Below the pieces are notes generated by a model. The model made no database searches. It saw only the letters and a list, made by a program, of their open reading frames with translations, and was not told the origin of the DNA. A stretch of 37,104 bases of DNA from a virus: the IMG/VR virus record IMGVR_UViG_3300025395_000017, positions 1-37,104 of that record; one strand, 5' to 3'. Each line of letters begins with the position of its first letter. The stretch's first letter is position 1. This document shows positions 1 to 37,104 of this stretch, one piece after another. A program made the position numbers and the translations under genes.

Positions 1-1094
1 CACCACCAGTAAATAATAATGTCGCTGCATCGCCACCCCCACCAGAAGCAAATTTGGATAGTTCCGCAGCTACAGACAATTCAAAAATGTCTGATGGTTC
101 CGCAACCCCTGTAACAACTACTCCATCATCCACACCACCCGCTCCAGTGACCTCTACTAGCCCTTTTGGTAGAATCACCTTATATGGGTATGAAAAGAAA
201 GGACAAGCTGATTACGACACAAATTCTGCAAACGGAATAGGTATACAAAATATAAAATTAGTTCCCAATACAAGTTTCGCAGTTTCACCAGATATAGAAT
301 CATTATTTAGAGCAAACGGAATTGCACCAAAAGATACCGTTCAATTATCTTTGGGAAATGGAAATATAATATCAGGAACTTGGGATGATCGAACAGCAAA
401 GAATTTATCTGGAAGATTTGATATTTATAGTCCATCAAAAGACTATCCACACATAGATCAACCAGTAATGGGATTTGGGAAAGGGGATGGTGCTATGGTA
501 ACATCCTCTGCACAAGTAATGACAACTACTGATGTTGCTCCTGCTCCTTATGACACAACAAACGTACCAAAAGGGGTATTTTGTATTCCTGCAATTGGTG
601 CTTTATTATGGTGTTTCTTTAGAGAAGGAAACCCACTATTTCCAGTTTATTTTGCCGCATCATATAGAAGTTCAGAATGGAGTGGTGCATACAAATCAGC
701 TAGTCCTGGAATTGGGTTTGATCCTTCTTTAATGGGGAATGATACCATAAACAAAACTAGTTTATTACCAAACAAAGGTGGTGGTATAATTTCAACTGAA
801 GGAAAGGATTTACATGAAGTGTCATTAGTTTCATTTGCTGGAAGTCATTTAAAATTTAGCGAAAACCATACTATGTTATATGCTGCTGATGATTTTCATG
901 CACAAACTGATGGTAATATATTCAATATTGGATTATTAAACAGAGAAACACACACTAAAGGAATTGATAATACTGTAATAAATGGAGATTGTTATATAAA
1001 AGTTGGAAATGTGACGGATTCTAGTGTCCATGATGCAATAAATACAATTGAAACATTAATAGGAGAAATAAACAACGAAATGTTGAAACCATAA
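1..1094 (+). CDS. Baseplate hub spike protein, gp5-like (5' truncated)
   Basis: The frame is open from the first bases, so the gene begins outside the window; the TTG at 54 is only the first possible start inside it. Residue numbers count from that TTG. A Pro/Ser/Thr-rich linker (about 1-37) precedes a domain at 38-128 that resembles 3D/double-psi beta-barrel (RlpA/MltA-like) folds: the pattern AVSPDIE at 76-82, then WDDR at 110-113 and GRFDIYSP at 120-127, with aspartates 111, 112 and 123 as candidate key residues. A second domain (about 155-210) has the hydrophobic P-x-G-x-x-L-W-C-F-F and P-x-F-P-V-Y-F pattern of the gp5/VgrG OB-fold. The C-terminal part resembles the start of a spike stem. 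In T4, gp5 carries a lysozyme; here the 3D-like domain may play the cell-wall-opening role, which is inference. It is followed after 1 nt by the spike-tip gene. Confidence 0.6.
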   Translation, partial: PPVNNNVAASPPPPEANLDSSAATDNSKMSDGSATPVTTTPSSTPPAPVTSTSPFGRITLYGYEKKGQADYDTNSANGIGIQNIKLVPNTSFAVSPDIESLFRANGIAPKDTVQLSLGNGNIISGTWDDRTAKNLSGRFDIYSPSKDYPHIDQPVMGFGKGDGAMVTSSAQVMTTTDVAPAPYDTTNVPKGVFCIPAIGALLWCFFREGNPLFPVYFAASYRSSEWSGAYKSASPGIGFDPSLMGNDTINKTSLLPNKGGGIISTEGKDLHEVSLVSFAGSHLKFSENHTMLYAADDFHAQTDGNIFNIGLLNRETHTKGIDNTVINGDCYIKVGNVTDSSVHDAINTIETLIGEINNEMLKP

Positions 1095-1095
1095 C

Positions 1096-2415
1096 ATGAG
1101 CAATAAAAGAACCATACCATGTCCAAGTTGTAGCGGGAAAATTTTAGAAAACAAAAAAGAAAAATCTTTTTTAGAAATGATGAAAGGTGCAATAAAATCT
1201 CCTGTATTGCTTCTTAAACTCGTTATTACCCCACCTAGACAATCCAATATAATAGATAAAAAGACTATTTATAAAGGTGCTTGCCCTGATTGTGGAGGAA
1301 CGGGAACTTTTATCGATCCTACGGACACTAACCAGCAAGAACAAAAAGCAGTAGAAGTTGCACAAAAAAATGCGTCTGCTGTAATGGACGCTGAAGCAAA
1401 ATTAAATACAGGAGGATTTACCAATTCAAGACATATATCAGTTTTAGGAAATCAGGTTGTAGAAATTGGTGTAGGATTCAATAAATTAAAATCATATGCT
1501 GTAGTTGAAGGCGCAAAACCAGTAAAAGCTAAAATTAATATTGGATCAGGAGGAACGACAGGAGGAACAGCAAAAACAAACCAAATAAATGCGACGAATC
1601 CTTTAGCAACTCCGGGTGGACAATACTATATAAAATGTAGTAATAAGTTTACTCTTGTTGCTGGTGCTCAAGGAATAGAATTGAATACATCCGGCAATTT
1701 AAACATTGCTGGAGGTATAACAAAAATTACTGGTGCTGAAATGAACATCGGATCAAGTATAGGAACAACAACTATAGAAGGAAACCATTTAAAATTAACT
1801 GGAAAAACTATAGAATTAACTCCTGCAAATGGAAGTTCTACTGGTCAAGTGCAAGTAAATGCAACATTAGGTGTTGATGGTAATATGATAGTATCTGGTG
1901 GAGCACATATTGATGGAGAATTACATTTCATTTCTGCTACTACTACAAGACTCGACCCAAAACCTACTAGCTTTGGTGCATTGCCATTTGAAACTACTGG
2001 AAAAGCACAATGGGGAGGAACACCAAAAGAAGCATCTAAATCTGCTATAAAAGATTTACAAACAGTGGTAAAAGAATTTATCAAAGACCCTAGTATGTTT
2101 ATGTCAACTCCAAGAGGAGCAAATATGTTAGCAGAAAGGATGTCGCATATTGCATACACACTATCATCTCCAGTTCCAGTGGGATATGTCGGATCAGGAA
2201 TTTATGGCAATTCTACTGTGTATGTTTATCCACATCATCACACAATGCCAGAAACCGCACACGTTCATTCAATGGATTTACCAAATATTAAATTGTTTGA
2301 TACTGATAAACAGGTAAGAGAACAAGCATCTGATTGCCAAAAACCTCATCCAGTTCCTACCGTTAATGGTGGATTATCAATATTAACGAACTACGGTAAA
2401 AGCATGATAGGTTAA
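1096..2415 (+). CDS. Beta-helical tail spike/tip protein with N-terminal DnaJ-type zinc finger
   Basis: 439 residues. The N-terminus has two CxxC pairs, C9/C12 (CPSCSGK) and C63/C66 (CPDCGGTG); the second matches the DnaJ zinc-domain signature CxxCxGxG exactly. Residues about 170-285 are short, Gly/Thr/Ile-rich strands of the kind found in VgrG/gp5-type triple-stranded beta-helices. A helical stretch (310-350) follows. The C-terminal part is His-rich (H380-382, then HVH at 389-391, H418), recalling HxH iron sites at the tip of membrane-piercing spikes of P2/phi92 type. It starts 1 nt after the hub spike gene, so the two are probably co-expressed and assembled together. A zinc finger on a tail-spike component is unusual; its role is unknown. 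The end shares TTAA with the convergent gene. Confidence 0.55.
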   Translation: MSNKRTIPCPSCSGKILENKKEKSFLEMMKGAIKSPVLLLKLVITPPRQSNIIDKKTIYKGACPDCGGTGTFIDPTDTNQQEQKAVEVAQKNASAVMDAEAKLNTGGFTNSRHISVLGNQVVEIGVGFNKLKSYAVVEGAKPVKAKINIGSGGTTGGTAKTNQINATNPLATPGGQYYIKCSNKFTLVAGAQGIELNTSGNLNIAGGITKITGAEMNIGSSIGTTTIEGNHLKLTGKTIELTPANGSSTGQVQVNATLGVDGNMIVSGGAHIDGELHFISATTTRLDPKPTSFGALPFETTGKAQWGGTPKEASKSAIKDLQTVVKEFIKDPSMFMSTPRGANMLAERMSHIAYTLSSPVPVGYVGSGIYGNSTVYVYPHHHTMPETAHVHSMDLPNIKLFDTDKQVREQASDCQKPHPVPTVNGGLSILTNYGKSMIG

Positions 2416-2843
2416 GAACTAAAAACCCTTACATATTCGTGCATCAGTTTTTTTGTTAATTCTTTCCTGCTATTATCATCATCAATAACAGATTCAGGAA
2501 TACTTGCAATCATCTGTATTAAATTTATATAACCTTTATATTTTTTATCATCATATTTCCCAATATTATTAGTAAATTGTGATTTATAAATATCTTCCAC
2601 TTTTAATTTAGGAGAGCTATATACAGCATTTAACACACTTTGTTGTAATTTGTTCTGTATGTCAACTATATCATCTTTTTTAGTTTCTATATCAAAATCT
2701 TCTGGTATTTCCACTGAGCTTAACATAGGAAATTCATGATTCTCACCAAAGACATCAAGTAACAATTTATCCCAAGGATGTATATTATCTTTAGAAAGAG
2801 TATCAATACTATCATTAATATCTTTCAATTCATTATTATCCAT
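2412..2843 (-). CDS. Hypothetical acidic protein downstream of phoH
   Basis: 143 residues, not recognised. It is rich in Asp, Glu, Lys and Ile, predicted mostly helical, with no signal peptide, membrane segment or Cys pair. It starts 18 nt after the phoH stop on the same strand and is probably expressed from the same transcript. The stop overlaps the stop of the convergent spike-tip gene in the 4-nt palindrome TTAA. No Shine-Dalgarno motif precedes the ATG. Confidence 0.6.
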   Translation of the reverse strand: MDNNELKDINDSIDTLSKDNIHPWDKLLLDVFGENHEFPMLSSVEIPEDFDIETKKDDIVDIQNKLQQSVLNAVYSSPKLKVEDIYKSQFTNNIGKYDDKKYKGYINLIQMIASIPESVIDDDNSRKELTKKLMHEYVRVFSS

Positions 2844-2861
2844 ACAAGTAATTAACTAACT

Positions 2862-3656
2862 TTATATATTATGTTTCATTTTTTCTTCTCTTAATTGCTT
2901 GAACTTTTTATTTACAAACTTACAAATTTCTGATCTTACAATATCATCTTCATCTAACTCCACACAATGAATCCCAACATCTTTAGAATCTTGTGCATTA
3001 AACAAATCATAAACTTCTTGAAATCCAGATTTTCCGTATGGTAGATCACTTTGGTCTGGATCGCCACATAATATAACTTTGGAATATTGTCCGATTCTGC
3101 TCAATAATGTAAATATTTCTCTTACCGACATATTCTGTAATTCATCAGCACATATAAACTTTACAGAAAAATGTAATCCCCGAGCAAAGTTAATAGGGCA
3201 TATAGTAAGTCTATTATCCTTTTCTAATTTAGAAATTTCAGACTGTGACAATAACTCTTCTAATTTATCTCTAAATGGAGCCATATAGTAAGAAACCTTA
3301 TCTGACATACTTCCAGGTAAGTATCCCAATTTAGAATCCGAACTTTCAACTGCTGATCTAACCAAAACTAAATCAGACACCTTTCTTAAATTCAACAATT
3401 GCAATCCCAAATACATCGCCAACATAGTTTTACTAGTTCCTGCAACTCCTTTCATAAACAAGATTTTGGTATCTTTATCTAAGAATATATTTATTATATA
3501 TTTTTGTTTTTCTGTCCAAGGTAATTCTTTAATATTTAAATCATAACTAATTTTAGGACTTTGATGAACATACGGAGAGTTATCCGTTTTTGTTTTATTT
3601 TCTAATGTTTTAGTTTCCGTCGCTTTACTCTTTCGAGCAGATTTCTTGGTAGACAT
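2862..3656 (-). CDS. phoH: PhoH-like ATPase
   Basis: 264 residues, typical for phage PhoH proteins. A basic, low-complexity N-terminus (1-35) is followed by a P-loop NTPase: Walker A GVAGTSKT at 70-77, the PhoH-specific stretch KLGYLPGSMSDK at 109-120, Walker B FICADE at 167-172 and the sensor-like LCGDPDQ at 196-202. PhoH proteins are RNA/DNA-associated ATPases common in marine and large phages; the exact phage role is not known. The 100-nt upstream gap separates it from a divergent small gene. A late-like AATAAATA lies on this strand at 3685-3692, but 28 nt from the start, and no convincing sigma70 pair was found. The 143-residue gene follows it. Confidence 0.92.
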   Translation of the reverse strand: MSTKKSARKSKATETKTLENKTKTDNSPYVHQSPKISYDLNIKELPWTEKQKYIINIFLDKDTKILFMKGVAGTSKTMLAMYLGLQLLNLRKVSDLVLVRSAVESSDSKLGYLPGSMSDKVSYYMAPFRDKLEELLSQSEISKLEKDNRLTICPINFARGLHFSVKFICADELQNMSVREIFTLLSRIGQYSKVILCGDPDQSDLPYGKSGFQEVYDLFNAQDSKDVGIHCVELDEDDIVRSEICKFVNKKFKQLREEKMKHNI

Positions 3657-3756
3657 ATATAATATAAGTTTATTCTTACATTACTATTTATTAAAACTTT
3701 CATAAATTAATACACCAAACAAGAATATTTTATTACAATATTACTAAATAAATAAA

Positions 3757-3915
3757 ATGAGCCTAAAACATCACGAAATAGAAGCAATAGTCGAAGAAAT
3801 TGTAGACTATATAACAGACGAAATTCAAACCCATTTCAGTAAAGAAGCGGATATAAATTATGCACTTGATTTTCTACTAAGCAAAGTAGAAAAATTAGAT
3901 GTTGATGATTTTTAG
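3757..3915 (+). CDS. Small hypothetical protein (52 aa)
   Basis: A short ORF, ATG to TAG, encoding an acidic helical peptide with alternating Glu/Ile/Val (EIEAIVEEIVDYITDEI). It fills the gap between phoH and the next minus-strand gene, ends one base before that gene's stop, and is preceded by TAAATAAATA at 3745-3754, the same A/T element seen before most starts here. Translation evidence is indirect, but the tight packing and motif support a real gene. Function unknown. Confidence 0.5.
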   Translation: MSLKHHEIEAIVEEIVDYITDEIQTHFSKEADINYALDFLLSKVEKLDVDDF

Positions 3916-3916
3916 G

Positions 3917-4480
3917 TTATCCTTGCAAGCCTTGAGTGAAACTTCCTGTCGCTTCTCCTGCTTGTACTGGTTGTCCTGCTATAGGTGGTGCAGTTTGAGG
4001 TTCTTGTGCTAATCCTGCATTATTCGCATTTGGCAACATTGATGGATTCTCTTCGCTTGTGGGTGTTGGTCCCTTTGCTTCTGACTTAATATCTTGCATC
4101 TTTTCAATAACATCATTAATTTGAGATTCTAATTGATCATCAGCAATATCTATAACATCACCAGCTTTATTCAAATTTCTAATTGTTATCTTATAATCAT
4201 TATCCACACGACTTCTAGTAACGGTTATTTGATAAGAAAGTTTTAATGTATCATTTGTCCATAAAAACGCATTGATATCTTTAGATATTGTTGATGGGAT
4301 TTCTATTTTTTTTATTTCTTCTCCAAAATGTTCTTGTAGTTCCTCAAAAAGTTTGTCTGCAACGTCTGAAGTAGTGTTCGCATTAAAATCATCAGGGTTT
4401 GGTATAGCACTATCATTAGCTTCATATATAGCATTAACAGATTCCAAACATTTCTTCAAATACGCATCAAATTTATTCAT
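3917..4480 (-). CDS. Possible head-associated protein with capsid-targeting-like N-terminus
   Basis: 187 residues from the ATG at 4480. A start three codons upstream (4489) is also open, but the TTAAATA element sits only 2 nt from it and 11 nt from the chosen one. The N-terminus is a short amphipathic helix, MNKFDAYLKKCLESVNAIYE, with I-Y-E matching the (L/I)xE cleavage rule of T4-type prohead protease. The middle (about 60-125) is mixed alpha/beta; the C-terminal 55 residues are Pro/Gln/Ala/Gly-rich and probably disordered. Two other proteins in this window have comparable N-termini. It could be a prohead core or internal protein, but that is inference; the family is not recognised. Confidence 0.5.
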   Translation of the reverse strand: MNKFDAYLKKCLESVNAIYEANDSAIPNPDDFNANTTSDVADKLFEELQEHFGEEIKKIEIPSTISKDINAFLWTNDTLKLSYQITVTRSRVDNDYKITIRNLNKAGDVIDIADDQLESQINDVIEKMQDIKSEAKGPTPTSEENPSMLPNANNAGLAQEPQTAPPIAGQPVQAGEATGSFTQGLQG

Positions 4481-4506
4481 ATATCTCATTATATTTAACT
4501 TATGGT

Positions 4507-4514
4507 GATAAATA
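4507..4514 (+). promoter_or_regulatory. T4-late-like promoter element, fibre block
   Basis: GATAAATA ends 13 nt before the ATG of the first PKD gene. It matches the T4 late consensus TATAAATA except for the first base. Confidence 0.5.
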
Positions 4515-4527
4515 TTACAACAATAAG

Positions 4528-5934
4528 ATGATAACTACAGATTTTAATATTTTAAGTGGAGTTACCGTATCCTCAAATTTTCAATGGGGCGGGAGTTATC
4601 CTGTGTTATCGGCTGTTCCTGCTAATACCATATCGAATTATATATCTGGTTATGCTCCTGGATTATCAGTATGTTTTATAAATCAATCAAATCCTGATAT
4701 ATTAAACACTGGAGATGAATTGTATTATACTTGGGATTTTGGAGATTTTTATAACCAATCAACAAACACAATTATCACTTCATCATCTACGAGTATGGTA
4801 TATCATTTGTATACTATGCCTGGGATATATAATGTAACATTAACACAGCAAAAAAAAGTTAAAACCACCACCATACCAAGTTTAAGTGTTAATAATTGTT
4901 TTGGTAGATATTGTATTAACTGGACATGGAACAATTTACAATCTAATAGTGTAAATTATTTAAAATGGAAAGATGTTAGTAGCCAATCCACAGTTAATAA
5001 AACAACAAAATGGGCAGAAATACCAATTTATGGTAGTGAATGTAACAATTCAAATTTCTCACTATATACTTACAATATCACAAAAATATCAGCCATAAAC
5101 GTAATAGAAACGTCTCCTATAGCAAATTTAACAACAATATATACTCCCGCAACAGGAGTCTCACCATTTACTATTGAAATGTCTCCATCAGGAACCATAT
5201 GTGGTAGTTTTCCTATCGAAAAAATAGTTTGGGATTTTGGTGATGGAAGCACACCAAAAATCGTAAGTAGGTATAACACACCGGATTTAACAATATTCAC
5301 CAATACCAACACATTTTCTTCGGACATCAACGATCCTAGAAACTATAACGCAACATACACATATAAAAGAACCGAAATATCAACATTTTATCCCTCAATT
5401 ACTGCATATTGTATGAATACCAATCAAAATAGTATATCACAAACAACTGTGGGGTCAATAAATTTACCATCAATAAGTGCAACACCAATACGACTGCTAA
5501 AAGTAAGAAATGATATCAACGGAAACCTATATGGAATACAAATTGGTAACAACTTCGGATTAGTAACAACATTAAAGAATCGATATATTCCAACCAATTA
5601 TGTAGTATATAGCGATTTGGGATCACCATTCCAGATTATTGTAATTGAAAACCCAATTGCACGTTATGGAACATTAGGAACACAAAAAATAACAAACAAT
5701 ATTCCACCACAAAGAATTAATGTTATCAATAGTAATTTAGGAAATCCGTTTCAATTAACTGTAACAGAAGATATAATTACCGGATATGGAACATTAGGAA
5801 TAGAAGAAATTTACACATACAGCCCACAAGAAATTAACATTATTATATATAGCAATTTAGGTAATCCGTTCCAATTAACTGTAACAGAAGACCCAATTAT
5901 GGGATATAACATATTAGGAGTAGTAAAATTATAA
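4528..5934 (+). CDS. PKD-domain tail fibre/adhesin with three C-terminal 40-residue repeats
   Basis: 468 residues, beta-rich, Asn/Thr/Ser-rich. Two PKD-like domains are marked by WDFGD at 69-73 and 235-239, each followed by a Y-x(3-5)-G/T-x-Y closing strand. Between them, residues 124-172 hold a Cys/Trp module, C-x-G-x5-W-x-W-x2-L, that recurs twice in the 1145-residue protein of this cluster. The C-terminus has three repeats starting at exactly 361, 401 and 441, each with LGxPFQ and GYxxLG. PKD domains are typical of surface adhesins and decorate fibres or baseplates of large phages; this is probably a fibre or baseplate-peripheral protein. It is the first gene of the + strand fibre block, with a late-like GATAAATA 13 nt upstream. 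Confidence 0.6.
   Translation: MITTDFNILSGVTVSSNFQWGGSYPVLSAVPANTISNYISGYAPGLSVCFINQSNPDILNTGDELYYTWDFGDFYNQSTNTIITSSSTSMVYHLYTMPGIYNVTLTQQKKVKTTTIPSLSVNNCFGRYCINWTWNNLQSNSVNYLKWKDVSSQSTVNKTTKWAEIPIYGSECNNSNFSLYTYNITKISAINVIETSPIANLTTIYTPATGVSPFTIEMSPSGTICGSFPIEKIVWDFGDGSTPKIVSRYNTPDLTIFTNTNTFSSDINDPRNYNATYTYKRTEISTFYPSITAYCMNTNQNSISQTTVGSINLPSISATPIRLLKVRNDINGNLYGIQIGNNFGLVTTLKNRYIPTNYVVYSDLGSPFQIIVIENPIARYGTLGTQKITNNIPPQRINVINSNLGNPFQLTVTEDIITGYGTLGIEEIYTYSPQEINIIIYSNLGNPFQLTVTEDPIMGYNILGVVKL
5608..5931 (+). repeat. Three in-frame 120-bp tandem repeats
   Basis: Units start at 5608, 5728 and 5848, exactly 120 bp (40 codons) apart, and the last is cut short by the stop codon. Each encodes (Y/N)S(D/N)LG(S/N)PFQ and GY/RY-x-x-LG. 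Units 2 and 3 share long stretches of DNA, for example around 5757-5772 and 5877-5892 (CAATTAACTGTAACAG), while unit 1 is more diverged. This suggests recent duplication at the fibre tip. Confidence 0.9.
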
Positions 5935-5938
5935 ATAT

Positions 5939-7234
5939 ATGAGTAGTAAAATTACATATTCTACAGTAGCTGCAATCAATCCTGTTAAATTGGGATATGA
6001 ATATTACAGAACCGAACCAACAAACGAAAGTGGTTCTGTGTATAAAGAGGGATATTTTCTTTATAGCTCACCATTTTTTGATGGATTTAAAGATTTCACA
6101 ATAAACAAAGGAAATGCATTATTATTAACTGATGCGATTTCTTTAACTTCTTTATTTGTTAATGATACATTTTTAGTAGATGATTTACTATTCGCTTCGG
6201 TTATTAAAATATCTCCTAGGAATTCTTCCAACAATTATGCAGCAGAAAACCAAAAACATCAAATAATTCTATCAAATTCTCCTCAAAATTTTGAATTGAA
6301 AAAAATTGATAATAATACCACATTTATAATCACAAACGAAAAATATTTACAAATATCACCAAATTATCCATATGAAATAACCACAAGCACAGAAGGAATA
6401 CCAGATTCTGAATTATATTTAAGAACATTCAATTATTACTATAATAATGGATTTATAACATTCTCCATACTAACACCAGAAGGATATCGTTATTTAAATT
6501 TCGGAACTGATGGTATTCTACGAGCTACTGGTGTTGCTTTTAACGAAAATGACATCAACGGATATTTATTAGCAATTATCAGCAACACACAAAAAACAAA
6601 CACATCAATAAACGCTAGTAATTATTTTAGAAATGATTGGATTCGATATTTCATGGATTTAAAAGACAATACAAACAATAAAAACACAAAAATAAATACG
6701 ATAATATCAAATCCTCCAACTAATTATCTCGTTAGCTTTCCTATCAATAACGTGACTTCTACCAATGAAGTAAATATAAATATCGCAAACTTAAAAACTA
6801 ATTATACACCAACAGGTGCCAATGGTATAGAAATAGAACAAAGTAATTTAGTAGGATATTTATCATCAATTTATATGATATCCGATTATAGTGCTTCAAC
6901 AAATGATTTTAGTGATAATAATGGATTTTCTACTATCGGACAACTACCTGTACAATACAATAGAACATTGTATACAAATCCATATACTTATGATGTGATA
7001 GCAACAGTTTCTTATACGAGTATTGATGATTGTTTGATGATAAACGACTCTCCTGTTGGAACCCCCATAAATATTACATGGGGATCATACATATATAGGG
7101 GATATACATTACCACCATCAGGATATTCATTCTCTTTATCTGCATCAGAAACTTTTAGTATAGGCATTGGAAATTTGGTAGATAGATATGTCGGTATAAC
7201 TGGAGGTACGGTGAAATTTATTCATAACATTTAA
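5939..7234 (+). CDS. Structural (tail fibre/baseplate) protein, unknown family
   Basis: 431 residues, not assigned to a named family. It is Asn/Tyr/Thr/Ser-rich and predicted all-beta, with no membrane segment or signal peptide. A central stretch (about 120-215) has the texture of a beta-trefoil-like or carbohydrate-binding fold, with repeated aromatic patches such as YLQISPNYPYEI and GYRYLNFGTDG. It starts 4 nt after the preceding PKD gene, and the TATAAATA at 5930-5937 overlaps that gene's stop codon. Its place between two adhesin-like genes suggests a fibre or baseplate-attached component. Confidence 0.5.
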   Translation: MSSKITYSTVAAINPVKLGYEYYRTEPTNESGSVYKEGYFLYSSPFFDGFKDFTINKGNALLLTDAISLTSLFVNDTFLVDDLLFASVIKISPRNSSNNYAAENQKHQIILSNSPQNFELKKIDNNTTFIITNEKYLQISPNYPYEITTSTEGIPDSELYLRTFNYYYNNGFITFSILTPEGYRYLNFGTDGILRATGVAFNENDINGYLLAIISNTQKTNTSINASNYFRNDWIRYFMDLKDNTNNKNTKINTIISNPPTNYLVSFPINNVTSTNEVNINIANLKTNYTPTGANGIEIEQSNLVGYLSSIYMISDYSASTNDFSDNNGFSTIGQLPVQYNRTLYTNPYTYDVIATVSYTSIDDCLMINDSPVGTPINITWGSYIYRGYTLPPSGYSFSLSASETFSIGIGNLVDRYVGITGGTVKFIHNI

Positions 7235-7247
7235 TCAAAATTTCATC

Positions 7248-7255
7248 TATAAATA
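7248..7255 (+). promoter_or_regulatory. T4-late-like promoter element
   Basis: Exact TATAAATA, 8 nt before the ATG of the LamG/propeller gene. The intergenic gap is only 29 nt, so the motif is conspicuous. Confidence 0.55.
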
Positions 7256-7263
7256 TTAATAGT

Positions 7264-9792
7264 ATGCCAACCAAAATTCAACAAAGAGATTATTATAAGA
7301 TATTTTCAGGACACAACCAAAACGATGGTTATGAGAAGATACATTTGGGGTATGAAGCATCAACCACAGAAACAATACTAACAAAAGACCAATATACATA
7401 TTTTCATTATCCATATTTCTCTGAAAGCCACCCATTAAGCGCATCAACTTTAATAAATAATGGTGCTACTGCGGGGTCAATACCAGCAATGGCAGATAGG
7501 ATATATAAAAAACTTGGTGGATATGGAGACAATACACCTTGGGGAAATGCTACTGGATTAATAGATGGAACTTGGTTGTGTAGTTGGCTATATTCCCCTG
7601 CTGCTGATGTTGCTCCGCAGTGGCTTGATAGATATTATAGTCCAGGTAGAATTGCATATGAGGAAGCTTTAATGGGGCTTGTCGATTTTGGAACATATAT
7701 CACCTACGATTCCGCATTTATAGATATTCCAACTACTTTAATGTTAGAATCTGGTGTGTTATATACATATTTTCACAATGGAGAGTCAACTGCACAAAAT
7801 ATTGTATCTTCTTTTGCTGGAAATGATGGTTCACATTTACGCTTGGAGTCAAAAAATTGGAATATAAGTGCTACAGACACTTCAATATATAATAACCCAA
7901 TATCTTTTCCTAAATATAGCAAAGAATTCGTCACTACTCCAACAGACTACACAATTTACGAACCTTATGGTGCATTAAATTTATCAAACACCACATTTCT
8001 AGATGTTAGAGTTGGATATAACGAAAATCTTAATATAGATAATGAATTTACATTATCATTCGACGTAAAAAATGATGATTGGGCAAATGCAAGTTCATCA
8101 CAATTAGTAGGAAATTATACTGGAGAAGGGGGGTATGGAATATATTATGATAATTTAAAGTTCTTTTCCTTTTTTGTAATACCAGAAACATATTTTGGGC
8201 ATTTGTTATTTTTTAATCAAAATGGAAATGCGTATAACGACACCGGAACACAAAGCCTACCAAACATCCCAAGCAATCCATCACAAATCGCAATAAATGG
8301 GGAAAACGAATTATTTTTAATAGATAATACCTCAATATACAGTAAAGTTTATAAATGCAATCATCTTGGAAATATCCTTAATACATACACATTAAGTAGT
8401 ATTAACCAAGAAACATCAAATTGGATATTATCACTATCAGGTAATAATGTAGTGGTTGCTGGAACTACAGATCAAATACTTTATACATTTGATAATTATC
8501 TAAATCTGATTACTACCGAACCCTTTAATACCCAAAATTCATCAGATATACAAATAGCATACGATCTTGATGGAAATTTCGTAAGTATATCGGGTTGTAA
8601 CGATTTAAAATATGACAATATAGGACAACAATGGACAGTTGATACTAATGGGATATTATACTATGATGGAACTATATTTTCTACAATATCCGCTGTACAA
8701 AAAATTGCCATTGACCCCGAGAATAATTTGTGGGTGTTATCAGAAAAGAATACTGTTAATAAGATAAATGTAATTACAAAATCAATAATAAACACATTCG
8801 AAGTAGGAAATTTAAATGAAGATACAATAATAAAACGAAATATAAGTTTCATAAATTCCTATGATAGATCGACAAATTCGCAAAAATGGGTGGGTTTAAT
8901 TTTACATTATTCAACAACAGAAAAATTTTTATATCGAGTTTCTTTATTAGGAGATATTATTGATGTAAACCAATTAGAATCAAATATTAATGGATTGGCA
9001 TTTCCCGATCAAATAACACAGAAAAATAAATTTTCCTTTAATTTTGATGGAGATTTTACTGGATATGAATGGAAAAGGATATTTAATACGATATTGTATA
9101 ACAACAAGCCGCAATTAAAATTTAAAATCGCGGTATACCAACTTAATAATGTTGGAGACATAGGAAAAACAACAACATTAAGAACATACCAAGTTTCCGT
9201 TCCGGTAGATTCCTTTCTAGATAAAACTTGGTATGCTATAGTAGGAACATATAAAAATAATGTGATGAAATTAGGTATAAATTCTTTTAATAACGGAACT
9301 ACGAATATCCCGTATAATTATACAATAAATCCTCTAAAATTTAATGATATATTTTTCGGAACTTCTAATGGAAAATCATCAAATTTTAATTATGAAACAA
9401 ACACAACAAGTATAATATTTAATGGATACCTAAATAGAATACGTTTATATGATTATGAAATTCCAGAAGCTTTTCATATAGGATTCATTAAAGAATATTT
9501 GATAGCAGAAGATTTAATATGGGATATAGATACTGGAAATTTACAATACATAGAAAGAATTGAAAGATTTTTTAAACATAAACTATCTGGAGCAAAAAGC
9601 GGATTCTATAATATAAAACTTTCTGGTTTAAATATCACCGACCCAAATGCACGTTTATTAATAGAACAAAATATAAAAGCTGCGGTTGCATTAGTTCAAC
9701 CAGCACATACTGAATTGTTAAATATAGAATGGATCGAACCAAATTATAATATAGACAATGAAATATTAGAATTACATAATAAACTTATTTGA
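7264..9792 (+). CDS. LamG-like and beta-propeller tail fibre/baseplate protein
   Basis: 842 residues. The N-terminal 250 residues are unassigned and Trp/Tyr-rich. Residues about 255-325 look like the first half of a concanavalin/LamG sandwich (FTLSFDVK and following). Residues about 330-560 are propeller-like repeats, best seen as IAIDPENNLWVLSEKNT with the next strand NKINV. A second LamG-like region lies at about 630-755 (TWYAIVGTYKNN, then GYLNRIRLYDYEI). The last 85 residues (IERIERFFKHKLSGAKS onward) are a mixed helix/strand module of the kind that ends baseplate-associated proteins. Such domains bind glycans or protein surfaces. A TATAAATA element lies 8 nt upstream. Confidence 0.55.
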   Translation: MPTKIQQRDYYKIFSGHNQNDGYEKIHLGYEASTTETILTKDQYTYFHYPYFSESHPLSASTLINNGATAGSIPAMADRIYKKLGGYGDNTPWGNATGLIDGTWLCSWLYSPAADVAPQWLDRYYSPGRIAYEEALMGLVDFGTYITYDSAFIDIPTTLMLESGVLYTYFHNGESTAQNIVSSFAGNDGSHLRLESKNWNISATDTSIYNNPISFPKYSKEFVTTPTDYTIYEPYGALNLSNTTFLDVRVGYNENLNIDNEFTLSFDVKNDDWANASSSQLVGNYTGEGGYGIYYDNLKFFSFFVIPETYFGHLLFFNQNGNAYNDTGTQSLPNIPSNPSQIAINGENELFLIDNTSIYSKVYKCNHLGNILNTYTLSSINQETSNWILSLSGNNVVVAGTTDQILYTFDNYLNLITTEPFNTQNSSDIQIAYDLDGNFVSISGCNDLKYDNIGQQWTVDTNGILYYDGTIFSTISAVQKIAIDPENNLWVLSEKNTVNKINVITKSIINTFEVGNLNEDTIIKRNISFINSYDRSTNSQKWVGLILHYSTTEKFLYRVSLLGDIIDVNQLESNINGLAFPDQITQKNKFSFNFDGDFTGYEWKRIFNTILYNNKPQLKFKIAVYQLNNVGDIGKTTTLRTYQVSVPVDSFLDKTWYAIVGTYKNNVMKLGINSFNNGTTNIPYNYTINPLKFNDIFFGTSNGKSSNFNYETNTTSIIFNGYLNRIRLYDYEIPEAFHIGFIKEYLIAEDLIWDIDTGNLQYIERIERFFKHKLSGAKSGFYNIKLSGLNITDPNARLLIEQNIKAAVALVQPAHTELLNIEWIEPNYNIDNEILELHNKLI

Positions 9793-9809
9793 ACTAATAG
9801 ATTTTTATT

Positions 9810-9817
9810 AATAAATA
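9810..9817 (+). promoter_or_regulatory. T4-late-like promoter element
   Basis: AATAAATA, 6 nt before the ATG of the 1145-residue fibre gene. Confidence 0.45.
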
Positions 9818-9823
9818 ATACAA

Positions 9824-12800
9824 ATGTTAACCGCAATAGATATCAATTTTAAATTAAACAATCAAGATTCTTTAGAGAACTCTTCGTTTTATTTGTTGAC
9901 ATCCAACAATCTATATTCTGCTAAAATTTCTCCATATTCGTTTACAGTAGATTTAACTATACCAGACAATTATGTTATGTATTATATACTTAACCATAAT
10001 CCATCTACTATTTCATATGATATATCTTCATCTTTATTACTAAATTTATTAAGTGCTTCTTCAATATATCCTTCAGTTTGTTGTGTATCGTTAACATTGG
10101 AAGCCAGTGGATTGTCTGCAACAACAGATTTATCCGCTATAATTGTCCCATATTTTCTTTCAGTAGGAACTTTTGAAGCATTTCCATCGTTATATTTTGA
10201 TAATTTAGGAAACCAACAAATACTAACCCCTTCAAATTATAGACAAAATAGTATTGGAGTTCAATTCTATGGAGAAGGACACACAGAAACCATAAATTTA
10301 ACAGCACTATCAAGTTTATCTATAGGACAATCATACGTATGGTTTATTAATGGAAACACGACAGCATATCCAACAACAGCAATAAACCAAAATTATTCTA
10401 CAGTAAACATACAATCTTCTACAACCGGAATTATTACAAAAATTCCAATAGGATTACTAATTACGGATTATATATTTTTATCCAGTTCTCCCAAGTATTA
10501 TAGAGATGATATTACTGGAAATCCAATATATTATCCACATTATATTTCTACCATTGATCCTAATGGAACCGAATTACAATCTAACACCAAAACATTTCAA
10601 AGCATATATATATTGCCGTATGATATAGACATAAAATACAATTTTTATGCGGGTGCTAATGGGAAATTCCAATTACCAAAAACTCAAAATTTATCTGGAG
10701 ATTATGGTATAGAATGGTTTGATGCTACATTAACAGTATCTATAAGTGGAGAAAGTGTAGATACGTGTTATGGGCTACACGATACTATATGGAGATGGGA
10801 GGATTTAGACAAAAACAACCCCAATAACACTTTTGTAAATAAACCCTCTTCTTGGCACAACACAGAATTGACAGCAACATATCCTAAACATTGGGGATAT
10901 GAAGCGTCTGTATCTGCGACCAAAATTACACCAATACATAAAAAATTGGTATCGACTAAATGGGAATTGCAAAATGTTTCTACTAATTGGGCATATTCTC
11001 CATTTACGTATTATTACAACACAACTGGTTCAGAGAATTCTGATAATTATCCATATTTTTTACAATATAATAATGATGGAACCAACATAAACACTTGTAA
11101 TTTATATGATTCAAATATAATAAATGTTGGTGCAAATACGATTATTACATGTAGTCTTTCTGCACAACAAGGAACATGGAATACCAGAGATGTTGAAGTT
11201 GATGTATTAGGAAGCTTTACTATAGATTCTTCAAATTTAATTACCTTATATACTGCTAATAGATATGTATTAAGTGGGACGCAAATTACATTTCAAATTG
11301 TTGGATGGAATAAAAATACATTATACTATATAGACGATAGTGAACATGATTTGATAACAACATCAACTGAATTCTATACAATATCATATAAAACCCTTGG
11401 AACTAAAACGTTAAAAATCTCTGCCCAAAACATGTCAGGTATTGATACTTACAAGTTTGACAGCATTATAAATGTGGTTTCAGAATACGAAGCAACTAAT
11501 ATATCCGATGTTGAATATCGTTCAGAATATTCTCCATTAATTATTCCATACCCAACCCCTCCATATGTAGCTCCAAATGATTGGGCAGTAGAAGACAACA
11601 TAAATTCTATTATCAGTAAAATGTATCAAAATTTGAATTATCTGAACATTATAAGTTCTGTTCTAAATAGTGGATACACTGAATATTATGGTTGGCTCGG
11701 ATCAACAAATAATACAGTCGTAACATGCAATACAGAAAAAACTTGGGATGGACTAATGTGCAGCAACACAGAACAAATACTTTGGGACGATTTTAATTGC
11801 ACTACTGGAAGGTTTAGTGCTTGTGCAACATACGATTTTCTAACATCTTCATCAGCACAAACCACACAGAATTGTTTAGGGTTATATTGTATACCTTGGA
11901 ACTGGAAATCTTTAAAATCCACATCTCCAACATCAGAAGTTACGTGGGGCAACACAAAATTTGGAAAAACTTTTGCAAAAAAATGGGGGAATGACGGATC
12001 ATGCAAATCCTCAACTAATGATACGTTCGAAATCAAATCATGTTTAGATATAGGACAGTGGAACGTGAATATACAAAGTTCTAGAAATTCCGACACACCA
12101 ATAATCGATGATACATTCGAACAAATTAGATGTGGATTCAATACTTCTGTGCCATGTATATATACCGGAATAGCAAGTAAAAACAATATAATATATGCAA
12201 TATTATCGACACAAATAATGGTATTATCTTCTGATTATACCGCAACATTATTATCAAACGCAACAACAAACTATTATGGAGGATTCAACAAATTCCAAGA
12301 CCTTAAAGGAATTGCAATTGATAGTAAGGGTAAAATATTTGTATTGGATAGAACATTAGGAAAGGTTTTTGGTATGACGTTAGATTTATCCTCAGATTCT
12401 CCTTGGACTATATACACAGAATGGGGAGGAGTTGGTGGGATCAACTCAACAACTAAATTTTATCATCCAAATGATATATACATAGACCAAAATGATAATG
12501 TATATATTACAGATACTGGAAATCATTGTATTAAGAAATTCACAAATAATGGTATATGGACTAATACTATTATTGATGAGGATTTTAACATAAACTACCC
12601 ATTGAGTGTTATTACTGATAAAAATGGATTACTTCATGTATTAACAACCAAAGAAATACGGGTATATAACAACAATTATACATTAGAATTTGTTTATAAT
12701 TTTACTCAATACTCATCCGAAGTTCCAATTAAAATAAATTCTAGTTATAGCAAAGATTGTGTATATGTAACATTTAAAACCCAAGTATTAAAATTCTTTA

Positions 12801-13261
12801 AGAATGGTGCATTTGCTGGATATATATTAGACGGAACAAGATCATGTGTCGAATCTACTATATGCGCTATTCAAGACGAATATCGAAATATATTAATTCC
12901 TGATGGAGATAAAATCATAAAATTTGTAGATATATTATCACGGAATAGAAAAAATGTAGACTTACCCGCATCATATTGGAATCTAAATGATATGTTAATA
13001 CACAAAGAAGAATATATACAGAATTGGATATACAACAAAAGTCTACAAAAAGTTTGGGATAACATAGAAATATTCAGAAATACGTTAATGTTTGATGATA
13101 ATATTCCATGTAAAAAACCATCTACGTTTATTCATCCAAAAACTGATATTTTCATAGGACAAAATGAAATCGTGTCATATACTGTATTAAATAGACTTGT
13201 TGGGTATCTTTGGGACAATTTTAACACATTATTGTCATATTTCGACCCAAACTGTAAATAA
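9824..13261 (+). CDS. Large NHL-repeat/PKD-like tail fibre protein
   Basis: 1145 residues, the longest protein on the + strand. Immunoglobulin/PKD-like beta domains occupy much of the first 560 residues. Two copies of the Cys/Trp module C-x-G-x5-W-x-W-x2-L lie at 315-328 and 684-697; the second closely resembles that of the 468-residue protein. NHL-type propeller blades are clear at about 816-945, for example GIAIDSKGKIFVLD and NDIYIDQNDNVYITDTGNH. The C-terminal 140 residues are helical, with Trp/Asn repeats. The combination resembles the 1001-residue minus-strand protein, which also couples PKD and propeller domains to a helical tail. Likely a fibre or host-range component. An AATAAATA element lies 6 nt upstream. 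Confidence 0.6.
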   Translation: MLTAIDINFKLNNQDSLENSSFYLLTSNNLYSAKISPYSFTVDLTIPDNYVMYYILNHNPSTISYDISSSLLLNLLSASSIYPSVCCVSLTLEASGLSATTDLSAIIVPYFLSVGTFEAFPSLYFDNLGNQQILTPSNYRQNSIGVQFYGEGHTETINLTALSSLSIGQSYVWFINGNTTAYPTTAINQNYSTVNIQSSTTGIITKIPIGLLITDYIFLSSSPKYYRDDITGNPIYYPHYISTIDPNGTELQSNTKTFQSIYILPYDIDIKYNFYAGANGKFQLPKTQNLSGDYGIEWFDATLTVSISGESVDTCYGLHDTIWRWEDLDKNNPNNTFVNKPSSWHNTELTATYPKHWGYEASVSATKITPIHKKLVSTKWELQNVSTNWAYSPFTYYYNTTGSENSDNYPYFLQYNNDGTNINTCNLYDSNIINVGANTIITCSLSAQQGTWNTRDVEVDVLGSFTIDSSNLITLYTANRYVLSGTQITFQIVGWNKNTLYYIDDSEHDLITTSTEFYTISYKTLGTKTLKISAQNMSGIDTYKFDSIINVVSEYEATNISDVEYRSEYSPLIIPYPTPPYVAPNDWAVEDNINSIISKMYQNLNYLNIISSVLNSGYTEYYGWLGSTNNTVVTCNTEKTWDGLMCSNTEQILWDDFNCTTGRFSACATYDFLTSSSAQTTQNCLGLYCIPWNWKSLKSTSPTSEVTWGNTKFGKTFAKKWGNDGSCKSSTNDTFEIKSCLDIGQWNVNIQSSRNSDTPIIDDTFEQIRCGFNTSVPCIYTGIASKNNIIYAILSTQIMVLSSDYTATLLSNATTNYYGGFNKFQDLKGIAIDSKGKIFVLDRTLGKVFGMTLDLSSDSPWTIYTEWGGVGGINSTTKFYHPNDIYIDQNDNVYITDTGNHCIKKFTNNGIWTNTIIDEDFNINYPLSVITDKNGLLHVLTTKEIRVYNNNYTLEFVYNFTQYSSEVPIKINSSYSKDCVYVTFKTQVLKFFKNGAFAGYILDGTRSCVESTICAIQDEYRNILIPDGDKIIKFVDILSRNRKNVDLPASYWNLNDMLIHKEEYIQNWIYNKSLQKVWDNIEIFRNTLMFDDNIPCKKPSTFIHPKTDIFIGQNEIVSYTVLNRLVGYLWDNFNTLLSYFDPNCK

Positions 13262-13264
13262 TAC

Positions 13265-13272
13265 GATAAATA
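13265..13272 (+). promoter_or_regulatory. T4-late-like promoter element
   Basis: GATAAATA, 10 nt before the ATG of the collar-domain fibre gene, in a 21-nt intergenic gap. Confidence 0.5.
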
Positions 13273-13282
13273 ATACAAATAT

Positions 13283-13792
13283 ATGGCATGTTCAATCGTT
13301 CAATCTATAGCATCTACAGAATGTGTAGGAAATTCATTAGTAAAAATTAATGGAAATTTTTCGGCATTGGAAACTGCTGTATGTGAATTACAGAACAGTT
13401 CAAATATTCCAGTTGGTGGAATTATAATGTATTCTGGATCATTATCAAATTTCACTTTAGGCGTTGGTACCACTCCTGATCTTATTAATTTTGCACTTTG
13501 TGATGGAACTAACGGGACACCAGATTTGCGCGACAGATTTGTATTGGGATCAACAACTACTATAGCAGTTTCTGGTGGTTCATCAACTACAACTTTAACA
13601 ATAGATCAAATACCTCCACACCAACATAGCCAAGATGGTAATAATGCATGGGGAGTCGGAACTGGTTCTGGTAACGGAAGTCCCGCACTTCGTCAAGGAT
13701 ATGGTGGTTCTACTGGATGGACTGGTGGAGGACAACCATTTAGCATAATGCCTCCATATTTAAAATTAGCATACATAATGAGGATAGTATAA
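13283..13792 (+). CDS. Tail collar domain short fibre protein
   Basis: 169 residues. Residues 1-40 form the short N-terminal module shared with three other small proteins here (ECVGNSLVKINGNFSALE). The rest is a phage tail-collar domain: FALCDGTNGTPDLRDRFVLG, then QIPPHQHSQ, a Gly/Ser-rich loop, and a C-terminal MPPYLKLAYIMRI strand. In T4-type short tail fibres the His-x-His residues bind metal along the trimer axis; here H108, H110 and the Gly-rich insertion fit that. It may trimerise through the collar domain and attach to the baseplate or a longer fibre by the N-terminal module. A GATAAATA element lies 10 nt upstream; the next gene follows after 3 nt. Confidence 0.85.
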   Translation: MACSIVQSIASTECVGNSLVKINGNFSALETAVCELQNSSNIPVGGIIMYSGSLSNFTLGVGTTPDLINFALCDGTNGTPDLRDRFVLGSTTTIAVSGGSSTTTLTIDQIPPHQHSQDGNNAWGVGTGSGNGSPALRQGYGGSTGWTGGGQPFSIMPPYLKLAYIMRIV

Positions 13793-13795
13793 ATT

Positions 13796-14353
13796 ATGAG
13801 CAATTGTGGATTTACATCATTAATAGACATAAATTCTTATCTTGGAGACTCGTTACTAACTATTAATAACAATATGAGTTCTCTTGATATTAATTCATCG
13901 GACTTATACACATTACTAACATTTTTAACGGGTGAAGTGTTAAAATCTAATAATACAATATTGTCTACGGATAATATTATTACTAGTATGGTATTATCCG
14001 CAATTATTGGAACAAAATTTTGTCTTATTACATCAACCGGAACATTATTAACAAGTATAAGCGCAGATTTTGTAAATAATACAAACTATCAAATTGAAAC
14101 ATTTACAATACCAAATTCTATATATAACGACACAACAAAAATCGCCACTAGTGCAAGTTTATTGATATTCAGCACTACTATATCATCAACACCTTCTGGT
14201 TATAATAATTCTATACTATTTACTATAGAAGGTATTGGTGGAGTCACAAAGTTCATACTACCAAAAAACCAAACATATAACTATTCTTGGTATTTCAAAA
14301 ATAATATAGGAATAACAGAAATCTCTAACATTTATTTGATAGGATATATATAA
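13796..14353 (+). CDS. Small fibre protein with shared N-terminal module
   Basis: 185 residues. The N-terminus carries a divergent copy of the shared module (YLGDSLLTINNNMSSLD) with Tyr in place of the usual Cys. The C-terminus, FILPKNQTYNYSWYFKN ending in IYLIGYI, parallels the end of the next protein (IMLPKQALYTWNWRFF ending in VEIIGYF), so the two are probably paralogues with the same C-terminal beta fold. It starts 3 nt after the collar protein and ends 4 nt before the next gene. Function is inferred from context. Confidence 0.55.
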   Translation: MSNCGFTSLIDINSYLGDSLLTINNNMSSLDINSSDLYTLLTFLTGEVLKSNNTILSTDNIITSMVLSAIIGTKFCLITSTGTLLTSISADFVNNTNYQIETFTIPNSIYNDTTKIATSASLLIFSTTISSTPSGYNNSILFTIEGIGGVTKFILPKNQTYNYSWYFKNNIGITEISNIYLIGYI

Positions 14354-14357
14354 CAAT

Positions 14358-15026
14358 ATGAGTAATTTAAATTTAACACAACAAATACAAGAAACTATGT
14401 GTATTGGTGATTCATTACCAATATTAAACAACAATTTTACGAATTTAGATAACATAACATGCAATCTTAGTTCTATTTCATCTTCTATTATTACTAATAT
14501 AACTGCATTAGGAAATCTCTTCTCGACTAATATATCAGGAATAACTAATCTATTGAACAATGCAGTAGTTGGAGTATCCGCAACAGGAATTACATCACTA
14601 TCATCGACTATTAATATGTTTAGTAGAACTATGGTAAGTGTAAGAGGATCAACTCAATGTTATATGCCTAATGATGCATATCCTTTTGTGGGATATACTG
14701 GAACCATAACACTACCAACAAATGTTCCAAATACTGCAAATTATATTATTTTACGAGCGAATATTTCCGACCAAAGTTATGTTGATCTATCACAAGTAAA
14801 TAGTCACGATGCGCCAGCAGAATTCAAAATCAATGGATATACAATCCCTGTCACAAAAAATCCTATCTCAACACTTAATGGCGCATCGTATATAATGTTA
14901 CCAAAACAAGCATTATACACTTGGAATTGGAGGTTTTTTTATACACAATCGATAACTACAGGATATTGCACACCAATGTCTTGCGTGAATACCCCATTTA
15001 ATGTAGAAATTATTGGATATTTTTAA
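14358..15026 (+). CDS. Small fibre protein, paralogue of preceding gene
   Basis: 222 residues. The N-terminal module reads MCIGDSLPILNNNFTNLD at about 14-31. A Ser/Ile/Asn-rich heptad-like region follows (about 35-85), which could be a short coiled coil of a trimeric fibre. The C-terminal 140 residues are beta-rich and end like the 185-residue protein, although longer. Four Cys residues cluster near the C-terminus, two as CTPMSC. This is the last gene of the fibre block; the next gene has its own late-like element. Confidence 0.55.
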   Translation: MSNLNLTQQIQETMCIGDSLPILNNNFTNLDNITCNLSSISSSIITNITALGNLFSTNISGITNLLNNAVVGVSATGITSLSSTINMFSRTMVSVRGSTQCYMPNDAYPFVGYTGTITLPTNVPNTANYIILRANISDQSYVDLSQVNSHDAPAEFKINGYTIPVTKNPISTLNGASYIMLPKQALYTWNWRFFYTQSITTGYCTPMSCVNTPFNVEIIGYF

Positions 15027-15054
15027 TACAACAAACAAAAAAGATACAAAAAGA

Positions 15055-15062
15055 GATAAATA
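15055..15062 (+). promoter_or_regulatory. T4-late-like promoter element
   Basis: GATAAATA, 11 nt before the ATG of the acidic scaffold-like gene. Confidence 0.5.
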
Positions 15063-15073
15063 ATATTATAACT

Positions 15074-15952
15074 ATGAAAAATGAACTATCAAACATTTAT
15101 ACAAACCAAGTGTTAATCAGCGAATCAAAAACAAAGAATTCTGCTAAATCAGCACCTACAGTAAAAGGTAACAAAGGCGCAACCACCAAGGGAGAATTGG
15201 AAGGTGCCGCAAAAGCTAAACCTACCAAAGGCGCAACAGAAAAGGTATCAAAAGATATCAAAAAACCAACTGAAGACAAAAAAATGTCACAAGTAAAAGG
15301 AAAACCAACTAAAATGAAAGAAAGTGCAATTCCACAAGCGTTCGACCAAATATTCCAAAGCATTATCAACGAAGAATTTGGTGATGATTTTGCAATAGAT
15401 GGGGATAAAGTAGAAGATGATCTTTCTGCTGGTGATGAATATGGTGATGAATTAGGAGACGATACCGATAAATCCACAGAAGAAGAAACCGAAGAAGGTG
15501 GAGAAGAGGAAGCAGAAGAAAGTGAAGATCAAGTTGCGGATGATTTAAAGGCTGTTGTTGCTCAATTACAAGACTTAATTTCTAAACTTACTGGTGCGGA
15601 AGAAGAGGAAGAAGCACACGAAGAAGGCGAAGGTGAAGAAGAAGAAAAGGAGGAGGAAGAAACCGAAGTAGCACCTGAAAAGGAAGAAGAGGCTGCTCCA
15701 TATGAAGAATCATTAGATTTAAAAGGAACTCTTTCTGAATTAAGCAAGAGTTTAGGTCAACTTCTTCAAAAGAAGGACAATAAAGTAAAAGGAACATTAG
15801 GAAAAGCCAAAGGTGGTAAAGCAAGTGAAGGAAACATCCCCGAACAAGATGGAACACCAAAAGCGTTCAATCCTGACATTAAGAAATTACAGAACCCAAA
15901 AGGTGCAAATACAGTTTCAACAATCAAGAAAGGCGAATACCTTTTCAAATAA
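15074..15952 (+). CDS. Highly acidic prohead core/scaffold-like protein
   Basis: 292 residues of strongly segregated charge. Residues 1-16 (MKNELSNIYTNQVLIS) end in I-S-E, a T4-type prohead protease site. Residues about 18-95 are Lys/Ala/Gly/Thr-rich with repeated KGAT and KPTK. Residues about 115-215 are Glu/Asp-rich, with runs of Glu, flanking one short hydrophobic helix (VAQLQDLISKL); another leucine-rich helix (LDLKGTLSELSKSLGQLL) follows. T4 core proteins gp22, gp67 and gp68 are likewise acidic, helical and proteolysed, so a scaffold or internal head role is plausible but not proven. The acidic stretch makes the coding strand very purine-rich. A GATAAATA lies 11 nt upstream and a strong terminator 20 nt downstream. 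Confidence 0.55.
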   Translation: MKNELSNIYTNQVLISESKTKNSAKSAPTVKGNKGATTKGELEGAAKAKPTKGATEKVSKDIKKPTEDKKMSQVKGKPTKMKESAIPQAFDQIFQSIINEEFGDDFAIDGDKVEDDLSAGDEYGDELGDDTDKSTEEETEEGGEEEAEESEDQVADDLKAVVAQLQDLISKLTGAEEEEEAHEEGEGEEEEKEEEETEVAPEKEEEAAPYEESLDLKGTLSELSKSLGQLLQKKDNKVKGTLGKAKGGKASEGNIPEQDGTPKAFNPDIKKLQNPKGANTVSTIKKGEYLFK

Positions 15953-15972
15953 AATAAAAATATAGTTCATTC

Positions 15973-16006
15973 AAACCCGCTCATTGTTATGATGAGCGGG
16001 TTTTTT
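15973..16006 (+). terminator. Strong intrinsic terminator after scaffold-like gene
   Basis: A perfect 12-bp stem (AAACCCGCTCAT / ATGAGCGGGTTT) with a 7-nt loop TGTTATG is followed by a run of T (16001-16006). It lies 20 nt after the acidic gene and before the neck gene. Confidence 0.93.
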
Positions 16007-16008
16007 CG

Positions 16009-16016
16009 TTAAATAA
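16009..16016 (+). promoter_or_regulatory. T4-late-like promoter element
   Basis: TTAAATAA directly after the terminator and 5 nt before the neck gene ATG. It is weaker than the GATAAATA copies, but a new start is needed here because the terminator closes the previous unit. Confidence 0.4.
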
Positions 16017-16021
16017 TATAT

Positions 16022-16708
16022 ATGGATAAAGTTCGTTATTTAAATAAAGATATTAACGCAAACGAGCGTAATAATTTTAGTCTATGGTGGAAAGAACAAA
16101 TTGAACATTACGGAACCGAAACGAATTATTATACTAATGGATATACGTTAACTTCTCAAGATTTTATATACGGAGAAGACCCAACTGCGAAATTCTTAAG
16201 TGCTGGAAAGATTATAATGGTAACAAATATCACTAACGATTCAATTTTATTATCAAAATTTGGTGTTATGGCAGATTGTGATATGACTGCGGTAATACAT
16301 ATATCAAGTTTTTATGAGAATTTTGGCCCAGGAACAGAACCAAAAGCAGGTGATTTAATTGAATTGTCTGAATATGGGGGATATGGAGATAGACCAAATG
16401 GAAGGGGAGCACCCATATATGAAATCACAGAAAGAGATGATGAATATCTTCCAATGACTAATAGATTATTGGGACATTATGTTTTTTACATTAAATGTAA
16501 GAGATTCGAATACAGTTTCGAATCTGGTGTTCATGCAGAACCTCTTAATAATCAAGTTAACGATACTACTGCATTTGGTAGATTGTCGGGTGGTTCTAAT
16601 CCTGAAGAAATCACACCATCTCCAAATGCATCAAATGCTGATATCGAAGGTGCTAAATTATTCGACTACAATCAGAATACGTTATCTAGTCCATATGGGA
16701 ACTATTAA
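16022..16708 (+). CDS. Neck protein, gp14-like
   Basis: 228 residues. The order of features matches T4-type gp14 neck proteins: an N-terminal helix with EQIEHYGTETNYY, then FIYGEDPTAKF, a beta region with LLSKFGVMADCD, the segment KAGDLIELSE, YEITERDD, and a final FYIKCKRFEYSFE. The C-terminal 60 residues are Asn/Pro/Ser-rich and probably flexible. In T4, gp13 and gp14 complete the head after packaging and let the tail join. The gene follows the scaffold-like gene and its terminator, with TTAAATAA 5 nt upstream. It ends in TTAA shared with the convergent gene. Confidence 0.7.
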   Translation: MDKVRYLNKDINANERNNFSLWWKEQIEHYGTETNYYTNGYTLTSQDFIYGEDPTAKFLSAGKIIMVTNITNDSILLSKFGVMADCDMTAVIHISSFYENFGPGTEPKAGDLIELSEYGGYGDRPNGRGAPIYEITERDDEYLPMTNRLLGHYVFYIKCKRFEYSFESGVHAEPLNNQVNDTTAFGRLSGGSNPEEITPSPNASNADIEGAKLFDYNQNTLSSPYGNY

Positions 16709-16974
16709 AGCCCCCAAGAATTATTCGAGGATCGAGCAGCAGTAACATCCGTAATATCAAAATATATTGTAGTAGAAGTTCCGACAGATTCGACTAAAAA
16801 TGCTCGGACTTTTTGCATTTTACGAGTTTGTGGGTCTATTCTATCTATCGTTGTCTCGTTTCCAATAAAATATTCTTTATTTCCAAACTCTCTAGCAATA
16901 GCAGTTCTTAAAAATTGTGAAATGTCTTCGCTTCCTACTTGTGCTGCGGATACTTTATAAACTTTAGGTTCCAT
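16705..16974 (-). CDS. Hypothetical protein (89 aa) convergent with neck gene
   Basis: 89 residues, not recognised. It has an N-terminal helix, a mixed middle (FGNKEYFIGNETTIDRI) and a C-terminal strand region, with no membrane segment or Cys. It overlaps the end of the neck gene by the four bases TTAA. TATAAATT lies 6 nt before the ATG on this strand, the spacing of the late-like elements, so it may be a late gene with a virion or assembly role. Confidence 0.5.
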   Translation of the reverse strand: MEPKVYKVSAAQVGSEDISQFLRTAIAREFGNKEYFIGNETTIDRIDPQTRKMQKVRAFLVESVGTSTTIYFDITDVTAARSSNNSWGL

Positions 16975-16980
16975 ATTATT

Positions 16981-16988
16981 AATTTATA
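16981..16988 (-). promoter_or_regulatory. Late-like element, 89-aa gene
   Basis: TATAAATT on the minus strand, 6 nt before the ATG at 16974. Confidence 0.35.
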
Positions 16989-17023
16989 CTATCGTTTAAA
17001 AAATTCAACTAAAATATACATAT

Positions 17024-17051
17024 TTGATTTTATTATTATACATGATAGAAT
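17024..17051 (+). promoter_or_regulatory. Sigma70-like promoter of exonuclease gene
   Basis: TTGATT (17024-17029), 16-nt spacer, TAGAAT (17046-17051). The -10 ends 6 nt before the ATG, so transcription should start at or next to the start codon. Confidence 0.5.
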
Positions 17052-17057
17052 CGGTGT

Positions 17058-17957
17058 ATGAAAAAAAGATTAATAATAGATGGATCAAATGCTTTACATA
17101 GAGCATATTGGATCGCTAACAACAAAAAAGACGTATTTGATAGAATAGGGACAATATTTATTTTTTTAAAATCCCTAAAAACTACAGTCGATAGATTTAA
17201 ACCTGATGAAACATGGATAACTTGGGATAAAAAAATAAAATACCCATCAACAAACTTCAGAAAAGAATTAACAGGAAATGTATATAAAATACAGAGAGAT
17301 AAAACCAGAACTGAACAGGTGCATGAATGTCACGATAAATTAGTAGAATGGATAAAGCTTCTTGGTGTGTATCAATTATATCCATATGTTTTGGAAGCAG
17401 ACGATGTTATTAGTTGGTTGACACAAAACAATAAAGATGGAACGAATATTATTGTGTCTATGGATAAAGACCTATTGCAATTAGTATCTGCAAACACTAT
17501 CATATACAATCCAATAAAGAGAGTTGACACAACAGCGTTAACATTTGAAGATACTATCGGAGTTGATATTAAGAATTATTTATATTACAAAGCATTATTG
17601 GGAGACACTTCAGATAATGTTGAAGGTATATACGGATATGGAAAGCAAAAAAGTAAAAAATTTGCGACTTTAGGGTTAGCTGCAATTTCCGAAGAATTAT
17701 CACCAGAAGAACTAGCAATATTCCAGAAAAATTTAAAGATAATGGATTTATCAGATTCTTTCACAAAAGAAATTGGTGAAGTGGAATGTTATCAACAACA
17801 ATTCATAGAGCAAACCCAAAACATAACACCAAAACTATCAGAATTTGAGAAAAAATGTGATAACAACGGATTTTTACAATTCTCTCGAAAGATTAATGAA
17901 TGGAAGGACGTATTTGAACATAAGGATAAATTACTCAATATTTTGCATGATTTGTAA
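17058..17957 (+). CDS. 5'-3' exonuclease / RNase H-like (FEN family)
   Basis: 299 residues. It has the metal-binding residues of the phage/polymerase 5'-3' exonuclease family: D8 (IIDGSNALHRAY), D57 (TWD), E113, D115 and D116 (EADD), D136 and D138 (MDKDLLQL), then D183 and D186 in GDTSDN, followed by the Gly-rich helix-hairpin turn GIYGYGKQKSKK. T4 Rnh and T5 D15 are relatives. It would remove RNA primers or 5' flaps during lagging-strand synthesis. It is a single-gene transcription unit, with a sigma70-like promoter ending 6 nt before the ATG. The stop abuts the stop of the convergent small gene with no spacer. Confidence 0.9.
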   Translation: MKKRLIIDGSNALHRAYWIANNKKDVFDRIGTIFIFLKSLKTTVDRFKPDETWITWDKKIKYPSTNFRKELTGNVYKIQRDKTRTEQVHECHDKLVEWIKLLGVYQLYPYVLEADDVISWLTQNNKDGTNIIVSMDKDLLQLVSANTIIYNPIKRVDTTALTFEDTIGVDIKNYLYYKALLGDTSDNVEGIYGYGKQKSKKFATLGLAAISEELSPEELAIFQKNLKIMDLSDSFTKEIGEVECYQQQFIEQTQNITPKLSEFEKKCDNNGFLQFSRKINEWKDVFEHKDKLLNILHDL

Positions 17958-18128
17958 TTATTTCAAACCTTCTAAAACAAAATACACATAATTTTCAACA
18001 TCTAATTTTGTGACTTTTTGTTTTTTATAGTGTTTACATACCACATTTTCAAACTCCTTATCGTATATTATTTGTAGTGAGCATGTATCTTCGCTATTTT
18101 TATCTATATCTAATATTTCAAATTTCAT
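17958..18128 (-). CDS. Small hypothetical protein (56 aa)
   Basis: A short ORF starting MKFEILDIDKNSEDTCSLQI, with a plausible strand-strand-helix layout and a hydrophobic C-terminal helix. Its ATG comes 1 nt after the stop of the metallopeptidase-like gene (TAATATG), which suggests translational coupling, and its stop directly abuts the exonuclease stop. It exactly fills the space between two genes. Function unknown. Confidence 0.55.
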   Translation of the reverse strand: MKFEILDIDKNSEDTCSLQIIYDKEFENVVCKHYKKQKVTKLDVENYVYFVLEGLK

Positions 18129-18129
18129 A

Positions 18130-18516
18130 TTATTGGAGTTTCTTAAATTTTATTTTTGGTAAAGCCTTTTCAAGCAATTTTCTATATTGTCTAATCGTCA
18201 ATCGGTTTATTAATGAGGCTTCCAAGGATAATACTTCATTTTCACTCAATTCTGGCAATAATGAATGTATAAGTTCATGTACAAGTGTTGGTAATATAGG
18301 TTCTCTAGGATCGAGTTCTATATATGAAACATTTTTTGCTGGTAATGTAACAAAATATCCCCAATTTGTTCTTAGTTTTCTAAAAACTATATAATCAACA
18401 TTATCTAATTGTTTATATAATAACGTAAAATACTTCAAAACTTCGGGTTTTGTCAATTTAAACGGACGCGGATCATCAGGTTTACACTTTTTCTGTAATT
18501 TACTAATAATCGACAT
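18130..18516 (-). CDS. Minimal HExxH metallopeptidase-like protein
   Basis: 128 residues. The motif LVHELIHSLLPE contains HELIH at 80-84, and E99 in SLEASLINRL, 15 residues after the second His, is a candidate third zinc ligand, giving a gluzincin/SprT-like arrangement in a very small domain. The upstream region (about 25-75) supplies a helix and beta strands expected in such folds. It may be an active peptidase, for example for virion maturation or host protein turnover, or an inactive binding protein; the substrate is unknown. The GATAAATA element 5 nt upstream suggests late expression, and the 56-residue gene follows. Confidence 0.6.
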   Translation of the reverse strand: MSIISKLQKKCKPDDPRPFKLTKPEVLKYFTLLYKQLDNVDYIVFRKLRTNWGYFVTLPAKNVSYIELDPREPILPTLVHELIHSLLPELSENEVLSLEASLINRLTIRQYRKLLEKALPKIKFKKLQ

Positions 18517-18521
18517 AAAAC

Positions 18522-18529
18522 TATTTATC
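18522..18529 (-). promoter_or_regulatory. T4-late-like promoter element
   Basis: GATAAATA on the minus strand, 5 nt before the ATG of the HExxH gene. Confidence 0.5.
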
Positions 18530-18584
18530 CCAACTTAAAAATAAAACAAATGAGATAATATTTAAATAAACGCTAAATAGTGAT

Positions 18585-18854
18585 ATGGAATTTGATAATT
18601 TAGAGCTACAGAGTCACGAAGGGAAAGCAAAAAAACGCGCACCTTTCCCATTAGAAAACATTGACGAAGAATTAGCAGAAATATACTTCAAACTTAACAG
18701 TATAAAGGAACGTATACATCAAGCAAAGGTTAAAAATGCAGTGAATACAATATCAAAACGTAAAAAATTACTAAACCATATGTCGTTTAAAATTAATACG
18801 TTATTAGGGGTTACAAAGGCTCTTGTATTTGATTTGGAGTGTCTGAAATTTTAG
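18585..18854 (+). CDS. Hypothetical basic helical protein (89 aa)
   Basis: 89 residues, with many Lys, Leu and Glu and a predicted two-helix coiled structure from residue 24 to 85. CTAAATAG lies 4 nt upstream. Its last 44 bases overlap the end of the convergent membrane zinc-ribbon gene, the longest overlap in the window. Not recognised. Confidence 0.5.
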   Translation: MEFDNLELQSHEGKAKKRAPFPLENIDEELAEIYFKLNSIKERIHQAKVKNAVNTISKRKKLLNHMSFKINTLLGVTKALVFDLECLKF

Positions 18855-19293
18855 CAACTATATTTTCTAAAGGATTCTTTGTAGTTTCTATGGGTGTCGT
18901 TAATTGTGTGGTAAAGAATTGTAATTTAATTCCATTAACCTGACCACAATGTTCACAAGGAAATCTATTGTCTCTATTTAAAAATACTGGAACTATATTA
19001 TTTTTCTTACAATACGCACACTGCACTTGTATAGAAATCTTAGAAAGTGTCTCTAATGTCTCATTCTCTAATTTAGACATAGATATAAATTCTTTTTTTT
19101 GTATTATACTATTAATAACAATAAACCCAACATATTGTATTCCTATAGTTATGAAAAATGGAGGCCAAAATACACCTTTCCATAAATATATACCATAAGA
19201 AATGCAAGATGCAACAAATAATGTAAGTAATATAGAAACGCTTAGAATTTTAAATTCTAAACTTACAAAGAACGATTTGATTTTTTCAAACAT
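18811..19293 (-). CDS. Two-TM membrane protein with zinc-ribbon domain
   Basis: 160 residues. Two hydrophobic segments, about 15-37 and 42-64, are separated by a short aromatic loop (LWKGVFWPPFF). A short helical linker is followed by CAYC at 92-95 and CEHC at 113-116, a CxxC-x17-CxxC zinc ribbon, and a polar C-terminal tail. The positive N-terminus and downstream ribbon suggest both ends are cytoplasmic. It could recruit proteins or nucleic acid to the membrane during infection; this is inference. CATAAATA lies 5 nt upstream. The end overlaps the convergent 89-residue gene by 44 nt. Confidence 0.6.
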   Translation of the reverse strand: MFEKIKSFFVSLEFKILSVSILLTLFVASCISYGIYLWKGVFWPPFFITIGIQYVGFIVINSIIQKKEFISMSKLENETLETLSKISIQVQCAYCKKNNIVPVFLNRDNRFPCEHCGQVNGIKLQFFTTQLTTPIETTKNPLENIVAKISDTPNQIQEPL

Positions 19294-19298
19294 AACCT

Positions 19299-19306
19299 TA
19301 TTTATG
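19299..19306 (-). promoter_or_regulatory. T4-late-like promoter element
   Basis: CATAAATA on the minus strand, 5 nt before the ATG of the membrane zinc-ribbon gene. Confidence 0.45.
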
Positions 19307-19323
19307 TAATGAACTACAATATA

Positions 19324-19596
19324 TCAAGGTTTGTTTTTATATGTTTTCGAAATGTTAATTGGTGAAGATTTGAAGTTTTGATAATATATAACATCCGAAG
19401 CATTATCCACATATTTTAAAATTTCTAGGGGTTTTAGTTCAACTGTTTCGAAATCTATATTCCTTTCATCACATTTATCACCAATTATTTCCATAGCTTC
19501 TTGCAATGCTGCCCATCTGCTTATCTCATAATCACTAAGTTTGGATATGTTTATGTTAGATGGTTTTGTTGTCGTATCCGTCTCGTTTTTATTCAT
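19324..19596 (-). CDS. Hypothetical protein (90 aa)
   Basis: 90 residues, not recognised. The first 18 residues are polar and probably disordered; then comes a helix (YEISRWAALQEAMEIIGDKC) and a mixed C-terminal region. It has its own promoter-like pair, TTGACT with CATACT, ending 7 nt before the ATG, and a TATAAATT overlaps that spacing. It belongs to the small-gene cluster between the exonuclease and the wedge operon. Confidence 0.5.
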   Translation of the reverse strand: MNKNETDTTTKPSNINISKLSDYEISRWAALQEAMEIIGDKCDERNIDFETVELKPLEILKYVDNASDVIYYQNFKSSPINISKTYKNKP

Positions 19597-19603
19597 AATT
19601 TAT

Positions 19604-19632
19604 AGTATGCCAGAAAATCTATACTAAGTCAA
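19604..19632 (-). promoter_or_regulatory. Sigma70-like promoter of 90-aa gene
   Basis: TTGACT (19627-19632), 17-nt spacer, CATACT (19604-19609), then 7 nt to the ATG. The -10 matches 4 of 6. Confidence 0.35.
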
Positions 19633-19644
19633 TTATATTTTTTG

Positions 19645-19911
19645 TTATTTAGAATTTTTATTATCTAAATTAGCAATACATACAGTATACACATCTTCTG
19701 GTAATTGTTCTATATATTCTAAAAGTTTAGTTGAAATAGAAGATTCGAAGGTTTTTTTACTAAGAGATATTGGAAATCTATCGGGTAGTTGCATGAAGTT
19801 ATAACATAAATCATCGTTTTCTATATATATCAAAAATTCGCCTCGTTTATTTCTTGTGAATGCGTAAATTCCCCTTTTTTTAGGAATCGGAGTAAAAAGT
19901 TCTTTAATCAT
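19645..19911 (-). CDS. Hypothetical protein (88 aa)
   Basis: 88 residues, starting MIKELFTPIPKKRGIYAFTR, with predicted beta strands (GIYAFTR, EFLIYIE) and two helices. Not recognised. A clear sigma70-like pair, TTGACT - 16 nt - TATATT, ends 6 nt before the ATG, the same geometry as the exonuclease promoter, so early expression is likely. Confidence 0.55.
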   Translation of the reverse strand: MIKELFTPIPKKRGIYAFTRNKRGEFLIYIENDDLCYNFMQLPDRFPISLSKKTFESSISTKLLEYIEQLPEDVYTVCIANLDNKNSK

Positions 19912-19917
19912 TAATAT

Positions 19918-19945
19918 AATATATAAAAAATCAACAAAAAGTCAA
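19918..19945 (-). promoter_or_regulatory. Sigma70-like promoter of 88-aa gene
   Basis: TTGACT (19940-19945), 16-nt spacer, TATATT (19918-19923), then 6 nt to the ATG: the same layout as the exonuclease promoter. Confidence 0.5.
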
Positions 19946-19951
19946 CAAAAA

Positions 19952-22900
19952 TTAATGTAATATGTTATAAACTATCATTTCTCGTAAGCTGCATGTTGGT
20001 AAGTTTTCTATATATACTTCAACTAGAGTATTATCACCACTAACATTTTTTATAATAGTAGAGTATACATATTCTTTTGTATTGTAATTATAGCTAATAA
20101 CTGGCCTATCGATAATCGACTGTGTTCCTTGTAATCCTTCAAACTCTAACACATCAACAGGTAAAACTGGAAAAGTTTTTATAAGTTTATGAGTATTTAA
20201 ATCAAGGCTATATAATTCAGGATGGAATATACCAGAACTTAACCAAGCAACACTTATTATTATTTTTTTCTCCTCTGGAAAAAACCAAGTTTCTCCTGTT
20301 TTTGCAACATCATATCCACTTAATGAACCTAACGACAATTCTCTATTAAGATTTAATTCTATTGGTAGTGCAAGAGATATAAAGTTCGATTTATTTGTAT
20401 TGCTACTAATTTCTCCAAGAGTATAATCATAATTTAGTTTCTCGAATATAACAACACCAGAGGTTTCAAACATTATAGTATCATAAAACACATCAACATT
20501 TCTAAGTTTAGTTGATAATTCTGCATATAAATTAGAATTTGAGTATGATAAAAACACCGAAGATAAAGATTCCATTGCTGGTTTGACTATCTGATTATTC
20601 GCTCTCGTCCATAATTCACCAAAAACTTCCTTTCTATCAACAGGAGAAACATTTTTTATATTCTTATACAATCCATATTGATTTCCGAATATATCTGAAC
20701 ACCAAACATCAAGTTGATTTCCAGATTTTTTAAGAACTTGTGACTCTTCCCATGCTGGAACATTAACCTGACCAGCAAAGTTTACTGGATGATTGTTAAT
20801 ATCGACCCATTGGCTATCCTGTACGCCTCCCCAAGGGCTTTGTTTACTATTTGGGGTAATAAGTCCCACATTACTATTTTTATGGGTTTCTATGCTTGAT
20901 TGATAAGGGATGAACTTCTGATATTGTTTAGAAACAGTTTTTTTAATATCTCCTGCTGCTTGTCCTGTAATCACCAAATTTTTCATCCATGTATTATCAT
21001 CTTTGATTATTTTATATGGTGTTGGTTGATCTGTTTTAGACAATCCTCTACCACCAATTCTACGAGTAGCATCCTCTGTAATATTCGACAACTGAGATGA
21101 TGAAATATCATATACATAAGTATAATTTTTTCCTGTATACACTGAAGTCCCTAAATTGTTTGGAATGAAATATCCACCACTTTCATCTTCTGTATATATA
21201 TCTTGTAAAGTTGGTAATATCGCAAGGGAAGGATAATTTCTATTAGTCAAATTTGCCCAAGGCTGTTGACTTACGATAGCAGAACTTAGCGAAAAATCAT
21301 TCTGTGTTAATACTTGTTGATATTCTCTATTTGCTGTTATATCCCATGTGAATGACCCTAAAGCATTATAATATACTCTAACAGGCTTATTGTCCACAAA
21401 GTTACTAAGAGTTATATCGCTCGGAACATTTAATGCACTTGAAGCATTAATTAGTGAAACGTTCGATATTGTAGCCAGATTTGATATACCTTCATCATTA
21501 ATTAAAATTTTATTCCAACTTAATGAATTTACCAAAATTTTTAATGTTACTGGTTGATCCCAAGTAAAATCAATATCGTTGTTTTGATACTCGACATACA
21601 CACCAGTATGGAAACTCATATCGGATATTATTGGTTGAGTAACGATATTATGAATATCAACAACTCTTGGTATTGTTCCCCAACTCTCTACTGTATTGTT
21701 ACCAGTAACTATAGATTTATCAGTAAATCCTTTAACCCAAATAGGTCTTGCTCCTAAATACTTGCCATCATATTTATATGTATTATAGTTCCATCCGTAT
21801 AAATTAGTAGCCAATACAAATCCAGGTACTGGTGTATTATATGAAGTAAGAGACGTTGAATATGTTTGTGTTACTGTTGATGTTATTGCTGGAATTTGTG
21901 TGAATATATATGATCCTCCACCAACAAGACCAGCAATAAGAGTTACGTTATATGTGCCTGTGACCGTTGGAGAAAATGTTAATATTGTTGTATTATCTCC
22001 AGTTTTGTTATATGAGACACCACTTGGATCGATAAGTGTCCAATTTAAAGAAGATATCGCTGATAATGCCACTGTAGGATATTGTGCGTCATTTGCTTGC
22101 AGGGCAGATGCATTAACTACATCCACAACAGGATACGCAACATTCACCGTAGGTATAGGAAATTGATCCATCACTACTAAATCATAGGTAGACCATATAC
22201 TGTGTCCATTAAGATTTATGTTTGTATCGTTTGGTGCTAAACCAGACAATGTAAAATTCGAAGTTGGTGCCTTTTCGTATAATAAAACATCTCCAGCATT
22301 CAACTGCATATTAGAAGGAACCTTTGCATTATACCAATTCCCATTAGCATCTTTCAATGCTTTTATCCACTTAGCAGAAGTTGTATTAAATGGATATCTA
22401 ACTACATAATCAGGAAATGGAATATCGTCTAAATCTTGCAATTTAGCTGTTGTTCTATAATATACATAAGATTTTCCGGTTTCTAGTGTAAATGTTTTGT
22501 TGGAAACTATAGTATTTGTAGACACCCAACTACCATTACCCCAATTCGGAGTAATTTCATTAGTTTTGAACCAAGTGAATCCTATACTATTTTGGTAATC
22601 GTTTCCATCCAAACCTTTCCAATTATTCAAATCAAATTCGTTTGGTGAAAATGTATCTTCAGCTATAAAATCACCAAAACCGCCGAAATCTGTATATATA
22701 TTACCATTATGCCCAAATGGGGTAAATTGAACTTGTCTACACTTACACAATGTATGATCTTTAGCATTTAATGTTTTTAGATATGGACAATTATTTTCAT
22801 GTAATAAAGATTTAAATGCTGTATTTGCTGAAGTTGGCTCTCCTGTCCATGCAAATCTAGTAACTAATCCTGATGCGAAATTTGATGTGAATCCATTCTG

Positions 22901-24637
22901 TTTTATAGATGCGACCTTTCCGTTTTGTATATAATCTCCTGATAACCATGCTGCTTCTAATGCGTCAGAATATGAAGATTGATAATTAGGAACTTTGTAT
23001 ATTACATCCGCAGAACTTAAACTGTCGGAAGCTGTCGCATAAGGAACATATATAGTAGATAGTAACATTGATGCACATATGTCAAATGTATTATTATCAG
23101 GATATGCGCTTACTGAACTTACATTAGTATTATTGACTGTAAGATAGGGCCAAGAAATGGTTGTGTTACTACCAGAAATAATAGACAATTCAGTTTTTGT
23201 CACTTTATACAACCAAGCTTCTTGAACTTCACCAGTATATGTTGATGCATCATATGTAACTGGTGTGTCCCACATTCGTATTTTATCAGAGAATTTATAA
23301 TCTACGTTTGGATACGCACCTGAATCTACCAATGTTGCATTATTGATAGCGACTAATTCTACTGCACTCAAGCTAAAATCACTATTCCAATATTCAGTTT
23401 CTACTCCCTTTCTATAAACAACATTTAAAAAATCATAACTAGGATCAGAACTTAATGAAGGTCCAGTCCAAGCCAGCCCATCGCCACTTAACCCATATCC
23501 AATAAACGGAAATCTAAAAATCGTCTTTTGGTTTCCGTTTAATAGTGCATGCATTTTTAAATTCTCATACACATCATAATCATTGAAGTTTAACCACGCA
23601 CCCTGAATTCCCCTGTTAGTTTCTACAAATATAGTATCAGAAGTGTCAATACTCGATCCAGCAACACCCAAAGTTTCGATATTAGCAGAACTCAATGCAC
23701 TAGATTTATATATTGGGAGGCTTGTCGCATTGGTTACATACGCGCCGTAAGGATAATAGAAAACATTCGTTCCATTTGCGATATCAACTGTATAAAAATC
23801 CGAAGAAACATTAGTAACTAGATTATTAACATTAAATTTAGATTCTGCTAAATATTTACTAGAAAAATCTACTAAATTATCTGAAGATAGATTGAATGTT
23901 CCTGCTTCATATGCCCAATTTAATGATGATAATGACAACCCCTTCGATTTAAAATATGCATCAGTTGTAATATCTTGTGTATCAATATATGCAGATAACG
24001 GAACATCCACACTTCTATCAAAATATTGGTGATCGTCATACACATCCTCAATTTCTACACTAATCGAATCTTTGATAGCACTCAAATCTGGTAATGTATT
24101 CCACACATTTGCTGGAACTGTAATATACGAATTATCAATTTTGCTATAATTTGATAATATAATCTCTTTTAACTCTTGAACAATACCTCTTGGTGATCCT
24201 GCAATATTATATTTTAATTTTGTATTCTTTAAATTTTTACGTAAACGCAAATAATATAAAGCAATATTTTTAAGTTTTTTAGCAAAGAAAGGGATAGCAA
24301 GCAATAATTCCTTTTCATCATTTAAATTTACTTGATTATACCAATTTTGTTTTTCATCATCAGTAAGATATATTTGAAGTCCATTTAAAAGGTTTAAATA
24401 TTTCAACCTAAGTTTCTCTAAAGATGTTGTGGTTTTATCGGGTTTTTTAGTATACCAAGATATTAAGTATTGATTATATTGTTGATATTCCTGATTTGGG
24501 ATAATACTTTTGAACGAAGCATACCAATTTTTAAAAGACAATGGAGCATCTTGATCAAAATCAGTAGATATCAATCTTTCTGGATTTGCATATTTGTCTA
24601 ATTGCGTTAAAGCTTGGTTTTGATTATTCGTTTGCAC
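19952..24637 (-). CDS. Giant baseplate/tail structural protein (1561 aa)
   Basis: 1561 residues, starting at GTG; the upstream in-frame codon TGA at 24644-24646 rules out a longer form. The first 165 residues are helical (IPFFAKKLKNIALYYLRLRK and neighbours). The remainder is beta-rich, Asn/Ser/Thr/Tyr-rich and probably multi-domain; one PKD/Ig-like stretch lies roughly two thirds of the way along (GTYNVTLIAG). A Cys-containing segment, CPYLKTLNAKDHTLCKCRQ, could bind metal or be disulphide-linked. It is the fourth gene of the gp25-like, gp6-like, PKD/propeller operon. In T4, gp6 is followed by gp7, a large wedge protein, so it may be a functional analogue, but sequence identity to gp7 cannot be claimed. 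TTAAATAA lies 10 nt upstream. Confidence 0.5.
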   Translation of the reverse strand: MQTNNQNQALTQLDKYANPERLISTDFDQDAPLSFKNWYASFKSIIPNQEYQQYNQYLISWYTKKPDKTTTSLEKLRLKYLNLLNGLQIYLTDDEKQNWYNQVNLNDEKELLLAIPFFAKKLKNIALYYLRLRKNLKNTKLKYNIAGSPRGIVQELKEIILSNYSKIDNSYITVPANVWNTLPDLSAIKDSISVEIEDVYDDHQYFDRSVDVPLSAYIDTQDITTDAYFKSKGLSLSSLNWAYEAGTFNLSSDNLVDFSSKYLAESKFNVNNLVTNVSSDFYTVDIANGTNVFYYPYGAYVTNATSLPIYKSSALSSANIETLGVAGSSIDTSDTIFVETNRGIQGAWLNFNDYDVYENLKMHALLNGNQKTIFRFPFIGYGLSGDGLAWTGPSLSSDPSYDFLNVVYRKGVETEYWNSDFSLSAVELVAINNATLVDSGAYPNVDYKFSDKIRMWDTPVTYDASTYTGEVQEAWLYKVTKTELSIISGSNTTISWPYLTVNNTNVSSVSAYPDNNTFDICASMLLSTIYVPYATASDSLSSADVIYKVPNYQSSYSDALEAAWLSGDYIQNGKVASIKQNGFTSNFASGLVTRFAWTGEPTSANTAFKSLLHENNCPYLKTLNAKDHTLCKCRQVQFTPFGHNGNIYTDFGGFGDFIAEDTFSPNEFDLNNWKGLDGNDYQNSIGFTWFKTNEITPNWGNGSWVSTNTIVSNKTFTLETGKSYVYYRTTAKLQDLDDIPFPDYVVRYPFNTTSAKWIKALKDANGNWYNAKVPSNMQLNAGDVLLYEKAPTSNFTLSGLAPNDTNINLNGHSIWSTYDLVVMDQFPIPTVNVAYPVVDVVNASALQANDAQYPTVALSAISSLNWTLIDPSGVSYNKTGDNTTILTFSPTVTGTYNVTLIAGLVGGGSYIFTQIPAITSTVTQTYSTSLTSYNTPVPGFVLATNLYGWNYNTYKYDGKYLGARPIWVKGFTDKSIVTGNNTVESWGTIPRVVDIHNIVTQPIISDMSFHTGVYVEYQNNDIDFTWDQPVTLKILVNSLSWNKILINDEGISNLATISNVSLINASSALNVPSDITLSNFVDNKPVRVYYNALGSFTWDITANREYQQVLTQNDFSLSSAIVSQQPWANLTNRNYPSLAILPTLQDIYTEDESGGYFIPNNLGTSVYTGKNYTYVYDISSSQLSNITEDATRRIGGRGLSKTDQPTPYKIIKDDNTWMKNLVITGQAAGDIKKTVSKQYQKFIPYQSSIETHKNSNVGLITPNSKQSPWGGVQDSQWVDINNHPVNFAGQVNVPAWEESQVLKKSGNQLDVWCSDIFGNQYGLYKNIKNVSPVDRKEVFGELWTRANNQIVKPAMESLSSVFLSYSNSNLYAELSTKLRNVDVFYDTIMFETSGVVIFEKLNYDYTLGEISSNTNKSNFISLALPIELNLNRELSLGSLSGYDVAKTGETWFFPEEKKIIISVAWLSSGIFHPELYSLDLNTHKLIKTFPVLPVDVLEFEGLQGTQSIIDRPVISYNYNTKEYVYSTIIKNVSGDNTLVEVYIENLPTCSLREMIVYNILH

Positions 24638-24647
24638 AATATTTCAA

Positions 24648-24655
24648 TTATTTAA
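24648..24655 (-). promoter_or_regulatory. Late-like element before 1561-aa gene
   Basis: TTAAATAA on the minus strand, 10 nt before the GTG start, in the only sizeable gap (29 nt) of the wedge operon. Confidence 0.35.
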
Positions 24656-24666
24656 TGTAGAAAATC

Positions 24667-27600
24667 TTATTGAACATCTACCCATAGATTTTTTGTTAGT
24701 AAATAATTGAAAATCGTCTCAATTATGCCATTATCCGCATACCAATCAGCAGAAAGCGTTCGGTCTAATGTAGTATATGGACTATCCCAATCTATAATAT
24801 TATTCACATTTACACCACTAATTTGATTGCCCCATAATTTATATTTAGATATAGAAGCCAAATCTAACATATTTTGTATATCAGTAGGAAAATCTACACC
24901 ATACGTAAAATTACTTTGGTCTATTTCTGCTGCTAATGATTGTAATTGTGATATTTCGCAGGTATCAATATCCGAAACATTAGTGTTAAAATTCGCAATC
25001 TTTTCATATAACATTTTTCCAATGTCCTCAAAAGTATTATCATTACTCGATCCCGCATCACCAACAACAGCAGGAAGAAATTCATCAAACATTTTAGTAT
25101 TATTATACAAAACTTCAGGAAACGCCAAAGATTTCATATATGCAGCAAGATCGAAACTTTCATTAACCTTTCGAATTTCGTAACTATTATTAAAATTATT
25201 AATAGAGAACGGAACGGAAACGCCAGAAATATTTATAAACTCTGTTGAATCCGAAGCATATTTTTGATACCAAACATTACCAGTCCAATCGCCAGTAACA
25301 CTTGCTGATTTTGCGTAATTCGAGGATAAAACATCAACTGTAGTATTATCATCAGAAAGATAATACAATATGTTTGGTGATCTTTTAGCATTAATGACCT
25401 TTAATCCTTGCACACCATCAAAAGAAGAATCAGCATTAAAAATATATGCATTATTTGTAATTGCATCGATTACCCAAACTCTATTATAAACATCAACAGC
25501 CAATCCACCAATTTCTTCATCTTCCATCCCATCAAAATCTGATTCGAACGCAGGAGTTATTATATTTCTAACATTATTACTATTATTAAAATATACTGGA
25601 GTTAAAGACCAAGTTTTAACGTTTCCGCTTAATCTATCAACATAACCAAAACTTCTAACACCAAAAGAGAACCAAGGATTATTGTCTCTATCTAATGCTA
25701 TATATACTGGTCTATTAATTCCTGATATTGAACTCATTAACACTCCATTGGTGCTATACTTTTCGATTAATCCTCCTGAAATGGTGGAATTAAAAGATTC
25801 TGTTACCCATATATCATTTTGTTTATCAACTACAATATTAGTAGGAACTGAATTTGATGATAAAGAAATGGTATGCATTATCAAACCCCCTGATGAATAT
25901 TTTACCATTGTGCTAGAATTAGGATTACTGTATGTAACCCAAACATCTCCATTCCTATCAGTTTCTACAACAGGAGGCTTCATTAAATAATCATCTTCAT
26001 ATATCCCAATTTCACTAGGAGTAATTGAAAATAATAAATTTAGATTGTTGTCGAACTTCAAAACTGATAATGAATTGTATAAAGATACCCATATGTTACG
26101 ATCTTTGTCTAGACTAATATATGATGGAGTAGTTCCTGACACAGATGGAATATTATCATCAAACACACTAGATAAGTTTAACGTGCTCAATAATTCACCA
26201 TAACTAGAAAATTTATATATTGCATCTTGTTCTCCATCTACCGCAATTATATCAAAATTATATGGATCAATAGCCAATCCATAAATACCAGAAAATCCTG
26301 ATATAGAATAATTAAACGTATTATTACTTGATAGAATAGGAACCGTAAATTTATCAACAGTTCCTTCTATTAACAACCCATTATCTCTATAATAATCAAC
26401 GACTGGACACGCACCCGATACTGGTTGTGGTGTGTATGCTATTTTACTAACACTTCCTATATCTGGAGTAGGAACAATTACAAAGAAATTCGGAGCTAAA
26501 TTTGTTGGATATGCAAAATTATATGTCCCTGCTGATACGTTATTAATAGTAGTAGAAACATAAATCGACACAGTATCAAAGGCACTAGAAGAATTAATAG
26601 TAGTAAATTTATATCCACTATTATTATTAAATCCATTTTCATCAGTAGTTGTGAAATATAATGGAGCATCTTCACAAGAAATTGGAATCATTCCTGTAGA
26701 GGTAGAAAGTGCAAAATATATAGAACTTAATTGTCCTATTGCATTTGTCTCAGGATATGTAAAAACGATATTGCTTTGTGATGCGGTTTCAATATCTCCA
26801 CCAAAATTATATTCTCTACCATAACTATGTAATGTTATCATGGTAGGAATTTTAACATCTGTCCAATTTCTACTATAAATTTCATCGATGTAATTTCCAG
26901 TGACTCGCATAAAGTTAGGAAAAGAAACTCCCACTTGCCACACAGTAACCGCTCTCGATACTTTACTATTCGCAAAACTATTATAATCGTATATATTAGA
27001 ATCATTCGGATAACTAAATCCTGATGTTTGTAAAGTTGCGGATATTAGTAAAGGACAATCAACTGTAGGCTTTCCGCTTCCTATACTATCCACATAATAC
27101 ACTGATGCTTCTGCTGACATACCAACAATAGTAGTTTTTCCATCAACAGTCAAATAAATCGGGGAACCGCTTAATTCCAAATTTTCTACCGTATTAAGTC
27201 CTAAATCGTCTGTAGTAAATCTCCAAGTCGGATTAATAAAATTCCACTTTGATGGTATTTGACTATATGGGATAGATTTTGAATCCGCCGCAAATAAATT
27301 AACTACTAATGGTTTATCTACTTGAAATGTTTGTAGATATATTACAAATGGGGTGTCTGTAGGTTTACCTGCAAGTCCATAAGATTTAGGCAATTTAGAA
27401 AACGTAATAAAATCATCAACATACGACTTTGCTGTTAGTTCTATATTTTGAGTGCTGCTATTGTTAGAAGAATCAAATCCAGATAACGTCACATTATATA
27501 CACCAGGGTAGTTGTATACGTGAGTAAAATCAATTTCGTTATAAACAAAATTTCCATCACCCATATCCCATATTCTTTTAACGACATCACTCGAAGAAGT

Positions 27601-27672
27601 ATCTACAAACCTAAAATCCGTCGCATAGATAAATCCTACATTATCAGAAGAAAGTGTAAAATTTGCAATCAT
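24667..27672 (-). CDS. Baseplate-associated PKD and beta-propeller protein (1001 aa)
   Basis: 1001 residues. An N-terminal PKD domain (about 4-85) has IWDMGDG and YPGVYNVTLSGFD. Beta-sandwich regions cover about 90-440. Residues about 455-755 contain NHL/Vgb-like propeller blades: LAIDPYNFDIIAVDGEQD, ISLDKDRNIWVSLY, VETDRNGDVWVTY, IVVDKQNDIWVTES, IALDRDNNPWFSFG, LAVDVYNRVWVIDA, i.e. about six blades. The C-terminal 180 residues are largely helical. It starts 2 nt after the gp6-like stop, so it is translated with the wedge genes and is likely part of the baseplate, perhaps an outer domain contacting fibres. The same architecture on the other strand (9824-13261) suggests a related family. Confidence 0.6.
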   Translation of the reverse strand: MIANFTLSSDNVGFIYATDFRFVDTSSSDVVKRIWDMGDGNFVYNEIDFTHVYNYPGVYNVTLSGFDSSNNSSTQNIELTAKSYVDDFITFSKLPKSYGLAGKPTDTPFVIYLQTFQVDKPLVVNLFAADSKSIPYSQIPSKWNFINPTWRFTTDDLGLNTVENLELSGSPIYLTVDGKTTIVGMSAEASVYYVDSIGSGKPTVDCPLLISATLQTSGFSYPNDSNIYDYNSFANSKVSRAVTVWQVGVSFPNFMRVTGNYIDEIYSRNWTDVKIPTMITLHSYGREYNFGGDIETASQSNIVFTYPETNAIGQLSSIYFALSTSTGMIPISCEDAPLYFTTTDENGFNNNSGYKFTTINSSSAFDTVSIYVSTTINNVSAGTYNFAYPTNLAPNFFVIVPTPDIGSVSKIAYTPQPVSGACPVVDYYRDNGLLIEGTVDKFTVPILSSNNTFNYSISGFSGIYGLAIDPYNFDIIAVDGEQDAIYKFSSYGELLSTLNLSSVFDDNIPSVSGTTPSYISLDKDRNIWVSLYNSLSVLKFDNNLNLLFSITPSEIGIYEDDYLMKPPVVETDRNGDVWVTYSNPNSSTMVKYSSGGLIMHTISLSSNSVPTNIVVDKQNDIWVTESFNSTISGGLIEKYSTNGVLMSSISGINRPVYIALDRDNNPWFSFGVRSFGYVDRLSGNVKTWSLTPVYFNNSNNVRNIITPAFESDFDGMEDEEIGGLAVDVYNRVWVIDAITNNAYIFNADSSFDGVQGLKVINAKRSPNILYYLSDDNTTVDVLSSNYAKSASVTGDWTGNVWYQKYASDSTEFINISGVSVPFSINNFNNSYEIRKVNESFDLAAYMKSLAFPEVLYNNTKMFDEFLPAVVGDAGSSNDNTFEDIGKMLYEKIANFNTNVSDIDTCEISQLQSLAAEIDQSNFTYGVDFPTDIQNMLDLASISKYKLWGNQISGVNVNNIIDWDSPYTTLDRTLSADWYADNGIIETIFNYLLTKNLWVDVQ

Positions 27673-27674
27673 AA

Positions 27675-29504
27675 TTAATAACCTAAAAATCCTTTATTGG
27701 TTTGTGTTGGTTGTATAACGATTTTATTTGCCAGATTATTATAATCAAATAGATATGGATATTCAAACAACCTAAACTGCATATTATTTGAAGTTTGTGT
27801 TAAATCTATTGTAGAATAATCAGGGTTCCATACAAACAAAGACAAACCTTGGAATAATACATCACTATCCACTCTTCCAGTATAGAAAGTATGCACACCA
27901 TCTATTTCTAATATTTTTTGTGTTATGATTTTTATATCCAATGTCTGTCCAAGTGTAATACTAGTTCTATCAAAATAATCTTTAAACACCCCAACTACAT
28001 CATTAACTATTGCAACATTATCTCTATTAGAATTTGGAGACTTACTAATATATAATCTACTAACACTTTCATCCGTCACTACAAAAGGATCGCCAATATT
28101 GTATATACCAATTGCAACCGCTTTATACACTGGATCAGCATAAGCAATTTCCGCAGACATACATTTAGATGGTTGTATTGATGTGCTTATTAACTCTTTC
28201 TGTGCTGGTAATAAGTAAGATAAAGTTATATTATCCGTAGTTTTTGGCACCACAAATAAATATACATTATTAAAATTGCAAGCATCCGAAAATTGAATCT
28301 GATTAAATAATGCTCTACTAGACATTGTAGGATCGGTTAATCCCAAATCATAAAAATATTGTAAATATTCTGTAGTATATACCCAATTATTAACCACGAC
28401 AACATCTGAAATCAAATTCGCAAAATTTGTTTTTATAAACTTTGTATAATCCGCTTCATTTATTAGTCTATACTGACTTCTAAAAATTGCTGGAGCATTT
28501 TCTCTTATTTCATCCGCAGTTTCTACATCTTGTATAGGAGTTGATGCAGTATAGTTTGTAATTTTAACATTTGATAGATCATTATTTGATATACTATTCA
28601 AATAACTATTATTCAAAACATCCGAAAGAATTTGTGTGAACTGTGCGGTATTAAAAATTTGTGGCGAGGCATTTTTTAACGCTTGCTGACCAATAACTCC
28701 AGTGGTTCCATCACTTTTTAAATAATACAAAGCAACTACATCCCCTTCTTGCAGTTTTCTACCATTAATATCATTACCGAAAACTATTTCATATTGTTTA
28801 TTACCATTCAAACGGATTTCATATTTTTCCGCATTGCTACTTTCTAGATATAAATTAATAGTTTTTGTATATTGCACCCATGTTCCTGTAGTATATGGCT
28901 TGACATACACATCAACATTAAAATGATCAATATTAGTTCCAATTGGTGGAGATAATAACACAAGTTCATTACCTTCTCCTGTTGCGGTATATATTGGATA
29001 TTCTTGGTATGATCCCTGAAACAACAAAGTTTGATTACTTAAATCGTCTAGTCCTTCAGTTACACCTGATAATGTCTTCACAAATGTAGCTTCAGTATTA
29101 AACGAAAATTTTACATTATTAACACTAACATACGAATATCTTGGTATCGTGTATATTCCTGCATTTAACTTCCCGACAGTAGCAGAGAAAGATAATGTAG
29201 ATGTTTGATATCCTATTGGATTATAGTCTAACAATTTTACAATTCTATTTATATTCTCATAAAGTTGTGCTTCTGTAAACATAGATTCAGAAGCAGTTCT
29301 ATTTAGATAATAAATTAATGTATTGAAAGAATATGCAACAATATCTATTATAGATGCTAAATTACTACCAATATAGTTTTGGTCTGTAAATACTTGTTTA
29401 CTATTAAGTCTATCGATAATCAATTGTCGTAATGAAGTGGCATCAAAAGCGGCATATCCACCTTTTGGTATATCGAAATTATTAAAATTGTTTATTGTTG
29501 ACAT
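27675..29504 (-). CDS. Baseplate wedge protein, gp6-like (baseplate J family)
   Basis: 609 residues, close to T4 gp6 (660). The first 100 residues are helical (VAYSFNTLIYYLNRTASESMFTEA...). The core has the J-family beta domain (TLSFSATVGKLNAGIYTIPRYSYV, YEIRLNGNKQYEIVFGND, then GRKLQEGDVVALYYL), and a later segment has the ITNYTASTP and DEIRENAPAIFRSQYRLI pattern typical of gp6/gpJ proteins. It dimerises in T4 and forms the inner ring that triggers contraction. It starts 3 nt after the gp25-like stop and is the second gene of the wedge operon. Confidence 0.85.
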   Translation of the reverse strand: MSTINNFNNFDIPKGGYAAFDATSLRQLIIDRLNSKQVFTDQNYIGSNLASIIDIVAYSFNTLIYYLNRTASESMFTEAQLYENINRIVKLLDYNPIGYQTSTLSFSATVGKLNAGIYTIPRYSYVSVNNVKFSFNTEATFVKTLSGVTEGLDDLSNQTLLFQGSYQEYPIYTATGEGNELVLLSPPIGTNIDHFNVDVYVKPYTTGTWVQYTKTINLYLESSNAEKYEIRLNGNKQYEIVFGNDINGRKLQEGDVVALYYLKSDGTTGVIGQQALKNASPQIFNTAQFTQILSDVLNNSYLNSISNNDLSNVKITNYTASTPIQDVETADEIRENAPAIFRSQYRLINEADYTKFIKTNFANLISDVVVVNNWVYTTEYLQYFYDLGLTDPTMSSRALFNQIQFSDACNFNNVYLFVVPKTTDNITLSYLLPAQKELISTSIQPSKCMSAEIAYADPVYKAVAIGIYNIGDPFVVTDESVSRLYISKSPNSNRDNVAIVNDVVGVFKDYFDRTSITLGQTLDIKIITQKILEIDGVHTFYTGRVDSDVLFQGLSLFVWNPDYSTIDLTQTSNNMQFRLFEYPYLFDYNNLANKIVIQPTQTNKGFLGY

Positions 29505-29507
29505 ATA

Positions 29508-30017
29508 TTATAAATTGTTTTGTTGTTGTATTACTACAAAAGATTGACTTTTAACATTGAATACAAAAGAAGATTGTACTGATGATATATTCAAAACTGG
29601 TATTTCCATCGTAATAGTTATTGTATATTGATTATCATCAGGTTGCGCTATTACATTTATATTTAATATATTTACTCTTGGTTCGTAAATAGCGACTTTA
29701 TTAAGTATTGTATTGCCGATTAACGAAGCTGTAGTTTCTGTAATTGGCTGAAATAAATAATATTCCAGATTCATTCCATACTCTGGAAATAAAAAACGTT
29801 GTCCAGGAAGTGTAGAAAACAAATTTTGTAATGAGTTTTCAATAGCTGCAACATCTTGACTTTGTTTTATATCTGCACCAATAATAGGATTTGGATATAT
29901 CACACCATTTGTCAAGGTTTTAGAAAATACCAAATCTAAGTATAAATCTCTGTAAAGAGTGTTATACTGAGTCTTTGTATTTGATATGTTTTCTAAACTT
30001 TTTATACGGATTGCCAT
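29508..30017 (-). CDS. Baseplate wedge protein, gp25-like
   Basis: 169 residues from the ATG at 30017; an upstream ATG at 30062 is rejected because it would add a hydrophobic, Asn-rich extension (15 codons) across the promoter region and because the late-like AATAAATA lies 11 nt before 30017. The GPW/gp25 signature is clear: ENSLQNLFSTLPGQRFLFPE, GMNLEYYLFQP, then a helix and the edge strand VNILNINV. In T4, gp25 caps the sheath-side of each wedge with gp6 and gp53 and has a lysozyme-inhibitor-like fold. It opens the wedge operon and is divergent from the 181-residue gene at 30069. Confidence 0.85.
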   Translation of the reverse strand: MAIRIKSLENISNTKTQYNTLYRDLYLDLVFSKTLTNGVIYPNPIIGADIKQSQDVAAIENSLQNLFSTLPGQRFLFPEYGMNLEYYLFQPITETTASLIGNTILNKVAIYEPRVNILNINVIAQPDDNQYTITITMEIPVLNISSVQSSFVFNVKSQSFVVIQQQNNL

Positions 30018-30028
30018 ATTATCTATAT

Positions 30029-30036
30029 TATTTATT
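30029..30036 (-). promoter_or_regulatory. Late-like promoter of the wedge operon
   Basis: AATAAATA on the minus strand, 11 nt before the chosen gp25-like ATG; it helps decide that start. Confidence 0.45.
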
Positions 30037-30046
30037 ATAAAAATTG

Positions 30047-30053
30047 CTAAATA
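30047..30053 (+). promoter_or_regulatory. Late-like element of 181-aa gene
   Basis: CTAAATA, 15 nt before the ATG at 30069, back to back with the wedge-operon element. Confidence 0.35.
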
Positions 30054-30068
30054 ATAACACAAACAATT

Positions 30069-30614
30069 ATGAATACGAAATTTGATCTATTATACGAGAA
30101 CATGTTAGGAAGATATCAACAAGGAGGATATATTGTTGGTGATAGAGTAAGATTCTCAAAAGATGCGTTAAAACACCCTTCTATGAAGGATAAAGCAGAA
30201 GGATTTGTCAATCTTATCAAATCATGTATGGATGATGGATTTGATAAGATATTGAGAATTAGTGCATTAAAAAGTATACATCCTACTACAACTTCCGGCA
30301 ACTTTCGTGGGGGAACAGAAGCACCTAGCGATATTTACGCGGATATTGTTATCGAAACAAATCCCGGACTATATGTATCTCCTATGACAGTTTCAGTTGG
30401 TATGTTAGAACTGCAAGATGATCAAGATGGAAGAGGTCCCGTTCCTGATAGTCTAAAAAGAAAGGAAAAATTAAACTATCCAGAGAAAGGAAAAGCTAAA
30501 AAGACTGATGGCGATGAAGACGAACACCTTAATAATGCAACCAAAAATACAAAATTAGACCACGGAAATAAGTGGGACGATAAAAAACCTGGTGGCGGAA
30601 ATTTCAAAGCGTAA
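30069..30614 (+). CDS. Possible head/structural protein with prohead-protease-like N-terminus
   Basis: 181 residues. The N-terminus MNTKFDLLYENMLGRYQQGG resembles capsid-targeting leaders of T4-like phages and contains L-Y-E, a (L/I)xE cleavage site. Residues 20-110 are a folded mixed domain (YIVGDRVRFSKDALKH, FDKILRISALKSIHP, DIYADIVIETNPGLYVSP). The C-terminal 70 residues are polar and probably disordered. A strong terminator ends the unit, and CTAAATA lies 15 nt upstream. The family is not known to me; a structural role is inferred from the leader and the neighbouring wedge genes. Confidence 0.5.
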   Translation: MNTKFDLLYENMLGRYQQGGYIVGDRVRFSKDALKHPSMKDKAEGFVNLIKSCMDDGFDKILRISALKSIHPTTTSGNFRGGTEAPSDIYADIVIETNPGLYVSPMTVSVGMLELQDDQDGRGPVPDSLKRKEKLNYPEKGKAKKTDGDEDEHLNNATKNTKLDHGNKWDDKKPGGGNFKA

Positions 30615-30633
30615 TCAAACAGCTTAAACATAG

Positions 30634-30675
30634 AAAACAAAAAATCTCAATATTATGTTGAGATTTTTTTGTTTT
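30634..30675 (+). terminator. Intrinsic terminator after the 181-aa structural gene
   Basis: The stem AAAACAAAAAATCTCAA pairs with TTGAGATTTTTTTGTTTT (one extra T) around loop TATTATG. The right arm supplies the T-run. It is 20 nt after the gene end and shares its stem-top and loop pattern with the terminator at 15973. Confidence 0.85.
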
Positions 30676-30685
30676 CAGGTATAAT
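30658..30685 (+). promoter_or_regulatory. Sigma70-like promoter of nrdJ
   Basis: TTGAGA (30658-30663, inside the terminator's right arm), 16-nt spacer, TATAAT (30680-30685). The start would lie near 30692, giving a leader of about 50 nt, unlike the near-leaderless genes. Confidence 0.45.
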
Positions 30686-30687
30686 TA

Positions 30688-30731
30688 ATTGTTACAAGAG
30701 GTTGCAAAATAAATGCAATCACAGTAACAAT
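30688..30731 (+). promoter_or_regulatory. Two-tier inverted repeat in nrdJ leader
   Basis: ATTGTTAC (30688-30695) pairs with GTAACAAT (30724-30731), enclosing TTGCA (30702-30706) and TGCAA (30714-30718). It ends 10 nt before the start codon. It could be an mRNA structure or a protein-binding operator; too small for a cobalamin riboswitch. Confidence 0.4.
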
Positions 30732-30741
30732 AATTTTAAAT

Positions 30742-33324
30742 ATGTCAACAAAATCAACAACAGATGTGTTCACGAATGATTTTTCTCGTGAAATATGGGC
30801 AGATACGTATAAAGCAAATAAAGATAATACAATTTATGATTCATTCCGAAGAGTTGCAAATGCAATAGCTTCTGTAGAAGATGTAGAAAAACAAAAATAT
30901 TGGGAAGATAAATTTTATGATTTGTTGCTAGATTTTAAATTTGTTCCTGGAGGAAGGATATTAGCAAATGCAGGAACCGAATTCAAAGGAACGTCACTTA
31001 TTAATTGTTTTACTGGTGGTCATGCTACTTACGATTGCGATTCTATAGACGGTATTATGGAAGCACTTCGGTATCAAGTAAAAACATTAAAAAGCGAAGG
31101 GGGATATGGCGACAATTATTCTTTTATTAGACCAAGAGGAGCATTCATAAAAGGAATTGGAGTTGAATCTCCTGGCCCAATAAAATTCATGGAAATGTTC
31201 GATAAAAGTTCTGAAATTATTACTGCGGGGTCTGGTGAAGAAGCGAATAACAAAAACGCTAAGAAAAAAATAAGAAAAGGCGCACAAATGGGTATAATGG
31301 ATTGTGTTCATCCATCTATTGAAGAATTTATTACAGCAAAACAAACTGAAGGAAGATTAACAAAATTTAACCTATCCGTAAATTTTAGCGATGAATATAT
31401 GGACAGGATCATTGAGATTAATAGGCTCGAAGAACTTGAACAAACAGAGGATATAAAGAACCAAATCACCAAAATGGACAAATGGGACTTGTGGTTCCCC
31501 GACACCACATTTGAAAAATATAAAGAAGAATGGGATGGGAATTTCAAATTATGGAAAGAAAAGCAATATCCATATAATGTGTATAAAACAATCTCTGTTA
31601 AAGGATTATGGGATTTAGTGATGAATTCTACATATAAAAGGGCAGAACCTGGAGTATTATTTCTTGATGTTGCAAACAAAACACATTGCTGGAATTATGC
31701 AGGAACAAGATCATGGATTTCTAGCACTAATGCATGCTCTGAACAAACGATGCCACAATTTTCAAGTTGTGATTTAGGAACCATAAATTTAACACAATTT
31801 ATAAACAAAACCAAAACAGGGTTTGATATAGAAAAAATTAAAAAATCTGTAAAAATCGCCGTTCGGTTTTTAGATAATGTAAATTCATATACTACAGCAC
31901 CACTACCACAATATATGGATTCTATAACAAATCGTCGTAGAATAGGATTGGGAGTTATGGGTTGGGGGTCTTCTTTATATATACTCAAAACAAAATTTGC
32001 ATCAGGAAAGGCGGAAAAAATAAAAGAAGAATTGATGCATGCCTTTACTGAAGCGGGTATTGAAGAATCTATTAATCTAGCAGAAGAAAAGGGTATGTTT
32101 AAAGATTGCGAACCTGAAAAACATGCGAAAGCATATTTTTGGGATCAGATTAACTTAAACCAAGAGTTAAGAAACAAAATGAAAAAATACGGAATTAGAA
32201 ATTCTGCACTATTTTCCTGCCAACCTAATGGGAACACTTCGATATTAGCAAATATTATAACTGGTGGAATCGAGCCATTATTCTTACACTCATATATTAG
32301 AACATCTATCGTTAACGTATTACCAGAACATATACGAGAAGTATGCCCGAAATATTGGACGGGTGAATTTATCGAAACCGAATTGTTCAAATTTGTAAAA
32401 GAAGGATCGGATACTATTCTTAGGGGAGTAGATTCTGATGGAACTGTGTATAAAATCGATAAAAATAGAGGGCTTACCAAGGAAACTTTATGTGAAGATT
32501 ATGGGGTTAGTATACTCAAAAACGCCGGAGAATGGAACGAAAATGCTGACTATGCGGTTACAACATCAAATTTAACAGTAGAAGAACATTTAATAGATTT
32601 ACGTGGTTGGGGGAAATGGTTAGATGCGAGTTGTAGCAAAACTGTAAATATACCAAAAGATTATAAATTTGAAGATTTTAAAAATGTATATTTAGATGCG
32701 TATAAATCAAAAGTATTAAAGGGTATCACAACATATCGAGCAGGTATCATGACGAATGTATTGGCTGCTACTACTAACGGAGAAGACACCACAAATTCAA
32801 TACCAAAACCAACCGCACCAAAAAGAGGAAAAAGACTTAATGCGGATATGCACCACATAACCATTAAGGGGAATAGATATTATGTTGCTGTTGGATTGAT
32901 GGACGGAATGTTATATGAAGTTTTCACTGGTAGTAATCATAATCACGAAGGGGATATAATCATCCCCAAAACCGTTAAATCAGGAATAGTGGTAAAACAC
33001 GGAACAGGAAAATATGTGTTCATCAGTGAAGATAAGGAATATTCATTAACGAATGGGCATAATGACCCCACTGCGGATGCCCTTACCCGAATGATTTCCA
33101 TAGGACTTCGGCATGGAGTTGAAATTAGTAATATAGTAAAACAATTAGAAAATACTACAGGGGATATGTTCACATTCTCTAAAGTATTATCAAGAACGTT
33201 AAAGAAATATATTAAAGATGGAACAGTTGTAGATGGAGAAAAATGTCCAACATGCGGAGGTAATATAATCAGAATGTCGGGTTGCTATACTTGCATGGAT
33301 TGTGGATATAGTAAATGTCAATAA
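30742..33324 (+). CDS. nrdJ: Class II (adenosylcobalamin-dependent) ribonucleotide reductase
   Basis: 860 residues. It makes deoxyribonucleotides for DNA synthesis. Motifs: FVPGGRILANAGT at 67-79; C89 in INCF as the first redox Cys; STNACSEQ with C332 as the thiyl-radical Cys and E334; C343 in SSCDLGTINL as the partner of C89; and GITTYRAG near the C-terminal third. The radical-site Pro usual in NPCGE is Ala here. The C-terminal six Cys (835, 838, 848, 851, 854, 859: CPTCGG and GCYTCMDCGYSKC) are typical of class II enzymes. No NrdB-like small subunit is present, as expected. The host or environment would have to supply B12. A promoter-like pair and a leader stem lie in the 127 nt upstream. 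Confidence 0.92.
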   Translation: MSTKSTTDVFTNDFSREIWADTYKANKDNTIYDSFRRVANAIASVEDVEKQKYWEDKFYDLLLDFKFVPGGRILANAGTEFKGTSLINCFTGGHATYDCDSIDGIMEALRYQVKTLKSEGGYGDNYSFIRPRGAFIKGIGVESPGPIKFMEMFDKSSEIITAGSGEEANNKNAKKKIRKGAQMGIMDCVHPSIEEFITAKQTEGRLTKFNLSVNFSDEYMDRIIEINRLEELEQTEDIKNQITKMDKWDLWFPDTTFEKYKEEWDGNFKLWKEKQYPYNVYKTISVKGLWDLVMNSTYKRAEPGVLFLDVANKTHCWNYAGTRSWISSTNACSEQTMPQFSSCDLGTINLTQFINKTKTGFDIEKIKKSVKIAVRFLDNVNSYTTAPLPQYMDSITNRRRIGLGVMGWGSSLYILKTKFASGKAEKIKEELMHAFTEAGIEESINLAEEKGMFKDCEPEKHAKAYFWDQINLNQELRNKMKKYGIRNSALFSCQPNGNTSILANIITGGIEPLFLHSYIRTSIVNVLPEHIREVCPKYWTGEFIETELFKFVKEGSDTILRGVDSDGTVYKIDKNRGLTKETLCEDYGVSILKNAGEWNENADYAVTTSNLTVEEHLIDLRGWGKWLDASCSKTVNIPKDYKFEDFKNVYLDAYKSKVLKGITTYRAGIMTNVLAATTNGEDTTNSIPKPTAPKRGKRLNADMHHITIKGNRYYVAVGLMDGMLYEVFTGSNHNHEGDIIIPKTVKSGIVVKHGTGKYVFISEDKEYSLTNGHNDPTADALTRMISIGLRHGVEISNIVKQLENTTGDMFTFSKVLSRTLKKYIKDGTVVDGEKCPTCGGNIIRMSGCYTCMDCGYSKCQ

Positions 33325-33331
33325 CTGAAAA

Positions 33332-33367
33332 TGCGCACCCAATGAATCTATATTGATTGGGTGCGCA
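33332..33367 (-). terminator. Hairpin between convergent nrdJ and fibre genes
   Basis: A perfect 12-bp stem (TGCGCACCCAAT / ATTGGGTGCGCA) has a 12-nt loop. On the minus strand it is followed by TTTTCAG, fitting a weak terminator for the fibre/terminase unit. On the plus strand no T-run follows, so it may only stabilise the nrdJ mRNA end. Confidence 0.6.
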
Positions 33368-33397
33368 AAGCGGTTCTGGTGGAAAATGTGAGCTTGT

Positions 33398-33832
33398 TTA
33401 ATAACCTAAAACAAACCAACTTATACCACCCGCAGAAAATGGGTCTACATTAGCATTCTGTATTTGTATCGACAGATTTGTTTGTGTGGCATTAGTAATT
33501 ATTTGAACCCAAGTATCATCAGCATTACCAACATTACCAACACCAGGAGAACTCTTTATCCACGTTGCTTGTTGATGAATACAAGCATTAGGAAAAACAA
33601 CGGGAAACGAAACTGTTACAACATTTTGACTATTATATATTAATGGTGTTTCACCCCACTGCATTATCAATCCACTACCAAATGTTTGATACCCAACAGA
33701 AGAAAGTGACGCACTACCACTCAATTGATGTATGAGATTGTCGAAATTGTTAGCATTAAAATTTATAGAAGACAACGAAGTTCCTATGCATTCCGTTGGC
33801 TGAATTGTAACTGTTCCGTAATAATTGCTCAT
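33398..33832 (-). CDS. Small tail fibre protein with gp53-like C-terminal domain
   Basis: 144 residues. The N-terminus carries the shared module (ECIGTSLSSINFNANNFD, about 14-31). The remainder matches the C-terminal domain found on many tail fibres: IMQWGETPL, VTVSFPVVFPNAC, a central strand pair, and a final GISWFVLGY. Such domains trimerise and contact receptors. Unlike its three module-sharing relatives it lies on the minus strand, far from the fibre block, in a two-gene unit with the candidate small terminase. GATAAATA overlaps the stop of the preceding gene. A hairpin lies downstream. Confidence 0.75.
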   Translation of the reverse strand: MSNYYGTVTIQPTECIGTSLSSINFNANNFDNLIHQLSGSASLSSVGYQTFGSGLIMQWGETPLIYNSQNVVTVSFPVVFPNACIHQQATWIKSSPGVGNVGNADDTWVQIITNATQTNLSIQIQNANVDPFSAGGISWFVLGY

Positions 33833-33838
33833 TTGTTA

Positions 33839-34363
33839 TTATTTATCCATTATTTCAACTTCAGTGGGTATAAATTCTCTACCTCTAATTATTTTTTCCT
33901 CTGGTTCTTCTAATCCTAACATTTGTTTAATTATTTCTTCTCTGGATGCTACTATAACTTGTGTGTTATTAGTAATAGTATTTGTTGGTGATGAGGCGGG
34001 TAATGCTTTCACCATTTCTTTTTTATTAGAAAAATCCAAAGCTTTTATTTCCTTTGTCATTTCATGTTTTTTACGGAGGATGTTTAATTTATTCAGTGAT
34101 TCGAGTGCTCCTGTAGTTGAAGTTATTAATGCTGCAAGTGCTGCGATTTCATCAGGGTTTTGGCCTTGTGTTATATAATCCTTTAATTCCTTTACTGAAT
34201 CCAAACTTAAATCTATCAATGCACTAGATTTCTTTAATATAAAATTCGACAATTCATCTTCCGTTGGTGCTGCTGCCTCTGGTGTAATATTTGGAATTTT
34301 TGGTGGATATCCAGCAGAAAGTTGATTTAGTAAAGTATCAATATTGTCAATTTCGTCATTCAT
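33839..34363 (-). CDS. Candidate terminase small subunit, gp16-like
   Basis: 174 residues, mostly helical (about 38-110), flanked by polar, probably flexible ends. Overall length and order match T4 gp16 (164): a central helical hairpin (ALIDLSLDSVKELKDYI, then AALAALITSTTGALESLNKL, KKHEMTKEIKAL) and, after a linker, NNTQVIVASREEIIKQML, which parallels the NATVFMGSPTDLMDEI segment of T4 gp16. In T4 this ring-forming subunit regulates DNA packaging by gp17. No large terminase is in the window. The 174-residue protein could instead be another helical structural protein. Confidence 0.45.
   Translation of the reverse strand: MNDEIDNIDTLLNQLSAGYPPKIPNITPEAAAPTEDELSNFILKKSSALIDLSLDSVKELKDYITQGQNPDEIAALAALITSTTGALESLNKLNILRKKHEMTKEIKALDFSNKKEMVKALPASSPTNTITNNTQVIVASREEIIKQMLGLEEPEEKIIRGREFIPTEVEIMDK
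33840..33847 (-). promoter_or_regulatory. T4-late-like element overlapping a stop codon
   Basis: GATAAATA on the minus strand, 7 nt before the small fibre gene ATG. It encodes the last codons and stop (GAT AAA TAA) of the upstream terminase-like gene. Confidence 0.4.
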
Positions 34364-34422
34364 GTAAAAATACTTAATTAAATAACTTGCAAAATCAAAC
34401 TATATATAATAATTATAATCAT

Positions 34423-34581
34423 ATGGAAACTATTATTAATACAATTCAAGGAACCTTCATCGTCCCAAAAGAAAAAGAATCAGCACTTATAAACTGGCTA
34501 CAAGCTAATGCGATTCGTCAAGGTTCTCAAAGAGTAGAAGAAGGTAATAATTATAACGGAACGCAATTAATTCACGATTAA
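34423..34581 (+). CDS. Small hypothetical protein (52 aa)
   Basis: 52 residues from the ATG at 34423. An in-frame TTG at 34387 would add 12 Asn/Tyr-rich residues across the AT-rich upstream region and is less likely. The protein starts METIINTIQGTFIVPKEKES, with a strand and one helix (ALINWLQANAI). Two TATAAT matches precede it, but no well-spaced -35 was found. It ends 2 nt before the clamp-loader -35 element. Not recognised. Confidence 0.5.
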   Translation: METIINTIQGTFIVPKEKESALINWLQANAIRQGSQRVEEGNNYNGTQLIHD

Positions 34582-34582
34582 T

Positions 34583-34610
34583 TTGATTTTTGGTAATTTT
34601 GATATATAAT
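34583..34610 (+). promoter_or_regulatory. Sigma70-like promoter of clamp loader
   Basis: TTGATT (34583-34588), 16-nt spacer, perfect TATAAT (34605-34610), then 8 nt to the ATG. Confidence 0.6.
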
Positions 34611-34618
34611 TTCTTTAT

Positions 34619-35548
34619 ATGTTGAAATCTGATGAATTTAAAAATCTGTGGTGTGAAAAATATCGACCAAAACAATTTAGTGATTTAATTCTAAGTCCTG
34701 AAGATAAGGAATATTTTCAATCTCTAAAAGACAAACAAGAAATACCGCATTTATTGTTTGTTGGTCCTGCGGGTGTTGGTAAAACTGCATCTAGCAAAAT
34801 TATCGTCACTGATATTTTAGATTGTCAATATCTTTATATCAATGCTTCTGATGAAAACGGTATTGATACTATCCGTAATAAAGTCAATGGATTTGCACAA
34901 ACGAAATCTATGGATGGTAAAATGAAAGTTGTATTGTTAGATGAGGCCGATGCTCTTTCAAATTCTGCTATGGACGCTTTAAGAAACGTTATTGAAGAGT
35001 TTGCTAAGAATTGTAGGTTTATTTTCACTGGAAACTACTTACATAAAATCAGCGCACCTATCAAATCGCGTTGCACACCAATAAATCTACTTCCTCCTAT
35101 TAAAGAAATTGGCGAGCGGGTATTTCACATTTTAACAGAAGAAAAAATCAAAGTTCCAGAAGAAGAACGCCATAAATTAATCAAACTGATCAAAGATAAT
35201 TACCCTGACATAAGAAGTATTATTGGAAGACTCCAACAATATTCACATACTGGTATCTTGTGTATTAAAGATATTTCATCTAAAACTATTGCAAAGATAA
35301 TATGCGATAAAATAGTAAAGAAAGAAGACATGTTTAAAATTAGAGAATATGTTATCGAACGAGAAGCAGAATTTTCTACTAACTATTTAAATTTACTAAA
35401 AGAAATGTTTGAAGTTTGGTATAAAGACTCTACATTAAACACTGATGATAAAACAAATAAGTTATTACAATTATCGGAAGGTATGTATAGAGATGCAATT
35501 GTGATAGACAAAGAAATTAATTGGTTCTCTACTTGTTTGAAGCTATAA
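34619..35548 (+). CDS. Sliding-clamp loader subunit, gp44/RFC small-subunit-like
   Basis: 309 residues. AAA+ motifs: WCEKYRPKQFSDL at 11-23 (typical of RFC/gp44), Walker A GPAGVGKT at 49-56, Walker B LLDEAD at 106-111, sensor 1 TGN at 137-139, and SRC at 150-152 carrying the arginine finger. The C-terminal 100 residues are the helical collar. In T4, four gp44 and one gp62 load the gp45 clamp. No gp62 partner is visible in the window; the 79-residue gene that follows is unrecognised. A sigma70-like promoter ends 8 nt before the ATG, and no Shine-Dalgarno motif is present. Confidence 0.92.
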   Translation: MLKSDEFKNLWCEKYRPKQFSDLILSPEDKEYFQSLKDKQEIPHLLFVGPAGVGKTASSKIIVTDILDCQYLYINASDENGIDTIRNKVNGFAQTKSMDGKMKVVLLDEADALSNSAMDALRNVIEEFAKNCRFIFTGNYLHKISAPIKSRCTPINLLPPIKEIGERVFHILTEEKIKVPEEERHKLIKLIKDNYPDIRSIIGRLQQYSHTGILCIKDISSKTIAKIICDKIVKKEDMFKIREYVIEREAEFSTNYLNLLKEMFEVWYKDSTLNTDDKTNKLLQLSEGMYRDAIVIDKEINWFSTCLKL

Positions 35549-35549
35549 T
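35521..35549 (+). promoter_or_regulatory. Sigma70-like promoter of 79-aa gene
   Basis: TTGGTT (35521-35526), 17-nt spacer, TATAAT (35544-35549), then 7 nt to the ATG. It lies across the end of the clamp-loader gene. Confidence 0.5.
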
Positions 35550-35556
35550 TATTAAT

Positions 35557-35796
35557 ATGGCGAATTATTTTACAAATATTATTAATGAAGATGGATTATT
35601 TGTTGGTATAATTTATGATGCAGCAACAACACAGGAAGTAAAAAGAACGGAAAAACTCACTAATAAGAATGATGTTGTGTTGTTGGTGCATGAATATCTA
35701 GCATCACTTTCTAAAGCTAAAAATAATATTAAATCTAGTTCATTGCGTTTTAATAATCCAACAACACCACAGCCTAATAAATGTAAGGTTTGTTAA
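35557..35796 (+). CDS. Hypothetical protein (79 aa) downstream of clamp loader
   Basis: 79 residues from the ATG at 35557; an in-frame TTG at 35521 lies inside the clamp-loader gene and is rejected, because a sigma70-like pair (TTGGTT - 17 nt - TATAAT) ends 7 nt before the ATG. It begins MANYFTNIINEDGLFVGIIY and ends CKVC, a CxxC at the C-terminus. Short strands and one helix are predicted. It ends in TTAA shared with the convergent hub gene. Function unknown; it is too short and unlike a gp62 partner. Confidence 0.55.
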   Translation: MANYFTNIINEDGLFVGIIYDAATTQEVKRTEKLTNKNDVVLLVHEYLASLSKAKNNIKSSSLRFNNPTTPQPNKCKVC

Positions 35797-37104
35797 ATGT
35801 CTCCTTCGTCTTTTGGTATTGCAGTAAAGTTATGAATTTTAACAGCAGTGATATCGTTGTAATATGATGTTCCCTCGAAGATATGTTTAACATCAATAAC
35901 AAAATATTGACCTAATAGTTTATCATCAAAAGTAGAATCAGGATCAGCACCATTTAGTTTATCAATACCGATAAAAACTCCTGTATTTCTTAATGTTAAT
36001 CCTGTAACTCTAAAATTGATACCAGTATTTAAAAATATACCAAGTTTTAATAGATTTTGTATACCATAAGATTGCCTAATTCCATCTTCATCAATACCTC
36101 CATATAAACAAGAAGTTGGATTCATATTAGATAATCCCTTTGTTCTATTAAGATTTATCAAAAAATAATCTTCTTCACTTCCCGTTCCGTTATAAGATGC
36201 TTTATATAAATTCTTGATATATTTTTGTGCAATAAATCTTCTTGATGTTTCTACTCTATTCTCTAACAAATCCAATTTAAACATTCCTGTTTTCACGTCT
36301 GTACTATGAACAGGAGTAGTTTTAAATAATCGAGAATTTACATCACCCGACATATCCAATATGGTATATTTCAATATTTCGCTATATCCTTTTAGTTTAA
36401 AGTCTTTTTTTGCATTATTTGCTTTATTGACTGGAGCACGAACTGGATATACTTTCGCAGAATTTTTAGGATTTGTGCTATTTGTTAATGTATCAGAAAC
36501 AAAAAAATGTTCTCGTTGAAAATCCCCAGGAGTATCACCAGTATTTCCCGCTTTCTCAAAATATTTACTCATAGGTATTAAAGATACCTTACCTAGATAC
36601 ATAGGTTGAGACTCCGAAGTTATGTTCATACCTCCAGTATTTCTATCTCTTCCATTGGATAATATACAAAAATCATGAATGTTTGCGCTTCCAGATTTAG
36701 GTTTACCAGATACTGATCCTATTTCTCCTTCGGTAAAAGCTACAGTGTCTGTTATTACACTAGTATGGTGAGATAGTGCATATTCTAAATCATCGGATGC
36801 CATAGAATCCGCAGTTGATGTATAAAATAATTTATCTGATCCATCATCCCACATATCACGTTCTTCGATTTTTGGCAATGCCTCTTGTAGTCCTGATAAT
36901 CTAAACAAATCACGAATTATCCATCCAGTAGCCTTTTTTCCATCCGGTCTACTATTTGGTGCTTCATTTTCTGACGCCATATAACTAGAGTATAATAAAT
37001 TTGTAGTTTTTAACTTTTGATATTTATAATCAACTAAATATAATTTTTTACATTTATTGGTTTGTGATGTTGGCATACCTTCCATACCTACTGGACTATC
37101 TATA
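35793..37104 (-). CDS. Baseplate hub protein, gp27-like (5' truncated)
   Basis: The frame remains open to the window edge, so the N-terminus is missing; the ATG at 37085 is not a proven start. About 436 residues are visible. Features recalled from gp27-like hub proteins of T4-type phages: TGWIIRDLFRLSGL, EERDMWDDG with FYTSTA, the DDLEYALSHHTS segment, YFEKAGNTGDTPGDFQREHFF, and the closing GQYFVIDVKHIFEGTSYYND. In T4, gp27 forms the ring joining tail tube and gp5 spike. The gp5-like gene at the left edge is on the other strand. Alternative: another hub or tube-associated protein. Confidence 0.55.
   Translation of the reverse strand, partial: IDSPVGMEGMPTSQTNKCKKLYLVDYKYQKLKTTNLLYSSYMASENEAPNSRPDGKKATGWIIRDLFRLSGLQEALPKIEERDMWDDGSDKLFYTSTADSMASDDLEYALSHHTSVITDTVAFTEGEIGSVSGKPKSGSANIHDFCILSNGRDRNTGGMNITSESQPMYLGKVSLIPMSKYFEKAGNTGDTPGDFQREHFFVSDTLTNSTNPKNSAKVYPVRAPVNKANNAKKDFKLKGYSEILKYTILDMSGDVNSRLFKTTPVHSTDVKTGMFKLDLLENRVETSRRFIAQKYIKNLYKASYNGTGSEEDYFLINLNRTKGLSNMNPTSCLYGGIDEDGIRQSYGIQNLLKLGIFLNTGINFRVTGLTLRNTGVFIGIDKLNGADPDSTFDDKLLGQYFVIDVKHIFEGTSYYNDITAVKIHNFTAIPKDEGDI

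Follow-up and report, generated by a model that had tools for sequence, protein, structure and literature searches.

A conserved four-cysteine finger at the head of a putative central needle protein from probable T4-related phages

Why should a beta-rich phage spike protein with a histidine-rich tip begin with a cysteine finger? The question arises from a plus-strand open reading frame (1096-2415) in the window, which here means the whole stretch of DNA that was analysed, a virus record of 37,104 bases. The frame is a real open frame of 439 aa, and its protein begins MSNKRTIPCPSCSG. The original prediction read the product as a tail spike with a DnaJ-type zinc finger built from C9/C12 and C63/C66, and the sequence has both pairs where they were described, in CPSCSG (residues 9-14) and CPDCGGTG (residues 63-70). 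Most likely the protein resembles T4 gp5C and is the puncturing needle at the center of a T4-related contractile tail. Its parts and its upstream neighbor are as follows.

3..1094, plus strand: 3' portion of the gp5-like hub gene that lies upstream of the needle (full length in L009:4074-5999, 641 aa)
1096..2415, plus strand: probable needle (central spike) protein, 439 aa, with N-terminal C4 finger, helix, beta-rich shaft, and HxH tip (open frame; relatives in 28 viral loci)
1111..1320, plus strand: C4 finger, approximately residues 6-75 (from sequence; Cys in 22/22 rows)
1120-1131 and 1282-1293, plus strand: C9/C12 and C63/C66, with 50 residues separating C12 and C63 (from sequence)
1330..1404, plus strand: long helix predicted to follow the finger, residues 79-103; its E100 is invariant (model of residues 1-110; E100 in 22/22 rows)
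1618..1935, plus strand: beta-rich shaft, residues 175-280, with YxIKCSNxF (C181) and H271 (strands modeled at low confidence, pLDDT 36.5)
2227..2283, plus strand: tip segment, residues 378-396, with H380xH382 and H389xH391 (four His in 22/22 rows)

Relatives of the needle were collected by iterative searches of IMG/VR, which yielded 28 viral loci; all 28 tblastn matches start at query residue 1-7. For the final scan the seeds were LEVGLGMN-like and IKCSNKF-like peptides, both outside the finger, and hits were confirmed by tblastn of the entire protein; a relative lacking the finger could thus have passed. Twenty-two rows were kept. Left out were three loci 100% identical to the window (L040, L042, and L043), two duplicates (L049 of L048 and L065 of L064), and L066, in which the ORF is interrupted (282 aa); L049, L065, and L066 carry the same CxxC pairs. 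Median pairwise identity among the 22 rows is 36% overall and 30% over the first 110 residues, the lowest values are 27% and 17%, respectively, and the rows form 18 clusters at 70%. No relative was found by tblastn of the window protein and three diverged family members against 50,697 phage records, and plasmid searches and two genome scans for needle relatives also gave no match.

Cysteines C9, C12, C63, and C66 are present in 22/22 rows. Only six columns in residues 2-110 are invariant, namely these four plus D74 and E100, and the chance that four random columns in this region are all invariant is 2.7e-6. Both pairs are spaced as CxxC in 21/22 rows; in L050 the first pair is CxC. C9 and C63 are 53-62 residues apart across the family (54 in the window), and the loop between the knuckles varies in length, yet it is FLQRxFxIKIP-like in many rows. 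The CxxCxG glycine is found in the first knuckle of 20/22 rows and in the second knuckle of 18/22, and L050 and L051 keep the cysteines and not the glycines. The CxxCxGxG pattern that first drew attention to the protein is complete in the second motif of the window, while the first motif is only CxxCxG; across the family the full pattern occurs in the second knuckle of 11/22 rows and in both knuckles of none. Because the cysteines are kept in every row while the glycines vary, selection appears to act on four thiols and not on a DnaJ signature. The domain is probably a C4 site of two knuckles, and its sequence suggests that it binds zinc. A four-cysteine finger fused to a beta-rich, His-tipped spike is kept throughout the family, as the original prediction would have it, and none of the 22 homologues lacks the cysteines. 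In many loci the first cysteine lies 6-8 codons past the start codon, which follows the hub stop by 1-51 nt. Some needle ORFs as called have approximately 60-180 residues ahead of the finger, which may therefore not always form the very N terminus.

DnaJ cysteine-rich domains (PF00684) contain four CxxCxGxG motifs and two zinc sites, which the needle finger does not have. Both are made of CxxCxG knuckles, and the second needle knuckle with its flanks resembles DnaJ motif 3, but where DnaJ has four knuckles the needle has two, and it lacks a J domain and conserved glycines. Scores against PF00684 are 14.9 bits for the whole window protein and 19.9 bits for the fragment (gathering cut-off 32.7), and no J domain is present among the Pfam matches of the window protein to E 1. 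Every Pfam match of the window finger is under its cut-off, and the matches are spread across many zinc families; among 15 family members scanned, matches were to DnaJ in 10, Anti-TRAP in 12, and Lar in 13. When the 22 fingers were aligned as a profile with E. coli DnaJ, 21 columns around motif 3 matched, with a score reached by 0/100 shuffles that kept the cysteines. The same profile gave a weaker result with lambda Q, where 3/100 shuffles reached the score. The 21-column resemblance to DnaJ appears to be real but short, and common knuckle geometry can explain it. Membership in the DnaJ family was rejected on the grounds of two half-motifs in place of four, 0/22 rows with two full CxxCxGxG motifs, scores below the Pfam cut-off, and no J domain, and the "DnaJ-type" label falls with it. 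The zinc finger of lambda antiterminator Q (PHROG 127) also has two CxxCxG-type knuckles, and PHROG 127 matched weakly across both knuckles in 3/4 relatives scanned (E 0.022-0.073). In Q, however, the distance between first cysteines is 26 compared to 53-62 in the needles, and Q is a transcription protein.

A model of the finger (22 rows, residues 1-110) has a pLDDT of 69.3 and a pTM of 0.35. In this model, short strands at residues 6-8, 15-17, and 71-73 flank the knuckles, the loop contains helices, and residues 79-103 form one long helix; pLDDT is 76-82 for residues 71-100 and 60 for residues 101-110. Foldseek comparison of the model with PDB and viral libraries gave no match at E 0.001 or better. 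Its top two matches, neither significant, were BSD2, a DnaJ-type finger protein (E 4.2), and lambda Q (E 9.0), both of them finger proteins. VIA-align of the model against four chains gave none with a Z of 2 or more, and PDB sequence profiles gave nothing below E 0.1. The needle has no NCBIfam match above cut-off, and Rfam and tRNA scans were empty.

Gene order is conserved as well. A hub ORF lies directly upstream of the needle in 21/21 loci that have upstream sequence (L028 has no upstream DNA); 19 of these hubs were called by a sequence motif, and those of L051 and L061 were called by eye from the C-terminal sequence. Hub and needle are separate ORFs in all 21 loci, with a gap of 1-121 nt between the hub stop and the needle ORF as called. 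The start of the window cuts the hub gene, and the VanY part falls outside the window. The complete hub from L009 (641 aa) matches VanY (2e-10) and Phage_base_V (7.9e-5, slightly under its cut-off). VanY is found in the hubs of L009 and L013, and no Pfam hydrolase is found in those of L020 and L024. Hub residues 1-63 match PHROG 430 (baseplate hub/tail lysozyme) at E 0.0031, and a hub profile aligns with T4 gp5 residues 10-78 at E 0.0073, with an hhalign probability of only 5%. By profile, the start of the hub is a gp5-type OB segment. Its C-terminal end consists of a beta-stub and then a helix; in many rows the stub shows VEGD/VQGD/VMGD-like repeats. Elsewhere the window encodes a clamp loader, PhoH, and a ribonucleotide reductase, together with gp6- and gp25-type baseplate wedge proteins, of which the gp6-like one matches cyanophage gp6; the tail is therefore read as T4-related and contractile. 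With a gp5-like hub gene upstream in 21/21 loci, the protein is better read as a central puncturing needle than as the tail spike first proposed; a receptor-binding tailspike is disfavored by this neighbor and by the lack of a match between the needle and PHROG tail families to E 1.

Several features of the hubs and their surroundings were observed along the way. VanY occupies residues 156-262 of the L009 hub and follows the gp5-like OB start (L009:4074-5999, L013:4086-5993); in these two hubs, an LLWCFFREGNP stretch near the C terminus resembles the rest of the OB part, and the hydrolase looks inserted. A hub module with YGYEKKGQ (window approximately 175-460) matches part of long tape-measure-like proteins from other viruses (L021:4189-6813, L022:4243-6057) and may be mobile, perhaps wall-degrading. 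Some hubs carry a long low-complexity (Pro/Ser/Thr-rich) C-terminal extension, ending at L055:7949, L060:7682, L053:7560, and L063:7652. Downstream of the needle region, L013:9528-12740 encodes a 1070-aa protein of short Gly/Cys-rich repeats.

The His-rich tip noted originally is a family trait, with H380, H382, H389, and H391 present in 22/22 rows. Iron tips with HxH have been reported for needles of the P2 gpV, Mu gp45, and Sf14 gp47 types (PMC11821841), and T4 gp12 is reported to have a His445/His447 metal site (PMC3004832). By analogy, we propose that the HxH pairs of the needle tip hold an iron-type metal. A whole-protein fold model (4 rows) has strands in the shaft at low confidence (pLDDT 36.5), consistent with the predicted beta-helix; sequence comparison gave weak matches to VgrG (phmmer, E 0.41) and to T4 gp5 (hhalign profile, E 0.062), which are not significant. 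The needle of T4 gp5-type devices is a triple-stranded beta-helix with octapeptide repeats. No PAAR domain was found among Pfam matches of the needle studied here to E 1. In the shaft, H271 is invariant (22/22), and a third HxH (269/271, window 1900-1908) occurs in 14/22 rows and is absent in the window; the shaft may hold further axial metal. A fifth cysteine, C181 (window 1636-1638) in YxIKCSNxF, is also found in 22/22 rows, but this stretch is in a search seed, and its invariance is partly selected for.

Compared with T4 gp5/gp5C, the parts appear similar and their arrangement differs. Both have an OB-start protein with a wall hydrolase next to a beta-rich needle, among T4-like baseplate genes. 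In T4 these are made as one cleaved chain, whereas here there are two genes, with the finger where the joint would be; in the window's virus the OB segment and wall hydrolase sit together on the protein encoded upstream, and OB, hydrolase, and needle do not share one later-cleaved chain. The HxH tip is on the needle itself, while T4 has a separate PAAR-motif-annotated protein, gp5.4. T4 gp5 has no cysteine at all, and CxxC is also missing from the annotated central spike protein of cyanophage S-SCSM1; judging from these two records only, T4-like needles do not generally carry the finger. The simple central needles (P2 gpV, Mu gp45, and Sf14 gp47) resemble this protein in having HxH near the C terminus, which in those needles forms a metal tip. 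P2 gpV and Mu gp45 have the OB fold on the needle chain; in this family, by contrast, the needle carries a finger, and the OB start belongs to the protein encoded upstream. The A-1(L) spike gp25 is described as a single chain that has both an OB fold and beta-strands (PMC10966104), and the words "zinc" and "cysteine" do not occur in the main text of that paper.

T4 gp5 is reported to be made as one chain that is cut between Ser351 and Ala352, i.e., between lysozyme and beta-helix, after which gp5C stays bound as a trimer without a covalent link (PMC3004832). The T4 hydrolase reportedly has 10% activity until gp5C leaves, and loss of gp5C restores lysozyme activity (PMC3004832). For the present family we lean, by a little, towards a split gp5, in which gp5 function would be carried by two adjacent proteins, a hub and a separate needle whose finger docks to it. 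We infer that the finger is the joint because the genes are separate and the finger is at the head of the gp5C-equivalent piece. From start to end, the hub would comprise a gp5-like OB segment, then (in the window's virus) a peptidase of the VanY type, a beta-stub, and a terminal helix. The needle would start with a zinc-knuckle pair (C9/C12 and C63/C66), with one Zn per chain and three per trimer, and continue with a long helix leading into a triple-stranded shaft; at the tip, HxH pairs would bind an iron-type metal. The finger would serve as a rigid collar by which the needle, made separately, docks onto the beta-stub of the hub, and the force of sheath contraction would pass through this non-covalent joint. 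In the cell wall the joint would part and free the hub hydrolase, as T4 gp5C does after linker cleavage. The assembly handle suggested in the original prediction is close to such a docking joint and is a possible role. The hub's own C-terminal helix, and its long extension in some relatives, count against this docking reading. The zinc site could also be a releasable latch that holds the needle during contraction and lets go in the periplasm or wall upon oxidation, metal loss, or strain, unblocking the hydrolase; T4 uses gp5 proteolysis, and the needle family would use a metal joint to the same end. We consider this latch rather unlikely.

Other roles of the finger would account for parts of the same evidence. 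As a folding or trimerisation handle, it would act during assembly as a chaperone built into the protein, bringing the three chains into register, and the finished tail would make no use of it. This is unlikely, although the finger is at the N terminus and is made first, its second knuckle resembles DnaJ motif 3, and its top Foldseek match is a DnaJ-type finger protein (BSD2, not significant at E 4.2). Trimerisation of gp5 in T4 is reported to depend on gp5C (PMC3004832), and T4 gp5 has no cysteine; furthermore, conservation of the finger cysteines as strict as that of the tip histidines suggests a structural part. Docking to a partner other than the hub, such as the tape measure, an internal protein, or cargo, is less likely still. 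The loop, variable in length and FLQRxFxIKIP-like in many rows, is what a binding surface might look like, but the invariant neighbor of the needle is the hub gene.

The tail tip protein L (gpL) of phage lambda has an iron-sulfur site, and the needle, itself read as a phage tail-tip protein, has four invariant cysteines. Nevertheless, an iron-sulfur cluster or redox pair in place of zinc is improbable, given that most sub-threshold Pfam matches are zinc families and that the knuckles are of the form CPxCxG or CPxCGG, which is a zinc type. We find it very hard to credit that the finger truly derives from DnaJ and recruits unfolded protein or the DnaK of the host. The C9-to-C63 distance in the window (54) is within one residue of that from DnaJ motif 1 to motif 4 (144 to 197), but the local resemblance is to motif 3 and not to 1 or 4; there are only two knuckles, the glycines are not kept, no row has two full motifs, and no J-domain match was found. 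A chance motif or mistranslated N terminus with no functional finger has nothing in its favor except the shortness of the motif, and cysteine conservation in 22/22 rows rules it out with near certainty; the start codon lying 1-51 nt behind the hub stop in many loci also speaks against it.

In a literature search judged by title or the start of the abstract, no zinc finger in a phage central needle was found. The family that carries this finger probably belongs to uncultivated T4-related phages, in which the finger is probably sited where the needle would join the tail tip. It is a small, testable domain. In T4, hub and needle are made as a single chain that is later cut, whereas the needle family encodes the two parts apart. 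On the docking reading, a conserved four-cysteine domain on the needle head would be a second way to build the joint that bears the force of tail contraction, and perhaps also a second way of release.
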